From contig NZ_CP094929.1 of assembly GCF_022869165.1 (NCBI RefSeq), positions 372,001 through 436,000 of the forward strand: a stretch of 64,000 bases of DNA, given 5' to 3'. The position numbers and the translations under genes are program-made. Below are positions 1 to 64,000 of the stretch, piece after piece. Under the pieces are notes generated by a model that was given only the letters and a program-made list of their open reading frames with translations, was not told where the DNA came from and ran no database searches. Numbering within the stretch: the first letter of the stretch is position 1; each line of letters opens with the position of its first letter. The stretch comes from Sphaerochaeta associata. Lineage in GTDB: Bacteria; Spirochaetota; Spirochaetia; Sphaerochaetales; Sphaerochaetaceae.

Positions 1-98
1 AAGAGAACACCCGAGCCCTTGCATTCTACCGCCACAATGGATTCGACGAGGAGTACCTGCTGCTGGGAAGGGAGTTTTCAACCAGGGAAGCTAAGTGA
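1..98 (+). CDS. GNAT-type N-acetyltransferase, C-terminal tail (5' truncated by window edge)
   Basis: The reading frame is open from base 3 to the TGA at 96-98. It encodes 31 residues including ALAFYRHNGF and LLLGREF. The pattern A-L-x-F-Y-x-x-x-G-F followed by a short acidic tail is the usual C-terminal end of GNAT-fold acetyltransferases (acetyl-CoA-dependent N-acylation). The catalytic part is outside the window, so the substrate cannot be judged. A second, decayed copy of this same tail lies at about 1627-1737, on the far side of the ATPase gene that follows. Confidence 0.6.
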   Translation, partial: ENTRALAFYRHNGFDEEYLLLGREFSTREAK

Positions 99-134
99 CT
101 CCGACCTTGGTGATGAGTGTTCAGACCATTACGC

Positions 135-1532
135 TTACATGACAAGGAATAAATCATCAAGATTGACGAGTATGACCCCTTCATTTTGAGCTCTGGTCGT
201 CACCGATTCAGAAAAACCTGATTTGCTGAACAGATAATAGAATCGATGCTCGGCTTTGGTGTGAATTTCGGTAGCACGCATGAAATCATTGTATTCATCC
301 ATGGCAAAGGGCTTGTTTCGGAATTTGCATTCACAAAATATGGCATTCTGATGATGTTTGTCCCAAGCGAGGATATCGATGTCATTCTCCTTCTTCGTCC
401 TCGGATCGCTTCCCCACCATCTACCGATAGTATGGGGTATGAAGGGAAGTTTCTTGAGTTTTGCGAGCCTGACCAGGTATTCTGTGCAAATTTTCTCAAA
501 AATTCCGCCCATATAAAGCGGGAGCTGTTCCATGATTTCTTGGGCTGATTCATTTTCTCCGAGTAACTCATAATAGCTTCTATTCGAGAAGATGAAATGA
601 TACCAGAACATAAAGAAGTTGTCGGAAATCATATAGATGCTCTTTTTGCTCGATGCCTTCTCACCTGAAGGAGTAATTTTCTCAATCAGCTTCATGGTTT
701 TGAGTGTTCCGATATACTTGGAACATTTCGATTGTTCTTCATGAATTTTTTGTGCAATATCATTGAGACGGCTCGAACCAGTTGCAATAGCCTCGAAAAT
801 GCTGTTGTAGACAGCAGGCTCTCGAAGTTCCATTTTTAATAAGTTTTGCGTCTCATCTTTCAAGAACGAGCCCATACTGAGGATGTTCTGCGCTATGTTT
901 TGTGCCAAGGGTGATGCATCACTAAAGGCTTGAAGGTAACATGGGATGCCTCCGAGTATTCCATAGCTGAGTAATTTCTCTTCGTTTGAGTAATTCGGAA
1001 AGAAAGCGGCACTCTGCAGGTAGTCAAAGCTTTGCAGTTCCAAATTACTTGTACTGCGACCATATAGCGGGCTCTTTGAACCCATTACCTCCGTTTCCAT
1101 AAAACTCACGCTTGATCCACAAAGAATGAGGAAGAGGTTCTTTTCTTTCCACTGGTGATCGATTGTATGCTGCAGAATTGATTTGATAGTTGGATTGACC
1201 TCTGCGATGAATGGAAACTCATCAATAATGAGTGTTATTCGTTTCTCTGATACTTGACTGGTTATGTATGTGAAAGCAGCCTTCCAATCCGAGAAAGTAC
1301 CAAACGTAGTCCCGGTGAAATACATCTGTAGTGTTTTGGAAAAATCAGCAAGATTCAGGCTATCGTTTTTTGCCTGGGCCGAATAGAAGATCACCGAGTG
1401 GCTCTTGGAAAATTCCTTTAGCAGGGATGTTTTTCCTATACGCCTTCTTCCATACAGCACCAAGTAGGCGAATTTACTTGAGGAATGCAGTGTTTCAAGC
1501 AAGGATAGTTCTTTTTCTCGTCCGATAAACAT
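135..1532 (-). CDS. AAA+ ATPase with C-terminal DUF234/PD-(D/E)XK-like domain
   Basis: This 465-residue protein opens with MFIGREKEL, typical of the 'archaeal-type' ATPase_2 family. The Walker A motif is GRRRIGKTS at residues 28-36 and Walker B is LIIDEF near 101-106. A GSS sensor-like motif follows the next strand, then a winged-helix segment in the middle. The C-terminal part (about 375-405) carries END-ID ... ECKF, the E/D ... E-x-K spacing of a restriction-nuclease-like fold, as in DUF234. Proteins of this type are common, highly duplicated and poorly understood; a nucleic-acid-directed or defence role is often assumed but is not shown here. It is transcribed against its neighbours. A strong dyad overlaps its likely promoter at 1562-1582. 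It sits between an intact GNAT 3' end and a decayed copy of it. A second ATPase of related design is at 26347-27519. Confidence 0.85.
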   Translation of the reverse strand: MFIGREKELSLLETLHSSSKFAYLVLYGRRRIGKTSLLKEFSKSHSVIFYSAQAKNDSLNLADFSKTLQMYFTGTTFGTFSDWKAAFTYITSQVSEKRITLIIDEFPFIAEVNPTIKSILQHTIDHQWKEKNLFLILCGSSVSFMETEVMGSKSPLYGRSTSNLELQSFDYLQSAAFFPNYSNEEKLLSYGILGGIPCYLQAFSDASPLAQNIAQNILSMGSFLKDETQNLLKMELREPAVYNSIFEAIATGSSRLNDIAQKIHEEQSKCSKYIGTLKTMKLIEKITPSGEKASSKKSIYMISDNFFMFWYHFIFSNRSYYELLGENESAQEIMEQLPLYMGGIFEKICTEYLVRLAKLKKLPFIPHTIGRWWGSDPRTKKENDIDILAWDKHHQNAIFCECKFRNKPFAMDEYNDFMRATEIHTKAEHRFYYLFSKSGFSESVTTRAQNEGVILVNLDDLFLVM

Positions 1533-1561
1533 AGCAATCTCCTGAATCTTATATATTATAC

Positions 1562-1582
1562 TTATGAGTATTATACTCGTAA
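1562..1582 (-). promoter_or_regulatory. Dyad overlapping the promoter of the upstream ATPase gene
   Basis: GAGTAT-T-ATACTC at 1566-1578 is a perfect palindrome, extended to TTA...TAA at 1562-1582 with one mismatch. Read on the minus strand it contains TATAAT-like -10 sequence, and a second TATAAT follows it before an AGGAG ribosome site close to the ATG at 1532. A repressor dyad over the promoter is a reasonable inference; the binding protein is unknown. Confidence 0.45.
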
Positions 1583-1626
1583 TTCCCTAAAAATAAAGCA
1601 TTTTATTCATCCATTTTGCGATAGAC

Positions 1627-1737
1627 ACCTTGGAAAATTTGTTTGGGGAAATGAAAGAGAATGAAGGCGCCCTTGCTTTCTCCCGCCGCAATGGGTTCGA
1701 CGAGGAGTGCCTTTTGTTGGGAAAGGATTTCTCGCAA
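1627..1737 (+). pseudogene. Decayed second copy of the GNAT acetyltransferase 3' end
   Basis: In one frame this stretch encodes ENEG-ALAFSRRNGFDEE-LLLGKDFS. At least 19 of 26 residues match the intact tail at 3-80 (ENTR-ALAFYRHNGFDEE-LLLGREFS). At DNA level the two are about 75% identical by hand alignment over roughly 80 bp. The frame is closed upstream by a stop near 1594 and continues past the normal end into unrelated sequence, so it is a fragment and not a gene. It lies 95 bp upstream of the ATPase start, making that ATPase flanked by direct copies of one gene end. Confidence 0.7.
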
Positions 1738-1834
1738 AAAAGTATAGCTTTAGGACTTTATTCAATCTCTTGGTGGCGAAAGCTCATGTTATACTGTTGA
1801 AAATTTCTCCGTATTCGGCCTGGAGGCGAGCCAA

Positions 1835-3436
1835 GTGTCTGAACAGAAGAGGATCATCATTGTAGGTGCAGGTATTTCCGGTCTGACTGCAGCAACCTCG
1901 CTTGCCATGCGCGGCCACAAGGTGCTGGTGCTGGAAAAGCATGCAACCTCCGGCGGTCTGGTCAACAGCTTCGAGCGGGATGGATTCCTCTTTGACGGGG
2001 GGATACGGGCGGTCGAGAATGCCGGCATGGTCAAGCCAATGCTCGAAGAGCTTAAGATCGACCTTCCTCTATTGCCAAGCAAGGTTTCCCTGGGTGTTGA
2101 GGACAAGATCATCAAGGCTGACACCAAGCAGAGCCTCACCGACTATGAGAAGCTGCTCAAGGAGCTCTATCCCGAGAGTACAGCCGATGTAGAGAAGGTC
2201 ATCAAGGTCATTGCCAAATTTGATGTGTACATGCAGGTCCTCTTCGGCAGTGACAGCCCCTTTTTCAAGGATGCCAAGCGTGACATTCGTTACTATTTGA
2301 CCACCTTTATTGTTTGGTTTGCATGTTTTTTGGCCACCGGGGCTGCCATTATGCGCATGCGTCTTCCCATGGAGCAGTTCCTTGGACATCTTTTGGAGAA
2401 CCAAGCCCTCAGGGACATCATCTCCCAGCATTTCTTCAAGAAGACTCCTGCTTTTTTTGCCATGAGCTACTTTTCCCTCTATCCGGATTACCATTACCCC
2501 AAGGGGGGTGTAGGAAGCATTCCCAAGGCACTGCAGCAGCGTTTGATTGAGTTGGGCTCCGAGGTCAGGACCATGACAGAAGTGGTGAGCGTCGATGCGT
2601 ATCACAAGACACTTACCGATGGTAATGGCAACCAGTACTCCTATGACAAGTTGATTTGGTGTGCCGACTTGAAGCGCCTATACAGCACTCTTTCCTTTGA
2701 GGGGTATGGTGCCAAAGAGACTGAGGCAATACTTCGTGAGCAGAAGCGAATTCTTTCCAGTCGGGGTGCTGAGTCGGTGTTCACGCTCTTTGTAGCCGTC
2801 GATTTGGCGCCTTCGTACTTTGCCGGTATTTCGGAAGGACATTTCTTCTACACTCCATCGAGGAAGGGCTTGGGCGAGCTTCATCGAGCGGATCTTGCTG
2901 CGTTGCTCTCTGATTGGGATACTCTGGATCGAGAGCGGTTCTATACTTGGCTGGAGGCTTTCTGCCGCCTGAACACCTACGAGATCTCCATCCCTGTCCT
3001 CAACGACAGCAGCGCAGCTCCAGAGGGTAAAACAGGGCTTGTCGTCAGTTTCCTCTTCGACTACGAGCTTACGCGAAAGATTGAGGAGGGCGGATGGTAT
3101 GAGCAGTTTGAAAAGCGTATCACTGAGTTGATGGTTGCATCTCTCTCTGAGTCGGTTTATCCAACTCTGAGTGAGCATATTCTTTTCTCCTTCACGGCAA
3201 GTCCGCTGAGCATCCAAAGAAAGTTTGCGTGCTCGGAGGGGGCCATCGTCGGCTGGTCCTTTGAACAGAAGATTCCCATCGAGGCCGGAATGCTGAATAT
3301 GAAGAAGGCCATCACCACCCCCATGCCTGATGTCTACCGGGCGGGGCAGTGGACGGTAAGCCCGGCAGGGCTTCCTACCTGCATCATGACGGCTAAGATG
3401 GCAGCCGACTTGGTGCATGCCAAGCTCTCCGGCTAA
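1835..3436 (+). CDS. Phytoene-desaturase/carotenoid-isomerase-like FAD-dependent oxidoreductase
   Basis: This 533-residue protein starts at GTG 1835, with GGAGG at 1822-1826 as ribosome site. The N-terminus has a Rossmann dinucleotide-binding motif, VGAGISGLTAA, with the acidic ribose-binding residue in VLVLEKH and the CrtI-type continuation SGGLVNSF-RDGFLFDGG. The length and the C-terminal segment (AGQWTVSPAGLPTCIMTAKMAAD, residues about 505-527) fit the CrtI/CrtISO/all-trans-retinol saturase group, which oxidise or isomerise hydrophobic polyene or lipid substrates at the membrane. A hydrophobic stretch near residues 155-175 could anchor it. No other carotenoid genes are nearby, so the real substrate is open. 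It seems to be a single-gene unit. Confidence 0.8.
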   Translation: MSEQKRIIIVGAGISGLTAATSLAMRGHKVLVLEKHATSGGLVNSFERDGFLFDGGIRAVENAGMVKPMLEELKIDLPLLPSKVSLGVEDKIIKADTKQSLTDYEKLLKELYPESTADVEKVIKVIAKFDVYMQVLFGSDSPFFKDAKRDIRYYLTTFIVWFACFLATGAAIMRMRLPMEQFLGHLLENQALRDIISQHFFKKTPAFFAMSYFSLYPDYHYPKGGVGSIPKALQQRLIELGSEVRTMTEVVSVDAYHKTLTDGNGNQYSYDKLIWCADLKRLYSTLSFEGYGAKETEAILREQKRILSSRGAESVFTLFVAVDLAPSYFAGISEGHFFYTPSRKGLGELHRADLAALLSDWDTLDRERFYTWLEAFCRLNTYEISIPVLNDSSAAPEGKTGLVVSFLFDYELTRKIEEGGWYEQFEKRITELMVASLSESVYPTLSEHILFSFTASPLSIQRKFACSEGAIVGWSFEQKIPIEAGMLNMKKAITTPMPDVYRAGQWTVSPAGLPTCIMTAKMAADLVHAKLSG

Positions 3437-3637
3437 CCTTCCCATCCAACATAGGTCTCATGCTACTGGTTTTGCGACAAAATCCTGCATAATCATACTT
3501 TGGTAGGAAGGCGACGCTCCGATGTGGTTGTATCGTTTGGCCAGGGTTGGACAAGAGACCTTCAATGTCAGACAACAAGGTTGTGCATCATTGCTTGTTG
3601 GTTCCCTGGTTTTCAACCTCCACAGGAGGATTGAATC

Positions 3638-5296
3638 ATGATGCATCATATCAAGACCGGGTGTATCGTATTGCTGGCGTTATTGGTGTCTGTAGCGGCG
3701 TTTGTCGCGTGTGATTTCGGAGGTGGGGACACACAGCTCGGGTCGTTGGAAATAATCCTACAAGACAGGATTGCTGCACGAACCATCGCCCCTCTATTGG
3801 ATATGGAGGTGGATCTTTGGAACATCAGGGCCAATCGGGTGGGCTCCGATTACCAAATCGGACCTGTCGATGTTACTGCCGATACGCATAGCTTCACCGG
3901 CATTCTCTCGGGAACCTGGGTGGTGACAGTTGAGGCGTACAACAACGATTCCCCCCGTGTGAAAATCGGCGAGGGTTCGTCGACGGTTGTCGTCCAGCCG
4001 GGAAAAATGACACAAACTTCGATATCGGTCGTTCCTCTCACTGGAAATGGGAGCTTTACCTTCACCCTCGATTGGACGGGAAATCTGATCGACTCTCCTT
4101 CTTTGGAGGCGTATCTGACTGCCGAATCGGCAAGTGTCCCTGCTTCAGTGGCTGCGTCGGATATCAGCATCACAGGTTCGACGGCAACCATCACCGTTGA
4201 CGAGGTTCCCACCGGCTACTATGACTTCAGCTACGTGCTGAAGAATGGCATGCAGGTCTTTGCAGGGAATTTTCATGAGGTACGCATCCTTGCAGGCCAG
4301 GAAAGTTCTGCTTCCGAGACAGTCCCGGTATCACCGCTGGGGCTGTCTCTCTCCATCGTCAACAACCTGAGAAATCCTTTCGAGGTTTCTATTTCATCCC
4401 ACGATTTTGTGTTGGAGTGTGCAAACTCCCAATCTTTTTTCGCCGCCCCTGCTGATGCCGCTGCATATCAGTGGTATCTCGATGGCATGATGGTCGCAGG
4501 GGCTGATGGGGATGTTTTCGAGATCGATGGTGAGGGTTTCCCGTTGGGATGGCACACCGTATCGGTGAAGGTCAAACAATTCGATGGCAGTCTTTCCTCT
4601 GATACGAAAGCCTTCCTTGTGGATCCAATTTCCGGTACCGGCGGATGGATGGAGTTGACCTTCATCAACATCGATGACGAGAACGATGTCTATCACTTCT
4701 GGATGACCAGCGGCCCGGCCGAGGATTCGGGCTTCGATGCGTTTGGTACGTTCCCTGAGTATAATGTACCGATCCATCTGGAAATGTTCATGGAAAAAGA
4801 TCCTGATGATTATCAGATGGGAAGCTTCATGCTTGCCTCCTCCGTTCCGCTGGACATTGATGCTGAACTGGATATGTTCCCGCTGGGTGGTGAATCATGG
4901 GACGAGCATATGACGGCGGCATTCGGGCCGTGGGGCGTCACCAGCGATACCGTTGTCCTCGATCAAGCGTACGACGGGTGCCTGTTCACCGGAAAGATCG
5001 CGGATGGTTACGGGTTCAGGAAGGACTTCAATGCTGTAGGCAACTTTCACAACCCAGTTATTGTTGACAACCCTGGTGATGAGCCGGATGTTCTGAAGCA
5101 TGGGGATCTAAGCGCAGTCGATGGTGTTTCTGTGACATTCTCCAAGTATGGAACCGAATTCGGCTCGTATGTGAAAGGCACCGTGAGTGGTTCGGTAGTG
5201 TCCGTTGATTACCGTACGCCCGAGCAGACACTGGGAGTGTATTCCGTTACGGGCGAGTTTGTTTCGAGCAGAGGCGAGATGACAACGGTTCTTTAG
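3638..5296 (+). CDS. Secreted lipoprotein of unknown function
   Basis: This 552-residue protein has a lipoprotein signal peptide: a hydrophobic core followed by AAFVAC with the acylated cysteine at residue 25 and a glycine-rich linker (DFGGGD). AGGAGGA at 3624-3630 supports the ATG at 3638 (a second ATG follows directly). The mature part is rich in beta-strand-forming and Ser/Thr/Gly/Asp residues. A segment near 250-330 with YQWYLDGMMVAGADGDVFEIDG resembles an Ig/PKD-like fold of surface proteins, and residues about 35-140 look like a second beta domain. No catalytic motif was recognised. It is probably anchored to the outer or cytoplasmic membrane and faces outward. It ends just before a hairpin shared with the convergent regulator gene. 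Confidence 0.65.
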   Translation: MMHHIKTGCIVLLALLVSVAAFVACDFGGGDTQLGSLEIILQDRIAARTIAPLLDMEVDLWNIRANRVGSDYQIGPVDVTADTHSFTGILSGTWVVTVEAYNNDSPRVKIGEGSSTVVVQPGKMTQTSISVVPLTGNGSFTFTLDWTGNLIDSPSLEAYLTAESASVPASVAASDISITGSTATITVDEVPTGYYDFSYVLKNGMQVFAGNFHEVRILAGQESSASETVPVSPLGLSLSIVNNLRNPFEVSISSHDFVLECANSQSFFAAPADAAAYQWYLDGMMVAGADGDVFEIDGEGFPLGWHTVSVKVKQFDGSLSSDTKAFLVDPISGTGGWMELTFINIDDENDVYHFWMTSGPAEDSGFDAFGTFPEYNVPIHLEMFMEKDPDDYQMGSFMLASSVPLDIDAELDMFPLGGESWDEHMTAAFGPWGVTSDTVVLDQAYDGCLFTGKIADGYGFRKDFNAVGNFHNPVIVDNPGDEPDVLKHGDLSAVDGVSVTFSKYGTEFGSYVKGTVSGSVVSVDYRTPEQTLGVYSVTGEFVSSRGEMTTVL

Positions 5297-5324
5297 CCGT
5301 TCTTTTGTGTAGGGTTTATGTGTC

Positions 5325-5358
5325 ATCCTACCCTTCATCGGCAGGTGAAGGGTAGGAT
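5325..5358. terminator. 13-bp hairpin between convergent genes
   Basis: ATCCTACCCTTCA (5325-5337) pairs perfectly with TGAAGGGTAGGAT (5346-5358) across an 8-nt loop. It lies between the lipoprotein stop (5296) and the regulator stop (5372), so it could end transcription from both sides. No run of T follows on either strand, so it is not a textbook intrinsic terminator. Confidence 0.6.
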
Positions 5359-5371
5359 TGTCCGTCTGGTG

Positions 5372-6601
5372 CTATGAGATGTCTTTTGGTTTCTCTCCTT
5401 GAAGCAGGGCGTAGAGTTCGCTGCGGCTGGATATGCCGAGGCGGTTGTACAGGCCTGTTGTGTGGGTTTTTACCGTTGCCAGGCTGATGCACAGGGCGTC
5501 GGCTGTCTGGGCTTGGGAATTGCCGCTGAGGATGTGTCGAAGGATATCGGTCTGCCGTTCACTGAGGCTGTATCGTCGGATGAAGTCCTCTAGGTCGAAC
5601 TGCGGGTGGCAGACGCCAAGGATTCCGATGCTCCCTCCCCATGCATCACGTATGATGGAGAAGTTGGTTACAATCGGAATGAGGTTGCCGTTGGTCGATC
5701 GGATGAATCCGGTATGGGAGAACTCGGTGGTCTCTGTCTGCATGACCGCCGCCGCCCGCTTTTCTATTGCTTCGTTGTCACAGAATACCTGCTGCATGGC
5801 AATGGGTGGTTTTGATGGTCCGATGAGTCGTTTTGCGTTATCGTTGAGGTCGGTGATGGTCCATGAACGGTCGATCATGAAGACAGGGCGGTTCATGCGG
5901 TCGACAAGCTCACGATGTATCTGTGCAGGGGTGAAGCGCATCAGTCCGTACCGCAAGATTGCAAAGCAGATTGCTCCCACCCAGAACAGGGGGATGGTGC
6001 ACGAAATCGGATTCTTCCCTCCGGTTCCCGAAAGGAAGTCCACCAGTACTCCGATTACTGTTCCGCTGATGGTGCTGACTACAATGATGTTTGCTTGGAT
6101 TTTCTGCCGATAGAGCGAGGATGCTCGTCCCCAGCGGTAGACGATGAGGGGAATGAAGAGGGACTCCAGTGCACAAAACAGTTGGTGGGAGACAAACCAG
6201 AAGCCCGAGGGGAAGTCCTGCGACAGCAGGTTCCAGCCCCAGTTGGCTGTCTGGTAGAGTGCCATGCGCACAGTAATTCCAAGCAGAATCAATCTGTATA
6301 CCCGTGATGTCCACCCTTCGGTGAGCGTGAGTGCGAAGAGTATGCCGGTCAGGATGAAGAGCTCGGATCCGGTAAAATAGATGCGGTCGAAGAGAGAAAC
6401 CCAGATGCTATCTTTGAGAAGATGCTGGCCGATGCTGCCGAAGGACCAGAGGGTGAGGGTTGCACAAAAGAGTGCAAAAGCTCGTTGTGTTGGGGAGTTC
6501 TTTCCGAACACAAGAATCAGGATTGCGAGGCAGATGTATGCGCTACAGGCAAAGCTCGAAATTATTGCATATAGCATAGGTAGGTGATTCCATCCTACCA
6601 T
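5372..6601 (-). CDS. Membrane-anchored LuxR-family transcriptional regulator with PAS domain
   Basis: The N-terminal half has about seven hydrophobic segments, starting at MLYAIISSFACSAYICLAILILVF without the dashes of a signal peptide, like the 7TM input module of membrane histidine kinases. A PAS-like segment follows (PVFMIDRSWTITDLN ... GNLIPIVTNFSIIRD). The last 65 residues form a LuxR/FixJ helix-turn-helix: YSLSERQTDILRHILSGNS, then ISLATVKTHTTGLYNRLGI. It therefore senses a small molecule or membrane state and binds DNA directly, with no kinase or receiver domain. The start is uncertain: in-frame ATGs at 6703, 6601 and 6577 all lack a good ribosome site; the first membrane helix begins at the codon for 6577. 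The target genes are not evident. Confidence 0.75.
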   Translation of the reverse strand: MVGWNHLPMLYAIISSFACSAYICLAILILVFGKNSPTQRAFALFCATLTLWSFGSIGQHLLKDSIWVSLFDRIYFTGSELFILTGILFALTLTEGWTSRVYRLILLGITVRMALYQTANWGWNLLSQDFPSGFWFVSHQLFCALESLFIPLIVYRWGRASSLYRQKIQANIIVVSTISGTVIGVLVDFLSGTGGKNPISCTIPLFWVGAICFAILRYGLMRFTPAQIHRELVDRMNRPVFMIDRSWTITDLNDNAKRLIGPSKPPIAMQQVFCDNEAIEKRAAAVMQTETTEFSHTGFIRSTNGNLIPIVTNFSIIRDAWGGSIGILGVCHPQFDLEDFIRRYSLSERQTDILRHILSGNSQAQTADALCISLATVKTHTTGLYNRLGISSRSELYALLQGEKPKDIS

Positions 6602-6770
6602 GAGATAGGTTATACCGCTATTGGTGATACTAGCAGGACTTGCTAATTTATGAAAAATCTTAGCTCCTTTAGGATAGGTATCCCAACTATTGGAAAAATT
6701 CACTGATGATGATTCATGGTGTGGAGATTCAAGAGTTGTTGATTTCTAGTTCTCACTCTCTAAGTTGCCA

Positions 6771-6799
6771 TTGATGATTATATGAAATACTACTATAAT
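6771..6799 (+). promoter_or_regulatory. Sigma70-type promoter of hipBA
   Basis: TTGATG (6771-6776), a 17-bp spacer, and a perfect TATAAT (6794-6799) lie just upstream of hipB. An imperfect dyad ACTA-taatgt-TAGT overlaps the -10 region and could be the HipB operator, as expected for an autoregulated toxin-antitoxin operon; the dyad is short and that part is tentative. Confidence 0.7.
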
Positions 6800-6835
6800 G
6801 TTAGTAATGTATGATATTTGGAGTTAAAGAATATT

Positions 6836-7144
6836 ATGATAGCACTTATATCTCCATCAAAAGCTCAACGTTTACTTGCTGAAAATATCCGTGAACACAG
6901 ATTGCAACGCAACCTCACCCAAGAAGAACTTTCATCCCGTTCAGGGGTTCCCCTTTCGACGTTGCGTAAGTTCGAGCAGCAGGGGGTGATCTCTTTGGAA
7001 TCATTCTTGAAGTTGCTGATGGTCTTGGGTATGTTGGACAATGTAGTAAAAGCTACAAAGATGGAAACAATTCCATTTAGTTCCATCGATGAGGTTATTG
7101 CCCTCAATAATGCGCCTAAGCGAAAGAGAGGAAGACGAACATGA
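6836..7144 (+). CDS. hipB: HipB-like XRE antitoxin/repressor
   Basis: This 102-residue protein has one Cro/C1 helix-turn-helix: LAENIREHRLQRNLTQEELSSRSGVPLSTLRKFE. The C-terminal tail is basic (PKRKRGRRT). It overlaps the next gene by the 4 bases ATGA, the classical hipBA arrangement. HipB proteins bind and neutralise the HipA kinase and repress their own operon. The ATG at 6836 is preferred, with GGAG at 6820-6823; a TTG at 6818 also opens the frame but has no ribosome site. Confidence 0.85.
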   Translation: MIALISPSKAQRLLAENIREHRLQRNLTQEELSSRSGVPLSTLRKFEQQGVISLESFLKLLMVLGMLDNVVKATKMETIPFSSIDEVIALNNAPKRKRGRRT

Positions 7145-8388
7145 AGGCACTTCCTTCGGCATCTGCAATTAACGTAAAACTCAATTTTGCAAATGATAGG
7201 ATTCCTGTTGGCCGTCTGGCCCTACGTGAGAGGACCATCTATTTTGCTTACGAGTCTTCTTTTATACAGAGAGGATTGGAGATCTCCCCATTCATGCTTC
7301 CTTTAAAACCAGGAGTAACAAGCTTTGGCAATAGCCTGTTTGAAGGTTTGCCGGGTGTATTCAATGACAGTCTTCCGGATGGTTGGGGTCGCCTCTTGTT
7401 TGATCGTTTTGCACAATCCAAGGGACGGTTGGCTTCGGAAATTACTCCTCTGGATAGATTGGCCTCTGTCGGCAGTCAAGGCCTTGGTGCCTTGGTCTAT
7501 GAACCGGAATTCTCAATGGACCTACCCGACGCTTCTCTCAATCTTGATTGTGTTGCCTATCAGGTAGAAGAAATCCTGAAGGGTACTTCTTCAGAAGTAT
7601 TGCAAGAACTACTGATACTCAATGGTTCTTCCTCTGGTGCAAGGCCCAAGGCTTTGATTGGTGTTTCTCAGGACCACGAGTCGATCATCCATGGAGGGAT
7701 GAACGTTCAGGAAGGGTATTCGCCTTGGTTGGTGAAATTCCCCAATACCCAGGATGGTCTTGATGCTGGCTCGGTTGAATATGTCTATGCCCTGATGGCC
7801 AAGGAAGCAGGGGTGCACATGCCTGAAGTACATCTATTTCCAGCCAAGCGAGGTCCAGGGTATTTTGCCTGCAAACGGTTTGATCGTGATGGTGATAGGC
7901 GTTTTCATATGCATACTGCTTGTGGATTGCTGCATGCTGATTTCCGCGCCCCTTCTTTGGATTATCAAGATTTGCTTACACTTACCTCCATGCTGACTCG
8001 GGACATCCGTGAAGTCCAGAGGATGTATAGGCTTGCGGTGTTCAATGTGCTTGCTCACAACCGTGATGACCATTCCAAGAACTTCAGTTTCTTGATGGAT
8101 GCGAAAGGTACTTGGAGCCTGTCACCGGCTTACGATCTTACCTTCTCATACGGGCCTGGTGGAGAACAAAGCACTATGGTTATGGGCGAGGGAAGGAATC
8201 CCGGGGTGCAGCAATTGATGCGTTTGGGACTTGAGGCAAAGCTGACGAAGGCTTACATCACAGAGATTATTGATCAAACTCGATTTGCTCTTTCTTCTTG
8301 GTCTTCTTTGGCAAAGCAGTACGGGGTGAGCCAGGAGATGATAGAGTTGATCGCCAAGAGGATGCAGGAAATTCCCCAAGTGAAATGA
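7141..8388 (+). CDS. hipA: HipA-family serine/threonine kinase toxin
   Basis: This 415-residue protein is a full-length HipA. Residues about 60-85 contain PLKPGVTSFGNSLFEGLPGVFNDSLPDGWGR, the N-subdomain 1 signature (motif given at 7312-7392). The kinase core has ACKRFDRDG, a catalytic loop HNRDDHSKNFSFL around residues 301-313 and the metal-binding SPAYDLTFS that follows. HipA toxins phosphorylate aminoacyl-tRNA synthetases (GltX or others) and trigger growth arrest and persistence. Every catalytic element appears intact, so the pair is likely functional. Translation is coupled to hipB through ATGA. Confidence 0.9.
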   Translation: MKALPSASAINVKLNFANDRIPVGRLALRERTIYFAYESSFIQRGLEISPFMLPLKPGVTSFGNSLFEGLPGVFNDSLPDGWGRLLFDRFAQSKGRLASEITPLDRLASVGSQGLGALVYEPEFSMDLPDASLNLDCVAYQVEEILKGTSSEVLQELLILNGSSSGARPKALIGVSQDHESIIHGGMNVQEGYSPWLVKFPNTQDGLDAGSVEYVYALMAKEAGVHMPEVHLFPAKRGPGYFACKRFDRDGDRRFHMHTACGLLHADFRAPSLDYQDLLTLTSMLTRDIREVQRMYRLAVFNVLAHNRDDHSKNFSFLMDAKGTWSLSPAYDLTFSYGPGGEQSTMVMGEGRNPGVQQLMRLGLEAKLTKAYITEIIDQTRFALSSWSSLAKQYGVSQEMIELIAKRMQEIPQVK

Positions 8389-8773
8389 GATGCAATGCAT
8401 TCTTTGATTGTATCGGGGGTGGGGAAAGGGAGGAGCTGGCGTTCAGTAGTTAAGAATCATGCAGAGCGGATGTTGCATACGGAGTACCGTCTCTTTTCTG
8501 AGAATGCTTTGTAATATAAGTAAATAATATGAGCCTGTCAAATTATGTGCTCGATACAAGAAGCGGCCTATCTCCCGGAATTAGGAACGTATGAGTTCAT
8601 TCGATGGGCGAGTTGTCTTAGGGTGATTGGAGGATAACGTATTACAGGATTCTTGGTTTCTTGCTAGGATTCAGAATTCATTGAGTGAAAAAATCACATT
8701 CAATATGATAATTACCAAGTATTATGTGGATTTGTTCTTTGTAAATTTATAATAAAGTGATATAATCACGTAT
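8389..8773 (+). promoter_or_regulatory. 385-bp gene-free stretch with promoter of the AbiL-like ATPase at its end
   Basis: No recognisable gene or relic was found here; the longest open frame is a 39-codon one at 8395. At the end lie TTTGTA (8738-8743), a 17-bp spacer and TATAAT (8761-8766). The -10 ends only 7 bp before the ATG at 8774, with no ribosome site, so the transcript probably starts at or next to the start codon (leaderless mRNA). Confidence 0.55.
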
Positions 8774-10138
8774 ATGTTTATACGATGTATGATACGAAAT
8801 ATGTACTCATTCGGGGAAGAGAAGGAATTCAATATGATTCCTGCTCCGCGGTTCACAAGGCTGAAAGGTCATAAATATCAGAAACAAGGTATTGAGTTGT
8901 TGAAAATGGCCTCACTCTATGGAGCTAATGGTGCGGGTAAATCGAACTTGCTTCATGCGCTTTCCTTCCTTCGAAAAATTGTGGTTTCGTCCGACCTTCC
9001 CAGTACGATGGTCCTGAGGAGGATGAAGCACTTCCATACTACAGATGTCCCTTCAGCTTTGGCTGTAGAATTCATTAGTTTTGATGTCCCCTACATCTAT
9101 GCCTTGGAGTTCAGTGATCAGTCTGTCTTGAAGGAGGAGCTCTATATTTCCGGGCTTGGCAAACAGGATGATAGGTTGGTGTTTGAACGGAGCACTGATG
9201 AAAAATTCAAGACGACACTCACGTTTTCTGATAAATTTGAGAAACATCCGGAAGGTCCTATCTTAAAAGGGATTCTTGAGAACAACCTGGTCAAACATAA
9301 CAAGACATCTCTGAAGATTTTAGCTAAGCTAGATAATCCTCTGCTCATGGATACCAAACGTGCATATGAGTGGTTTGAGAATAATTTGGTGATTATTTCT
9401 CCAACTATGAAACCGAGCGGGCTTGCGCACAAGCTTGATGTGGATGCGGAGTTTCATCGTTATGCCGAGCAGATCATGTGCACATTCAGTGTTGGAATAA
9501 AGAAACTCCAGGTCATAAAGAAGCCTATACAAGCTTTCTTCGGTGATGACAACAAGGATGAGATGGAGACTCTGATGCAAAAACTAGCAGAGAGCTCTTC
9601 AGGGATTCTCGGCTTGCGTACAAATTCAGGTGAAGAGCTTGTTGCTGTACAAGAAGAAGATACTGTCGTAATCAAGCAGTTGAAAACAGAGCATGTGGAC
9701 AAGAACGGACAGGCGGTGGTATTCGATTTGTTGGAAGAATCCGATGGATCTGTCCGACTGATGGACTATCTTCCTGCATTCAAGGATGTTTTGACGAAGG
9801 ATATGACGTATTTTATTGATGAGATTGAGCGAAGCATTCATCCCATCCTTATCAAGGAACTCTTAGGAAAATTTTCTGCAGATGACGGTTCAAAGGGACA
9901 GTTGATTTTTACCACGCATGAATCTAATCTGCTCGATCAGGAACTTTTCAGGCTGGATGAAATCTGGTTTGCCGAGAAGGATAGCCTGGGGGGGACCGAC
10001 CTGTATTCTCTCTGTGATTTCAAGGTTCACAACACAATCGATATACGAAAAGGATACCTATCCGGCAGGTATGGCGCCATACCCTTCCTTGCCAATCTGA
10101 AAGACCTTAATTGGGATGCTTATGATTTTAAAGAGTAG
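8774..10138 (+). CDS. AbiLi/RloA-like AAA ATPase (phage defence)
   Basis: This 454-residue protein starts MFIRCMIRNMYSFGEEKEFNM, the N-terminal strand pattern of AAA_15/AAA_21 ATPases, which fixes the start. Walker A is GANGAGKSN near residues 54-62. Walker B is DMTYFIDEIERSIHP near 342-356, followed by the switch histidine in FTTHESNLL. Such SMC/OLD-like ATPases act with a second protein in abortive-infection systems. The next gene is RloB-like, so the pair matches Lactococcus AbiL (AbiLi + AbiLii) or RloA-RloB. The ATPase is intact while its partner is interrupted. The genes overlap by about 23 bp, indicating one operon. Confidence 0.8.
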   Translation: MFIRCMIRNMYSFGEEKEFNMIPAPRFTRLKGHKYQKQGIELLKMASLYGANGAGKSNLLHALSFLRKIVVSSDLPSTMVLRRMKHFHTTDVPSALAVEFISFDVPYIYALEFSDQSVLKEELYISGLGKQDDRLVFERSTDEKFKTTLTFSDKFEKHPEGPILKGILENNLVKHNKTSLKILAKLDNPLLMDTKRAYEWFENNLVIISPTMKPSGLAHKLDVDAEFHRYAEQIMCTFSVGIKKLQVIKKPIQAFFGDDNKDEMETLMQKLAESSSGILGLRTNSGEELVAVQEEDTVVIKQLKTEHVDKNGQAVVFDLLEESDGSVRLMDYLPAFKDVLTKDMTYFIDEIERSIHPILIKELLGKFSADDGSKGQLIFTTHESNLLDQELFRLDEIWFAEKDSLGGTDLYSLCDFKVHNTIDIRKGYLSGRYGAIPFLANLKDLNWDAYDFKE

Positions 10139-10784
10139 GGTATATGAACGTAAGCTACCGGATAGGGATGCAACACTTTTTGTAATATATTGTGAAGGCA
10201 GTCGAAGGGAGCATCACTATTTCAGGTATTTCAAGGAGATCAGCTCAAAAATAAATGTTGAGGTGCTTCCTGCCGATTCTCAAGGTAATAACTCTCCATT
10301 GGGTCTTTATGAATAAGCATGCAGGGGTATCGATGGTGAAGGTTTTCCTGCAAAGTATGAATTGGTTGAAGGTGATCAGGTATGGTTTGTCATCGATACC
10401 GATGCATGGGGAGAGGCAATTCCTGAACTGAAAAGCCTCTGTCGAAGCCGGCCCGGTTGGTTCGTAGCAGAAAGCAATCCATGTTTTGAAGTCTGGCTTT
10501 ATTATCATGTTTTCAGCGATGCTGCATGGACAATACCATTGCAGGGGTGTTCTGAATGGAAGAATTTGGTGAATGCCGGAATCCCTGGAGGCTTTGACAG
10601 CAGGAAACATCCTGTGCTTATTGGGGATGCAATACAGAATGCTCGTATCAACTTCAGGGCAATTGGTGATGAGGTGTTGTATGGCTCCACTGAAGTTTTC
10701 AAGTTAAGCAAAGCAATGTACCCTTTGATTGCATCAGTAGTCGAGAAAGCGAGGCGATATCACGAGGATGGGTTGAGGGTGTAA
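10116..10784 (+). pseudogene. RloB/AbiLii-like protein interrupted by an in-frame ochre stop
   Basis: Read through, the frame encodes about 221 residues, the normal RloB size. The N-terminal part has LFVIYCEGSRREHHYFRYF, the C-E-G ... E motif, and after the break comes VWFVIDTDAWGE, the D-x-D motif of its TOPRIM-like nuclease fold. The interruption is a single TAA at 10314-10316 in LGLYE-stop-ACRGIDGEG. The frame is the same on both sides and no bases seem to be lost, so one substitution (for example AAA to TAA) explains it. Residues on both sides remain family-like, so inactivation looks recent. Alternatives are a sequencing error or stop-codon readthrough. The 5' fragment (67 residues) alone lacks the D-x-D half. 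Confidence 0.8.
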
Positions 10785-10912
10785 TGCAGTGTTATGTCTG
10801 CCTGTTTGGATTATCATGTCCCTGACACAAGTTGGTCCCAGATAATTATTCTGGGTGCTTGTAGAGGAAATACTATCTCAAGAATGGAGATTGTATTAAA
10901 CAGTCCTCTTGA

Positions 10913-11806
10913 TCAGCTCTCTCCCGGATGGCTCTCGTGTTTGTAATATTTCTGGTAGTCCGAAGGTGTGATCTTAATCTTATCAAGGAACAACCTGCAA
11001 AAATGCTGGTAGTCCTTGAACCCCAGGGACGTTGCAATCTCCTTGGGGGTTTTGTCGGTCTCCAAGAGAAGTCTTTCGCTCTGCTCAAGCCGTATGCCGT
11101 TCACAAACTCCCTGAAGTTTTTTACATTGGCATTCTCGATGCAAGTTTTGAGAGACAGTCTTGTAACATTGCAAGCGCTCATCACCTGCTGGGCAAGAAT
11201 CTTGTCATCTGTATGTTCTGCAATGTATGCCCGGACCCTGTTCTCATCCGAAAGCTCGGGATCCTTTTGTTGTTGTGCTTCATTTGCATTTCGCACGATT
11301 TCTACAAGGAACTCTGCAAGCAAGGCCAGCGAGTATTGGAGTTCGTTGATGTCTATTGAAACAGGACGAACAAACTGCTGATATAACAATCGAGCTGCAA
11401 TTTTCCTGGATTCGGGCTCCTTTTTGAGCAGTCTCTCCCTTAGGAAATCCCCTTTGCCTTCCTCAAGTGCAAAATGAGAAACGTTGATCGAGCCGTATAC
11501 CTTGGTTTTTGAGGCTATAGGGACAACCAACTCACACAAGCCGGCAGGGCAATAGCCGAAGAATGGCTTGCGTTGCATGCATTTTTGATAGAGAGGTTTG
11601 TTTTGGGCCAAGCAACGCTGATACCCGTTCTCTGTCTCCTTTATGCACATGCAGTAGGGGCTGCAGTGGGCAAGATAGGGGCGGATGACACGTTCGAGGT
11701 CTTCACTCGTATAGATGAAGCCTGAGTAATCCTTGATGGTCACATCAAGAGAGTAGGCTGTTTTTACATGTTCCAGATAGGACGTTATGATCTTATAGCT
11801 TGGCAT
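10913..11806 (-). CDS. PocR-domain AraC-family transcriptional regulator (second gene of pair)
   Basis: The 297-residue protein has an N-terminal PocR-type ligand-binding domain: a cysteine-rich core CSPYCMCIKETENGYQRCL ... KCMQRKPFFGYCPAGLCELVVPI. The C-terminal AraC double helix-turn-helix (about residues 190-290) ends TPKEIATSLGFKDYQHFCRLFLDKI-ITPSDYQKYY. AGGA six bases before the ATG at 11806 overlaps the end of the upstream regulator gene, so the two are co-transcribed. PocR domains bind small polyols such as propanediol in the founding member. The pair is divergent from the FAD-oxidoreductase/ABC operon and is likely its regulator. Confidence 0.85.
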   Translation of the reverse strand: MPSYKIITSYLEHVKTAYSLDVTIKDYSGFIYTSEDLERVIRPYLAHCSPYCMCIKETENGYQRCLAQNKPLYQKCMQRKPFFGYCPAGLCELVVPIASKTKVYGSINVSHFALEEGKGDFLRERLLKKEPESRKIAARLLYQQFVRPVSIDINELQYSLALLAEFLVEIVRNANEAQQQKDPELSDENRVRAYIAEHTDDKILAQQVMSACNVTRLSLKTCIENANVKNFREFVNGIRLEQSERLLLETDKTPKEIATSLGFKDYQHFCRLFLDKIKITPSDYQKYYKHESHPGES

Positions 11807-11816
11807 GCTCTATCCT

Positions 11817-12716
11817 TTAGGTAAATCTTCTACGAAATTCAGCCGGGGGAATTCCAAGAAACGAGGAGAACACCCTGCTGTAATAGGAAAGGTCCTCGAA
11901 CCCAACTATTTCGGCAATATCGGCGATAGTCTTGTTGGAAGTAATGAGGTAGGTCTTGGAAACCTCCACCTTCAACTTGTTGATATAGGTGTTGATATTC
12001 ATTCCCACCACCTTGTTGAAGTTTCGGGAAACATAGGAGCTGCTGTAGTTGCAGTATCGCGCGATATCCTCGATGCAGATCTTCTCCGTCACATGCATTT
12101 TGATATACGTCAGGGCATGCTCAACAAGCACGTCTTCCTGTTTCTGCTTTGGCTGGGTGAGCAGTTTGGCCGTATTCTCTGTTGCACAATACCCGTTGCC
12201 CAAGGAGCCCAGATAGGAGGCGATGAACTCAAGCGAACGAAGGACTACGGATATGTGTTGTTCATCGGGAAGTGCAGGTTCTTTCAAGTACAACTGTTCG
12301 AGCAAAGACTCATCCAGCTCCGGATGCCGCTCAGCAAGTGCATGGTGATTCTTATTCTTGGGAGGGGAGTTTGAAGCATAGCCGCCAAACGTAATTGCTC
12401 CGAGAATATTCTCTCCGTCCATGATGGGGATGACATACTCAAAACTTCCAGCATGACAGAATCCTGAAAAAGTGCTTCTGGTCTCTGTGCACTTGCGCAG
12501 GATTTTCGGAATCATATCCAAGCACTCCCGGTAGCATTTCTTGTTGCTTTTCACATAGTTGCAATAGGCGGATGTATGGTTTTCAAAGGGGCTGAGCGCT
12601 TGGAAAATCGCCTTGTCCTGTCGCATGAAACCTGTAAAATCTTTAATACAAATTGTAGCATCATAGGTATTTGATAGTTCAAATAGGTATCTTTGCAATG
12701 ACTGGATGGTTTGCAC
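11817..12716 (-). CDS. PocR-domain AraC-family transcriptional regulator (first gene of pair)
   Basis: This 299-residue paralogue of the next gene has the same design: PocR domain (SAYCNYVKSNKKCYRECLD ... FSGFCHAGSFEYVIPI) and an AraC-type DNA-binding domain (ICIEDIARYCNYSSSYVSRNFNK, then IADIAEIVGFEDLSYYSRVF). It starts at GTG 12716 in the spacer divergent to the FAD-oxidoreductase operon. Two non-identical regulators with the same type of sensor, co-transcribed, suggest hetero-oligomers or two related inducers for the adjacent catabolic operon. Confidence 0.85.
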   Translation of the reverse strand: MQTIQSLQRYLFELSNTYDATICIKDFTGFMRQDKAIFQALSPFENHTSAYCNYVKSNKKCYRECLDMIPKILRKCTETRSTFSGFCHAGSFEYVIPIMDGENILGAITFGGYASNSPPKNKNHHALAERHPELDESLLEQLYLKEPALPDEQHISVVLRSLEFIASYLGSLGNGYCATENTAKLLTQPKQKQEDVLVEHALTYIKMHVTEKICIEDIARYCNYSSSYVSRNFNKVVGMNINTYINKLKVEVSKTYLITSNKTIADIAEIVGFEDLSYYSRVFSSFLGIPPAEFRRRFT

Positions 12717-12918
12717 GGGATTCTGGCCCTCACTGCTTTCTACCGTACCACGACATCAGTCGGTTGTCAAACAACAAGTGTGAGTCATTCTAGGGAAATT
12801 TTTCTTCGGGCTTGTATAATATTGTTGAGTATATTTCGAGCAAAGGAGAGCAGGATATTTAAAATAGTCTGCAAAATATTCCATTGTGCCCGTCCTGGCG
12901 GTGTGCTAGCGTTCTGGT
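12717..12918 (+). promoter_or_regulatory. Divergent control region between PocR/AraC pair and FAD-oxidoreductase operon
   Basis: The spacer holds a perfect TATAAT at 12815-12820 on the plus strand with no good -35 at the proper distance, as expected for an activator-dependent promoter. An inverted repeat GTTGT-CAA-ACAAC lies at 12763-12775, about 45 bp upstream of the -10, and is a candidate AraC-type site. Both assignments are inferred from position and sequence only. Confidence 0.45.
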
Positions 12919-15087
12919 ATGACCCATCCAGGAAAGCTTGTAACTATCACTGCAGATATAACAATAGCCGGCGGAGGTTTGGCCGGGGTGTGTGCAGCCA
13001 TCGCAGCCGCCCGCCAAGGTCGAACCGTCTCCCTCATCCAGAACCGTCCCGTATTGGGAGGGAACAGCTCCAGCGAAATACGAGTATGGACTCGTGGGTC
13101 CACCGGAGGAGGAAACCTCTTCAGTGAAGAGATGGGGATCCTGGGGGAGTTGAAACTGGCCAATCAGTACAAGAACCCTGAAGGGAATCCCATCCTCTGG
13201 GATGAGATCCTTTTGGATGCAGTCTATCAGGAACACGCTATTTCACTTTTCCTCAATACGCTGGTTGTGGATGTTGCTCACCAAGACGGCCATATCCAGT
13301 CCTTGACAGCGCTGGAGATCAACTCTGAACGACGGTTTCAATTCCGCTCCCCCGTATATGTGGATGCAACCGGAGACGGCTTTATTGCTGCTTCGGCAGG
13401 CCTCTCCTATGTAATAGGAAAGGAATGTAATGGGACCTATGGCGAAGAGCATGCACCTGAGCAATTCGACCCGACCACCCAAGGATGCACCATCCTTATG
13501 ACCTTCATCAAGCGGGACCGGCCTGTTGCTTTTGTTCCGCCCTCCTATGCCTACCCGATTGAGTACATAGAGAAATTGCTGAACAACGGTGGACGCATGG
13601 TGAGTGAGAAGTCCAATGGCTGCGACTTTTGGTGGGTCGAATTTGGGGGGCAGAAGGATACGATCAACGAGATTGCTTCCATCACCCTTGAACTCAAGCG
13701 CTTGACGCTGGGCATCTACAACTACATCAAGAATTCAAGCAAGTTCGATGCCGATACCTTGGAGCTCAACTGGACGGGAAGCCTGCCGGGTAAACGGGAA
13801 TCGAGGCGCTTTGTTACCGAGTATGTCCTGACTGAGACCGATATTCTCCAGAATAGGACATTTAATGACGTTGCCTTTCATGGTGGTTGGTATCTCGATT
13901 TCCACCCCTCGGAAGGAATTTACAGTAAAGCGGACTTCTGCACCCAGATACCGGTCGACCTTTACGGCATTCCGCTTCGTTGTCTCTTCTCCTCGCAAAG
14001 GGATAATCTTCTGGTATGTGGAAGAATCCTTGGTGCCAGCCATGCAGCGTTCGCCAGCACTCGAATCATGGATACGTGTGCCCTTTCAGGACAAGCTGCA
14101 GGCACTGCTGCAAGTGTATTGGTTTCCGATCAATTGAAGACACCTGATTTGCTTGACAAGAGCGTCTATGCAAGAATACAAGCCTTGCTTGTCGAGGGTG
14201 ATATGCTGCTGCCCGGATATCATCAGGAGACTATATCCGAGAATATTCATGTAGAGGCAAGCAGTGTCATCGATGGCCTGCCGGGAAAAGAGTGCGGGGC
14301 TCTGTCCTGTCATCGGGATTGTTTTCTCGCAATTCCTACCGAGCTGGCGGCCGTATCCTCACTCTTCTTGGATGCCAAGCAGGAGGCCTTGTTGCAGGTT
14401 TCCTACCGATATGCAGCACTGCCCAGCAGGAACAGCAAGCAAGGAGAGTGGTTTCATGGCATGCTCGAGCTGAAACAAGGAAGAACCTCTGTTGACCTAG
14501 CTCGATTCAGCAGAAAGGAAGATGCCTATCTCCTGCTTGTTTTGCATGCATCGCATGGAGTCTCCATTCCACTCGTGAACAAAGACTTGGTAGGCGTGTT
14601 GTGCGGGCTGAGGGATTCTGCCACCTATCACCACCCCCTGCTCAGCATCCGTTCATTCGTCTCTTATGGACCTGAGAATCTAATAAACGGGCATTCCCGT
14701 CCGTATAATCGGGCGCATATCTGGCTCTCTGGAAAGGAAGAGCAGCCGACCATACGCCTGAATCTTGAAAAATCGCGGTCAATTACGGCAATCTCACTCT
14801 TCTTTGATTGCGGTTTGAGCGAGGAGATGGTAAGCAGCCGTGTCGCTGATGTAGATCCCCACCATAATATCCAGCTGCGTAGTGGTGTCAGCCCCAATTT
14901 GGTTCGTGACTTTGATGTGTATGTCCGCATAGGAGATGAGGATGTGCTTGTACGTCGAATTCGGGATAATTACCAGCGTCATGTGATGGTTCGTTTCGAG
15001 TGCTGTGACACTGCTTCGTTGTTGATCAGGTTTCTGAGGACCCACGGTTCTGAACATACCGGGGTCTATGCAATACGAATTCATTGA
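12919..15087 (+). CDS. FAD-dependent oxidoreductase (FAD_oxidored family) with C-terminal discoidin-like domain
   Basis: The 722-residue protein begins with a dinucleotide-binding motif ADITIAGGGLAGVCAAIAAAR and continues with the family hallmark VLGGNSSSEIRVW near residues 49-61. DATGDGFIAASAG follows, and a second FAD contact is near LLVCGRILGASHAA. Residues about 450-720 form an extra beta-rich region ending in a segment (NGHSRPYNRAHIW ... YAIRIH) that resembles an F5/8-type (discoidin) carbohydrate-binding fold. There is no signal peptide, so it is cytoplasmic. It opens an operon with a sugar importer and a second enzyme of the same family that carries its extra domain at the N-terminus. 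This suggests oxidation of an imported carbohydrate or glycoside; the substrate is unknown. Confidence 0.75.
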   Translation: MTHPGKLVTITADITIAGGGLAGVCAAIAAARQGRTVSLIQNRPVLGGNSSSEIRVWTRGSTGGGNLFSEEMGILGELKLANQYKNPEGNPILWDEILLDAVYQEHAISLFLNTLVVDVAHQDGHIQSLTALEINSERRFQFRSPVYVDATGDGFIAASAGLSYVIGKECNGTYGEEHAPEQFDPTTQGCTILMTFIKRDRPVAFVPPSYAYPIEYIEKLLNNGGRMVSEKSNGCDFWWVEFGGQKDTINEIASITLELKRLTLGIYNYIKNSSKFDADTLELNWTGSLPGKRESRRFVTEYVLTETDILQNRTFNDVAFHGGWYLDFHPSEGIYSKADFCTQIPVDLYGIPLRCLFSSQRDNLLVCGRILGASHAAFASTRIMDTCALSGQAAGTAASVLVSDQLKTPDLLDKSVYARIQALLVEGDMLLPGYHQETISENIHVEASSVIDGLPGKECGALSCHRDCFLAIPTELAAVSSLFLDAKQEALLQVSYRYAALPSRNSKQGEWFHGMLELKQGRTSVDLARFSRKEDAYLLLVLHASHGVSIPLVNKDLVGVLCGLRDSATYHHPLLSIRSFVSYGPENLINGHSRPYNRAHIWLSGKEEQPTIRLNLEKSRSITAISLFFDCGLSEEMVSSRVADVDPHHNIQLRSGVSPNLVRDFDVYVRIGDEDVLVRRIRDNYQRHVMVRFECCDTASLLIRFLRTHGSEHTGVYAIRIH

Positions 15088-15102
15088 AAAAGGAGTACGA
15101 CA

Positions 15103-16389
15103 ATGAAAAAGAGTATCGTTGTTTTTGTAGTGATGGCACTTGTCGCCTCATCTCTCTTTGCAGCAGGTGCTGCAGAGAAAACCGCAGTACAACAAGGTAT
15201 GACATTTTCCAACTGGTCTGGTTCGGAAAAGGCATCAGTGGAAATTTTTACCTGGATGATCGACACCTTCAACCAGAAGGTGGGAGCAGAAGAACAGGTG
15301 GTGCAGATCAACTGGCCGTGGGGTGAGACCGAGTCTCAGCTGGCGATCAGGGCGCAGGGTAAGGAGCAGTACGATATCGCCCAAATCGATATCAGGATGC
15401 TTCCTGCACTTGCCGAAGCAGGAGTGCTTGCCGATCTGAATCAGGTATTCGGCAAGGAGTTTTTCACCAGCAACTTCTCTGCAGGTTCCATCGCAGTCGG
15501 CAATTTCAAGGGTACCCAGTATGGTATTCCCTGGACCGTTGCTCCCATGGCTTTGATCAGCAATCCCAAGATTCTCAAGGAAGCCGGTGTGGATTTTCCT
15601 ATCGTGACCATTGCTGATTTCGAGCGGGCTTGTGAAATGGTGAAGACCAATCACCCGGCCAACAAGGATGCCAATCTTTCCAACGACATTGTTGCGTATG
15701 CAGCGATGACCAAGGAGTCGGGAACAGCCGCTCCTGATCTGATGGTATGGCTGTGGACCTTTGGCGCAAGTGTGTATGATGAGCAGGGGAAGAGTGCGTT
15801 GAACAGTGAGAAAGCCGTGCAGGCTCTCACCTGGTTCAACAGCCTGATGCAGAAGGGATACATCCAGCAGGCGATGGCCCGTGGCGATGCCCGAACCCTC
15901 TTCAAGGAAGGACGTGTTGCATTCTATGATGATGCACTGATGAGCAAGGGTGCCATTACCAACCCGGCATTCGGCGATATCTCCGAGTATGCCTTCCCGC
16001 AGGTTCATCCCGTACTCAAGCAGGGTGACAAGCCTCAGGCAAGCGGCTGGGGACACCTGTTGGTGATCATCGACCGCAGCCCGAAGAAGGCGCAGGCTAA
16101 GGCTTTCATCGAGCATTTGATCAGTGAAGAGGTTGCTCTTCGCTACTTCAAGGAGAACGGTATGCTTCCCTCCAAGAAGAGTGTACTCGCCAATGAGGCG
16201 GTTGCCTCCGATTACTGGTCCAATGCTTGGACACCGGTGCTTGACGGCGGCAGGTTGGCCGAGACTGCAGGTCCTCTGTATGCTGCAGCGAACCAGGTTA
16301 TTCTGGAAGAGTTGCAGGCCATGCTCTCCGGCTCAAAGACCCCGAGCCAGGCCGGATCGGCTATGGCCAGCCGAATCGATACCCTGTAA
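15103..16389 (+). CDS. Sugar ABC transporter substrate-binding protein
   Basis: The 428-residue protein has a cleavable signal peptide (MKKSIVVFVVMALVASSLFAAGAAE) without a lipobox cysteine. The body is a type-2 solute-binding fold of the SBP_bac_1 family: KEQYDIAQIDIRMLPALAEAGVLADL, then GTQYGIPW, and a C-terminal IEHLISEEVALRYFKENG-LPSKKS. AAAAGGAG precedes the ATG at 15103. It would capture a mono- or oligosaccharide in the periplasm and deliver it to the two permeases encoded downstream. No ATPase gene is in the operon, so it probably uses a shared MsmK/UgpC-type ATPase. Confidence 0.9.
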   Translation: MKKSIVVFVVMALVASSLFAAGAAEKTAVQQGMTFSNWSGSEKASVEIFTWMIDTFNQKVGAEEQVVQINWPWGETESQLAIRAQGKEQYDIAQIDIRMLPALAEAGVLADLNQVFGKEFFTSNFSAGSIAVGNFKGTQYGIPWTVAPMALISNPKILKEAGVDFPIVTIADFERACEMVKTNHPANKDANLSNDIVAYAAMTKESGTAAPDLMVWLWTFGASVYDEQGKSALNSEKAVQALTWFNSLMQKGYIQQAMARGDARTLFKEGRVAFYDDALMSKGAITNPAFGDISEYAFPQVHPVLKQGDKPQASGWGHLLVIIDRSPKKAQAKAFIEHLISEEVALRYFKENGMLPSKKSVLANEAVASDYWSNAWTPVLDGGRLAETAGPLYAAANQVILEELQAMLSGSKTPSQAGSAMASRIDTL

Positions 16390-16398
16390 GCTTTGTAT

Positions 16399-16423
16399 CC
16401 CCGCCTTCCCAAGGAGGGCGGGG
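16399..16423 (+). terminator. GC-rich intercistronic hairpin after the binding-protein gene
   Basis: CCCCGCCTTCC (16399-16409) pairs with GGAGGGCGGGG (16413-16423) around a 3-nt loop, 11 pairs with one G-U. No strong T-run follows. This is the position where sugar ABC operons commonly carry a partial terminator or 3' stabiliser, leaving more mRNA for the binding protein than for the permeases. Confidence 0.7.
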
Positions 16424-16447
16424 AGTTTACCTGAATAAGGATTGTCT

Positions 16448-17323
16448 ATGAATCGTTCAACAAGAAATCAGACGCTGATGGGATGGCTGTTGTTGGTTCC
16501 CGCGTTGGCTATCTTTGCCCTCATGATTTTCTATCCCTTCATCAACTCGATTTTCATCAGCTTTACAAGCAGGAATCTGCTGTATGCAAAATCGGCATTC
16601 ATCGGCTTTGAGAATTATCGAAAGCTTTTTTCCGATCCCAATACACTGTTTCTTGTCTGGACGACGATCAAGTTTGTACTTCTCTCTACGCTTATGCCTT
16701 TTACCATTGGCTTGATCTGGGCCTTGTTGATGAACCAGAAGTTCAAGGGCTCGGAATTTGTACGGGGACTTACCTTGGTCAACTGGATCATTCCAGGCAT
16801 TGCCATCGGCTTCTTATGGAGTTGGATATTCAATGGTGATTACGGAATTCTCAATGCTTTGCTGGGAAAGCTCGGCCTCATCGAGAAGAATGTCATCTGG
16901 TTTGGAGGCAGGCAGACCTCGATGCTTGCCGTTGTTACAGCACGTACATGGCAGATGTTTCCCTGGTACATGGCTTTCATCATGGGAGGGCTGCAAGGGG
17001 TGTCCAACGACCAATGCGAGGCTGCAAGAATCGACGGGGTGAACAATCTGCAAATGTTCAGGCATGTCATCATACCCGCAATCAAGCCGGTGTTGATCCT
17101 TATCCTATTGCTGGGAACCATCGGAAACCTTCAGCACTTCGATTTGATCAATGTCATGACCGGAGGCGGGCCTGAACGTGCGACCTCCACCTTCGCAACC
17201 GAAGTGTATAAGAAGGCATTCAAGGAGTACAGCTTGGGCAGGGCTGCCTCCCTTGGTGTGATTTGGGCCATGATGCTCAGCTTGTTCAGCATTTTCTATC
17301 TTAAACGGATCAAGGAGGACTGA
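16448..17323 (+). CDS. Sugar ABC transporter permease (MalF/UgpA type)
   Basis: The 291-residue protein has about six membrane helices. It carries the EAA loop QCEAARIDGVNNLQMFRHVIIPAIKPV, the contact site for the ATPase. AAGGA at 16437-16441 supports ATG 16448; a TTG six bases earlier also opens the frame but is less likely. It pairs with the next permease to form the membrane channel of the importer whose binding protein is encoded just upstream. Confidence 0.9.
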   Translation: MNRSTRNQTLMGWLLLVPALAIFALMIFYPFINSIFISFTSRNLLYAKSAFIGFENYRKLFSDPNTLFLVWTTIKFVLLSTLMPFTIGLIWALLMNQKFKGSEFVRGLTLVNWIIPGIAIGFLWSWIFNGDYGILNALLGKLGLIEKNVIWFGGRQTSMLAVVTARTWQMFPWYMAFIMGGLQGVSNDQCEAARIDGVNNLQMFRHVIIPAIKPVLILILLLGTIGNLQHFDLINVMTGGGPERATSTFATEVYKKAFKEYSLGRAASLGVIWAMMLSLFSIFYLKRIKED

Positions 17324-17324
17324 G

Positions 17325-18152
17325 ATGTTTCAGAAAACAATAGGCTTCAAGATTTTCTTTTGGTCGTTCCTCCTGGTCATAGGATTCTTCGCCTTTTTCC
17401 CGCAGCTGTGGATGGTTTCCACATCATTGAAACCTGCGACTGAAATGTTCAGTTTCAGCTTCTTCAAGCATTTCAATGGTTCCAATCTTATGCGGGTGTT
17501 GTCTGATAAGATCTTTCTGCGGTATCTGAGAAACGGTATTGTCGTTGCAGTCGCGTCCTCACTCTGTTCTACGGCGGTTTCGGTATTTGCCGGCTACAGT
17601 TTTTCCAAGTTCCGTTTCAAGGGAAGAAAAACAGTCATGGCCCTGATCATGGTAAGCCAGGCGTTCCCCCAAGGTCTGCTGCTCCTTTCTCTCTATCCCA
17701 TGATGCAGAAAGTCGGCATGCTCGATACCCTTCCTTCCATCATCCTTGCATACATTGCATTCACGCTTCCTGTCGGAACGTGGACATTGAAAGCGTATTT
17801 CGACCAAGTGCCCCAATCGCTGATGGAGGCTGCCCGCGTCGATGGCAGCTCTGAGTGGAGAACCATGTTCCAGATCATCATCCCCTTGGCAGTCCCGGGA
17901 ATGATGACCATTGCAATCTATAGTTTCGTCTGGGCATGGAACGATTTGCTCTATGCCTTGACCCTCATCTCCTCAACTGCAAACAGGACATTGGCAAGCG
18001 GTATGGTTTTCACCTTCACCGGTGAGGGAGGCAATGACTGGATCGGCATGATGGCGGCTTCGGTAATTGCCTCAATTCCAGTTGCGGCGATGTTTGTGTT
18101 TCTCCAGCGGTATTTTATCGCCGGTCTGACAGCCGGTGCCGTCAAGGGTTGA
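17325..18152 (+). CDS. Sugar ABC transporter permease (MalG/UgpE type)
   Basis: The 275-residue protein has about six membrane helices with the EAA loop LMEAARVDGSSEWRTMFQIIIPLAVPG. The preceding stop and this start are one base apart, with AAGGAGG inside the upstream gene, so translation is coupled. Together with the upstream permease it forms the translocation pathway of the carbohydrate importer. The first enzyme gene of the pathway is upstream of the transporter and the second directly follows. Confidence 0.9.
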   Translation: MFQKTIGFKIFFWSFLLVIGFFAFFPQLWMVSTSLKPATEMFSFSFFKHFNGSNLMRVLSDKIFLRYLRNGIVVAVASSLCSTAVSVFAGYSFSKFRFKGRKTVMALIMVSQAFPQGLLLLSLYPMMQKVGMLDTLPSIILAYIAFTLPVGTWTLKAYFDQVPQSLMEAARVDGSSEWRTMFQIIIPLAVPGMMTIAIYSFVWAWNDLLYALTLISSTANRTLASGMVFTFTGEGGNDWIGMMAASVIASIPVAAMFVFLQRYFIAGLTAGAVKG

Positions 18153-18155
18153 GCC

Positions 18156-19931
18156 ATGGCAGATATTCTGGTTCCTGCAGGAAGTTTCAGCTGTTTTGGT
18201 GGTTGGGTGCTCGATACCCAGTTCGTTTCGATCATGGGTGGACCGTATTTGTTGGCCCATGGGTTGGGGAACCCTGTATCGGATGCTATGACCACCGTGG
18301 AGTTTCCCGAGCAGGGGACGTATCATGTATATGTCTATACTTCCAATTGGACTTCTCCCTGGAAGAAGGGTTTTAGTCCCGGTGTCTTTCAGCTCGCTGT
18401 CGATGACACTGTTCTTTCTCCGGTATTCGGGACCCACGAGGGTACGTGGGATTGGGAGTATGGCGGTACCATGGAGGTGTCCTCCACGACCGTACACCTT
18501 GCCTTGAAGGATCTTACAGGATTTGAGGGTCGTTGTGGATTCCTCTATTTCTCGACAGAAAAGCAGGAAGTACTTCCCACCGATCCAAGTGAGATGTTCG
18601 CGTTGTATCGAAAAGCTAAGCAGCCCCCGCTTACATCGTACTCATTCGATTTTGTGGTAGTCGGCGGCGGTATTGCAGGGATGTGTGCAGCCGTTTGTGC
18701 CGCCCGCCAAGGTCTCAAAACTGCTCTGATTCAGGACCGTGAGGTCTTTGGTGGCAATAACAGCTCGGAGGTCCGGGTTTGGCTTGGTGGATTGACGAAT
18801 CTCAAACCATTTGAAGGTATCGGAAATATTGTAGGGGAGTTCGAGCAAGAGCGAATCGGGCATTACGGGGCAGAGAATCAAGCGGATTTGTATGAAGATG
18901 CCAAGAAACGCAGCATACTCGAGCAACAAGAGAACTTGCAGGTGTTCTCGTCCTCAATTCTTGTGGAGAGTCATGTCGATGGTTCAGTAATTACTTCGGT
19001 GCTTGCTTGGAAGTATCGCAGCGATACGCTTATTCGCCTTGAGGCTCCTCTCTTTTGTGACTGCACGGGTGACGGCAGCCTTGGTTCTATAAGTGGTGCC
19101 GATTTCGAGGTTACCACCAACGGTCATATGGGGATGACGAATATCTGGTATGTGGAGAAGACCGATTCGAAGGTTGATTTCCCTTCCTGCCCTTGGGCCG
19201 TTGATCTTAAAGAGGTGGAATTTCCGGGTCGCGGAGAAATTCGGGATGTGTACGACAACCAGCGGGAGATGTCCCTTGGGTGCTGGTTCTGGGAAAGCGG
19301 CTGCGAGCTCGATCCAATTATGTATGCAGAGTATGCCCGCGATATGAATTTCAGGGCGATGTATGGTGCCTGGGATTGCTTGAAAAACCACGACCACGAT
19401 TACCCGAATCACCGGCTTGGATTCGCGGCGTATATCGGGGGAAAGCGGGAATCGCGAAGGTTGTTTGGAGATGTCATCCTTACCAAGGCCGAGGTCATGG
19501 CCGATCGTGCATATGAGGATGGATGCGTTCCTTCCACATGGAATTTTGATGTTCATTATCCCGACCGCAGGTTCTATGCAGCGTTCCATGAAGGCGACGG
19601 ATTCTTGACCAAGGATTACCGACAGCGGTATAAAACCCCCTATTTCATTCCCTATCGATGTCTTTATTCTCGAAATATCTCCAATCTCTTCATGGCAGGC
19701 AGGAATATCTCTGTGACGCATGATGCCTTGGGCGCAGCGAGGGTGATGAGGACCTGCGGGATGATGGGGGAGGTTGTCGGGTATGCAGCGAGCCTGTGCA
19801 GAACTTGGGATGCATCACCGCGTCAATTGTACGTGAAGCATCTTGCCAAGCTGCTTGTCATGCTCAAAGGGCTTGAGAACAAAGAAGTGCCCAAGCCGAA
19901 TATTGAGATGCAGATGCATAATGATCAGTGA
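18156..19931 (+). CDS. FAD-dependent oxidoreductase with N-terminal beta-rich domain
   Basis: The 591-residue protein starts three bases after the permease stop. Residues 1-150 are a beta-rich module (YHVYVYTSNWTSPW ... FQLAVDDTVL) similar in look to golvesin/CBM-like lectin folds. The FAD_oxidored domain follows: DFVVVGGGIAGMCAAVCAARQG, then VFGGNNSSEVRVW, DCTGDGSLGSISGA, and KRESRRLFGDVILT. Family, co-transcription and mirrored domain order relate it to the first enzyme of this operon (12919-15087), where the extra domain is C-terminal. The two flavoenzymes probably act on the same imported carbohydrate in sequence or together. Which carbons are oxidised is unknown. Confidence 0.75.
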   Translation: MADILVPAGSFSCFGGWVLDTQFVSIMGGPYLLAHGLGNPVSDAMTTVEFPEQGTYHVYVYTSNWTSPWKKGFSPGVFQLAVDDTVLSPVFGTHEGTWDWEYGGTMEVSSTTVHLALKDLTGFEGRCGFLYFSTEKQEVLPTDPSEMFALYRKAKQPPLTSYSFDFVVVGGGIAGMCAAVCAARQGLKTALIQDREVFGGNNSSEVRVWLGGLTNLKPFEGIGNIVGEFEQERIGHYGAENQADLYEDAKKRSILEQQENLQVFSSSILVESHVDGSVITSVLAWKYRSDTLIRLEAPLFCDCTGDGSLGSISGADFEVTTNGHMGMTNIWYVEKTDSKVDFPSCPWAVDLKEVEFPGRGEIRDVYDNQREMSLGCWFWESGCELDPIMYAEYARDMNFRAMYGAWDCLKNHDHDYPNHRLGFAAYIGGKRESRRLFGDVILTKAEVMADRAYEDGCVPSTWNFDVHYPDRRFYAAFHEGDGFLTKDYRQRYKTPYFIPYRCLYSRNISNLFMAGRNISVTHDALGAARVMRTCGMMGEVVGYAASLCRTWDASPRQLYVKHLAKLLVMLKGLENKEVPKPNIEMQMHNDQ

Positions 19932-19997
19932 GCGTGTTCTGTGTAATCATTCTGGATTAGCTACCCATGCAATGGAGAGGGAGTATCATAGTACTCA

Positions 19998-20049
19998 ATC
20001 ATTTTTGAGTGGATATGGGCGATGGGTTTTCTACCCAATCAAAAATGAT
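19998..20049 (+). terminator. Long hairpin between the oxidoreductase operon and fic
   Basis: ATCATTTTTGA (19998-20008) and TCAAAAATGAT (20039-20049) are a perfect 11-bp inverted repeat. Their loop contains a nested TGGGT-tttct-ACCCA hairpin. A further small dyad (GAGTA...TACTC) precedes it at 19981-19996. It may end the upstream operon or form a structured leader for fic; no clean T-run follows. Confidence 0.5.
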
Positions 20050-20096
20050 GGACTATTCTTCTTTGGTATGCGATGATTTGTTTGGGAGCACGAAGT

Positions 20097-21212
20097 ATGC
20101 ACACTATTTGGGAGAATCCTGATTGGCCATGCTATGTATTTGATGAACAAGTAGTTGCACGATCCTACGATGCCTATCTGATACAGAAACAAGTGACCGA
20201 TATTGTATTTGGCTTTCTTGATTCTGATATGAGAATGAGAATGCATGCCCAATCGCTTTCGGAGGAAATTCAATCGAGCCTCGAGATTGAAGGTGAGTCC
20301 ATAGCGTATGAATCTGTGTTCTCTTCAATTTGCAAGAAGTTGGATGTTCATCTTGAGCAAAGTGCTAAGAGCGACCGATATGCTGAAAGCATTGCTTCAT
20401 TGGCTCTCGATGCAACCGATAATCTGGAAACGATGACCGAGACGAGAATCATGGGATGGCATTCACTTCTTTTCTCATCGCTGGCTGGACTCAAGCCAAA
20501 GAGGATTGGTGAGTATCGAGATGCCCCTGTGTATATCAGCAGAGGCAATGGCAAGGATTCCCAGATTATCTACGAAGGGCTTCCTGCCGTAAGGATCGAG
20601 GAAGAGATGGGGCGATTGGTCGACTTTATTAATGAAGACAATGAGCAGCGCCCCTTGGTAAAGAGTGCAATTGTTTCATTGTGGTTTCTTTGCATTCATC
20701 CATTCGAGGATGGGAATGGCAGAATCAGCAGGGCTCTCTCCGATTATGTAATCTCAAAGGGCTTTGGTGTGACGCATCGTGTATACAGTATGTCCTCATT
20801 GATTCTGAAACATCGAAACGCTTACTATCAGTTGCTCAATGCCATTAGTGGGCAAGCACAGTCGCTTGACCTGACGCAGTGGATTACTTGGAATATCAAC
20901 ATCGCAGTACAAGCAAAGCAGCAAGCGATCAGGGTGTATGAGAAGCGTGTCAGACTTACGCATTTTATGAAGCAACTTGATCCGTCGGTGTTCAATTCCC
21001 GCCAATTTTCCATGCTCTTCAAGCTTGCAGACGGAACATTTGAAGGCAAGCTGACGACGGACAAATGGGCAAAGATGAACAAATGTTCTCCTGCAGCAGC
21101 AACTCGCGATATCCAGCATCTTCTTCAGGAAGGGTTGTTGGTACCTTCAGGTGATACAGGTCCGAAGACCGGATACTTTCTCAACCCAGCAGTGATGGAA
21201 AGAGTGTTGTAG
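20097..21212 (+). CDS. Fic-family protein (class II, probable AMPylase)
   Basis: The 371-residue protein has the Fic active-site motif HPFEDGNGRISR around residue 200, where the histidine and the G-N-G-R anion loop bind nucleotide. An inhibitory helix motif S-x-x-x-E-G (SLEIEG) lies in the N-terminal region, placing it in class II, where the same chain holds its own brake. The N-terminal ~80 residues (IWENPDWPCYVFD) match the DUF4172-type module and the C-terminus is a winged helix. Such proteins transfer AMP or other nucleotides to targets and can behave as toxins. The ATG at 20097, with GGGAG at 20084-20088, is better than the ATG at 20073. Confidence 0.85.
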   Translation: MHTIWENPDWPCYVFDEQVVARSYDAYLIQKQVTDIVFGFLDSDMRMRMHAQSLSEEIQSSLEIEGESIAYESVFSSICKKLDVHLEQSAKSDRYAESIASLALDATDNLETMTETRIMGWHSLLFSSLAGLKPKRIGEYRDAPVYISRGNGKDSQIIYEGLPAVRIEEEMGRLVDFINEDNEQRPLVKSAIVSLWFLCIHPFEDGNGRISRALSDYVISKGFGVTHRVYSMSSLILKHRNAYYQLLNAISGQAQSLDLTQWITWNINIAVQAKQQAIRVYEKRVRLTHFMKQLDPSVFNSRQFSMLFKLADGTFEGKLTTDKWAKMNKCSPAAATRDIQHLLQEGLLVPSGDTGPKTGYFLNPAVMERVL

Positions 21213-21321
21213 ACACAATGCTGGAATGAGAACGAGGGAATTTCTTTCCAGCCAAGATGGTGAGAGACTTAAATTGTAGAATTATTTCCTGTAATATAAG
21301 GGTATATTATATATAACTAGA

Positions 21322-21366
21322 AATATAACACAATATATGTTATATTAGAATATATATTGTTATATT
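21322..21366 (+). promoter_or_regulatory. Three AT-rich half-sites upstream of a winged-helix regulator
   Basis: AATATAACA (21322-21330) and TGTTATATT (21338-21346) form a perfect 9-bp inverted repeat with a 7-bp spacer. A third copy, TGTTATATT, is at 21358-21366, just before the ribosome site. The array is probably the autoregulatory operator of the gene that starts at 21387. Confidence 0.5.
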
Positions 21367-21386
21367 AAGCAGGAGACATCACAGCA

Positions 21387-22364
21387 ATGCAACTGTTTGA
21401 AAAGAAGCTAAGACAAACCATTGATGAGCAAGTACAGATAAAGCCTTGGAAAGAATCTGAAAAAATTCCGCTTTATTTCCTGGAATTTTATAAGATGTAT
21501 GAGATTACTCTGTTGAGTGTAACCTTTTTACTTGCAAAAGAAGTAAGGTCTCCTGCGAGTACCAATGCATTGAAAAAACACGCTATACGGCTTTGTTCTC
21601 TGACTGATTTACCGGTTGCATTCCTTTTTAAGTCACTGTCTCGCTATCGAATGCAAAGCATGCTATCCAATCGAATCCCTTTCATGTTGGAAGATGCACA
21701 GATGTTTCTTCCTTTCCTTGGAATCAATGTAAAACAACCAAAAGAATGTATTCAAAAAGTTGAGAAGGGTAAATTTTCTCCCTCAACGCAGCTTGCATAT
21801 CTGTATTTCTTATACAGAGAAAACGTTGAGATGAATGTAACACGGCTTGCCAAGGAACTCAATGTTACAACGATGACTGCTTCCCGTGCCTTGCAGCATC
21901 TCTATGAGGTTGAACTTGTACAATGCCGAATTTCCGGAAAGACAGGGAGGAGCAAAGAGTATCGGAAAATTGAAGACCCTCAATTTTTTAAAAGAGGCAA
22001 AGAATTTCTTTGTTCGCCGGTGAAGCAAATTGTGAATGTCCGGCACGTACCTGATACATCGTTGCTCGCAGGGCTTGAAGCGTTGGCGCAATTGACGATG
22101 ATCAATGGTCCAGAATACAGCATCCGAGCCATAGGGCAAAATCAGTTTTCGTACATGCAAGAAACGATCGTCCGGGATGAGGCAATGGTGAAGGATATGA
22201 AGCTTGCCGAGCTGCAGATATGGGCGTATGATCCGCTTTTGTTTTCAGTCGATGGGCATGTAGACCCCCTTTCTCTCTATTTGTCTTTGATGGATGTAAA
22301 GGATGAACGGGTGGATATTGCACTTGAGGATATGCTTAGGAGGCAAAGGTGGTATACGGACTAA
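21387..22364 (+). CDS. Winged-helix regulator resembling an orphan antitoxin
   Basis: The 325-residue protein was not assigned to a named family. Residues about 130-195 form a winged helix: MNVTRLAKELNVTTMTASRALQHLYEVELV followed by a basic wing GKTGRSKEY (bases 21828-21960). The N-terminal ~125 residues are helical and of unknown role. The C-terminal part ends YDP-LF-VDG-VDPLSLYLSLMD-KDERVDIALEDML, which recalls the C-termini of AbiEi-like antitoxins that sit before nucleotidyltransferase toxins. No toxin follows it; instead a complete AbiE pair is encoded convergently. Three half-sites upstream suggest autoregulation. CAGGAGA precedes the start. Confidence 0.55.
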   Translation: MQLFEKKLRQTIDEQVQIKPWKESEKIPLYFLEFYKMYEITLLSVTFLLAKEVRSPASTNALKKHAIRLCSLTDLPVAFLFKSLSRYRMQSMLSNRIPFMLEDAQMFLPFLGINVKQPKECIQKVEKGKFSPSTQLAYLYFLYRENVEMNVTRLAKELNVTTMTASRALQHLYEVELVQCRISGKTGRSKEYRKIEDPQFFKRGKEFLCSPVKQIVNVRHVPDTSLLAGLEALAQLTMINGPEYSIRAIGQNQFSYMQETIVRDEAMVKDMKLAELQIWAYDPLLFSVDGHVDPLSLYLSLMDVKDERVDIALEDMLRRQRWYTD

Positions 22365-22378
22365 CAAGTATCTTCCCA

Positions 22379-22423
22379 AAATGAGTATATACGCACTTTT
22401 ATAAAATGGGGTGAAACTCATTT
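22379..22423. terminator. Dyad between convergent regulator and abiEii
   Basis: AAATGAGT (22379-22386) and ACTCATTT (22416-22423) form an 8-bp inverted repeat with a 29-nt loop between the two convergent stop codons. Its position suggests a shared terminator, but the loop is long and the stem AT-rich. Confidence 0.3.
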
Positions 22424-22494
22424 GAATGGCTCTTTGTCCTTGAATTCTCCGATGCATGGAGTGGTATGCCATCAGAGATAAGATTCTCTTTGAA

Positions 22495-23364
22495 TTACTG
22501 CTCCTTTGTTGAAGTGCCGCGCATTTTTTCCAATTGCTGAAGAAATACTTGTGTATTCCAATAATCAAGCGAAGCTTGCTCTCTGACGGGGACGAAACGT
22601 CTGACATCCATGGCAGCTTCCTTCCAATCAATCGTTGTAATCCGTTCAAGTAATTTGTTGTAAAGCCAATTTTGATCTACGTGGATATCAGTATTTTCCA
22701 AAGGTCCTGATTGTTGTAAAGCCTTTTCCAGATACTGATAATTCACTGCTGTTCTTCTTGATGTATACCAAATGAAATCATACCAGTCTCGGCCTTTCAC
22801 ATAGTTTCTACACAAGAGTGCATGAATCTTTCCTGCAAAAAGCGTGTCAGGAGTCTGTACTACAATCGGGGAAATATATGGGAAATCTACATATTTCAGC
22901 TCATTGGTTCCACCTCCTGGAGGATTTGTGTCGATTTCCAACTTGATTTTGATTTTTCCAAGCTGACTTGTCTTGCCTGCATACTGGAGCTGCAATATCT
23001 TTCCTAGTGTATCGTCTTTTAAGAATGCAAGCCGAACATGTGAATCCGTTTCTCGTCTATCTGTGATTTCCATGTTGTATCCATAAGACGCAACATCACG
23101 TATGACCTGTTCTAGGTAAGGTTTCCAAGCAAACGTTGAGTTGCCTCTGATAAGAGTAAAATCCATGTCTTCACTGAATCGATTGAGACCATAGAAGATG
23201 CGTAAGCAAGTGCCTCCTTGGAATGCTGCATATTCATAGAAGTCTGTTCTTGCAAGGGAGGCGAGGATTATTTCCTGGGTAATTTCTCTCAATGCTTGGA
23301 TTTCTTCAATTTCTGATGAAGCCCGATATGATTTCAATTTTTCTTCAACCATCACTACACTCAT
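22495..23364 (-). CDS. abiEii: AbiEii-type nucleotidyltransferase toxin
   Basis: The 289-residue protein has the minimal nucleotidyltransferase signature FQGGTCLRIFYGLNRFSEDMDF near residues 47-68: G-G-T with the downstream D-x-D metal ligands. A lysine in TLFAGKIHALLCR and the KGRDWYDFIWY motif are also family hallmarks. AbiEii toxins of type IV toxin-antitoxin systems transfer nucleotides (to tRNA 3' ends in studied relatives) and stop growth on phage infection. The ATG overlaps the antitoxin stop by ATGA, so the two are translated together. All expected motifs are present, so it appears intact. Confidence 0.92.
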   Translation of the reverse strand: MSVVMVEEKLKSYRASSEIEEIQALREITQEIILASLARTDFYEYAAFQGGTCLRIFYGLNRFSEDMDFTLIRGNSTFAWKPYLEQVIRDVASYGYNMEITDRRETDSHVRLAFLKDDTLGKILQLQYAGKTSQLGKIKIKLEIDTNPPGGGTNELKYVDFPYISPIVVQTPDTLFAGKIHALLCRNYVKGRDWYDFIWYTSRRTAVNYQYLEKALQQSGPLENTDIHVDQNWLYNKLLERITTIDWKEAAMDVRRFVPVREQASLDYWNTQVFLQQLEKMRGTSTKEQ

Positions 23365-23999
23365 GAAAACAACTCCTTTCTCAGTCCTTCCAGGAACCTG
23401 ATCACTCGTTGGTTGTTATAATTGCCTTCCAATTGGAGGAAGTCTTCCTCCTTGATTTCTCTTAGGCTCTCTTCATCAATACGAAGAGATTCAACCAAGG
23501 GGCGACTTGTAGTCCACGTACAACCATGCAGGTACACATAGTCGGCAAGGGCTTTTAGCCCGATAGCCCTGAACCAAACAGAGTAAGGATTGTCATGAAT
23601 CCTCTCGACTCCAGCAAATAGGGTCTTTTGAGGAATCCTGTCGTAGGTGAAATGCCCGACCGGAGTATCGAATTCCGTTGAAGGTCGGGAAGTGACAGCT
23701 GTGATGCTCGTCACAGCCTCCGGTATCCAGCCATGGATGCTCAGGGCGGTTTCAAGGCTGATGTAGGAGAGTGTTACGATTGCCTGTGATACACAAAGAG
23801 GATTCAGATTTCGCTTTCGGTAGAGGGGAGAAAGGGTGTACAGGCCCCTTTTGATATGAATGATATCACCATCGGCGATAGCCCGCTTGACCAAGGCATA
23901 GCGACTATTTGCACTTCCCCCGACAAGATGAGAAATCTCCAACGTGGTAAATAACGGGGTGGGTACCTGTTCGAGAATAGTCTTGACTAATCGATTCAT
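23361..23999 (-). CDS. abiEi: AbiEi antitoxin / autorepressor
   Basis: The 212-residue protein starts at ATG 23999 with AAGGA seven bases upstream; a GTG at 24035 also opens the frame but lies inside the operator. The N-terminal winged helix is FTTLEISHLVGGSANSRYALVKRAIADGDIIHIKRGLYTL (bases 23850-23975). The AbiEi C-terminal domain begins with LNPLCVSQAIV-LSYISLETALSIHGWIPEAV. AbiEi neutralises the toxin without needing direct binding and represses the operon through inverted repeats. A matching repeat is at 24025-24049. Confidence 0.9.
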   Translation of the reverse strand: MNRLVKTILEQVPTPLFTTLEISHLVGGSANSRYALVKRAIADGDIIHIKRGLYTLSPLYRKRNLNPLCVSQAIVTLSYISLETALSIHGWIPEAVTSITAVTSRPSTEFDTPVGHFTYDRIPQKTLFAGVERIHDNPYSVWFRAIGLKALADYVYLHGCTWTTSRPLVESLRIDEESLREIKEEDFLQLEGNYNNQRVIRFLEGLRKELFS

Positions 24000-24024
24000 G
24001 GGAAAATCCTTATCGAATTTTATA

Positions 24025-24049
24025 GAAACTGTCACAAAATGACAGTTTC
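24025..24049 (-). promoter_or_regulatory. Operator of abiE (perfect 10-bp inverted repeat)
   Basis: GAAACTGTCA (24025-24034) and TGACAGTTTC (24040-24049) are perfect inverted repeats with a 5-bp centre (CAAAA). They end 26 bp upstream of the abiEi start, with a TATAAA-like -10 just downstream on the minus strand. AbiEi proteins are known to bind inverted repeats in their own promoter, so this is very likely that site. Confidence 0.75.
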
Positions 24050-24144
24050 ATAGTAGAATAGTTGCTGTGCAAAAGCAAGATGCGCTTACAGGATTCTTTT
24101 CGGTAAGGTTCTCGTGATTTCTGAAATGAGGTGAAACAGCCCGT

Positions 24145-24383
24145 TTACTCGCTTACATTTCTGACGATTGAGAACTCAAACTTGTCACTGAGGTAGTAGC
24201 CGTCGGAGTAGAGTACAGGGATTCCTCGCTGGGAGAAGTGCGTCTGTTGGAGTACCAAGAGAGCTTGCGGTTTGGAAAGCGAGAGCTTCTCCTGCAGCCT
24301 TGCATCACTCATGATCGCCCGAATTTTGCAATTGACGAATGCTATCTGGTGGCCGTAGGAACGTAAGAAACCCCATCAGCGAT
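24145..24383 (-). pseudogene. Relic of a GntR-family regulator (UTRA domain only)
   Basis: In one minus-strand frame this stretch encodes about 79 residues ending at TAA 24145. The sequence includes IAFVNCKIRAIMSDARL, then KPQALLVLQQTHFSQ, then GIPVLYSDGYYLSDKFEFSIVR. This is the C-terminal half of a UTRA effector-binding domain as found in HutC/GntR regulators. No helix-turn-helix part exists: the frame is closed by TGA about 15 bp beyond, and the AbiE and small-RNA units lie on either side. It is a remnant left by deletion of a regulator and probably of its operon. Confidence 0.75.
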
Positions 24384-24393
24384 CCCAAGATGA

Positions 24394-24422
24394 TTGACAG
24401 GTGATTAAAACTTTAGTATAAA
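24394..24422 (+). promoter_or_regulatory. Near-consensus sigma70 promoter of the candidate small RNA
   Basis: A perfect TTGACA (24394-24399), a 17-bp spacer and TATAAA (24417-24422) make this one of the best promoter matches in the window. Transcription would start near 24430. No start codon with a ribosome site follows for more than 230 bp. Confidence 0.75.
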
Positions 24423-24429
24423 ATGTATA

Positions 24430-24530
24430 GAAAACATTAGTTAGGCTTGGTGAGAGCCTAGATCACCAATTTAGTTATTCTTTATTAGTTATATTAGGTC
24501 GACTCATTTAGTAGTCGACCTTAATTTTGT
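24430..24530 (+). ncRNA. Candidate ~100-nt structured small RNA (or leader of the XRE gene)
   Basis: A near-consensus promoter is followed by two mutually exclusive hairpins: TAGGCT/AGCCTA (24442-24447 with 24455-24460) and TTGGTGA/TCACCAA (24447-24453 with 24463-24469). Then comes a terminator-like hairpin, AGGTCGACT/AGTCGACCT (24496-24504 with 24513-24521), followed by TAATTTTGTT. The heptamer TTAGTTA occurs three times (24437, 24471, 24485). The arrangement could be a free-standing regulatory RNA, or a conditional leader for the XRE gene 135 bp downstream. It matches no riboswitch class I can recognise. It lies in an island of toxin-antitoxin and defence genes. Confidence 0.55.
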
Positions 24531-24665
24531 TATCCAATATTTGTCATTTTATCTATTTATGTATTGGGAGCAGGAACTTTTCGATTGTAGAAAAGTAACA
24601 AATAAGATACTATATAATCAAATTCCGCACTAATGGGAGTAATTACTATTCATACGGAGGCACGG

Positions 24666-25031
24666 ATGCGACTTATCGATACAACTCATGATATTGACAT
24701 CATTATCACAAGGGGAAAAGACAAGGTTTTATCCTTGTTGCGAGAAGCTTTCCCTGATATCGAAATTATCGATGATTTGTATTCGGAAGTAGCAGATATT
24801 GTCGGCGAGTCAGCTTGCTATAGTGCACGATCATATGATGCTTCTTCTCGGCTGTTGATGTACCGCAAACAAAAAGGAATGACACAAGGAGCATTGGCTG
24901 AACGTGCCGGTATCAAGCGGGAAGCGCTCTCCATGCTTGAGAATGGGAAACGAAATCTTGGTGTCAACCTGGCAAAGAAACTTGCTCCGGCTCTTGGGGT
25001 TGATTACAAGGAACTGCTTCCTGACGCCTAG
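24666..25031 (+). CDS. XRE-family regulator, possible antitoxin
   Basis: The 121-residue protein has an N-terminal ~60-residue acidic region (LLREAFPDIEIIDDLYSEVADIV). A Cro/C1 helix-turn-helix follows: LLMYRKQKGMTQGALAERAGIKREALSMLENGKR. GGAGG at 24656-24660, five bases before ATG 24666, fixes the start (an ATG at 24633 has none). The unknown 375-residue gene begins 35 bp downstream with its own ribosome site, so the two form an operon. XRE plus an unknown partner in such an island could be a toxin-antitoxin or a defence regulator pair. Confidence 0.7.
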   Translation: MRLIDTTHDIDIIITRGKDKVLSLLREAFPDIEIIDDLYSEVADIVGESACYSARSYDASSRLLMYRKQKGMTQGALAERAGIKREALSMLENGKRNLGVNLAKKLAPALGVDYKELLPDA

Positions 25032-25066
25032 CAGGAGCAAGGAACGTCGAGAAGGAGAGAACTTTC

Positions 25067-26194
25067 ATGAAAAGGAAGGATAATGGAACGGTTGAGGAAG
25101 TGTTGTTTGGCTTTCTGAAGGAGCTTGAAGCCTTTGAATACGCTATGGAATCCTTGGACCATATCTGGAACGTTTTGTTTCCTTCCGAGAATGGGAAGTG
25201 GCACCATCTGAGGGTGGTCAACTATAAGGAGGCTTATGTTTTCATCGATATCACCGGTGATCTCAAGCCGATTGAGTTGAAGAAGCCCAACAGCATCAAT
25301 GAACTTCCTGACTACCGTTTCCCAGACTTGAACGGCTGGTCCAACCTGGTTCATGAGGCACGCAATTGGTTGAAACTCGTTGCCAAGGATTGGATTTCCG
25401 CCAACAAGCGGGTTCGAGTTGAGTATCCTTTGGACTACCGCAAGGGGATTGTCCCTCATGCTCTGATTCGTGCAACCTTTGCAGACTACTTTCGCTTCGA
25501 TCTTGAGGTGGGACCCGAGAAGAAACAGAAAATCATTGAGTTGGTGGAATCGCTGTATCTGAGGCGAAGCGAGAACACAGAACTCGAGAGCTTGACCGCC
25601 AATGAGTACTTCAACTATTGCAAAATCGCCTATATTGCCGCCAAGCGGGAAGATGAAGAGGTGGACGAAACCCTCTCGGGTAGAGAGCTGTACCGCATGT
25701 TCGCCGATGGTCGTGATGATGGATTATTGGAGATTGATGGGGATTCTCAGCAGGAGTTTGCCGATTGGATTGATGGAAAACATCCCAAGAAAGGGATGGG
25801 AGGCCATCCTTGGGAAATCAAGCGGGGCGGCAATACCACCCACATCACACTTGCAGTGTACAGGCCTCCCTACAGTCAACGTAATCGCTTTATCATCGAG
25901 TTGTGCGGTGAGGCTTGGACTCGCTTTGCCGAGACACTGAAGATGCTGTATGCCATTCACGAAGCAGGTCTGCCCATCACCATCACAAATCCTGAATCGG
26001 TCAGGAAGCGGCTGCTTGCCCAGGATAATGTAGGCGTTATTCCATCATACGACTCCTACCATCGGGCGAATCAGTATTTCCCAGCGAAGCAGGATGTGTT
26101 CGAGGTGCTCCACTATAAGGACTTGGGTCGGTATAAGAGAAGAATCACTCCATTCATTACTTGGGAGCCGCTTCCAATACTGAGGCCGATGTAG
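25067..26194 (+). CDS. Conserved-looking protein of unknown function, co-transcribed with XRE gene
   Basis: The 375-residue protein was not recognised. It is soluble, rich in charged and aromatic residues, with no signal peptide or membrane segment. Segments that look structured and possibly catalytic are SGRELYRMFADGRDDGLLEIDGD (bases 25676-25744) and GGHPWEIKRGGNTTHITLAVY, where His, Glu, Arg, Gly-Gly and Thr-His cluster. The C-terminus (EVLHYKDLGRYKRRITPF) exists a second time, in decayed form, at 27530-27600, beyond the ATPase gene that follows. AAGGAGA precedes the ATG at 25067. Given its partner and surroundings, a defence or toxin role is possible but not shown. Confidence 0.6.
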   Translation: MKRKDNGTVEEVLFGFLKELEAFEYAMESLDHIWNVLFPSENGKWHHLRVVNYKEAYVFIDITGDLKPIELKKPNSINELPDYRFPDLNGWSNLVHEARNWLKLVAKDWISANKRVRVEYPLDYRKGIVPHALIRATFADYFRFDLEVGPEKKQKIIELVESLYLRRSENTELESLTANEYFNYCKIAYIAAKREDEEVDETLSGRELYRMFADGRDDGLLEIDGDSQQEFADWIDGKHPKKGMGGHPWEIKRGGNTTHITLAVYRPPYSQRNRFIIELCGEAWTRFAETLKMLYAIHEAGLPITITNPESVRKRLLAQDNVGVIPSYDSYHRANQYFPAKQDVFEVLHYKDLGRYKRRITPFITWEPLPILRPM

Positions 26195-26255
26195 GTGAGG
26201 GATAGGTTAGACTTTTCACAACAAAGAATTGTACTTTTGGGTTGGAGAATTTTCA

Positions 26256-26284
26256 TTGACGTAAACAGAAATAGCGAATATCAT
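26256..26284 (+). promoter_or_regulatory. Sigma70-type promoter of the DUF4143 ATPase gene
   Basis: TTGACG (26256-26261), a 17-bp spacer and TATCAT (26279-26284) precede the ATPase gene. The decamer AAATATGTTA occurs twice just downstream (26285 and 26318) and may be a regulator site. Confidence 0.55.
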
Positions 26285-26346
26285 GAAATATGTTAATTAG
26301 TAATAGCAAATATAATAAAATATGTTACCATATGGAAGTTAGGACG

Positions 26347-27519
26347 ATGAGAGATAAAGCGTATGTCAAACGGATTCTGCAGATAAGAGAGAAACTGGAA
26401 CGAAAATCACAGTTTCTGCTGGGACCAAGGATGACAGGAAAGACTACCTACATTCGTCATGAATTGCAGGATATGGTGACATTAAGTTGGAACCTATTGG
26501 ATGGAAGACTTCGCATGAGAGCCTTAGCTGATCCTGGATTGCTCAAGGAAGAGATTGAAGCACGGGATTTGCGTGACTGTCTTGTCGTGATTGATGAAAT
26601 CCAGAAGGTCCCACAATTATTGGAAGAAATTCATCTTCTCATAGAGGACCGGAATCTTACATTCCTATTGACTGGTTCCAGTGCAAGGAAACTGCGCTCA
26701 GCTGGGGTGAATCTTTTGGGAGGAAGAGCGGGGTCGATTACCATGCATCCTTTCGTCTTTCCAGAAATTCAAAATGATGGTATTCGGTTGGAAAGAATAT
26801 TCAAGTCAGGATTACTCCCTTCAGCCTATTGTTCTGACGACCCTGAACAAGAGTTGAGTGACTATATTTCATTATATCTCAATGAGGAAATTCATGCTGA
26901 AGGGGTAACAAGGAAAATTCCTGAATTTACACGGTTCCTTGAAGTTGCTGCAGTGTCAAATGCAGAAATCCTCAATTTTACCAATATTGCCAACGATGTC
27001 GGGGTATCCAGGCAAACTGTCGCAGGTTGGTACCAAATATTGGTTGATACGCTCATCGGGTACGAGCTTGCAGCCTTTACCAAGGCATCCAAGCGAAAAA
27101 CGTTCGGACTCCCGAAGTTTTACTTCTTTGATCTTGGTGTTGCAAGACTGCTGCAAAACTCACCGGTTCCTGCTGAATCCCAAAGTGAATATGGGAGAAT
27201 GTTTGAACACTACTTGTTTATGGAACTACGTGCCTACCTCGACTATTGCCAAAGAAAGGAAGTGCTGAGTTACTGGAGGACAACCAGTGGATTCGAAGTG
27301 GATTTCGTTCTTGGTGATTCTGTGGCTATAGAGGTGAAAACGACGAGAAAAGCTGACTCAAGAGATTATCGGGGCTTGAGAGCTCTCATGGATGAAGGCA
27401 TCTGTAAACGGTACATCTTGGTCTGTAATGAAGATCGACCTAGAAAACAGGATAACGGTATTGAGATTATGCCTTGGAGGTATTTCCTCGAGCTTCTTTG
27501 GAACAATAAGATTATGTAA
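26347..27519 (+). CDS. AAA ATPase with C-terminal DUF4143 / nuclease-like domain
   Basis: The 390-residue protein (start ATG 26347; ATG 26332 is an alternative) has Walker A GPRMTGKTT at residues 26-34 and Walker B LVVIDEIQKVP near 94-104. The sensor LLTGSSARKL follows. A winged helix (FTNIANDVGVSRQTVAGWYQIL) comes next, then a DUF4143 region ending in FEVDFVLGDSVAIEVKTTRK, the D ... E-x-K pattern of a restriction-like nuclease. These AAA_14/DUF4143 proteins are numerous in some bacteria, often in mobile or variable regions, with no settled function. A 71-bp decayed copy of the preceding gene's 3' end begins 10 bp after its stop, repeating the arrangement seen at the ATPase of 135-1532. Confidence 0.85.
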   Translation: MRDKAYVKRILQIREKLERKSQFLLGPRMTGKTTYIRHELQDMVTLSWNLLDGRLRMRALADPGLLKEEIEARDLRDCLVVIDEIQKVPQLLEEIHLLIEDRNLTFLLTGSSARKLRSAGVNLLGGRAGSITMHPFVFPEIQNDGIRLERIFKSGLLPSAYCSDDPEQELSDYISLYLNEEIHAEGVTRKIPEFTRFLEVAAVSNAEILNFTNIANDVGVSRQTVAGWYQILVDTLIGYELAAFTKASKRKTFGLPKFYFFDLGVARLLQNSPVPAESQSEYGRMFEHYLFMELRAYLDYCQRKEVLSYWRTTSGFEVDFVLGDSVAIEVKTTRKADSRDYRGLRALMDEGICKRYILVCNEDRPRKQDNGIEIMPWRYFLELLWNNKIM

Positions 27520-27529
27520 TCGCCAACAC

Positions 27530-27600
27530 TGAAACAGGATGGGTTCGAGGTGCTCTAGTATAAGGACTTGGGTCGTTACAAGCGAAGCATTAGTCCTTCT
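27530..27600 (+). pseudogene. Decayed second copy of the 3' end of the unknown 375-residue gene
   Basis: In frame it reads LKQDGFEVL-stop-YKDLGRYKRSISPS, against AKQDVFEVLHYKDLGRYKRRITPF in the intact gene (26084-26155). By hand count about 82% of 68 bp match. The His codon of the intact gene has become TAG, and the frame ends shortly after. It lies directly behind the ATPase gene, so that gene is framed by direct copies of its neighbour's 3' end. Confidence 0.75.
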
Positions 27601-27742
27601 ACCTAACGAATCTCATAATATACGTTAGGTAGTGCTTGCGATTCTCAGGTTCTTTACTTCCCGTTCTTCTTCTAATTACCCAGGTGTACTGTTGTCTCGA
27701 CAGTATTGTCGTCGTATGCTCACCTATGAGAGGAAAAATACG

Positions 27743-28233
27743 GATGAGCCATTGTAAGCATTGCGATGCATCTGCAACACAATGTATCAAACTCAGATCG
27801 ACAGAGAGCCTAGCCCTCTGCCTTGATTGTTATAACAGCTGGTATTGTGAAAAAGCTGGCTTTCTTTGGGAGAGTGCAATACCGGGCCTATGCGGGAAGA
27901 GCGGATAATCCAGAATCTTTCCTGTTTAACGGACCTTTTACCATGAGTGGTAAAGAGGCTGTAAAGCAGCTGTCTTCCATCATCGCAGAGCATACGGATC
28001 CACGACAGAAGGATGATGTACTTGTCCTGGAACCTGGTTTTATCAGTGTTGTTTCTTCGAGGAATGGGTATGACTACGAAGACTTCGTCGTACATGGAAA
28101 ACGGTATACAGGAGAACCATTCATCAAGCACCCGAGCATGTACATGGAGACAAATTTCAGATATGTCCTTGATTCACGAGTGCCTTCACCTGATTGCAAA
28201 TGGATCATGTATGAAGAGGATATTTTTCAATGA
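27743..28233 (+). pseudogene. Zinc-ribbon protein relic (internal deletion plus frameshift)
   Basis: The first part, from ATG 27743, reads MSHCKHCD ... LALCLDCYNSWYCEKAGF. It is a two-pair cysteine zinc ribbon like the N-terminus of the intact paralogue at 29589-30158 (YTCQDCG ... HYCLDCFNVYLCKRMG). The homology then jumps to another frame: LFNGPFTMSGKEAV ... VHGKRY ... SRVPSPDCKW, matching LGPFTMNGKEAM ... IDGKRY ... PRIPEPGSKW. About 25-30 residues between the two parts are missing and the frame changes near 27850-27900. The TGA overlaps the next ATG by ATGA, so it may still act as a translated leader for the following gene. Confidence 0.7.
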
Positions 28234-29525
28234 ATAGAATGGCTGAGCCTGATATGAGAGAAGCCCTCAAGCCTCTGCTTCGAGGTCGGGACAAGGATGC
28301 ACTGGTTGATTTCTTACTGAATTCGGCTATGTACGATTCTTCATTGGCAAAGCATATCCTTATTGCATTTTCCGACGATGTGCAATCCTTGCTCCATCAT
28401 TGGGGCTCTGGGTTGGGTACAGCGGTTTCCCAGTTAACACAAAATTCCTTTGGGGAAGTCTGCCTTGCCGAGCAAGGTGAGAACGTCATAGAAGAGTGCC
28501 TTTCTGAGATTGATTTTGCTATTCACTACAAGCGTCTTCTGTATGCTGTCGATCTGCTTAAGGTCCTCGAAGAGGCGACGCAAACGCTTGAAGGTATCGA
28601 GTGGAATGCAGGAGAAGTCCGCAACCGTATGGAAGCCCTGGCCGACGCTATTGGTACTGTTGAGATTGAGGATGAAGAACGTCTGCAACTTGTGCAATAC
28701 CTGTGGGAAGACCGTCGGGATTGGGAACTCGGTTTGCATGTGCTGGTGGGACTGATCAAAGGCGATGAAGAGATTGAGTGCGTGCGCAAAGCAGTTGAGG
28801 AGGATGATTCCCTATCGGTATTTTGGATATCCCTTTTACTGCGTTTTGCACTGTATGAAGAACTGGATGTCTTCCTTTCGAGCCCCGAGTGTCAGGCTTG
28901 CTGGTACACGATTGCTATTGAGGATGCACTCAAAGCAGGCTCTTATGTTCGCGTGATTACCCTTTCACAGCGAGCTCTGGAAAGGTTTTCGCGAATTACG
29001 TTGTGGGATACATACCTCTACGATGCTTCGATCAAGGCAGGTAGGGATGACATTACTCGAGAACTTGCTTTCAGATATGCTGCGCAAGGTTCCTTCAGCC
29101 ATATTGAGATGCTGAAAAAATTGACTGAAGCCGAACATTGGGATGCCGTAGTACAACAGCTCATGGAAGTGTTGGAGAAGAACTCTCAGGCAACCAATAC
29201 GTATGCACGATTTTTATGTCAGGAAGGCAAAACCGAACGTCTCATGGCTTTGGTGCGGGATAAGCCTTTCCTGTTCGATGACTATTACGATCACTTGCTT
29301 CCTCGCTATACGGCAGAGCTCAAGATGCATATGACAGAATATTGCAAGACAATGATTTCCCATGATGGTGACAGGACCCAATGCAAGGTTCTTGTTCAGA
29401 AATTGCTTTTGCTTAAAGACTTGGGCTGGGAAGACGAGGTTCAATCGCTGCGAGGGTACTTTCTTGGGAAGTATCCTGCCAAACGGATGTTGAAACAGGA
29501 ATTGCAGCAAGCCAGGTTGTTGTAA
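28230..29525 (+). CDS. Helical-repeat protein of unknown function
   Basis: The 431-residue protein appears almost wholly alpha-helical, with repeated ~35-residue helix pairs from about residue 100 on (for example LLYAVDLLKVLEEA, AGSYVRVITLSQRALERF, EHWDAVVQQLMEVLEK). This resembles a TPR/HEAT-like scaffold, and loosely the C-terminal helical region of SWIM zinc-finger proteins. No enzyme motif was seen. It starts within the ATGA shared with the zinc-ribbon relic, and the intact zinc-ribbon paralogue follows 63 bp later. The three probably descend from one zinc-ribbon/helical-repeat operon with a duplicated zinc-ribbon gene. A scaffolding or protein-binding role is inferred only from the fold. 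Confidence 0.6.
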   Translation: MNRMAEPDMREALKPLLRGRDKDALVDFLLNSAMYDSSLAKHILIAFSDDVQSLLHHWGSGLGTAVSQLTQNSFGEVCLAEQGENVIEECLSEIDFAIHYKRLLYAVDLLKVLEEATQTLEGIEWNAGEVRNRMEALADAIGTVEIEDEERLQLVQYLWEDRRDWELGLHVLVGLIKGDEEIECVRKAVEEDDSLSVFWISLLLRFALYEELDVFLSSPECQACWYTIAIEDALKAGSYVRVITLSQRALERFSRITLWDTYLYDASIKAGRDDITRELAFRYAAQGSFSHIEMLKKLTEAEHWDAVVQQLMEVLEKNSQATNTYARFLCQEGKTERLMALVRDKPFLFDDYYDHLLPRYTAELKMHMTEYCKTMISHDGDRTQCKVLVQKLLLLKDLGWEDEVQSLRGYFLGKYPAKRMLKQELQQARLL

Positions 29526-29588
29526 TTCCGTACTTGCTTTCTCTGATTCCGCCATCTATGCTGGTCAATAGCAAGGGAGGATGAACGT

Positions 29589-30158
29589 ATGTACACATGT
29601 CAGGATTGCGGGATAGAGGCAAATCATCATATTTCGATGGAGAAGGGTGGTGTTGCCCATTATTGCTTGGATTGTTTCAATGTCTACCTGTGTAAGCGAA
29701 TGGGATTGGATATTGCTTTATATGATCATCCCAAGACGATTTCAGTGGAAGGCCAGCGTTTCCGGGTGATGAAGGAAGTGCTTGACAACGGGGTTGCATA
29801 TTACGCTTATAAGGGCAAGCCGACCGCCCTCTCTTCCGTTTCCTATCTAGGGCCATTTACCATGAACGGAAAAGAAGCCATGGAAGAACTGAAGTATCGA
29901 ATTGTTGCATTTCTAAAGCATGATACCTTGCAAGAGGATGAGCTGAGTGAAATAGGAGTCATAGGTATCGTCGATGATCCCGATGCTTGGGATGAAATTG
30001 CGTTTATCATCGATGGAAAGCGGTATAGCTCAGAAGACATGATGGATTTCTTCAGCTCTGTGCGAGGTGTAAATATGATGTACATCATGCAACCGCGCAT
30101 CCCCGAGCCAGGAAGCAAATGGGCTGCGCCTGAATCAATCCTGCCTAAAAAGGAATAA
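29589..30158 (+). CDS. Zinc-ribbon protein of unknown function (intact paralogue)
   Basis: The 189-residue protein starts with a CxxC ... CxxC ribbon (YTCQDCG at residues 2-8 and HYCLDCFNVYLC about 25-36). A compact beta-rich domain follows, with YAYKGKPTALSSVSYLGPFTMNGKEAMEELKYRI and IAFIIDGKRYS (bases 29803-30027). GGGAGGA precedes the ATG. It shares gene order with the helical-repeat gene upstream and with a decayed copy of itself at 27743-28233. Its role is unknown; the ribbon suggests binding of nucleic acid or protein. Confidence 0.65.
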   Translation: MYTCQDCGIEANHHISMEKGGVAHYCLDCFNVYLCKRMGLDIALYDHPKTISVEGQRFRVMKEVLDNGVAYYAYKGKPTALSSVSYLGPFTMNGKEAMEELKYRIVAFLKHDTLQEDELSEIGVIGIVDDPDAWDEIAFIIDGKRYSSEDMMDFFSSVRGVNMMYIMQPRIPEPGSKWAAPESILPKKE

Positions 30159-30185
30159 GGTGGCAATCTTGGTGCAGCGGCTTTT

Positions 30186-30317
30186 ATGCTTGCAATCTTT
30201 TCATCCTTGAAGGTATCAGCGCCATAACTGCTTGTTTCTCATGTCTGGTGCAATACCTTTAAGGTAGGGGTGCTCAGGATTCTTCCTTCTGCTCAATAGG
30301 GCCCGGTACCGCCTGGC
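30186..30317 (-). pseudogene. Relic of a hipBA-type locus end (copy of 40971-41102)
   Basis: About 88% of 132 bp match the region 40971-41102 by hand count, including 48 identical bases in a row. Read on the minus strand it has the hipB tail VPGPIEQKEES-stop (VPGPIEQKDET-stop in the intact copy). An open piece follows, QAVMALIPSRMKRLQA-stop (QAFEALIKSRMRRLQA-stop at 41 kb). Differences in that piece are partly synonymous (TTG/CTG, ATT/ATA, CGA/AGG, TAG/TAA), so it descends from real coding sequence. Its form, with PDMRNK just before in another frame, fits the last helix of a HipA. The helix-turn-helix part is absent. The rest of 30159-30631 holds only unassigned open frames and the hairpin at 30548. 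Confidence 0.65.
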
Positions 30318-30547
30318 GTATTCCATACTCAAGCATACGGTGCATCGAAAGGCACAAACAGCATGCAGTTACTGATGGATCAAGCAGGAATTCTTCTGTA
30401 GCTATACAATAAATACCCAGTTTATCATACCAAGTGATGATGTCTTGTTTCACAGACATACGCATGCTCAAGACCCACACCCTGAATCTGGACACCACCT
30501 TCATGCAGAATTAGGATGCCTTCGAAGGGTTCCAGTTCATCAACCAC

Positions 30548-30585
30548 CTTGCCCTTCAGTCGCTGTACGCTAGCTGAAGGGCAAG
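30548..30585 (-). terminator. 12-bp hairpin behind the PHP/BMP operon
   Basis: CTTGCCCTTCAG (30548-30559) pairs perfectly with CTGAAGGGCAAG (30574-30585), with a 14-nt loop. It lies 46 bp downstream of the last gene of the minus-strand operon. No T-run follows. Confidence 0.6.
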
Positions 30586-30631
30586 ATTAACGGGAGGTTG
30601 AGGTACCTGAGTTTTGAATGTTACATTTTAA

Positions 30632-32821
30632 TCATTCAACCCATACCGGACTCGACCAGCCTTGGTGTTCATCCTGTTGGGTGATTCTCAGGTAATACCA
30701 ACAATTCTCCTCTTGCTTCGTATCCATGAAGGTCCCGTGGTATTCCTCTTGGTTTGTTTCGTGGGAGAATACTACGTGATTGTTTTTCAGTAGTTCAACG
30801 GTCAGAGAGGTGGTTCCTGCAACTGCAAAATCAAGAGTATATGATTCTCCGGCTTTCTTGTGGATGATGCTTCCCATCGGCTTACCGTCGACCTTCAGGT
30901 CGATAAGCAATCTAGCCCCTGTAGTGGCCCAGGTAGCACGGTCGTACAAGGCTTTGAACACTCCGCTGCGGTTGAGCGTCGGAAGGACCATGCCAAGAAT
31001 TCCGCCTTCAATGCCATGCTCGAGCTGGTGGGAGTCGCTGCCGGCGGTGAAGCCCATGTGGTAGCCCAGTGCAAGTGCATCCTGCACACTGCAGTCGGTA
31101 AGCTGTGGGTTGTTCTTGGTATAGATTGAGTGGTTACCATAGAATTCAAACGGAGCATGTCGTGAATAGATTTCCACCTGACGTTGTACTTGCTCGTCAT
31201 GGAAAGCCCAATCGGTTGCGGCGCTGACCATCGTCCATGTCGCCGCAGGGTGGTGGGGGAATGCCATGGCCTTATACTGCTTCACTTTGCTGAACAACCT
31301 GTCAGGCGTCATCCCATCCTCATCCCCGCTGCGCAGTACCTCCCCTTCATCACCGGGGTAATAGACATTCTTGTGTCCAAAGTCGTAACGATACTCATTC
31401 GGCGTCCATTCATAGGAAAGCAGTGTGGCAAGCTCTCCTTCCTTGTTGTGCAAACGGGCGGTGGTCCGAATCCATTCCCATTCACCGGGGGACATCCAAT
31501 CTGGATAGCAGTCATGGTCGGTAAGAGCTGTGAAATCCAAATCGGCTCCTGCTTTTGCATAATGGAAGTATTGGTCGATCTCCCCCATTCCATCACTGAT
31601 CCCGCTTTGGCCATGGATATCGCCAAAATAGGGACGGCTTTCTGTATGTTGCGTCTGATTCAACCAGCGCTCGACAGCATCGTGTGAAGGGGAGGGGAAT
31701 GCCTTCGGAGTCGGAATCGGCAGTGTAAATTGCACCTGCCGAAGCTCGGCGTCACGGTTTGCGGCACAATGGAACTGTTCACGCGGCATTGAAGAGTGAT
31801 AAAGCTGAGCATTCCGGACCTGTTGATGCCCGTTCTTCAAGGCAAACTGCCATACCAAGTCAATGGAATCCTTGTTCACTGCAAGATGGGGATGCACGGC
31901 ACAGTTGGTGTCGTCCAAGGACATGACCACCGGGTCGGACCAGCTCTTATTGTCATCAGTAAGACGCACATGGATGTTATTCTTTCCCCATGTATACGCA
32001 AAAGCCGCTATCCTTCCATCGGAAGCAAGACTGATATTTTGGTACCAATCCATGGCTCCGGCCAGCTGGATGGGGTGCTCAACGGTGAGCGCGCCCTGAT
32101 GCACTGTTGCATAGGCGCTCTTGAAGGAGAAGCTTGCTCCCTTGCCGATATCGTACCAACCGACCAGTACTCCATTCTGGAGGGGAACCACTATCGGGCT
32201 TGCCGCCCAACGCCCATCTGCGTTGTTGACTTGTACTTCCCCCCCATCCATTGACTTCAGGATGATGTCGTATGAAGAGCCGTTGAAGCGATCATAGGCC
32301 AGAATGAAGGCTCCATTAGGGCCTGTCGTGATGGATGGCCTGTAAGCCTTTGTCGACACAGAGAGCTGTCTCGGGTTTGAAAGTGTATTATTTGTCAGAA
32401 TCCTCCCAAAAATCCTACTCTCATCCTTGTTTTGGCTTGTATAGGCAATCATGAGCTGAGAATCTGAAACACACAGTGCTGGATAGAACTCCGCTTCACC
32501 TGTGCTGATTACGTATGTGTTCTTGATCATCATCGATTCAACCACGGCGAGACTGATCGACCATATTTTGTCTCTGTGCCATGCATACGCAATATAAAGC
32601 GTTCCTTGGTGTTCAACCATTGTACCCTTCAGGGCCTGGGCGTTCAAAGGTGAAAGCACAAGGTGGTTTTCAAGACCGGCTTCAGAGAGCTTTGCAAGTA
32701 CAATTACATCAGAAGAGCCTTGCATTTTAGTGTAGACCACATAAGCGGAACCATCGTCGAGATAGACGGCAGATGGATATTGGCAGTGCTCCTTGGAAAT
32801 TTCGGTAAGCGCTTGATGCAT
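30632..32821 (-). CDS. Beta-propeller/PHP-type metal-dependent hydrolase (DUF3604-like)
   Basis: The 729-residue protein has two parts. Residues 1-340 contain repeated blades with x-x-G-x-x-x-V-x-Y strands (YVVYTKMQGSSD, LYIAYAWHRDK, LMIAYTSQNKDES), a beta-propeller without a signal peptide. Residues about 395-640 have PHP/DUF3604 metal ligands: YFGDIHGQSG, ALTDHDCYPDWMS, AFPHHPA, and FTAGSDSHQLEHG. A C-terminal beta domain follows. PHP enzymes hydrolyse phosphoesters with two or three metal ions. It is the last gene of an operon with a BMP/nucleoside-type importer, three bases after a permease gene, with AGGAGGA eight bases before its ATG. It probably acts in the cytoplasm on the imported compound. 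Confidence 0.75.
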   Translation of the reverse strand: MHQALTEISKEHCQYPSAVYLDDGSAYVVYTKMQGSSDVIVLAKLSEAGLENHLVLSPLNAQALKGTMVEHQGTLYIAYAWHRDKIWSISLAVVESMMIKNTYVISTGEAEFYPALCVSDSQLMIAYTSQNKDESRIFGRILTNNTLSNPRQLSVSTKAYRPSITTGPNGAFILAYDRFNGSSYDIILKSMDGGEVQVNNADGRWAASPIVVPLQNGVLVGWYDIGKGASFSFKSAYATVHQGALTVEHPIQLAGAMDWYQNISLASDGRIAAFAYTWGKNNIHVRLTDDNKSWSDPVVMSLDDTNCAVHPHLAVNKDSIDLVWQFALKNGHQQVRNAQLYHSSMPREQFHCAANRDAELRQVQFTLPIPTPKAFPSPSHDAVERWLNQTQHTESRPYFGDIHGQSGISDGMGEIDQYFHYAKAGADLDFTALTDHDCYPDWMSPGEWEWIRTTARLHNKEGELATLLSYEWTPNEYRYDFGHKNVYYPGDEGEVLRSGDEDGMTPDRLFSKVKQYKAMAFPHHPAATWTMVSAATDWAFHDEQVQRQVEIYSRHAPFEFYGNHSIYTKNNPQLTDCSVQDALALGYHMGFTAGSDSHQLEHGIEGGILGMVLPTLNRSGVFKALYDRATWATTGARLLIDLKVDGKPMGSIIHKKAGESYTLDFAVAGTTSLTVELLKNNHVVFSHETNQEEYHGTFMDTKQEENCWYYLRITQQDEHQGWSSPVWVE

Positions 32822-32824
32822 AGA

Positions 32825-33703
32825 TCAATCCTCCTCGCTTTTTCCCACTCCTGCTGGTGGGGTGATGTGCTTGACTCCGAAGGCCAAGACAAACAGGGTG
32901 ACAACATACGGCAGTGACTGTACCAGCTGGGGTGGAACCCCCTTTCCTTGGAAGACGATCTGTACTGCATCGCTGAAGCCGAAGATGCCCGCACACCAGA
33001 TTGTATTGAATGGATTGTAACGGGCCAGTATGTTGATGACGACTGCGATATATCCGCGGCCTGCGGTCATATCACGGACGAACATATTCAGGTGATCAAG
33101 GGAGAGATACGTACCACCAAGACCGGCAAGGGCGCCGCAAATGAGCGTCCCGGCATACTTGTACCCATGCACCCTCAGTCCCATCGATGCTGCTGCCTTG
33201 GGGTTTTCTCCTACCATGCGCAGGCGTAGACCGAATTTAGTCCTGAAAAGCAGGAATGCCGAGATTGCCACCAGTATTAAGGATATAAGAAACAGGGGTG
33301 AGAATGGCGCTGCGTACTCCAAGGAAGGAACCTGGGGGCTGCTGCCACGGTTCTTCCAGACCAGTTGCATCAACAAGGTTGTGGTTGCCAAAGCGAGCAG
33401 GTTCAAGCCGATGCCGCTGATGACTTGGTTGACCCGATAGCGGATGCACAGCACACCGTGCAACAGGCCGAGCAGCATGCCTCCCAGTATTCCGCAGACT
33501 ATGCCTATCAATGGGCTTTGCGAAAGGTATGATCCGAGAACCGCACAGAAGGCTCCTGTCATCATCATGCTTTCCAATCCCAAGGCCATAATGCCCGCCC
33601 GAACAGAGAACACTCCTCCCAATGCGGCCAAAATAAGCGGCGTTGACATGCTGATTGTAGAAAGCAGCACGGATGGAATGAGATGAGTTAGGATATCAAC
33701 CAT
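32825..33703 (-). CDS. ABC transporter permease (nucleoside/BMP type, YufQ-like)
   Basis: The 292-residue protein has eight to ten hydrophobic helices and the conserved loop MVGENPKAAASMGLRVHGYKYAGTLICGALAGLGGTYLSL (bases 33090-33210), typical of branched-chain/nucleoside permeases of the BPD_transp_2 family. It overlaps the upstream permease gene by 8 bp. It pairs with that permease, with the double-ABC ATPase and with the BMP-family binding protein. Confidence 0.88.
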   Translation of the reverse strand: MVDILTHLIPSVLLSTISMSTPLILAALGGVFSVRAGIMALGLESMMMTGAFCAVLGSYLSQSPLIGIVCGILGGMLLGLLHGVLCIRYRVNQVISGIGLNLLALATTTLLMQLVWKNRGSSPQVPSLEYAAPFSPLFLISLILVAISAFLLFRTKFGLRLRMVGENPKAAASMGLRVHGYKYAGTLICGALAGLGGTYLSLDHLNMFVRDMTAGRGYIAVVINILARYNPFNTIWCAGIFGFSDAVQIVFQGKGVPPQLVQSLPYVVTLFVLAFGVKHITPPAGVGKSEED

Positions 33704-34760
33704 GACGCTTCCTCCTATGTGGTGTGAGTTCTCTTACCAGTGCCGGTGCAGAAACAAAAATGATGACAAGGCCTTGGATGACATTGATGAAATCGGTTGG
33801 GATTCGGGTGGTGCGATTAAGCACCATGCTTCCTGCGTTCAAAGCCCCGAAGATGATGGAAGCAAGAATGACCCCCAAGGGATGGTCTGCGGCCAAGGCT
33901 GCAACCGAGATGCCATTGAAGCCGTAACCAGGTGAAAAACCGACTATGAAGCGCTTATCCACACCCAGTACATGCATGGCACCGGCCAATCCTCCAACCG
34001 CTCCGCTGAGCATCATGCTGATTACTACTACTCTTGAGATGTTGATTCCTGCAGTCTGTGCAGCGAGGCGATTGTAACCGACGCTTCGGATTTCATATCC
34101 AAGGATTGACTTTTCCATAATTAAATAGATGAGTAAACACACCAACATTGCAAGGAAGAAAGCCATGGTCAACTGATAACCTGGGAATATGCGGCTCAAT
34201 TCTGCGGTCTGCTGAATGCGGTTCGTCTGGGCAGTCGGCCCGTCGGCTTTCAGCGGATAATTGCCCAGGTAGCTCGTAATGTTGATGGCAATCGTATTGA
34301 GGACAATGGTGGCGATAACCTCGTTGGATCCAAATTTTACCTTAAGGAAACCTACGAATCCGGCCAGCAAGGCTCCTGCTGCCGCACCGATGACAATCGC
34401 CAGGGGGAGATGCACAAAGAGTGGGAGTGGAAGCGGCATGGCCCCAATCCAGGCTGCGGCAATCGCACCCATGTACATCTGCCCTTCAACACCGATATTG
34501 ATCAGGCTTGCTTTCTTGGCTATGGCAAAGGCAAGTCCTGTAAACATCAGGGGAGTGGCTTGCACCAACGTCTGACTTACAGCCCTGAGACTGCCGAATG
34601 CCCCTTGGAAAATTGCTGCAAAGGCTTGCATAGGATTGAATCGGCACAGAGCCATGACAATCGCGCTGACAAGGATGGCCAAAACCAATGCACCAAATGA
34701 GAGGGAGAGCGAGTGCAAGGCCTTCTGGCTTTTATTCTGAGCTTCAATGCTGATCATCAT
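33696..34760 (-). CDS. ABC transporter permease (nucleoside/BMP type, YufP-like)
   Basis: The 354-residue protein belongs to the BPD_transp_2 family, with the motif SLINIGVEGQMYMGAIAAAWIG (bases 34452-34517) and the loop SVGYNRLAAQTAGINISR. It is longer than its partner at the N-terminus. AAGGGAG precedes its ATG, which lies inside the last codons of the ATPase gene. In Bacillus subtilis and streptococci, related YufOPQ/NupABC systems import nucleosides; purine or related compounds are the likely class here. Confidence 0.88.
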   Translation of the reverse strand: MMISIEAQNKSQKALHSLSLSFGALVLAILVSAIVMALCRFNPMQAFAAIFQGAFGSLRAVSQTLVQATPLMFTGLAFAIAKKASLINIGVEGQMYMGAIAAAWIGAMPLPLPLFVHLPLAIVIGAAAGALLAGFVGFLKVKFGSNEVIATIVLNTIAINITSYLGNYPLKADGPTAQTNRIQQTAELSRIFPGYQLTMAFFLAMLVCLLIYLIMEKSILGYEIRSVGYNRLAAQTAGINISRVVVISMMLSGAVGGLAGAMHVLGVDKRFIVGFSPGYGFNGISVAALAADHPLGVILASIIFGALNAGSMVLNRTTRIPTDFINVIQGLVIIFVSAPALVRELTPHRRKRHG

Positions 34761-36270
34761 TATCTCCCTTCTGATAGGATCCTGTCATCATCAATCCCAA
34801 TTCTGTTTCATTATAGGTTCCATTCTCACTGATCGAGACCAATTGACCCTCGTACAGAACGGCAACGCGGTCACTGAGCCTGAGTACTTCATCGAGGTCC
34901 GCCGAGATGAGAAGAATTGCCTTTCCTGCATCCCTGAGTGAGAAGATCTGTTCGTGGATGTACTCCATTGCACCAATATCGACACCACGTGTTGGTTGCG
35001 CCACGATGATGAGGTTGGGATCTTCGCTGAAAACCCTGGCAATGACGACTTTCTGCTGGTTTCCCCCAGAGAGGGTGGCGCAGGCCTGCTTGCTTGATCC
35101 TGCCTTGATTTGGTAGGAATCAATCTGTTGTTTTGCAAAATCCGTTACTGCAGAAGGTTTAAAGAAACCTGCCTTGGAAAACTGCTGTTTGTGATGATAG
35201 CCCAAAATTACGTTCTCTTCGATGCTCATCTGCGAGATCAAGCCTCGTGTAGACCTGTCCTCAGGCACATGGCCGATACGGTTCTCAAGAAATGTGATGG
35301 CATTGCCCGCCAAGGGTTTCCCTTCATAAACAAACGAATCGAATCGGGCCTCCTTGAGGCCTGTCAGAACTTCAATCAACTCACTTTGGCCGTTCCCCTC
35401 AATACCCGCAATGCCGAGTATCTCATGGTGGTGGAGGGTGAAGCTGATGTTTTTCAATACAGTATTCGACCCTTCGGTAAGGCAGAGATTTTCTACTGCA
35501 AGACAGACTTCCCCGCGTTGCTTGCTTCTTCGTGTGGAAGTGAGGCTGATATTCCTCCCTACCATCATCTGTGCCAAGGTACGTTCATTGGTGCCGGCAA
35601 CAGGAAGGGCGCTGGCGATGAGCCTGCCGTCCCTGAGTACAGAAAATGTGTCGGCAATTGCCAGTGTTTCCTTGAGCTTGTGAGTGATGAGGATGATGCT
35701 TTTCCCTTCATTCTTGAGCATGCGAAGGATGACAAACAACTCATCGACCTCCTGAGGGGTCAGGACAGCTGTCGGTTCATCGAGAATGAGAATGTCGGAT
35801 CCATGATAGAGGGCTTTGAGGATCTCCACCCTCTGTTGCACTCCCACCGATAATGATGACACACAATCGGTGGCCTGCATATGGAAATGGTAGCGGTCTA
35901 TGAGTGTCTGCACCTTCTCTGCTGCTTTGTGTATGTCAAAATACAAGCCTCGCTGTTTTTCATTTCCTACGACAATATTCTCTGTGACGGAGAGCACCGG
36001 GGCCAACATGAAGTGCTGATGAACCATCCCGATGCCGCAGGCAATGGCTTCGCGGGGGTTGTTGATTACCACCGGCTTGTCGTCGATTGTAATCGTCCCC
36101 GCGTCGGCCTTGCACATTCCGTAGAGAATGTTCATCAGGGTGGATTTCCCTGCTCCGTTCTCACCTAGCAGGGAGTGGATGGAACCCCGTTGCAGTGTGA
36201 ATGAAACGGTATCCAGAGCTCTTGTAAGAGGGAAATCCTTGATTATGTCCTGCATTTGGACCCTGCTCAT
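34744..36270 (-). CDS. ABC transporter ATPase with two nucleotide-binding domains (YufO/RbsA-like)
   Basis: The 508-residue protein contains two ABC domains. The first has Walker A GENGAGKSTL near residue 36, signature LSVGVQQRVEI and Walker B ILILDEPTAVL. The second has a degenerate Walker A GIEGNGQSEL, signature LSGGNQQKVV and NLIIVAQPTRGVD, where Asp-Glu of Walker B is replaced. This asymmetry is normal for RbsA/YufO-type proteins. It energises the two permeases downstream. Confidence 0.92.
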   Translation of the reverse strand: MSRVQMQDIIKDFPLTRALDTVSFTLQRGSIHSLLGENGAGKSTLMNILYGMCKADAGTITIDDKPVVINNPREAIACGIGMVHQHFMLAPVLSVTENIVVGNEKQRGLYFDIHKAAEKVQTLIDRYHFHMQATDCVSSLSVGVQQRVEILKALYHGSDILILDEPTAVLTPQEVDELFVILRMLKNEGKSIILITHKLKETLAIADTFSVLRDGRLIASALPVAGTNERTLAQMMVGRNISLTSTRRSKQRGEVCLAVENLCLTEGSNTVLKNISFTLHHHEILGIAGIEGNGQSELIEVLTGLKEARFDSFVYEGKPLAGNAITFLENRIGHVPEDRSTRGLISQMSIEENVILGYHHKQQFSKAGFFKPSAVTDFAKQQIDSYQIKAGSSKQACATLSGGNQQKVVIARVFSEDPNLIIVAQPTRGVDIGAMEYIHEQIFSLRDAGKAILLISADLDEVLRLSDRVAVLYEGQLVSISENGTYNETELGLMMTGSYQKGDNDDQH

Positions 36271-36297
36271 GCTCTACTCCTCGATCATTGGATGGAC

Positions 36298-37356
36298 TTA
36301 TTTATACTGATTGGCGGCTGTCCAGGAAGGAAGAGCCTCCATGCTGGTGGGAAGCACCAACTCTCCAGCGATGATCTTCTTGCGTGTTTGTTCGACTATG
36401 GTGCGAATCGATTCGGGAAGGGTGACATTGGAGTATTCAGTTGAATAACCTACTGCGCCTTCCTTCATGCCGCTGATCTGCAGTCCTGCACTCCAACTTC
36501 CATCAACCAAGGCACTTACTTCGTTGTAGACCATGTCGTTGACGTTTCGGATCGAGGTGGCGACGATATGATCAGGCTCGAGATGGTTTTGATTGCCGCC
36601 GACACCGAATGCATAGCGATTGACCTGCTTGGCAGCGTTGAACACGCCGAGACCGGAAGCTCCGGCAATGTGCTGAATGAAATCTGCCCCACGGTTGTAC
36701 ATGGAAAGTGCAATCTCTTTGCCCTTGCCGGGGTCGTTGAAGGCTCCTACGGTAGCCTGCAGCACATCACAATCGGGGTTGACGTATTTGACTCCGGCGA
36801 TGAAACCTGCCACACCTTCACGAAGGTTGGGGAAATCCATGCCCAGAATTACTCCTACGGTATTCTCCTTGTTTGCCTTGTCCATGGTACTGAGGGTTCC
36901 CAAACCTGCAACAACACCACACAAGAAGGTCTGTTCAGCCCATTTGGTGGAAACCGATCGAACCCCTTCAATTACGGCTGATGAATCGATGAAGGATATC
37001 TTTTGGTTGGGGAAGTCTTTTTTGATTTCTTTCAATGCTTCGAGCTGGTCATTGCCCAAAGCGATGATTAAATCATAGGTTCCTGCTTCAGCAAACATTC
37101 TGTTTTGCGGCAGGAAATCACTTGGTGACTTGGGTTCTACATAGTCAAACGTAATGCCCAAGGCTTCTTGAGCCTTTTGCAGACCCTCATAGGCCATATC
37201 GTTGAAATTCTTATCCCCGAGCCCACCGGTGGAGAGGACGAGCCCGATGCTCGGCGCCTTCGCCGGTTTTACCTCGGCACTTTCCTTGTTTCCCCCGGCA
37301 GTCAAAGTGAAGAGTGCCAAACATGCAATCAAGAACAGACAGGTCAGTTTTTTCAT
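36298..37356 (-). CDS. BMP-family (nucleoside-type) ABC substrate-binding protein
   Basis: The 352-residue protein begins MKKLTCLFLIACLALFTLTAGGNKESAE. This is a signal peptide in which the lipobox cysteine of the BmpA/Tmp/PnrA family is absent (TLTAGG). The family signature is DKNFNDMAYEGLQKAQE, with further motifs ALGNDQLEALKEI, ISFIDSS, and VGVILGMDFPNLREGVAGFIAGVKYV. AGGAGGA eight bases before ATG 37356 sets the start; an upstream in-frame extension is ignored. PnrA-like proteins bind purine nucleosides; the PHP enzyme encoded at the operon end may point to a phosphorylated or modified ligand. It is the first gene of the importer operon. Confidence 0.88.
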   Translation of the reverse strand: MKKLTCLFLIACLALFTLTAGGNKESAEVKPAKAPSIGLVLSTGGLGDKNFNDMAYEGLQKAQEALGITFDYVEPKSPSDFLPQNRMFAEAGTYDLIIALGNDQLEALKEIKKDFPNQKISFIDSSAVIEGVRSVSTKWAEQTFLCGVVAGLGTLSTMDKANKENTVGVILGMDFPNLREGVAGFIAGVKYVNPDCDVLQATVGAFNDPGKGKEIALSMYNRGADFIQHIAGASGLGVFNAAKQVNRYAFGVGGNQNHLEPDHIVATSIRNVNDMVYNEVSALVDGSWSAGLQISGMKEGAVGYSTEYSNVTLPESIRTIVEQTRKKIIAGELVLPTSMEALPSWTAANQYK

Positions 37357-37376
37357 TGGTAGTTCCTCCTGGGCTG

Positions 37377-37394
37377 CATACAGCCTTCTGTATG
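37377..37394 (-). promoter_or_regulatory. Inverted repeat upstream of the BMP operon
   Basis: CATACAG (37377-37383) and CTGTATG (37388-37394) form a perfect 7-4-7 repeat, ending about 20 bp upstream of the bmp start and overlapping its leader. It may be the site for the YesN-like response regulator encoded next to it, or an mRNA hairpin. Confidence 0.4.
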
Positions 37395-37487
37395 TACAGC
37401 GTATGAGGCGGTTACCCTTTTGCAAAGACTGAATCATGACCTGTTTCATCAAGGTTTTGACATTGAAGCCTCGACGTGGAGGTTCTT

Positions 37488-38984
37488 CTATCGTAATTTT
37501 GAGATTTCTTGTTCTTTTCTGACTTCTTCAGGATTGATGCCCATGTACTTCTTGTAAAGCTTGGAAAAATGGCTGGCAGAAGCATACCCGACCTGATTGG
37601 CAATGTCATAAATCTTGTCATTGGTTTCGGTGAGAAGCTTTTGTGCTTGTTGGAGGCGGAGCATCATAAGGTGGACACTGAAGTTCTCCCCTGTTTTCTC
37701 TTTGAAAAGACGGCTGAAGTACTCTGCAGAAAGACTGACATGGTCAGCGGTTTCGACTAGCGAGATGGGCTGCGAGTAGTGTTCGTTCATGTACGCCAAT
37801 GCTTTCTGGATTCGCTGCGAATATGTATCGCAGAGAGCTTCATCCAAGATGCATAGGGAATCATGTATCCGCTTTTTACATTCCTCGAATGAGTCGGGCT
37901 CCTTGCTTGCTTCAGTAATTTTGTTTTGCTGGGTATGCATGACTCGTTCCTCTACGGTAAAGAGCATGCGTAGGCAGGCTTCTTTGGCCCATTGAATATC
38001 CTCAAGCCCAACCCGACTTAGCTGTTCAAGCCAATGCGTTAGCAGGGTTCTGGTTTTATTACTATCTTGCAGTTGCAAGGCTTCAAATATCTCAGTACTG
38101 GCTTTCCAGATTTGTTGACGGTCGATTATTGGTGAGGAGTGGAAAAAGGACGTGGTTAGTTGTCTCTCTTGCGGATAAAAGAAACCGGCAAGCACCATTT
38201 GGTCGGTTTCATGCAGTGCGGTGAGCAATTCTGAAAGGTCGTTCCTAGTGTGAGAAACGCCTATAGTATTTTTCGTAGTCGTCAGTAGAGCGGAGGTCAG
38301 TTTCTGGATTCTAGCATTGAGGGCACTGCAAGTTGATTCTTGGAGAAACACCATAACTGTATGTTTTTGGAGGGCGGCAAGGCAGAGTGTTGGTTTTTCA
38401 AGTGCAATCATGTTGTCGATCACCTGTCGTTGGATGAAGAGATCTGTTTCCTCAAGGCCGATGAGACAGTACGGAAGGGCGTCTTGCATGCCATGCCGAT
38501 GCATGAATGTACGGGCGAAATCTCCATCCCCGGCATGTTGATACAGGTCATAGATGTCAAGGAATCCATTTGCGTACATGTCGGTTTGTTTGCCCTGAAG
38601 CAGGTCCTTTTTATGTTGATGCAGGGTTTCTATGGCTTCGATGAGGTCAGTGGCTCTCATCTCACTTTTGAGCAGGTAGTGCTTGGCCCCATAAGCGAGG
38701 GCGGTACGGGCATAGGAGAACTCGGCATAGTTGGAAAGGATGATGAAGTTCGTGTACGGAAGGCTTTGCAGGATCTGTTTCATCATCCCAAGACCATCCA
38801 AACCAGGCATCATGATATCAGTAATGACCAGATCGGGGCGGTATTGCAGGGCCATTTCAACGCCTTCCTGCCCGTTTCTCGCTTTGGCGATCAGCTTGAG
38901 GTCTCGCTGTGGTTCCCGTTCGATGCAATATGCAACCCAATCCCTGATCGGAGCTTCATCATCAACTACAAGGATGCTCAACAT
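37488..38984 (-). CDS. YesN-like response regulator, AraC-type
   Basis: The 498-residue protein has a receiver domain (ILVVDDEAPIRDW, phospho-acceptor Asp56 in DLVITDIMMPGLDG, Lys in HYLLKSE). A ~250-residue middle region and a C-terminal AraC domain follow (PISLVETADHVSLSAEYFSRLFKEKTG, then IYDIANQVGYASASHFSKLYKKYMG). The start at ATG 38984 lies inside the 3' end of the kinase gene (23-bp overlap). YesMN pairs typically control an adjacent ABC importer; here that would be the BMP operon beginning 130 bp downstream on the same strand. Confidence 0.9.
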   Translation of the reverse strand: MLSILVVDDEAPIRDWVAYCIEREPQRDLKLIAKARNGQEGVEMALQYRPDLVITDIMMPGLDGLGMMKQILQSLPYTNFIILSNYAEFSYARTALAYGAKHYLLKSEMRATDLIEAIETLHQHKKDLLQGKQTDMYANGFLDIYDLYQHAGDGDFARTFMHRHGMQDALPYCLIGLEETDLFIQRQVIDNMIALEKPTLCLAALQKHTVMVFLQESTCSALNARIQKLTSALLTTTKNTIGVSHTRNDLSELLTALHETDQMVLAGFFYPQERQLTTSFFHSSPIIDRQQIWKASTEIFEALQLQDSNKTRTLLTHWLEQLSRVGLEDIQWAKEACLRMLFTVEERVMHTQQNKITEASKEPDSFEECKKRIHDSLCILDEALCDTYSQRIQKALAYMNEHYSQPISLVETADHVSLSAEYFSRLFKEKTGENFSVHLMMLRLQQAQKLLTETNDKIYDIANQVGYASASHFSKLYKKYMGINPEEVRKEQEISKLR

Positions 38985-40746
38985 GGTGTGTTTTCTCCAA
39001 TTCGTTATAGACTCGTGCCGGAATGGTGATATGAATGGTGGTACCTTCATGTTCCTTGCTGGTGATTGAAAGTCCGAATGCGGTACCGTAATTCAGCTGG
39101 ATCCGTTCCTGAACGTTATGCAGCCCGACTTTATTCAGGGTGGCATTCTTTGCCAATGCAGTCTGAGCCTCATCCTCTTTCATTCCAAACCCACTGTCTT
39201 CAATGGCTATGTGAAGGATTTGTCCTTCTCTCTTGGTTCTGAGCGTGATGATGTTGATATGATTGAGTCCTTCGTTATGGAAAATGGCATTTTCAACCAA
39301 GGGTTGAAGAATGAATGAGGGAATTTCCAAATCGAGTGTTTCTTTTTGCAACTCTTTCTGCAGAATAAAACCGTCGGGATAGCGGTATGATTGTACCTTC
39401 ACGTAATGGTCGATGATGGCGATTTCCTCCGAAAGCGAGATGAATTGGTCGCTGCGATTCAAGGTTGCCCGCAAGAGTTTCGTGAAATGAAAGAGCATTT
39501 CGCTTGCATTCTCCGTTTTGCCCATATCGATGGAAAACCGTATGGAGCTGAGGGTGTTGTAGATGAAATGCGGATGTATCTGGGCTCGAAGGAAATCGAG
39601 CTCAGCCAGTCGTTTGGCTTTTTCTGTCTCTGTGATGGTTGCTAAAAGATTGTTGATTTTGTCCACCATGGTGTTGAAGGAGGCTGCCATCTGCCCGAAC
39701 TCATCATTTGTATGTACGGTTGCCCTTACGTTCAGGTCGCCTGAGGCAACGGTATCGAGCATCGTATTCATGCCGATGATCGGCTTTGCGGTCTGATGAC
39801 GGAAACGGGATATGATGTAAAGCATGGTGAGGATGCTGATGAAGAAGAGTATAATGATGAACCATTGCATCTTCTTCAGCGATGCCATGACAACTGCGAT
39901 GTTGCTTTGCTGGACCAAATACCAATCGGATCCGCCTATTTGCTGATAGAAAAGCATGGCCTGCTTATCCTGCGATCGTACATACCCCGATGCTCGTTGT
40001 CCCAGCCCGGCAGGATTTGCATCAAGGAAGTGAGTCCCGATGAGCGTTTTATCTTTTGCAGAGAGTACTGTGCCCTGCTCATCGACTATTACAAATATCT
40101 TCGATTCCGATTGCAGGTCCTTGTAGGAGTCGTACAGTACTTTCTCGCTGACATCGAGGATGACGTACCCGTAGAAATCGCCGTTGACCGGATCTATGAG
40201 CGGATTGCTGATACAGAAAGAGAATTGCTGTACCCCTCGTCTGCCAGGGTGCTCAATCATGGGGAGGATTGTGGGTGCGCTGCTTGAAAGTTTTCCGCTC
40301 TCCAAGAGAGAAGGCAGCACTGCATTCTCAGTGTATCGCGGTGAGATCTTGTGAAAGGACTGTTCCGATTCGTACAACACATGCAAGGTGATCAAGTTTG
40401 ATTCCGGGTAGGTGACCCAGATGGTATTATTCACTTTGTTGCCTAGATAGGTGGAAATTTCCTCCTCGAATGCTGCTTTCTGCTTATTTTTATGCGCATA
40501 CAACTTTTCAATGAGCACACTGTCATAGGAGACTTCCTGGGTAAGTGAAATAAGGCGATTCATGGTTTGAGCACTACTGTCCGTTGCGTATTTTTGCAAT
40601 GACCGGTTGTAACCAATGACCTCTTGTTCCACGGTTCGGTATAGATAGAAGAGGACAGTCCCTCCCATCAACAACGTGACGAGCGTCATGACCAGCGCGA
40701 GCAGAATGAACATCTTGGTGATATAGCTGGAGCGTGCCATCTTCAT
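38962..40746 (-). CDS. YesM-like sensor histidine kinase
   Basis: The 594-residue protein has one N-terminal membrane helix (about 12-36), an extracytoplasmic Cache-like sensor (about 40-300) and a second helix (IIILFFISILTMLYII). A HAMP region follows. The His_kinase domain has AQIHPHFIYNTLSSI, with the phosphorylated histidine, and the ATPase domain has PLVENAIFHN and EDSGFGMKEDE. This is the two-component partner of the adjacent response regulator. The ATG at 40746 is chosen just before the first helix; upstream in-frame codons give a 40-residue non-hydrophobic extension without a ribosome site. Confidence 0.88.
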   Translation of the reverse strand: MKMARSSYITKMFILLALVMTLVTLLMGGTVLFYLYRTVEQEVIGYNRSLQKYATDSSAQTMNRLISLTQEVSYDSVLIEKLYAHKNKQKAAFEEEISTYLGNKVNNTIWVTYPESNLITLHVLYESEQSFHKISPRYTENAVLPSLLESGKLSSSAPTILPMIEHPGRRGVQQFSFCISNPLIDPVNGDFYGYVILDVSEKVLYDSYKDLQSESKIFVIVDEQGTVLSAKDKTLIGTHFLDANPAGLGQRASGYVRSQDKQAMLFYQQIGGSDWYLVQQSNIAVVMASLKKMQWFIIILFFISILTMLYIISRFRHQTAKPIIGMNTMLDTVASGDLNVRATVHTNDEFGQMAASFNTMVDKINNLLATITETEKAKRLAELDFLRAQIHPHFIYNTLSSIRFSIDMGKTENASEMLFHFTKLLRATLNRSDQFISLSEEIAIIDHYVKVQSYRYPDGFILQKELQKETLDLEIPSFILQPLVENAIFHNEGLNHINIITLRTKREGQILHIAIEDSGFGMKEDEAQTALAKNATLNKVGLHNVQERIQLNYGTAFGLSITSKEHEGTTIHITIPARVYNELEKTHHVEHPCS

Positions 40747-40970
40747 GGGTGCAGTATATACGAGAGATGGGCAGCTGTCAGTAATGGGATTGTGTAGTGG
40801 TATTATGAAACGATGTTCCCGAGAAAAGGGCCGATGAGAAAGGTTGGTGGAGCAATCTATCGGCATTTTTCAGTTCCAATCAGATGCAAGACAAGAATGG
40901 AACAAGAATCCCCGGCAATCCTTCCTAAATATCAATAGATGCGAATGTCGGATGAGAGGTAGCATATTCT

Positions 40971-41102
40971 ATGCTTGCAATCTTCTCATTCGTGATTTAA
41001 TCAACGCTTCAAATGCTTGTTTCTCATGTCTGGTGCAATACCTTTAAGGTAGGGGTGCTCAGGTTTCATCCTTCTGCTCAATAGGGCCCGGTACTACCTG
41101 GC
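40971..41102 (-). repeat. 132-bp repeat: hipB 3' end plus hipA-tail-like relic (copy of 30186-30317)
   Basis: The segment contains the last codons of the hipB-like gene and about 88 bp beyond. In that part a short frame encodes QAFEALIKSRMRRLQA-stop, best explained as the remaining tail of a deleted hipA. The same segment in the same orientation lies at 30186-30317. The two copies bracket the BMP/PHP/YesMN block. The remaining gene-free sequence between the kinase start and this repeat (40747-40970) shows nothing recognisable. Confidence 0.7.
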
Positions 41103-41271
41103 TTCCAAACATTGCCAACGCTTGATTTACTTTATCCAGCCTTACAGTAGGCTTGCCTTGTTCCAGTTCACGGACAAACCGAAGGCCAAGTCCCGCTCGA
41201 AGGGCAAATTCTTCCTGGGTAAGCTTATTCCGTTTTCTTTGTTCCTTGATGAATCGCGCAATTGAATCCAT
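41059..41271 (-). CDS. Orphan HipB-like XRE regulator
   Basis: The 70-residue protein is nearly all helix-turn-helix: IARFIKEQRKRNKLTQEEFALRAGLGLRFVRELEQGK, then LDKVNQALAMFGSQVV, the HipB consensus. No hipA follows; only a tail-like relic remains downstream. It has no ribosome site, and a TATAAA lies 8 bp before its ATG, so it may be read from a leaderless transcript. Two dyads upstream are likely HipB operators. It could still repress itself or nearby genes. Confidence 0.8.
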   Translation of the reverse strand: MDSIARFIKEQRKRNKLTQEEFALRAGLGLRFVRELEQGKPTVRLDKVNQALAMFGSQVVPGPIEQKDET

Positions 41272-41281
41272 AGGTATAATT

Positions 41282-41342
41282 TATACCCGAACGGGTAATA
41301 ATACAAGAGAATTTTGTTGGTTTATACTCGGAAGGGTGTAAA
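41282..41342 (-). promoter_or_regulatory. Two related operators upstream of the orphan hipB
   Basis: TATACCCG-AA-CGGGTAATA (dyad core 41284-41297) and TATACTCG-GA-AGGGTGTAAA (core 41324-41340) are two versions of one palindrome whose centres are 41 bp (about four helical turns) apart. The first overlaps the -10 of the hipB promoter. The pair resembles the multi-site operators through which HipB loops and represses its own promoter. Confidence 0.6.
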
Positions 41343-41416
41343 TAGGTACATTTCTCATGATGCCTTAGTGAAAGGGGTGATGATTCCATCAGATTGTCTT
41401 TGAGTGAATTTTTCTA

Positions 41417-41463
41417 TTGTGAATCACAACTTGCTCTTTGCCATCTTTAGATTCTGATATACT
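41417..41463 (+). promoter_or_regulatory. Promoter and palindrome of the LacI/SBP fusion gene
   Basis: TTGTGA-A-TCACAA at 41417-41429 is a perfect 13-bp palindrome. A TATACT -10 follows at 41458-41463, only 8 bp before the ATG at 41472. There is no ribosome site, so the transcript is probably leaderless. The palindrome differs from the LacI-type operator at 43642 and may bind another regulator. Confidence 0.45.
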
Positions 41464-41471
41464 CTCTGAAC

Positions 41472-43628
41472 ATGGCGACAATAAAGGATATTGCAAAGGT
41501 AGCTGGTGTTTCCCAAGGGACCGTCTCAAATGTCTTGAACGGCAAGGGGAATGTCAGTAGTGACAAGATGCTTCGTGTTGAAGCTGCCGCCCATTCACTT
41601 GGCTATACGGCCAATGAAAAGGCTAAGATGCTTCGCAAAGGCTCAAGCAATATCATAGCTCTTATAATCCCCAATCCACAGGATCGCCATTACGTCGATT
41701 TTCAAATCTCATTTACGGCATTTATTGAAGCTCAAGGTTATGAATCAGTGGTGTACTATAGTGAAGACAATGCAGAACGGGAACGCTCATTGGTTGAGCA
41801 AATCAAGGCTTCCATGGCACCGGGTCTTGCTTGTTTTTCTTCGGTTGGAGCAGAAGCTTACAAGGTGTATCAAGAGTTGGGATTTGACCCTGCAAATGTC
41901 CTTTTTATAGAAAGAAAAGGAGGACCTCTTTGGATTGGTTTCGACTATGCAAAAGCTGCTGCTGATATCGCTGCCTATTTAAGACAATGTGAAGTAGATT
42001 CGATGTGTGTAGTTACTGAAGAGAAAGCGGATAACGACGAGACATTTATACAGTTGCTGCGTGAACAGTACCCATCTCTTTCTCACGTTCGAACCAATCT
42101 TTTCAATCGAAAATCTAAATTACTTAGTTTGCACGAGAGCCTGCCTCCTTCATGTGTTGTAACAACACATCCTGGGCTCGCCAGAGTTTGGAAGAATATC
42201 CAGCAGAGTTTCTTTCCAGAGACTCCAAGCAGACTCATAACCCTGAGTACGTTGAATACCCTGCCTGAAGAAGACTTTGAACGATATGAGCTCAATTACC
42301 GATATTTAGGAAGAAAAGCTGCTGAACAACTCCTTAATGCGCTTTCCAGCCATCAAACTTCTGCATGTGTTTTACCCAACAACGGGTTTCGAACCTGGTC
42401 GAAATCCAGAATGGAGCCTTGTTTATTGCGAGTGTTGCTTCTAGCAACTCCCCATAGTTCAGCTTTACAGCATTTTGCACAAAAATTCAGTCGAGAGACA
42501 GGTATTGCCATCTCTGTTGAGATAGCTTCCTATGAAAGAATCAATGAAGTACTTGTCTCTGAGACGCTTGCATCCGAGTATGATATATTGCGTATTGGTG
42601 CAGACGTATTTTCCTGGGATGCCCCCAAGGTGCTGAGACCGCTTGATGAAATTCCATATTCGGTGGATTCGGTGTTCACAAATCTGGTTGAAGGGGTGGA
42701 ACAACCCTATACCCATGTGAGGGGCAGACGGTACGCAATACCTATTTCTCCGAGTTTGCAAGTTCTGTTTTATCGAAAAGACCTATTTGAGAAGCCTATG
42801 TATCGAAGGATTTACCAAGAGACATATCATGAGACATTGAAGGTCCCTTCAACATTCAATCAGTATAATCGCATTGCCGGATTCTTCTCCAATGCAATCA
42901 ATCCAATTTCTCCCATTCAGTACGGCTCAACCTTGTTGTTGGGTAAGAAGCCTGTAGTTGCAGGCACAGAGTTCATGACCAGATACTTCAGCTATGCTCC
43001 CTCCCTTTTTGAAGAGGGTCTGCCCAGACTGATCTCTGATGAAGCAGAGCGGGCTATGCAGGATATACTCTCGCTACGGCACTCCATCAGTTCTCCCCAA
43101 ACATGGTGGACTGAAGCAGCACAGGAATTTGCCAATGGCAAAACGGCAATGACTATTCTCTTTTCCAATTTTGCTAGTGAATTCTTTGGTAAGAACTCTC
43201 AAGTCTCCGACAAGATCGGCTACAGCATGGTTCCGGGATGCAGACCTTTGCTGGGTGGCGGGAGTTTAGGGGTTACCCGCGCCTGCCGTCATCCTGAACA
43301 AGCATTACGTTTTATAGCGTGGATGGCTAGCGAACCTGTGGCCTCTGCGGTTGCTTTGTTTGGGGGAAATCCCATTACTGCCAGCACTCTCACCAATTAC
43401 GAGGTCATCGAAGCCTTCCCTTGGATGGAAATGCTCTCCACCGGGTTTACTCAAGCATTAGGACAACGAACTCCATCCACGAACTGCGCCCCATTCAATG
43501 ATCATAAGTTTGTAAACTTGTTGGGTGAAGCAGTATGGAGGTGTTGGTATGAACAGGTTCCGATTAAAAAATCATTGCAAAGGGCTCAACAAGTATATGA
43601 AAGAGAGAGGGAAAGTTTCATACGTTGA
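41472..43628 (+). CDS. LacI-type regulator fused to an ABC solute-binding-protein domain
   Basis: The 718-residue protein joins three modules. Residues 2-50 are a LacI helix-turn-helix (IKDIAKVAGVSQGTVSNVLNGKG with hinge ANEKAKMLRKG). Residues about 58-315 are the usual LacI/periplasmic-binding-protein type-1 sensor (NIIALIIPNPQDRHY). From about 335 on it continues as a type-2 solute-binding protein: ALQHFAQKFSRETGIAISVEI, YDILRIGADVFSW, RRYAIPISPSLQVLFYRKDLFEK, and FANGKTAMTILFSNFASEF. There is no signal peptide, so the second binding domain must work inside the cell. A normal LacI is about 340 residues. It is followed by a LacI-type operator and the mutase/PhnCDE/hydrolase operon, which it very probably controls, perhaps with two ligands. 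Confidence 0.85.
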   Translation: MATIKDIAKVAGVSQGTVSNVLNGKGNVSSDKMLRVEAAAHSLGYTANEKAKMLRKGSSNIIALIIPNPQDRHYVDFQISFTAFIEAQGYESVVYYSEDNAERERSLVEQIKASMAPGLACFSSVGAEAYKVYQELGFDPANVLFIERKGGPLWIGFDYAKAAADIAAYLRQCEVDSMCVVTEEKADNDETFIQLLREQYPSLSHVRTNLFNRKSKLLSLHESLPPSCVVTTHPGLARVWKNIQQSFFPETPSRLITLSTLNTLPEEDFERYELNYRYLGRKAAEQLLNALSSHQTSACVLPNNGFRTWSKSRMEPCLLRVLLLATPHSSALQHFAQKFSRETGIAISVEIASYERINEVLVSETLASEYDILRIGADVFSWDAPKVLRPLDEIPYSVDSVFTNLVEGVEQPYTHVRGRRYAIPISPSLQVLFYRKDLFEKPMYRRIYQETYHETLKVPSTFNQYNRIAGFFSNAINPISPIQYGSTLLLGKKPVVAGTEFMTRYFSYAPSLFEEGLPRLISDEAERAMQDILSLRHSISSPQTWWTEAAQEFANGKTAMTILFSNFASEFFGKNSQVSDKIGYSMVPGCRPLLGGGSLGVTRACRHPEQALRFIAWMASEPVASAVALFGGNPITASTLTNYEVIEAFPWMEMLSTGFTQALGQRTPSTNCAPFNDHKFVNLLGEAVWRCWYEQVPIKKSLQRAQQVYERERESFIR

Positions 43629-43641
43629 TATCTGAATATTT

Positions 43642-43674
43642 AAATTGACACGTTTCAATTTTGGATGCGATACT
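43642..43674 (+). promoter_or_regulatory. LacI-type operator over the promoter of the mutase/phn-like operon
   Basis: AAATTGACACGTTTCAATTT (43642-43661) has inverted arms AAATTGA/TCAATTT around a central CG and nearly equals the ideal LacI-family site TTGAAACGTTTCAA. Its TTGACA (43645-43650) is also the -35 box. After an 18-bp spacer comes GATACT (43669-43674). Binding would block RNA polymerase directly. Confidence 0.75.
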
Positions 43675-43712
43675 ACTGAGGTAGAAAAGCTTAAACCAAC
43701 AGGCAAGGTAGT

Positions 43713-45224
43713 ATGTCCAACATTGACTCTGCTGCACTAGCTGAACGACTCTTTCATGCCTACGATATCAGGATTGATGCCGGCTTGCTTGATTATGATC
43801 ATGCTCGTCGGCTGTTTGATGCCATCGCAGTATATGCCAGAACCATATTGAAGGTTGATTCAGTTTTGTTATGTCGAGACGCACGGCTCAGTGGCAACTC
43901 TCTCTTGCAACAAGGCATCGAGCACTTCTCCTGCTTAGGGTTCTCCGTTCATACAGAATTGAATCCCGTGTCGACCTGCCAATTCTATTTCAGCTGTTCG
44001 CGTCTTGGCTCCATATTGGGCATCATGATAGGAGCTTCCCATAATCCGGGAAGATATACCGGCCAGAAGCTGGTAGGCCCTTATTGTATTCCCATCGCAC
44101 AGGATATTGGACCGGCAGGCGGGCTTACCCAAATTCGTCAATTGTTTATACAAGGTACAGCCCTTGATCTTGCTTCAAAGCGAGGAGACATCCTTTGCAT
44201 CGAAGACCGTACAGCATATGTACAGGCTTGCTTATCGTGGGCTGGTGTTGAAAAAGGTTCGTTGCATGGGCTTAGGGTAGTGCTTGATTTTCTCAGTGGA
44301 ACCGCTGCGGCTGAGGTGTTGCTCGGCTTGCAAGAAGCAGGAGTGCATTTTGTTGCAAGAAATGTAGTTCCTGACGGGAATTTTCCGTCAGGCCCGCCCA
44401 ATCCCATTCTAGAACAAAGTATAAAACCGACTGTAGCGTATCTGAAAGAACATCCTTCCTATGATTTCTGCTTCTGCTTCGACGGCGATGGTGATAGGGT
44501 CGATACAATCGCTCATGGCTTGGTAAACGTGGAACCGTCCTTGGTACTTGCATTTCTTGCCCCCGGGTTCAAGCGGTTTCATCCTGATTCAGCATCCACA
44601 GCTTTCGGATTCGATCCTAAAGCCAATCCTTTATTGGTTAATTCAATCAAGGCATATGGTGCCAAGCCCCAACTGATTCCCAACGGACACTCAAAGATCA
44701 AGGAACTGCTTGTCAAGCGAAATGCGCAGGGAATGGTGGCTGCAGTGGAGGAGAGTGCCCACTACTATATTACTCTTGCTTATGAAGGAAGAATTGTAGC
44801 TACAGAGAGCACTCTTCTCATTATACTGCTCTTTTTGAAAACTTGGAGAGAAGAGAAGCAACGCTTTCTCGATTTGCTTGACTTGCAGAATTCTGTCGAA
44901 CGTAAGCGGGAATGGGGGTACACCTACGCAAACGATAGTAATCGAGCAAAGGCTCTTTCGAGGGTTGAGAAAGCCTTTCTATCCCAGGGATTCGAATCGG
45001 TTAACACCCAAGCCGATGGAACACTACTTGGATCTTCGTTGCTCAGGATTGGAGCGGCTGGTGAAAGTCCAGTATGGGCTTGCATTTCTCAACGCTCGAG
45101 TGAAAGTGAGGAAGGGGTTGCACGCTGGTCGGTAGTAGCCTCCGATGCAGGACTACTCGCACAATGTGTAGATACGATTGATACGATTGCTGCCCAAGAT
45201 GCAATCGGATCCTATCAAGGATAA
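43713..45224 (+). CDS. Alpha-D-phosphohexomutase (phosphoglucomutase/phosphomannomutase family)
   Basis: The 503-residue protein has the phosphoserine loop MIGASHNPG near residues 106-114, the magnesium loop CFDGDGDRVD near 255-264, and a substrate loop AVEESAHYYITLAYEGRIVATEST (bases 44741-44812) equivalent to GEESGHY. It interconverts hexose 1- and 6-phosphates. The C-terminal phosphate-binding domain is divergent. It is the first gene of an operon with a phosphonate-type importer and an MBL hydrolase, so it probably handles a sugar phosphate from the imported compound and is not housekeeping. Confidence 0.85.
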   Translation: MSNIDSAALAERLFHAYDIRIDAGLLDYDHARRLFDAIAVYARTILKVDSVLLCRDARLSGNSLLQQGIEHFSCLGFSVHTELNPVSTCQFYFSCSRLGSILGIMIGASHNPGRYTGQKLVGPYCIPIAQDIGPAGGLTQIRQLFIQGTALDLASKRGDILCIEDRTAYVQACLSWAGVEKGSLHGLRVVLDFLSGTAAAEVLLGLQEAGVHFVARNVVPDGNFPSGPPNPILEQSIKPTVAYLKEHPSYDFCFCFDGDGDRVDTIAHGLVNVEPSLVLAFLAPGFKRFHPDSASTAFGFDPKANPLLVNSIKAYGAKPQLIPNGHSKIKELLVKRNAQGMVAAVEESAHYYITLAYEGRIVATESTLLIILLFLKTWREEKQRFLDLLDLQNSVERKREWGYTYANDSNRAKALSRVEKAFLSQGFESVNTQADGTLLGSSLLRIGAAGESPVWACISQRSSESEEGVARWSVVASDAGLLAQCVDTIDTIAAQDAIGSYQG

Positions 45225-45236
45225 TGGAGAGAATTC

Positions 45237-46043
45237 ATGGTTGAAATCAAGGAATTGGTTAAAAGGTATCCATCAGGACAAGAAGCGCTTAAAAGTGTGT
45301 CGTTGACACTGAAAGAGAATACTGTCATGGCACTTATAGGCCCTTCAGGAGCAGGAAAGAGTACCTTGATCAGGTGTATCAACCGCTTGGTGGAACCCAC
45401 CTCCGGTTCAATTATGATAAATGGCGTCAATGTCTGTGATCTCGGTAAAAAGGAACTTCGCTTGAGACGCAGGAAAATTGGTATGATTTTCCAGGAATAC
45501 GCCTTGGTTGATCGATTGACGGTTATGGAGAATGTACTTTCAGGTCAACTTGGATATGTTGGTTTTTGGCCCAGCACTTTGCGTCGTTTTCCTCAAGAAG
45601 TGGTCACTCAAGCCTACACACTGCTTGAGCGTGTGGGACTATCGGACTTTGTCGACAACCGTGCTGACCAGCTTTCAGGCGGGCAACGGCAGCGGGTGGG
45701 TATCGCCCGTGCCCTTATCCAGAATCCAGAACTCCTGTTGGTGGACGAGCCGACGGCAAGCTTGGATCCCAAAACCAGCAGGCAGGTTATGCGCTTGATT
45801 GTAGAATTGGTGCAGGAGCGTAATCTGCAGTGCATCATCAATATCCATGATGTGGTTCTAGCCAAGCAGTTTGCACAACGAATCGTTGGTCTTCAGGATG
45901 GTAGGATTGTCTTCGAAGGACAAAGTGCTGATTTGGATGTCAATGTCCTCAATACGATTTATGGAGAAGAAGATTGGAATATTTCGAAGAAAAAGAAAGA
46001 AGATGAGGACGACGAAGCCGACATCTTTTCCATGGGAGAGTGA
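45237..46043 (+). CDS. PhnC-like ABC transporter ATPase
   Basis: The 268-residue protein has Walker [11 protein letters not shown] near residue 35, signature [16 protein letters not shown] and Walker [14 protein letters not shown]. It also has the Q-loop [19 protein letters not shown], whose V-x-R-L-T-V form is typical of PhnC. The C-terminal tail is highly charged ([14 protein letters not shown]). It starts 12 bp after the mutase. It powers uptake through the two permeases downstream. Confidence 0.9.
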
Positions 46044-46045
46044 GC

Positions 46046-46843
46046 ATGCAAAAGGTGCAAACTACATGGAGAAAGAAACGAAAGATTGAAAGCCCTTTCC
46101 TGCGATACGGCATTCTTGTACTGGTGCTGGTCTACTTGTATCTGGCTGGGAAAGGCATTCAAGTAGACTCTGACCGCGTGGCACGAGGCCTTTCACGAGT
46201 GGGATTGTTATTCTCAGGATTTTTTCAACCTGATTTCCAATCGCGTGGCAAATACATCGTTGAGGGTATACTTGAGAGTGTGGCAATGACGTTGGCTTCA
46301 TCGGCTTTTGCCATGGTTTTGGCTATTCCTCTTGCTCTTGGTGCATCGAGAAATATTGTACCCAAATGGGTATACCTCATCTGCCGTGTCTTTTTGATGC
46401 TGATCAGAAGTCTGCATGTTGTGATACTGGGTATCATTTTTGTTATCATGTTTGGTTACGGTCCATTGGCTGGAGTACTGACCTTGGTGGTTAACGGAGT
46501 GGGCTTCATCGGCAAGCTGCTTGCAGAGGATATAGAGAATATTCAGGAAGAGCAACTGGAGGCCATTCGTGCCACAGGGGCAAATTGGCTACAGACAGTG
46601 GTGTATGCTGTTTGGCCGCAGGTTTCAACAAGATTCATCGGGTTGTCCATCTACCGTGCAGATATCAGCTTCAGACAGTCGACGGTCATTGGTATCGTCG
46701 GAGCCGGTGGGATAGGTGCAGTGCTCGACACGGCGATGGGGCGCTACGATTATCATACTGCTGGAGCGATTCTTTTGGTAATTATCATCATGGTTTTGGT
46801 AACCGAGTATGGCTCGAGTGCAATCCGAAGGAGGATAGTCTAA
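46046..46843 (+). CDS. PhnE-like ABC permease 1
   Basis: The 265-residue protein has about six membrane helices and the permease loop EDIENIQEEQLEAIRATGANWLQTVVYAVWPQV (bases 46529-46625), followed by the PhnE signature FRQSTVIGIVGAGGIG. GGGAG at 46034-46038 supports ATG 46046; a GTG six bases earlier also opens the frame. Confidence 0.88.
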   Translation: MQKVQTTWRKKRKIESPFLRYGILVLVLVYLYLAGKGIQVDSDRVARGLSRVGLLFSGFFQPDFQSRGKYIVEGILESVAMTLASSAFAMVLAIPLALGASRNIVPKWVYLICRVFLMLIRSLHVVILGIIFVIMFGYGPLAGVLTLVVNGVGFIGKLLAEDIENIQEEQLEAIRATGANWLQTVVYAVWPQVSTRFIGLSIYRADISFRQSTVIGIVGAGGIGAVLDTAMGRYDYHTAGAILLVIIIMVLVTEYGSSAIRRRIV

Positions 46844-47655
46844 TGCCCATCCACAAAGACGGAACAACATTTTTCTGGAAGCGTCGGACTGTTTCCCAGC
46901 AAAGGACTCGCTTCTTTTCCTTCCTTGTCATTCTTGTCATATTCCTCATTTCCTCCTCCTATATCGGCAGGCAGACAATGTGGGAGTTTGTTTCCGATGC
47001 ACCAGTGCAGATTCGTGACTTTGTAAGTCGTATGTTTCCCCCTGATGTAAAGTATTTCGGCAGGATTATGCCGGCTCTGTGGGATACTATCACTATTTCT
47101 GTGTTTGGCACCGGTATCGCAGTGGTTATATCATTTTTACTCGCGATTATGGCGGCTAAAAACACTACCCCCAACAGTGCAGTACGCATGGTGGTGCTGA
47201 CAGTCATTGTTGCCTCACGATCGGTCAATAGTATGATTTGGGCGTTGTTGATCGTCCAGATTGTTGGGCCTGGCTTATTGGCAAGCATCATTGCGATTGC
47301 TATCCGCTCGTTGGGTATGATCAGCAAACTTATGTATGAAGCAATCGAAGAAATCAATAAAGAGCCTATAGAGGCAATAACTGCTACAGGGGCAACGAAA
47401 GCACAAGTCTTTATGTATGGGTACCTCCCACAGTTGATGCCCTCATTTGTCGGGACTTCAGTCTATCGTTGGGAAAATAATATCAGGGAATCAACAATTA
47501 TCGGCATAGTTGGCGGAGGTGGTATCGGCATGTTGCTGAACTCTTCCATCAACCGCCTTGCATGGGATCAAGTGATGTCGATTCTGATTGTTATCTTTTT
47601 TACTGTTGTAGTTGCTGAATGGGTTTCTGCAAAGATTCGTAAATCCATATCGTAA
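46843..47655 (+). CDS. PhnE-like ABC permease 2
   Basis: The 270-residue protein has AIEEINKEPIEAITATGATKAQVFMYGYLPQL (bases 47338-47435) and IRESTIIGIVGGGGIG, the same layout as permease 1, so the channel is a heterodimer. Its ATG overlaps the stop of permease 1 (TAATG), with AAGGAGGA seven bases upstream. Two separate PhnE genes are common in phosphonate/phosphite importers. Confidence 0.88.
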   Translation: MPIHKDGTTFFWKRRTVSQQRTRFFSFLVILVIFLISSSYIGRQTMWEFVSDAPVQIRDFVSRMFPPDVKYFGRIMPALWDTITISVFGTGIAVVISFLLAIMAAKNTTPNSAVRMVVLTVIVASRSVNSMIWALLIVQIVGPGLLASIIAIAIRSLGMISKLMYEAIEEINKEPIEAITATGATKAQVFMYGYLPQLMPSFVGTSVYRWENNIRESTIIGIVGGGGIGMLLNSSINRLAWDQVMSILIVIFFTVVVAEWVSAKIRKSIS

Positions 47656-47699
47656 GGATATTTCGGTACATTGATACCAGAGAATAAAAGGAGAGAACG

Positions 47700-48686
47700 A
47701 TGAGAAAAAGTGTAGTATTGGTCTTGATTCTTTGTTTCGTAGCAAGCTTTGCCTTTGCCCAAGGGGCCAAAGAGCAGGTTGAACCGACACAGTACGGCGA
47801 ACTCGATCCTATGTATGTGGATAAGGATGGTGACATGGTCGCTGATCCTCCTGCCGACTCAAAGCAGTGGCTTGACCCCGATACCTTGGTGTTTGCCTAT
47901 GCACCGGTAGAAGATCCTGCAGTCTATGAAGAAGTGTTTGTGGACTTCCAAAAACACCTTGAGGCAAAGACTGGCAAAAAAGTGAGATGGTTTGCTGTTA
48001 CCAGCTATGCTACTCAGATTGAGGCAATGAGAGCCGGCCGCCTCCATGTTTCCGGTTTTGCGGCAGGAACTGTACAGGATGCAGTCAATACCGGTGGATT
48101 TGTCCCGATGGTTATTATGGGTGCCGAAACCGGCATGACCGGGTATAAGATGGCGATTATCGTACACAAGAACTCAGGTATTACCACCATTGAAGGCTTG
48201 AAGGGTAAGACCATCGCATTCGTTTCTGAGAGTTCAAACTCTGGTTACAGTGCTCCTCGAGCCATTCTGTATGATCAGTTTAAGATGCTGCCTACCAAAG
48301 ACTATAAAGTAGCCTTCTCTGGCAAACATGACAACTCAATTGCTGGTGTTTTCAACGGAGACTATGATGCCGGAGCCATTGCTGATACAGTATTGCAGAG
48401 AATGGTTGCAGGAAACCGTGTTCCTGATCCTGCAGAATGGATGACGCTGGTTTTTGAGTCTCAAACATTCCCCCCGACAGCTTGGGGCGTAAACTATCGT
48501 ATAGCACCTGAATTGCAGGCAAAGATACGTGATGCGTTTCTCAGTTACAACTGGGCAGGTACGTTGATGAAAGAGACTTGGCCGGAGAACGATAGGTTTA
48601 TCCCGGTCAATTATGAGAAGGATTATGCCATCACTCGAGCTATCAGAGCTGGTAGTGAGGAAGTTGCAAAACTATTGGGCGAGTAA
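47700..48686 (+). CDS. PhnD-like ABC substrate-binding protein
   Basis: The 328-residue protein has a signal peptide ending AFAQGAKE without a lipobox cysteine. The mature part is a PhnD/PtxB-type fold: LVFAYAPVEDPAVYEEVFVDFQKHLE and AVTSYATQIEAMRAGRLHVSGFAAGT. The conserved FVSESSNSGYSAPRA, where Ser/Gly residues bind phosphonate or phosphate, follows, with the typical DYDAGAIADTVLQRMV. Relatives bind phosphonates, phosphite or phosphate esters. With a mutase and an MBL hydrolase in the operon, a sugar phosphate (ester or cyclic) is a plausible ligand. Confidence 0.85.
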   Translation: MRKSVVLVLILCFVASFAFAQGAKEQVEPTQYGELDPMYVDKDGDMVADPPADSKQWLDPDTLVFAYAPVEDPAVYEEVFVDFQKHLEAKTGKKVRWFAVTSYATQIEAMRAGRLHVSGFAAGTVQDAVNTGGFVPMVIMGAETGMTGYKMAIIVHKNSGITTIEGLKGKTIAFVSESSNSGYSAPRAILYDQFKMLPTKDYKVAFSGKHDNSIAGVFNGDYDAGAIADTVLQRMVAGNRVPDPAEWMTLVFESQTFPPTAWGVNYRIAPELQAKIRDAFLSYNWAGTLMKETWPENDRFIPVNYEKDYAITRAIRAGSEEVAKLLGE

Positions 48687-48699
48687 TTCGTTTCCATTG

Positions 48700-48722
48700 G
48701 GGGTATGCCGATGGCATACCCC
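48700..48722 (+). terminator. Intercistronic hairpin behind the PhnD-like gene
   Basis: GGGGTATGCC (48700-48709) and GGCATACCCC (48713-48722) form a perfect 10-bp stem with a 3-nt loop. No T-run follows. As at 16399-16423, it sits right behind a binding-protein gene and may protect that part of the mRNA or reduce readthrough into the hydrolase gene. Confidence 0.65.
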
Positions 48723-48745
48723 TATCAATGAATGAAGGGTTAAAA

Positions 48746-49504
48746 ATGGTAGTAGATATTCTTGGGTATTCTGGGAGCATGCAAACTCAGGATTCTTCCA
48801 ACACGAGTCTGTTGATTACATCCGGGAGTACCAGTATTCTCGTCGATACTTCCGGTAGTCCGGCACAAGCTTTGCTTCAACGCAATTTCAATCCAGACTT
48901 ATTGGATGCAATTGTCTTGACACATGCACACGTAGATCATCTATATGCCCTTCCTTCTTTGTTGCATAATCTCTGGATGCGGAAGAGGCAGAAAGAACTG
49001 TTGATTGTGGGGAATTCTGAAACTTTGGAAGCTGCGAAACAGTTGTATCAATTTTTCCATCTGGACTGTAAACCGAGTCTCGATTCGATTATTTGTTGGG
49101 CTGACGCATGCAAGCAAGTTGGTGACATTGAAATAGAGACGTTTTCACTTTATCACCGGCCTCAAATGACTACGCAAGGGTACACGTTTTTTGATGGAAC
49201 GGGGAAAGTGGCATACTTTCCTGACAGTGTGGTTCAAAAACCCTATCCTGATTGTGCAGAAAACTCCCAACTATTGATTCACGAGGTCGGTGGACTGGAT
49301 GTTGATAGGCAGGCGTTGCATCATGATGGTCATTCAAGCGCTTTTGAAGTTGCACAGCTGGCAAAAACGCTCAATGCACAGGCATTGCTGTTAGTCCATC
49401 TCCCTCCCTCAAAAGCGATTCATTCTGCAATACTCGAAGAAGCAAGCGGTATCTTTCCAACTGTCCGCATGCCTATGGAATATTCTTCCTTTATCGTATC
49501 CTGA
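48746..49504 (+). CDS. Metallo-beta-lactamase-fold hydrolase (PhnP/RNase Z-like)
   Basis: The 252-residue protein has the metal motif LTHAHVDHLYALP (H-x-H-x-D-H) near residue 60, a later Asp/His set (YFPDS, HHDGHSSAFEVAQLA) and LVHLPPS. NTSLLI and ILVDTSGSPAQ mark the fold's start. PhnP enzymes of this fold open ribosyl 1,2-cyclic phosphate; others cleave phosphodiesters. AAGGG six bases before ATG 48746 makes it the start (an ATG at 48728 has none). It is the last gene of the operon. Confidence 0.75.
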   Translation: MVVDILGYSGSMQTQDSSNTSLLITSGSTSILVDTSGSPAQALLQRNFNPDLLDAIVLTHAHVDHLYALPSLLHNLWMRKRQKELLIVGNSETLEAAKQLYQFFHLDCKPSLDSIICWADACKQVGDIEIETFSLYHRPQMTTQGYTFFDGTGKVAYFPDSVVQKPYPDCAENSQLLIHEVGGLDVDRQALHHDGHSSAFEVAQLAKTLNAQALLLVHLPPSKAIHSAILEEASGIFPTVRMPMEYSSFIVS

Positions 49505-49653
49505 ACTAAATCCTACTCCTCAGTGTGTGCTGATATGGCATTATTGACCATATGATCAGGGATTCCTGGTCCTAATCCGCCCCAAACGGTTTCCCGGTTT
49601 CTTGAACACCACTCCTTCCCCTCGCTAGAATGGCCTTAGGCAAAGGAGTGATG

Positions 49654-50988
49654 ATGGGCAGCAACAACAGCAAGCTTGGACTCTTTGACAGTGTGCACCT
49701 TCTTGTGGGGGGAATGATCGGGTCGGCAATATTCTCACTGTCGGGTATCACCATCCTGCAGGCCGGTCCTGCTTCCTTGCTTTCATGGATTCTTGGTGGC
49801 CTCATCCTGCTAGCCTATGGACTGCAGACGGCAGAGCTTGCTTCTCGCTATCCACAAAGCGGCGGGATATTCAACTTCCCGGCGCAACTCTTGGGAAAAA
49901 CACGAGAACAGGGCAGGCTCTGGGGTTGGATTTCAGCGTGGGCCTATCTCTTCGGCTGTATTGCCGGTGCTGCTTTCTCTGCCATCTACATCGGCATTTA
50001 CCTGGGAGTAGCGTTTCCAGCCCTTGGCTCAATGCAGGTACCGCTTGGTCTGCTTGCCGTTTTGTTCAGTGGGGCGTTGAATATCGCCCGATTTAAAATT
50101 ACCGGGAGAGCTACCACAATTCTCACCCTCTTTCTGGGTGGAACGCTGCTGCTGTTTGCCATAGCGGTATTTACCAGCGGCAGCTGGGATGCTTCCCTGC
50201 TGCTTCCTTTCTTTACCCAGGGCAGTGGAGGGTCCACCGGTTTTCTCGATGCCCTTCCTCTGGCCATGGTTGCTTATGGGGCGATTGTTGCTCTTTCCTT
50301 CTTGGTTGGGGAGGTAGAGAAACCGAATAAGACCGTGCCCAAGGCGATGGCAATCGCCATGGCCGTGGTGCTTGTTTTCTATCTGGCTGTACTGGTGGCG
50401 ACCCTTGGGCTGGTCTCAGCAGGCTTCCTTGAGGCTAATGAAGGACTGCGCTATATTCCCCTCTATGCCGCCGCTTCCTTCCTGCCCAAACTTTCCTTTC
50501 TGACTCCCTTGATCTCCATCTCCGCCGTCTTGGCCTTGGTCACCACCATGATCGTCACCATGGCCCTTGCCGCCCACACCCTGCTTTCGTGTGCTGAGAA
50601 TGGCGTGTTGCCTCAATTCCTTGCAAAGACAGGAAAACAGTCGGGCTCACCGCTTTATGCAACAGCAGTGGTAGTTGTGGTGACCGGCTTGTTTGCAGCG
50701 TTTCCACAGCTGACCAATATCCTGATAAACCTCGGTGCCCTGTGTAATGTCATCGTGGTAGCCATTGTCTGTGTAACGGTGCTTGCCTCACGCAAGAAGT
50801 ATCCGAAGCTTGAAGCCGAGCATTTTCGAGCACCGGGGGGAACCATTCTTCCCGTCATTACCTTGGCCGTTCTCGTAGCAAGTTATATTCCCAGTATTCT
50901 TCAGGGAGGCTGGCAGGTATGGGTGGCCACAACTGCATACTACCTGCTGGGAATGCTGTTATACCGAGGTCGGAGGCAGAGCGTATGA
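49654..50988 (+). CDS. APC-superfamily amino-acid/polyamine permease
   Basis: The 444-residue protein has about twelve hydrophobic helices. The first carries LLVGGMIGSAIFSLSG, the G-[S/T]-x-I-F substrate-binding turn of the APC family, and helix 6 has LAMVAYGAIVALSFLVGEVEKPNKTVPKA (bases 50254-50342). AAAGGAG precedes ATGs at 49651 and 49654. Its stop overlaps the next gene by ATGA. The amino acid carried is unknown. Confidence 0.85.
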   Translation: MGSNNSKLGLFDSVHLLVGGMIGSAIFSLSGITILQAGPASLLSWILGGLILLAYGLQTAELASRYPQSGGIFNFPAQLLGKTREQGRLWGWISAWAYLFGCIAGAAFSAIYIGIYLGVAFPALGSMQVPLGLLAVLFSGALNIARFKITGRATTILTLFLGGTLLLFAIAVFTSGSWDASLLLPFFTQGSGGSTGFLDALPLAMVAYGAIVALSFLVGEVEKPNKTVPKAMAIAMAVVLVFYLAVLVATLGLVSAGFLEANEGLRYIPLYAAASFLPKLSFLTPLISISAVLALVTTMIVTMALAAHTLLSCAENGVLPQFLAKTGKQSGSPLYATAVVVVVTGLFAAFPQLTNILINLGALCNVIVVAIVCVTVLASRKKYPKLEAEHFRAPGGTILPVITLAVLVASYIPSILQGGWQVWVATTAYYLLGMLLYRGRRQSV

Positions 50989-51677
50989 GCATTGCCTGTG
51001 GAGTATTTGACGGGGTGCATAGGGGTCACCAGGCTCTCCTCTCCCAAAAGCCTGATACCGTGTATGTATTGCCTTCCTCATCAGCGCTGGTTCTGACTAC
51101 CGCCGAAGAGAAACAGGCTCTGCTCACAGCCTATGCCGGGCCAACGGCTCATATCGAGTTTGTTGATCAACTGCCTGGACACTCCTCTTCTGAAGTGCTC
51201 TCTGTTGAGCCAGTGCTCTATGACAATCTTCCTATCAGCAGCGAACGTATTCAGGCAGCCCTGCTTGCGGCACAGATTGAGGATGCAGAGGCCATGTTGG
51301 GGTATCCGTACACCCTTTATGGTGAAGTGGTGTATGGCAGGCAGTTGGGAAGAACGGTGGGTATGCCCACTGTCAACCTCAAGACCGCTGATGAAAAATT
51401 GCTTCCCGCCCACGGCGTGTATGGGACGATTACCATCGTCGACGGAATCCGCTACCTGGGCGTGACGAGCATCGGGCCGAGGCCTACGGTGGACAACCTT
51501 CCTACTGTTACCATCGAGACCTTTCTGCTGCATTTCAATCGTGAACTCTACGGGCAGTACATCAGCCTGGAACTGAAGACATATATCCGTCCCATCACCA
51601 AGTTCGAGAGCCTTGAGGCAGTGAGAAAGAAGGTGGATGAGGATGTGCTGTATGTGATGGGCAAGAACCTGCTGTAG
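50985..51677 (+). CDS. RibF-like riboflavin kinase with shortened FAD-synthetase domain
   Basis: The 230-residue protein starts with the nucleotidyl-transferase motif GVFDGVHRGHQALL and ends the domain with PISSERIQAALLAAQIEDAEAMLGYPY. The stretch between is only about 75 residues; the usual region with the V-x-G-x-D-F-x-F-G motif is missing. The riboflavin kinase domain is complete: GRQLGRTVGMPTVNLK, GVYGT, VTSIGPRPTVD, and IETFLLHFNRELYGQ-I-LEL. Normal RibF is about 300 residues. It probably makes FMN; FAD synthesis is doubtful. GGAGG eight bases before ATG 50985 lies inside the permease gene, so the two are translationally coupled. Confidence 0.8.
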   Translation: MSIACGVFDGVHRGHQALLSQKPDTVYVLPSSSALVLTTAEEKQALLTAYAGPTAHIEFVDQLPGHSSSEVLSVEPVLYDNLPISSERIQAALLAAQIEDAEAMLGYPYTLYGEVVYGRQLGRTVGMPTVNLKTADEKLLPAHGVYGTITIVDGIRYLGVTSIGPRPTVDNLPTVTIETFLLHFNRELYGQYISLELKTYIRPITKFESLEAVRKKVDEDVLYVMGKNLL

Positions 51678-51738
51678 CTGCTTGTGCTGGACGTCTGGCA
51701 ATTCTCATGATACCGTCTAGTCAGAGGTTTTGTGCAGA

Positions 51739-53877
51739 ATGTCTGATTTGTATAATTATGGTTCTTTTACGATGCCGGGAGAGTCCGGGTATGAAGAGCT
51801 GACCTTGCAGTTGGCTAAGAAGTGGGGCTCGGATGTCATCCGCGATTGTGATGGCACCAAGCTTTCTGATCAGCTGCTTTCTGCAGGGATGGATGTGTAT
51901 TCCACCATCTGCATCATTCGTGAGCACAATGCGTTTATCAATGAGCATCCAGAGTACCAGCAGCAGGTCTTTTTGGAGAGCGGGAGAGTGCTTGCCACCT
52001 CCTCTGCTGTTTCCATTACTCTTCTGTCCGGATACTTTACCAAACAGTTTTGTGTGAACAAGGAATCAACATCCTATTGGCAGGTCTATGACAGGACCAC
52101 TGATACCGTGGTTCCCCGCATCAATTGGTCGTTCGATGCAGAGAGTGATAGCGTCACCATCCAGGGTACTACACAATGGCACCACTACAGCGTGAACTTC
52201 CTGGCCTTCCGCATCTGGGAAGAGATAAACATGTACAACCATGTGACCAACAGCTGGGATAAGGAGCCGCTCAAGCAGCTTGACCCCCGCTATCCAGAGG
52301 TTCAGGAGTATCTGCGCTCATGGTTGACTACATGGTGTGAAGAGCATCCGGAGACCGATGTGGTACGGTTCACCTCCCTGTTTTACAACTTTGTCTGGAT
52401 CTGGGGCGGTGATGAACGCAATCCCTTCTTGTTCACCGACTGGGCTTCCTACGATTTCACTGTCAGCCCGCTGGCTCTTGAGCTGTTTACTGCAGAGTAT
52501 GGGTATAGACTTACCAGCGAGGACTTCATCAACCAAGGGTATCGTAATCCCAATCATATGGCTTGGAAGCAGAAGATGGTGGACTACCTGTGGTTCACCA
52601 ACCGTTTTGTCTGCTCGTTTGCCAAGGAGCTGGTGGACATTGTCCACCGCTACGGCAAGAAAGCCTATGTGTTCTATGACGACAGCTGGGTGGGCATGGA
52701 ACCTCAGTCTGAGGCCTTCGGTACCATTGGTTTCGATGGGATTATCAAGTGCGTGTTCTCGGCCTTTGAAGTCAGGCTCTGCAGCGCAGTGCCTGGCAAG
52801 CTGACCCATGAGCTGAGGCTCCATCCTTATCTCTTCCCGGTAGGGTTGGGCGGAGCCCCAACCTTCAAGGAAGGAGGAAATCCTGCCCTCGATGCTCAGA
52901 AATACTGGGTGTACGTACGAAGGGCTTTGCTGCGGGCTCCGATCGACCGTATCGGCTTGGGTGGCATTTTGCACTTGGTCGAAGGCTTCCCTGATTTTGT
53001 GGATACGATTGCCGATATTGCCAAGCAGTTTCGGATGATCAAGGAATTGCACCAGAGGTCATCGGTCTACAAGGTGAATCTAAAGGTGGGAATTCTGACC
53101 AGCTGGGGAAAGCTGAGGACCTGGACGTGCGGCGGCCACTTTCACGAACACCCTGACTTGGATTTGATCAACATCCTCGAAAGCCTGGCAGGCCTTCCCT
53201 ATGAGGTTGAATTCCTGAATTTTGACGAGATAACCAAAAACAACCTCGAATCGATTGATGTTCTCATCAATGCAGGTTTTGCCGGAAGCAGCTGGAGCGG
53301 GGGAGAGCATTGGAAGGATGACAAGATTGTAACAATGCTCACTGAATGGGTGCATGACGGTGGTGTTTTTATGGGGGTTAATGAGCCTTCAGCAGTACAG
53401 GGATATGCAAACAACCTCAGGATGGCACCTGTGCTTGGAGTCGATGTTGATGACGGCAGGCGTTTGTGTCATGGACTTTGGAAGGTTGAGCAGGAAGCAT
53501 CACAGCTGAAGCTGGATATCCGAAAGAAGGACGGTGTGTACCTGATCGATGGTGATACCAAGGTACTGCAAGAAAAGGACAATCTTCCTGTTGTGACCGA
53601 ACGTTCTTTCGGCAAGGGCAAGGGTATTTACCTCAGTGAGTATCGGTATAGTCCTGAAAATACATTTGCATTGCGTTCAATACTTGAACAGAGTAAACTG
53701 CAAGAGAGTCTTTACTGCACGGACAACCCCCTGGTTGACTGTGCATACTTCCCTGAAGCCAAGACGCTGGTGTTGGCCAATGGGAGTGGGCAAAAACAGC
53801 GTGTCGTAGTTCGAATTGGGAAGGAATTCATTCCTGCAGAGGTGGAGGGCTTTGCAATAGCTTTGATATCTTATTAA
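51739..53877 (+). CDS. lnpA: GH112 galacto-N-biose/lacto-N-biose phosphorylase
   Basis: The 712-residue protein matches the GH112 phosphorylases over its whole length: GSFTMPGESGYEELTLQLAKKWGSDVIRD-DGT (bases 51760-51858), YWQVYDRTTDTVVP, TDVVRFTSLFYNF, and VFYDDSWVGMEP, which holds the likely general-acid aspartate. ALLRAPIDRIGLGG and VFMGVNEPSA also fit. The enzyme cleaves Gal-beta-1,3-GlcNAc/GalNAc with phosphate, giving galactose 1-phosphate and the N-acetylhexosamine, in the cytoplasm. No dedicated importer or NahK/GalT genes are next to it. The ATG at 51739 is preferred to the TTG at 51730. Confidence 0.92.
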   Translation: MSDLYNYGSFTMPGESGYEELTLQLAKKWGSDVIRDCDGTKLSDQLLSAGMDVYSTICIIREHNAFINEHPEYQQQVFLESGRVLATSSAVSITLLSGYFTKQFCVNKESTSYWQVYDRTTDTVVPRINWSFDAESDSVTIQGTTQWHHYSVNFLAFRIWEEINMYNHVTNSWDKEPLKQLDPRYPEVQEYLRSWLTTWCEEHPETDVVRFTSLFYNFVWIWGGDERNPFLFTDWASYDFTVSPLALELFTAEYGYRLTSEDFINQGYRNPNHMAWKQKMVDYLWFTNRFVCSFAKELVDIVHRYGKKAYVFYDDSWVGMEPQSEAFGTIGFDGIIKCVFSAFEVRLCSAVPGKLTHELRLHPYLFPVGLGGAPTFKEGGNPALDAQKYWVYVRRALLRAPIDRIGLGGILHLVEGFPDFVDTIADIAKQFRMIKELHQRSSVYKVNLKVGILTSWGKLRTWTCGGHFHEHPDLDLINILESLAGLPYEVEFLNFDEITKNNLESIDVLINAGFAGSSWSGGEHWKDDKIVTMLTEWVHDGGVFMGVNEPSAVQGYANNLRMAPVLGVDVDDGRRLCHGLWKVEQEASQLKLDIRKKDGVYLIDGDTKVLQEKDNLPVVTERSFGKGKGIYLSEYRYSPENTFALRSILEQSKLQESLYCTDNPLVDCAYFPEAKTLVLANGSGQKQRVVVRIGKEFIPAEVEGFAIALISY

Positions 53878-54291
53878 TAAACTTGGTCTTTTGATGTTTT
53901 GTTGGAATTTTTCAAATGTCTCATATTTCGCTTATTTATATGTCAATCAGCAAAGAAATCTAGTCAATGGATACGAGTGATTGCCGAAATCTAGTTTACA
54001 TGGGCATAGAAGAATGATAGGCTTCAATCTAGCCGTGGGATGGGATGTATATGCGATGCATTTGTCTCAATCCTAACCATCTTTTTTGTAGGTCCGTCCT
54101 GAAAAAGAGTGGCTGTATATACCCCGTTTCCAGAACTTTCTGGGTTGGGGAAGGTCTGTCCTTTGGATTGAGATTCTCTACTTGATTACATCTACAATCA
54201 AATCCTAGGAGCCAAAGCCGAGATGTCTGTGCCTCGTATGAGGTAGGTGCATCCGGTGTATACCGCAGTATTGCAAGCTAGGTAGGTTCGC
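53878..54291. other. 414-bp gene-free stretch before the exopolysaccharide cluster
   Basis: No gene or clear relic was found. It has a 10-bp direct repeat GAAATCTAGT at 53955 and 53986 (31 bp apart) and a small inverted repeat TTGATT/AATCAA at 54182-54201. It probably holds the promoter of the exopolysaccharide operon, but no convincing -35/-10 pair or JUMPstart/ops element was seen. Confidence 0.4.
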
Positions 54292-55593
54292 ATGTATCAA
54301 AAGATAGTACACCAGAAGCGTCTGTACATGACCTTTGTGGTAGCATTCCTCTATCTGTTCCAATTTGTTTACACAGACAGGTTCACCAATATGAGGATGC
54401 TGCAGTTTATTATTGTGGATCTATCTGTAGTAGCGTTTATTTTTGCTTTTCATGGTTTTGAGCTGAATACTCTCAAAAGCAAGCATATCATCTTTATTTC
54501 AACAGTCATTGGTTCGTTTCTCGGTGTTCTGCTTGGCATGTTCTTGGTAATTTTGATATTTGGTGCTCAGAGAGATATCTATCGGCATGAGTTCATTGCT
54601 ACCTTTGTTGCTGCAATTGTTGGTATTCCCTTCTTCTCTTGGATGTATTATCGCATCATCATGAAGGTGATTCCTCCTACTCGATGTGTAGTGATAGGAG
54701 AGCCGAAAAAATACAAGGCATTGACTGATGAAGTGCAGATTGCTTCCCATGGGAAAGTTGTTATCGATAGCTGGATTACCACAATAGAACAAGCCGAAGA
54801 AGTCTCAAGTTCGATTGGGACCAAATCAATCCTCATTGCTGATTTAGCGTTGTACCGCAAGTTGACAGAGCTTTTACATGGTTTGGAGAAACAGGGCGTC
54901 CAGAAATATTTCATTACTGATGTAGCAGAATATTGGCTCTATAGAATCCCCTTGCAGTTGGCTGAAGAGTATCGTGATCACTATGAGATTCTCCTCAATC
55001 AAGCACCAATTTCACAAGAAAAACGGGTGATGGATATTGTCCTTGGATTGATGATGATGCTTATTGCTTTACCATTTATTGCTGTATTCGGCGTCTTGAT
55101 TGTTCTGAATTCGGGTTTCCCCATTATCTTCAAGCAACCCAGGATTGGCTTATATGAGCAGTACTTTATGTTCTATAAGCTGAGAAGTCTTAAAGTAGAT
55201 AAGAAAGCAGAGAATTCAGAGAATCCCAACGGGACCATTACACAGCGGATTACGCTAGTCGGAAAAATTCTTCGCAAGACCCGTGTTGATGAGTTCCCGC
55301 AGTTCGTAAATATTCTTAATGGTACGATGTCTGTTGTAGGCCCAAGGCCTGAGATGCAGGTCTACCATGATAAGTGGATTGAAGAAATCCCGTTCTATGG
55401 CTATCGCAACATGGTTCGACCCGGTCTTACCGGATGGGCTCAGATCAATTATGGGCATACTACAACCAAAGAAGAGTATATCCGCAAGACAGAATTTGAT
55501 TTGTACTATGTAATACATAAATCAATTCTCTTTGATATTCAGATCATCATGCAGACGTTCGAGACCTTTCTGGGAATGAAGGGTGGTAGGTAA
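54292..55593 (+). CDS. Polyprenyl-phosphate sugar-1-phosphate transferase (WbaP/EpsL-like initiating enzyme)
   Basis: The 433-residue protein has about four N-terminal membrane helices and a nucleotide-binding-like middle region. A further helix (IVLGLMMMLIALPFIAVFGVLIVL) leads into the catalytic bacterial sugar-transferase domain: PRIGLYEQYFMFYKLRSL, LRKTRVDEFPQFVNILNGTMSVVGPRPE, and RPGLTGWAQINYG. The enzyme starts polysaccharide repeat units by moving a sugar 1-phosphate onto undecaprenyl phosphate. GGTAGG precedes the ATG. It opens the cluster. Confidence 0.9.
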   Translation: MYQKIVHQKRLYMTFVVAFLYLFQFVYTDRFTNMRMLQFIIVDLSVVAFIFAFHGFELNTLKSKHIIFISTVIGSFLGVLLGMFLVILIFGAQRDIYRHEFIATFVAAIVGIPFFSWMYYRIIMKVIPPTRCVVIGEPKKYKALTDEVQIASHGKVVIDSWITTIEQAEEVSSSIGTKSILIADLALYRKLTELLHGLEKQGVQKYFITDVAEYWLYRIPLQLAEEYRDHYEILLNQAPISQEKRVMDIVLGLMMMLIALPFIAVFGVLIVLNSGFPIIFKQPRIGLYEQYFMFYKLRSLKVDKKAENSENPNGTITQRITLVGKILRKTRVDEFPQFVNILNGTMSVVGPRPEMQVYHDKWIEEIPFYGYRNMVRPGLTGWAQINYGHTTTKEEYIRKTEFDLYYVIHKSILFDIQIIMQTFETFLGMKGGR

Positions 55594-55600
55594 CCATTCC

Positions 55601-56824
55601 ATGCATATTCTGGTTGAGTCACAGTTCTTCTATCCTGAACAGATGCGAATCAATGACATCTGTGCTGCTTTAGTTGAGCGTGGCCATACGGTAACGGTAG
55701 TTACCAGTATTCCAAATTATCCACAAGGAAAATTTTATCCCGGATATGGGATTTTTAAACGGCGTAAGGAGACCTACAGAGGAATTTCCATCATTCACCT
55801 TCCCGTAATTCCGCGCGGTAAAGGCTTTATTGGACTGACTCTGAATTATATTTCCTTTGTACTTTCTGGATGGTTTTTCGCTCAATTTACAAAGCTCCAA
55901 CCTGATGTCGTATTTATGAATATGAGTTCTCCGATGACACAAAGTCTTGTGGGAACATGGTTAGCTCAAAGGCGCCGCATTCCGAGTGTGATTTATATCA
56001 TGGACCTTTGGCCTGAGAGCTTCCAAGTGATAACAGGTATTTCTTCGGGTTTCATTCTTCGGCCTTTGGGGAACATGGTTGATCACATATATAGCCAGGT
56101 AAATCATGTCCTCACTTCCTCCTACGGTTTTCTTGATGTTATTGAAGCACGAGGCGTCCCCAAAGCAAAACTTGAATATTGGCCTCAATATGCTGAGGAA
56201 TTTTATATTCCTCTTGATCAAGGTACATTAGTTAAAGATACACGCATTCCTACTGATGACCGATTAAAAATCATATTTACTGGGAATGTTGGATTAGCCC
56301 AGGGGTTGGACTTGCTTGTTCCTGTTGGCGAATCCCTGAAGAACGCAAAATGCTTGGTAACTTTCATTATTGTTGGAGATGGAAGCTATAAAGAGACGTT
56401 GATTGCGCAAGTAAACAAACACAATCTCTCGGATTTCTTCCTATTCATTGATCGTCAACCAGCTACCCAAATACCAGGCCTTCTTGCACAGGCAGACGCA
56501 GGGTTGGTAATCCTTAAGAAGAGTGAAATTTTCTCAAAGACGCTTCCCGCTAAAGTTCAATCATATATGGCTTGTGCTCTCCCCATACTTGTCTCTGCCG
56601 GTGGAGAAGCTCAACGTGTTGTATTGGAAGCTCAAGCAGGATTTGTTGCTCCTGCTGAAGAGACAGGGTCGTTTGTTGATGCTATTTGTTCATTTGCTAC
56701 CCTGGGTAAAAAGCAAAGAAAACAAATGGGAATGTCTGCGAAGACGTACTCTGAAAAGATGTTTCAAAAAGATACCTTGATTACTCGATTGGAAACAATA
56801 TTAGAAACAATAGGCAAGGAGTGA
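55601..56824 (+). CDS. Glycosyltransferase family 4 (WcaI/WbuB-like)
   Basis: The 407-residue protein begins with HILVESQFFYPEQMRINDICAALVERGHTVTVVTSIPNYPQGK (bases 55604-55731), the start of WcaI/WbuB-type glycosyltransferases. The C-terminal GT-B half has IIFTGNVGLAQGLDLLV, IVGDGSYK and an E-x7-E-like region. WbuB adds L-FucNAc in E. coli O-antigens; the UDP-FucNAc genes directly downstream make that sugar a good guess. The start is ATG 55601, seven bases after the previous stop. Confidence 0.8.
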   Translation: MHILVESQFFYPEQMRINDICAALVERGHTVTVVTSIPNYPQGKFYPGYGIFKRRKETYRGISIIHLPVIPRGKGFIGLTLNYISFVLSGWFFAQFTKLQPDVVFMNMSSPMTQSLVGTWLAQRRRIPSVIYIMDLWPESFQVITGISSGFILRPLGNMVDHIYSQVNHVLTSSYGFLDVIEARGVPKAKLEYWPQYAEEFYIPLDQGTLVKDTRIPTDDRLKIIFTGNVGLAQGLDLLVPVGESLKNAKCLVTFIIVGDGSYKETLIAQVNKHNLSDFFLFIDRQPATQIPGLLAQADAGLVILKKSEIFSKTLPAKVQSYMACALPILVSAGGEAQRVVLEAQAGFVAPAEETGSFVDAICSFATLGKKQRKQMGMSAKTYSEKMFQKDTLITRLETILETIGKE

Positions 56825-56828
56825 ATGC

Positions 56829-57851
56829 ATGTTCACTGATAAGACTATCTTGATCACCGGCGGTACGGGCTCCTTCGGCAATGCCGTGCTCGAACGCTTT
56901 CTGAATACCGACATAGCAGAAATCCGCATATTCAGCCGTGATGAGAAGAAACAGGACGACATGCGCTACTTCTACAAGAATGACAAGATCAAGTACTACA
57001 TCGGCGATGTACGCGACTACCGCAGCATCCGCGACGCCCTCAGCGGTGTCGACTTCGTCTTCAGTGCGGCCGCCCTGAAGCAGGTGCCCTCCTGCGAGTT
57101 CTTCCCCATGGAGGCGGTGAAGACCAACGTCGTCGGCACCGACAACGTGCTGACTGCCTGCATCAATGCAGGAGTGAAGAAGGTCATCTGCCTCTCCACC
57201 GACAAGGCCGCCTATCCCATCAACGCCATGGGGACCAGCAAGGCGATGATGGAGAAGGTCTTTGTTGCAAAGTCTAGGACTGTCGCCGAGGACAAGACGC
57301 TCATCTGCGGAACAAGGTACGGCAACGTACTGTGTTCCCGAGGCTCGGTTGTTCCCCTGTTCGTCGAGCAGATCAAGGCGGGAAAGCCCCTGACCGTGAC
57401 CGAACCCTCCATGACCCGCTTTATCATGACCCTCGACGAGGCTGTGGATTTGGTGCTCTACGCCTACGAACATGCACACACCGGTGACATCCTGGTGCAG
57501 AAAGCACCTGCAAGCACCATCGGTGACCTTGCCCAGGCGGTGAAGGAGCTCTTTGGTGCAGACAATGAGATCCGGACCATCGGCATCAGGCACGGGGAGA
57601 AGATGTATGAGACGCTGCTCACCAACGAGGAGTGCGCACATGCCTTGGACCTTGGCAATTTCTACCGGGTTCCTGCAGACAACCGCGACTTGAACTATGA
57701 CAAATATTTCACCGACGGAAACGGCAAGCGCACCACGCTCACCGAGTTCAATTCCAGCAATACTGAATTACTTACCGTTCAGCAGATCAAGGAGAAGCTG
57801 CTCACCCTGAAGTACATCCAGGACGAATTGAAGGCATGGGAGAACCGCTAG
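56829..57851 (+). CDS. capE: UDP-GlcNAc 4,6-dehydratase/5-epimerase (CapE/FnlA-like)
   Basis: The 340-residue short-chain dehydrogenase has TGGTGSFGNAV as NAD-binding motif and STDKAAYPINAMGTSKAMMEK as active-site region, where CapE-type enzymes have Met in place of the usual Tyr of YxxxK. It performs the first step to UDP-N-acetyl-L-fucosamine. Base composition rises sharply here compared with the two genes before it, suggesting a separately acquired block together with capF and capG. Confidence 0.88.
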   Translation: MFTDKTILITGGTGSFGNAVLERFLNTDIAEIRIFSRDEKKQDDMRYFYKNDKIKYYIGDVRDYRSIRDALSGVDFVFSAAALKQVPSCEFFPMEAVKTNVVGTDNVLTACINAGVKKVICLSTDKAAYPINAMGTSKAMMEKVFVAKSRTVAEDKTLICGTRYGNVLCSRGSVVPLFVEQIKAGKPLTVTEPSMTRFIMTLDEAVDLVLYAYEHAHTGDILVQKAPASTIGDLAQAVKELFGADNEIRTIGIRHGEKMYETLLTNEECAHALDLGNFYRVPADNRDLNYDKYFTDGNGKRTTLTEFNSSNTELLTVQQIKEKLLTLKYIQDELKAWENR

Positions 57852-57852
57852 C

Positions 57853-58962
57853 ATGAGGATACTGGTAACCGGCTCAAGCGGCTTCGTAGGGAAGAACCTC
57901 ATCGCTGAACTGAGAAGCAAGGGATACGAAGATTTGTATCTCTACGACATCGACACCGATCCGAAGTTTTTGGACTCGTATACCAAGGACTGTGAATTTG
58001 TTTTCCACCTTGCCGGAGTAAATCGGCCCAAGGATCAAGAGGAATTCATGCAGGGCAACTTCGGCTTCACCGATACCCTGCTTGCCTCCCTGAAGCGGAA
58101 CAAGAATACCTGTCCCGTTCTCATCACCTCCTCCATCCAGGCAGAGCTTGACAATCCTTACGGCAGGAGCAAGAAAGCGGGTGAGGACCTGCTCTTCGCC
58201 TATGCCCAAGAGATAGGCTCTGTCGTATATGTGTTTCGCCTATCCAACGTCTTCGGCAAGTGGTGCAGGCCCAACTACAACAGCGCGGTGGCCACCTTCT
58301 GTTACAACATCGCAAGAGACCTTCCCATCACGGTCAACGACCCTGAGGTGGTCATGAACCTGGTCTATATCGATGATGTGGTCCAGGCTTTCCTCTCTGC
58401 ACTCAAGGGTGATGTCCTGATTGAGAACAACTTCTGCAGGGTCTCCACCGTCCATACGGTGAAGCTGGGTAGGATTGTTGAGCTTTTGAGGCAGTTCAGG
58501 GAGAGCCGGACAACACTTTCTGTGCCCAATATGGCAAACAGCTTCGAGAAGGTGCTGTACAGCACCTACCTGAGCTACCTGCCTGAAAGCCGGTTCAGCT
58601 ATCCGCTGAAGATGAACACCGACAACCGTGGCAGCTTCACCGAGATTCTTCATACTGCTGAAAGAGGCCAGTTCTCGGTGAACATCTCCAAACCCGGCAT
58701 CACCAAGGGCAACCATTGGCACCATACCAAGAACGAGAAGTTCCTGGTGGTAAGTGGAAAAGCCCTGATCCAGTTCAGAAAGATCGGGACTACTGAAGTA
58801 ATCGACTACCATGTGTCGGGAGAGAAGCTTGAGGTTGTGGACATCCCCCCGGGATACACCCACAACATCATCAACGAGGGGGAGGGGGACTTGGTCACCT
58901 TCATGTGGGCCAACGAGCCGTACAACCCCGACAGGCCCGATACGATATTCGAGAAGGTATAA
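57853..58962 (+). CDS. capF: Bifunctional CapF/FnlB-like epimerase-reductase
   Basis: The 369-residue protein has an N-terminal SDR domain (TGSSGFVGKNLIAEL; active-site tyrosine in NPYGRSKKAGED) and a C-terminal cupin (TKGNHWHHTKNEKFLVVSGKALIQFR, bases 58708-58785), the metal-binding 3-epimerase of CapF. It starts one base after the capE stop. It makes UDP-N-acetyl-L-talosamine, the second intermediate toward UDP-L-FucNAc. Confidence 0.9.
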   Translation: MRILVTGSSGFVGKNLIAELRSKGYEDLYLYDIDTDPKFLDSYTKDCEFVFHLAGVNRPKDQEEFMQGNFGFTDTLLASLKRNKNTCPVLITSSIQAELDNPYGRSKKAGEDLLFAYAQEIGSVVYVFRLSNVFGKWCRPNYNSAVATFCYNIARDLPITVNDPEVVMNLVYIDDVVQAFLSALKGDVLIENNFCRVSTVHTVKLGRIVELLRQFRESRTTLSVPNMANSFEKVLYSTYLSYLPESRFSYPLKMNTDNRGSFTEILHTAERGQFSVNISKPGITKGNHWHHTKNEKFLVVSGKALIQFRKIGTTEVIDYHVSGEKLEVVDIPPGYTHNIINEGEGDLVTFMWANEPYNPDRPDTIFEKV

Positions 58963-58967
58963 GCAGC

Positions 58968-60098
58968 ATGGAAAAGATGAAGGTGATGACCATCCTGGGG
59001 ACAAGACCCGAGATCATACGGCTCAGTGCGGTGATCCAAAAGTGCGATCGGTACTTCAACCACATATTGGTGCACACCGGGCAGAATTGGGACTACACGC
59101 TCAACCAGGTGTTCTTCGAGGACCTGGGTCTGAGAGCCCCCGACTACTATCTGGACAGCGTAGGAAAGAACTTGGGTGAGACGATGGGCAAGATCATCGC
59201 CAAGAGCTACGAGGTGATCCAGAAGGAGAAGCCTGATACCCTCTTGGTGCTGGGCGACACCAACAGCGCCCTGTCGGCCATCAGCGCCAAGCGCCTGAAG
59301 GTGCCCATCTTCCATATGGAAGCAGGCAACCGCTGCTGGGACTGGAACGTGAGCGAGATGATCAACCGCAAGATCGTGGACCACATCAGCGACATCAACC
59401 TGCCGTACACAGAACACTCCAGAAGGTACCTGCTTTCCGAGGGGCTGGACGGCAAGACGATCTTCGTAACAGGCTCTCCCATGCGCGAAGTCTTGGACAA
59501 TCACTTGGAAGGCATCCGAAAGAGTGATGTGCTTGTTAGGCTGAACCTTGAGAAGAACCGTTACATCCTGGTCTCGGCCCACCGGGAGGAGAACATCGAC
59601 AACGAGGAACACTTCATGTCACTGATGACAGCCATCAATGACATGGCTAAACAGTATCAGATGCCAGTGATCTACAGTACCCATCCCAGGAGCAGGAAGT
59701 TCATCGAGCAGAGAAACTTCCAGTTCCATCCGCTGGTGCAGAGCCTGAAGCCCTTCGGCTTCCTGGATTACAACAAGTTGCAGATGAATGCCTACTGTGT
59801 ACTGTCTGACAGCGGGACGCTCAGTGAGGAGTCTGCGATGCTCAACTTTGCAGGAGTCCTCATCAGGACAAGCACAGAGAGGCCCGAGGTATTGGACAAG
59901 GGGACGGTTGTCATCGGGGGCATTACGACCAAGGACATTAGCCAAGCCCTGGAAATGGCTGTCTCCATGCGGGACAACCAAGAGAAGACGGAGATGCCCG
60001 ACGATTACCATGACACCAACGTATCGGTGAAGGTGGTCAAGCTAATCCAGAGCTATGCGAAGATAGTTAATGAGACGGTGTGGGGGAATAGAAAATAA
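58968..60098 (+). CDS. capG: Non-hydrolysing UDP-HexNAc 2-epimerase (CapG/FnlC-like)
   Basis: The 376-residue protein carries [43 protein letters not shown] and [28 protein letters not shown] (bases 59311-59395), all hallmarks of WecB-type epimerases. The CWDWNVSE form is that of CapG/FnlC, which completes UDP-L-FucNAc. It starts 5 bp after capF. Confidence 0.9.
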
Positions 60099-60115
60099 AA
60101 AAGGAGAAGAAAGGC

Positions 60116-60988
60116 ATGAAAGGAATAATCTTAGCCGGGGGGAAAGGGAGCCGTCTCTATCCAATGACAAAAGCGGTTTCAAAGCAGCTCCTTCCAATTT
60201 ATGACAAACCCCTCATTTACTACCCGCTCTCAGTGCTGATGCTGGCTAGCATCCAAGAGATTCTCATCATCTCAACACCTGAAGATACCCCGGTATATCA
60301 GAGGTTATTGGGAGATGGGTCTGAGATTGGTTTGGAGATTTCCTATAGAGTCCAAGAAACTCCCCGGGGATTGGCTGATGCTTTTATTCTTGGGGAATCT
60401 TTCATTGGTAACGATTCTGTTTGTTTGATTCTCGGTGACAACGTGTTCTATGGGCAGGATCTCACTGATGTATTAAGGAGAGCAAAGAAAAGGGAGAATG
60501 GAGCAACAATATTTGGCTATCCAGTACATGATCCCCGTTCTTTCGGAGTGGTGGAATTTGATGATAACCAGAAGGTCCTCTCCATCGAGGAGAAGCCCCA
60601 GATTCCCAAGTCCAAGTATGCAGTACCGGGTCTCTATTTCTATGACAGCCATGTCATTGAGATTGCCAAGCAGGTCAAACCGTCCACTCGAGGTGAGATT
60701 GAAATTACTTCAGTCAATAATGCCTATTTAGAAATGGGGGAGCTGCATGTAGAACTCTTGGGGCGTGGCATGGCATGGCTCGATACAGGTACACCTGAAG
60801 GGATGCTGAAGGCTGCTGAGTATGTGGAGGCAGTGCAATCGAGGCAGGGTTTTTACATCTCTTGTATTGAGGAAATTGCTTGGAGACGTGGGTTCATCAA
60901 TGCAGAACAGCTGAAGAAAATCGGAGAGAGCCTGAAGATGACCGACTACGGTCAATACATCCTTTCTTTGGTTGACGAGTCTGTATAG
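60116..60988 (+). CDS. rmlA: Glucose-1-phosphate thymidylyltransferase
   Basis: The 290-residue protein has the nucleotide loop [34 protein letters not shown] (bases 60131-60232), [20 protein letters not shown] and [19 protein letters not shown], all RmlA hallmarks. It forms dTDP-glucose. AAGGAGAAGAAAGGC precedes the ATG. GC content drops back to the level of the genes before capE. Confidence 0.95.
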
Positions 60989-60997
60989 GAGGACTGA

Positions 60998-62062
60998 GTG
61001 AGCAGCAAATCAAGAATCATTTTGGTAACCGGTGGAGCCGGTTTCATCGGGAGCAATTTCATTGCTTACATACTAAAGAAGCATCCTGCTGACACGGTAG
61101 TCAACTTTGATGCACTTACCTATGCCGGAAACCTTGAGAACCTGAAAGAGGTGGAAAATGAACCACGCTATTCATTTGTGAAAGGTGACATCAGGGATAG
61201 GAAATTGGTTCATAGATTGTTTGCTGAGAATCAGTTCACCCACGTAGTGAACTTTGCTGCAGAGAGTCACGTAGACCGAAGCATCGTTGAGCCCGAGCTG
61301 TTTCTTACCACCAACATTATTGGAACAGAGGTTCTGTTGGATGAAGCAAAGAGAAGCTGGAAACTGCATCCAGATGATAAGTACAACAAGGACTATCAGG
61401 AAGGAGTGAGATTTCATCAGGTATCTACTGATGAGGTATACGGGGCACTTGGTAAGGAGGGCCTCTTCACTGAGACCATGCCTTTGCTTCCGAACAGTCC
61501 ATATTCCGCTTCCAAGGCAAGTGCCGATCTGATTGTCCGGGCATACCATGAAACCTATGGACTGCCAGTGACCATATCACGTTGCTCCAACAACTATGGT
61601 CCATTCCAATTCCCAGAGAAGCTCATCCCCTTGATGATTAATAACTGTCTCAAGGACAAGAGTCTTCCCGTCTATGGGGATGGGATGCAGATCAGGGACT
61701 GGCTGCATGTCTTCGACCACTGTTCAGCAATTGATACCATTCTAGAGAAGGGAACAACCGGAGAGATTTACAACATTGGTGGAAACAACGAGAAGGCGAA
61801 CATTGAAATAGTCAAGCTCATTATCAAGACTATCGGGAAGTCAGAGGATTTGATTACCTATGTGAAAGACAGACCCGGTCATGATCGTAGGTATGCAATC
61901 GACAATACGAAGATTACCAGCCAACTAGGATGGAAGCCTTCATACACCTTCGAGCAGGGTATGAAAGAAACCATTAAGTGGTATCTGGATAATCAGCATT
62001 GGATAGAGCGGGTGGTGAGTGGGGATTATCAGGGGTATTATTACATGATGTATACTAATTAG
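60998..62062 (+). CDS. rmlB: dTDP-glucose 4,6-dehydratase
   Basis: The 354-residue SDR protein has VTGGAGFIGSNFIAYIL, FAAESHVDRSI, STDEVYGALG, YSASKASADLIVRAYHETYGLP and SRCSNNYGPFQFPEKLIPLMI. It starts at GTG 60998 with AGGAGG seven bases before. It produces dTDP-4-keto-6-deoxyglucose. No rmlC/rmlD follows inside the window; the aminotransferase downstream suggests an amino sugar instead of rhamnose. Confidence 0.95.
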   Translation: MSSKSRIILVTGGAGFIGSNFIAYILKKHPADTVVNFDALTYAGNLENLKEVENEPRYSFVKGDIRDRKLVHRLFAENQFTHVVNFAAESHVDRSIVEPELFLTTNIIGTEVLLDEAKRSWKLHPDDKYNKDYQEGVRFHQVSTDEVYGALGKEGLFTETMPLLPNSPYSASKASADLIVRAYHETYGLPVTISRCSNNYGPFQFPEKLIPLMINNCLKDKSLPVYGDGMQIRDWLHVFDHCSAIDTILEKGTTGEIYNIGGNNEKANIEIVKLIIKTIGKSEDLITYVKDRPGHDRRYAIDNTKITSQLGWKPSYTFEQGMKETIKWYLDNQHWIERVVSGDYQGYYYMMYTN

Positions 62063-62127
62063 AAATGATTAATTCCATCGATGTTTATTGCTTCTAACAA
62101 TAATAATAAGGGATATCTAGGATATAC

Positions 62128-63126
62128 ATGTTGATTTTTTGTACATTGTTCGACTCAAAATACCTTGATAAAGGGATTGCTTTATACGAATCGCTCTGTA
62201 GCGTAGAGGATGAATTCAAACTCTACGTATTTGCGTTCGATCAGAGGGCTTATGATATTCTTTCTTGCCAAAATTATGAGAAGATGCGGTTGGTTTCTTT
62301 AAAAGAATTCGAAACTGAACAGATGCTCAAGGTTAAACAAGAAAGATCAGCTGCTGAGTATTGTTGGACATGTACTCCAATTACCATAGATTATGTGTTG
62401 AGAGAATTCAGTGAGCCACATTGTACATATCTTGATGCAGATTTATATTTTTTCGCATCTCCAAAAGTATTATTCCAAGAGCTACAAGATTCGAATAAAT
62501 CTGTAATCATCACTGAGCACCGATTTCCTCCATCGGAACAGAAACAGATGGTTGAGAGAGCTGGCAAGTATTGTGTGCAATTCAATACATTTCTAAATAA
62601 CAAACAAGCGAAAGAAGTTTTGGGAACTTGGAAAGAGCAATGTCTTGATTGGTGCTTTTATACTCCTAATGGAGAAAGAATGGGAGATCAAAAGTATCTT
62701 GAAGCTTGGACTAACGATTATTCCTGCGTTCATGAGTTGCAACATTTGGGCGGAGGGGTGGCACCTTGGAACATTGCCCAATATTCTTTATTCGATGAAA
62801 ATAGGAAGATCCTGATATATAATCAGTCTACATTTCCTCTAGTGTTTTATCATTTCCAGAATATTCGGTATCTACCATTCAATCTGGTGAATCTTAGGTC
62901 GGGGACGAAAGATCGGAAGATGAAAAATGCGATTTATCTCCCATATTTAAAGCATATCGAAATGATTAGGGCAATGTTACATGATGAGTATCAACTTATT
63001 TTCACTATTAAAAAATCATACTATCAGAATCCATTATTACGTGTTATCCAGAACTATGTAATGCCCTTTAAGATAACAAGTCTTTCAGATATTGTATCTC
63101 TTAGAAAATTGAGGAAAAGTATATGA
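62128..63126 (+). CDS. GT-A-fold glycosyltransferase of unassigned specificity
   Basis: The 332-residue protein begins IFCTLFDSKYLDKGIALYESL and has a metal/nucleotide-binding motif TYLDADLYFFASP (D-x-D) with a strongly GT8-like surround, then GVAPWNIAQYS near the end of the catalytic part. The gene is AT-rich compared with the cap block. Its stop overlaps the next start by ATGA. Confidence 0.65.
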   Translation: MLIFCTLFDSKYLDKGIALYESLCSVEDEFKLYVFAFDQRAYDILSCQNYEKMRLVSLKEFETEQMLKVKQERSAAEYCWTCTPITIDYVLREFSEPHCTYLDADLYFFASPKVLFQELQDSNKSVIITEHRFPPSEQKQMVERAGKYCVQFNTFLNNKQAKEVLGTWKEQCLDWCFYTPNGERMGDQKYLEAWTNDYSCVHELQHLGGGVAPWNIAQYSLFDENRKILIYNQSTFPLVFYHFQNIRYLPFNLVNLRSGTKDRKMKNAIYLPYLKHIEMIRAMLHDEYQLIFTIKKSYYQNPLLRVIQNYVMPFKITSLSDIVSLRKLRKSI

Positions 63127-64000
63127 ATATTCCTGTAAACGATCTTCATCGGGTAAATTTACCATTTCAGGTGGAACTTGAGAAAAAGGCTCTCGAGGTA
63201 ATACGAAGTGGATGGTTTGTTCTTGGGAAGGAAGTTGAATTATTTGAACAGGAATTTGCTGCTAAGCTTGAGATCCCTTATTGTATTGGAATTGATAATG
63301 GACTGAATGCAATAAAGCTTGGATGTCAGGCTTTGGGTATCGGAGTCGGTGATGAAGTAATCATGCAGGCAAATACGTACATAGCGACTGTACTTGGTGT
63401 AACATGGAACGGAGCAACTCCAATATTTGTTGAACCAAATGACTTTTATAACATTGATGCAGGCTTGTTGAAATTAAAAATTACTTCTAAAACTAAAGCT
63501 GTATTGGTAACTCATTTATATGGGCAGACATCTGAGATGGATTCAGTTGTTGAATTTTGTAAAGAGAACAACTTGTTTCTGCTTGAAGATTGTGCGCAGT
63601 CCCATTTCTCCAAGTATAATGGTCAATACTCAGGTACCTTTGGAGATCTTGGATTCTTTAGTTTTTATCCTACGAAGAATCTAGGCGCTCTCGGGGATGC
63701 TGGATGTGTTGTCACGAAGAATGAGCATACGGCGACTCTGCTGAAAATGCTGCGAAACTATGGGAGCAGAGTCAGATACCAAAATCTTGTTGCTGGGCAT
63801 AATGCTCGGTTGGATGAGATACAAGCTGCATTTCTGCGAATAAAACTGACCCATATGGATGCTATCAATCAAGAACGTAATTCAATTGCAGAACGCTATA
63901 ACGCAGAGATTACAAATCCAAGAATTTCTAAACCTAAAATTGCAGATAAGGCAACACATGTTTGGCACCTTTATGTAGTGCAAGTTGAGGAACAGGAACG
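63123..64000 (+). CDS. DegT/DnrJ/EryC1/StrS sugar aminotransferase (3' end outside window)
   Basis: The frame is open from ATG 63123 to the window end (292 codons seen). It begins IPVNDLHRVNLPFQ and has GIDNGLNAIKLGCQALGIGVGDEVIMQANTYIATVL (bases 63289-63396), LLEDCAQSHF and FFSFYPTKNLGALGDAG, where the lysine binds PLP. GHNARLDEIQAAFL is the family's C-terminal signature. Such enzymes turn dTDP-keto-6-deoxyhexoses into amino sugars (FdtB/QdtB type, 3-amino). Translation is coupled to the glycosyltransferase by ATGA. With rmlAB it points to a dTDP-3-amino-3,6-dideoxyhexose. Confidence 0.9.
   Translation, partial: MNIPVNDLHRVNLPFQVELEKKALEVIRSGWFVLGKEVELFEQEFAAKLEIPYCIGIDNGLNAIKLGCQALGIGVGDEVIMQANTYIATVLGVTWNGATPIFVEPNDFYNIDAGLLKLKITSKTKAVLVTHLYGQTSEMDSVVEFCKENNLFLLEDCAQSHFSKYNGQYSGTFGDLGFFSFYPTKNLGALGDAGCVVTKNEHTATLLKMLRNYGSRVRYQNLVAGHNARLDEIQAAFLRIKLTHMDAINQERNSIAERYNAEITNPRISKPKIADKATHVWHLYVVQVEEQE

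Follow-up and report, generated by a model that had tools for sequence, protein, structure and literature searches.

Repressors of the LacI/GalR family (LacI, PurR, CcpA, Cra) have an HTH, a hinge helix with an intercalating Leu and a PBP1 fold, and are linked to palindromic operators with a central CG and to local control of uptake genes; these traits are common to the family and the regulator analyzed here. Two further kinds of system resemble it. SgrR and DsvR are known transcription factors with an HTH and a C-terminal SBP_bac_5 domain (PMC13060122), and DNA-binding domains have been combined with binding proteins in engineered chimeras, such as the glucose-responsive LacI-GGBP and benzoate sensors (PMC6079105). 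No description of a natural LacI-PBP1-SBP architecture was found in searches of the literature available without subscription, and the words "fusion", "fused" and "solute-binding" are all absent from a survey of LacI regulons (PMC4052901). The LacI-SBP kind of repressor is real and widespread, and it is apparently undescribed.

A gene of this architecture lies in the window, i.e., the whole 64,000-nucleotide stretch of the Sphaerochaeta associata genome that was analyzed (contig NZ_CP094929.1, positions 372,001 to 436,000). The features of the locus are listed in Table 1.

Table 1. Features of the fusion locus, in window positions
Feature	Position	Strand	Basis
Extended -10 element, about TGATATACT	41452..41463	+	Ends about 8 nt upstream of ATG; similarly placed in L028, L064, L065; probable leaderless start
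LacI-SBP fusion regulator gene, 718 aa	41472..43628	+	Intact ORF; Pfam LacI and SBP_bac_8/SBP_bac_1; full-length orthologues
LacI-type HTH and hinge helix, residues 1-59	41472..41648	+	PF00356 at 3-48; hinge Leu54 nearly invariant
PBP1 (LacI effector-type) domain, residues 60-303	41649..42380	+	Model vs. Cra 3o74; fold retained without canonical effector residues
Cluster-B-type solute-binding domain, residues 314-718, proposed sensor	42411..43625	+	5iai structural match; conserved and fusion-specific residues
Operator TTGACACGTTTCAA (20-bp form AAATTGACACGTTTCAATTT, 43642-43661)	43645..43658	+	Only zero-mismatch genome site; recurs at fusion loci
Sigma-70-type promoter of target operon, TTGACA-18-GATACT (-35, spacing, -10)	43645..43674	+	Promoter scan; -35 inside operator
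Phosphohexomutase (PGM/PMM), first gene of presumed target operon	43713..45224	+	PF02878/PF02879; same order in L028, L029
phnC-like ABC ATPase	45237..46043	+	TIGR02315 321 bits, above cut-off
phnE-like permease 1	46040..46843	+	TIGR01097 269 bits, above cut-off
phnE-like permease 2	46864..47655	+	TIGR01097 275 bits, above cut-off
phnD-like extracellular solute-binding protein, the transporter's own	47700..48686	+	PF12974 190 bits; TIGR01098 above cut-off
MBL-fold hydrolase related to cyclic phosphodiesterases/RNase Z/PhnP, last gene of presumed operon	48728..49504	+	PF12706

Domain architecture and the candidate sensor

The fusion ORF is a single unbroken frame of 718 codons. Pfam matches were obtained for the LacI HTH (1.7e-14, 53.7 bits against a cut-off of 27) and for SBP_bac_8 (PF13416, residues 336-632, 2.9e-17, 63.8 bits, above the cut-off), SBP_bac_1 was also matched, and the PBP1 domain gave no Pfam match at E ≤ 1. 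SBP_bac_5 was not among the Pfam domains of the protein. The HTH begins at residue 2-3, and an export signal or lipoprotein N terminus is absent from the protein, which is therefore no extracellular binding protein. The whole chain was modeled with AlphaFold2 on a 15-row alignment (pLDDT 88, pTM 0.79), and residues 312-713 of the model form a full-length ABC solute-binding fold, as recognized via 5iai (Z 43.2 over 379 residues). Further structural matches of this domain were SmoF (Z 39.8), Mycobacterium tuberculosis UgpB with glycerophosphocholine (6r1b, Z 35.8), and a dinucleotide-binding protein (Z about 34.5). When the N-terminal part (about residues 1-312, PBP1 58-311) was modeled alone (pLDDT 92), the PBP1 domain matched effector domains of the LacI family (Cra, 3o74, Z 26.4, rmsd 2.5, 250 residues), as well as ribose-binding PBP1 folds. 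The hinge residues N48, A51, and L54 are kept in at least 90% of 49 fusions, so the helix with the minor-groove Leu is present. The earlier note had described a cytoplasmic LacI-type regulator in which an HTH, a PBP1 fold, and a complete type-2 solute-binding domain follow one another in one frame with no signal peptide; the ORF, the Pfam matches, and the models all bear this description out, including the complete solute-binding fold of the C-terminal part.

For the PBP1 domain, 15 classical LacI proteins of the same taxonomic family served as the reference for the fusions. From the classical proteins to the fusions, the frequency of R192 dropped from 93 to 0%, D262 from 93 to 4%, Q274 from 87 to 0%, and P142 from 100 to 17%. 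The replaced motifs were the Arg of R-x-x-G-Y/F, the Asp of F-D, the Gln of R-Q-P, and N-x-F (N71, F73); by analogy with LacI and PurR, we take positions R192, D262, Q274, N71, and F73 to be effector contacts. The HTH residues were the same in both groups. Across the 49 fusions, the median pairwise identity was 0.66 for the HTH, 0.24 for PBP1, and 0.34 for the SBP domain, and positions conserved in at least 90% of them numbered 28 out of 59 in the HTH/hinge, 5 out of 244 in PBP1, and 45 out of 403 in the SBP domain. Fusion-specific residues of the SBP domain included R374 (53/54), Q430 (54/54), N566 (52/54), and R504 (54/54), which, like W546, F471, and F472, hardly vary among the fusions and are less frequent, or rare, among the free binding proteins.

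Membership of the LacI family does not depend on the canonical effector residues, but their loss argues against sensing by PBP1. On the simplest reading of these conservation patterns, the SBP domain would be the sensor and PBP1 mainly a relay or dimerization scaffold. Because the PBP1 fold is retained and a few of its positions (E104, F192, Y276) hardly vary, the domain could bind a different ligand. A regulator with two inputs, in which operator binding is tuned jointly by one effector in PBP1 (e.g., a sugar phosphate product) and a second, the imported compound, in the SBP domain, is rather unlikely. Such integration of two ligands had been suggested before: both folds are indeed intact in the models, and the sister fusions of about 760 aa (see below) keep a PBP1 domain that Pfam recognizes, but in the group of the window protein the LacI effector residues are replaced and the sequence of the domain drifts, and in the window protein the domain escapes Pfam detection.

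Solute-binding proteins naturally dock onto permeases, and with regulators such as MalT/MalK, parts of a transporter control transcription. Both facts would suit an SBP domain that serves as a protein-protein module, touching the transporter ATPase or permease, or oligomerizing, and so relays transport activity to the repressor. This is improbable, however, because docking normally occurs at the extracellular side of the permease, out of reach for a cytoplasmic protein, and because the signature residues of the SBP domain are constant across different types of partner transporter (Ugp-type, Phn-type, nucleoside symporter).

Operator, target operon, and ligand

The sequence AAATTGACACGTTTCAATTT sits between the fusion gene and the downstream operon, and the operator core was also found in both orthologous loci, with small changes in L028. 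The zero-mismatch site TTGAMACGTTTCAA is unique in the 3.55-Mb genome. With at most one mismatch, TTGACACGTTTCAA occurred in intergenic positions beside 29 of the 51 non-redundant fusion loci, compared with 0 for 30 permuted motifs; with at most two mismatches, it was found at 38 loci (mean of 0.9 for permuted motifs), and 13 loci had no such site, some of them probably because the contigs end early. The operator that the earlier note had placed at 43642-43661 is thus present, palindromic, and conserved beside the homologues. One-mismatch sites elsewhere in the genome (1807170, 2446739) were about as frequent as those of the reversed control, and therefore only the local operon was counted as a target.

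The target promoter has its -35 box in the TTGACA half of the operator. In 30 out of 39 related operator sites, a -10 box with at least 5/6 matches was located 16-19 nt from TTGACA (22 at exactly 17), compared with 4.0 (maximum 10) for shuffled tails. The operator-linked promoters at fusion genes were mostly of the form TTGACA-N17-TATAAT, and the genes behind them were mostly transporter binding proteins, GDPD, and MBL genes. As the operator overlaps the -35 box, binding there would block RNA polymerase, and on this sequence arrangement the fusion is regarded as a putative local repressor. The recurrence of the operator beside 29 of the 51 fusions, mostly on promoters, makes the whole family look like local promoter-blocking repressors.

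The gene order phosphohexomutase, phnC, phnE, phnE, phnD is common to both orthologous loci and is followed by the MBL hydrolase in L028, the uncut locus. Below the equivalog cut-offs, the MBL protein of the window matched NF041851 (65 bits) as well as RNase Z models. About 2.2 kb past the presumed operon, there is a complete lacto-N-biose phosphorylase gene (PF09508, PF17385, PF17386; 51730-53877). Positions 32825-40866 carry an ABC transporter set (two permeases, a double ATPase, and a lipoprotein-like binding protein) next to a histidine kinase/AraC-type response regulator pair on the minus strand. At other loci, the neighbor of the fusion is a member of a family of proteins of about 353 aa for which neither Pfam nor NCBIfam has a match (L098:10205-11263, with homologues in L081 and L084); in L081, this gene has its own copy of the operator.

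The fusion gene of the window probably gives a leaderless transcript. The window, L028, L064, and L065 all have an extended -10 element (TGnTATACT or TGnTATAGT) that ends 6-9 nt upstream of the start codon. At several of the more distant homologues, a Shine-Dalgarno-like sequence precedes the start instead, so the leaderless start proposed earlier is supported for the window and its nearest relatives only.

The transporter type at the fusion loci varies and includes Ugp-like, 2-aminoethylphosphonate-like, PhnCDE (window), and, in enterics, nucleoside:H+ symporter systems. Recurrent enzymes are MBL hydrolases related to PhnP/RNase Z/cyclic phosphodiesterases, GDPD, and metallophosphoesterase, often together with MgtC; a phosphoester-hydrolase-type gene (MBL, GDPD, or metallophosphoesterase) was at most four ORFs away in 37/51 loci, and the source genome has 4 GDPD and 14 MBL matches over the cut-off in total. 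The phosphohexomutase is an addition at the window locus. The neighboring genes suggest an organophosphate ligand (a phosphodiester, phosphonate, sugar phosphate, or cyclic sugar phosphate), a suggestion held with about even confidence. Against it stands that the solved structures nearest to the SBP domain have sugars and polyols among their ligands, besides phosphodiesters. The MBL fold is also a diverse one, and the window MBL protein shares no more than 24% identity with its closest counterpart at the other loci. Position 376 is Asp in 51 out of 54 fusions and Gly in the window protein and its clade, and the ligand of the window protein may therefore differ from that of the rest of the family.

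It is considered fairly likely, as a whole, that the protein acts as a local repressor of the LacI type whose added cytoplasmic SBP domain took over sensing, and that an organophosphate ligand induces the phn-type operon. When no ligand is present, a dimer would bind TTGACACGTTTCAA, cover the -35 box of the PGM-phnC-phnE-phnE-phnD-MBL operon, and block RNA polymerase. Closure of the SBP domain on the imported compound, or on an early product derived from it, would be relayed through the PBP1 scaffold to the hinge helix, so that the operator is released and the uptake and breakdown genes are switched on. The ligand would act by induction rather than co-repression, and the fusion probably uses a type of nutrient-binding domain that normally acts outside the cell to sense a phosphorus-containing nutrient inside it and to switch on the genes for its uptake and breakdown.

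Distribution and origin of the fusion

Orthologues were found in two congeneric species, one of full length (58% identity, G020) and one a contig-cut copy (67%, G009). In the taxonomic family of the source organism, 35 out of 139 genomes had a strong match; many of these were full-length fusions, and others were the HTH alone or a free SBP. When GTDB species genomes were scanned with the fusion alignment, 313 relatives were obtained. Nearly all of the best 80 of the 313 span about residues 1-710, and these 80 come from Spirochaetota, Lachnospiraceae and other Bacillota, Paenibacillus, Erysipelothrix, Gilliamella, Klebsiella, Proteus, Serratia, and Erwinia. Full-length homologues thus occur in Spirochaetota, Bacillota, and Enterobacterales, including Escherichia coli plasmids: the fusion is present in 46 of the 5,426 complete E. 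coli genomes and plasmid-borne in 44 of the 46. The copy that was inspected, on plasmid pTB-nb1 (L146:3849-9175), lies in an MgtC - nucleoside-type MFS - MBL/LacI-SBP module. The RefSeq name for the fusion is "extracellular solute-binding protein", and the entries so called, those on E. coli plasmids included, are most likely cytoplasmic repressors.

The same taxonomic family has a sister group of LacI-SBP fusions of about 760 aa (L031:7224-9488, L030, L032, L033, L034, L045, L046), whose PBP1 domain is still recognizable (PF00532, 43 bits, tested in L031). Where flanking sequence was available, these genes adjoin sugar ABC transporter and peptidase-like genes. The group is possibly an evolutionary intermediate. 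In G108, a truncated 235-aa copy of the regulator (L044:1378-2085) retains the HTH and only part of PBP1, and this gene is perhaps decaying.

A tree was built from 58 fused SBP domains, 24 binding proteins of neighboring transporters (UgpB/NgcE-like), and 31 free ones. The fused domains formed one clade (support 0.96; main group 0.987), and the binding proteins of the neighboring transporters fell outside it. The transporter of the window uses a PhnD-family protein, which belongs to another Pfam family than the fused domain. Capture of the transporter's own binding protein, which the earlier note had offered as one origin, was rejected on this family difference and the tree; a recent capture of that kind by a LacI repressor would fit the co-location of transporter and regulator in general, but the fused clade stands apart from the neighboring and the free binding proteins alike, which leaves it very improbable. 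A single old fusion explains one clade, with the neighbors' proteins elsewhere, better than repeated capture. A sequencing error joining two genes, which the earlier note had named as a possible refutation, is ruled out by the full-length homologues in independent genomes, which have the same architecture; an artefact or pseudogene of any sort (two genes joined by error, or a non-functional relic) has next to no probability, being favored by nothing except the truncated G108 homologue, whereas full-length homologues exist independently in three phyla and their domains and operators are conserved.

A broader account is put forward tentatively, with somewhat less than even confidence: a single ancient fusion would have given rise to an undescribed cross-phylum repressor family, in which sensing moved from PBP1 to the SBP domain and PBP1 became a relay scaffold; its members would sense a shared organophosphate nutrient of the phosphodiester type and occupy operators overlapping -35 boxes. 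The family would then illustrate how a transcription factor gains a new sensor, a second binding domain being added as the original one degenerates. It also provides a regulator, an operator, and a set of genes with which a little-known pathway for phosphorus nutrients, in bacteria of the gut and the environment, can be tested.

Comparison with known systems

The fusion protein belongs to the LacI family and carries an additional domain, the presumed new sensor. It differs from the LacI/GalR repressors in its extra C-terminal type-2 solute-binding domain of 400 residues and in the lost canonical effector residues of PBP1, and its neighbors point to phosphate esters, not plain sugars. The fused domain has the complete two-lobe fold of cluster-B ABC solute-binding proteins (5iai, SmoF, MalE3, and M. 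tuberculosis UgpB 6r1b; 360-380 residues, Z 35-43), but it is joined to a repressor, has no signal peptide, is about 20% identical to them or less, and carries its own signature residues.

With the engineered LacI-PBP chimeras, the fusion shares the principle that a DNA-binding domain and a binding protein make a new sensor. The chimeras are man-made and their binding protein replaces the effector domain, whereas the window fusion is natural and its SBP domain was added behind the effector domain; natural LacI-SBP fusions are also guides for biosensor design. Like SgrR and DsvR, the fusion appears to be a transcription factor of the cytoplasm whose presumed sensor is a solute-binding domain. 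It has another HTH class, a PBP1 domain in between, and other targets. Judged by its domains, it is similar in principle to the SgrR-type regulators but not a member of them, as it carries SBP_bac_8/1 and not SBP_bac_5.
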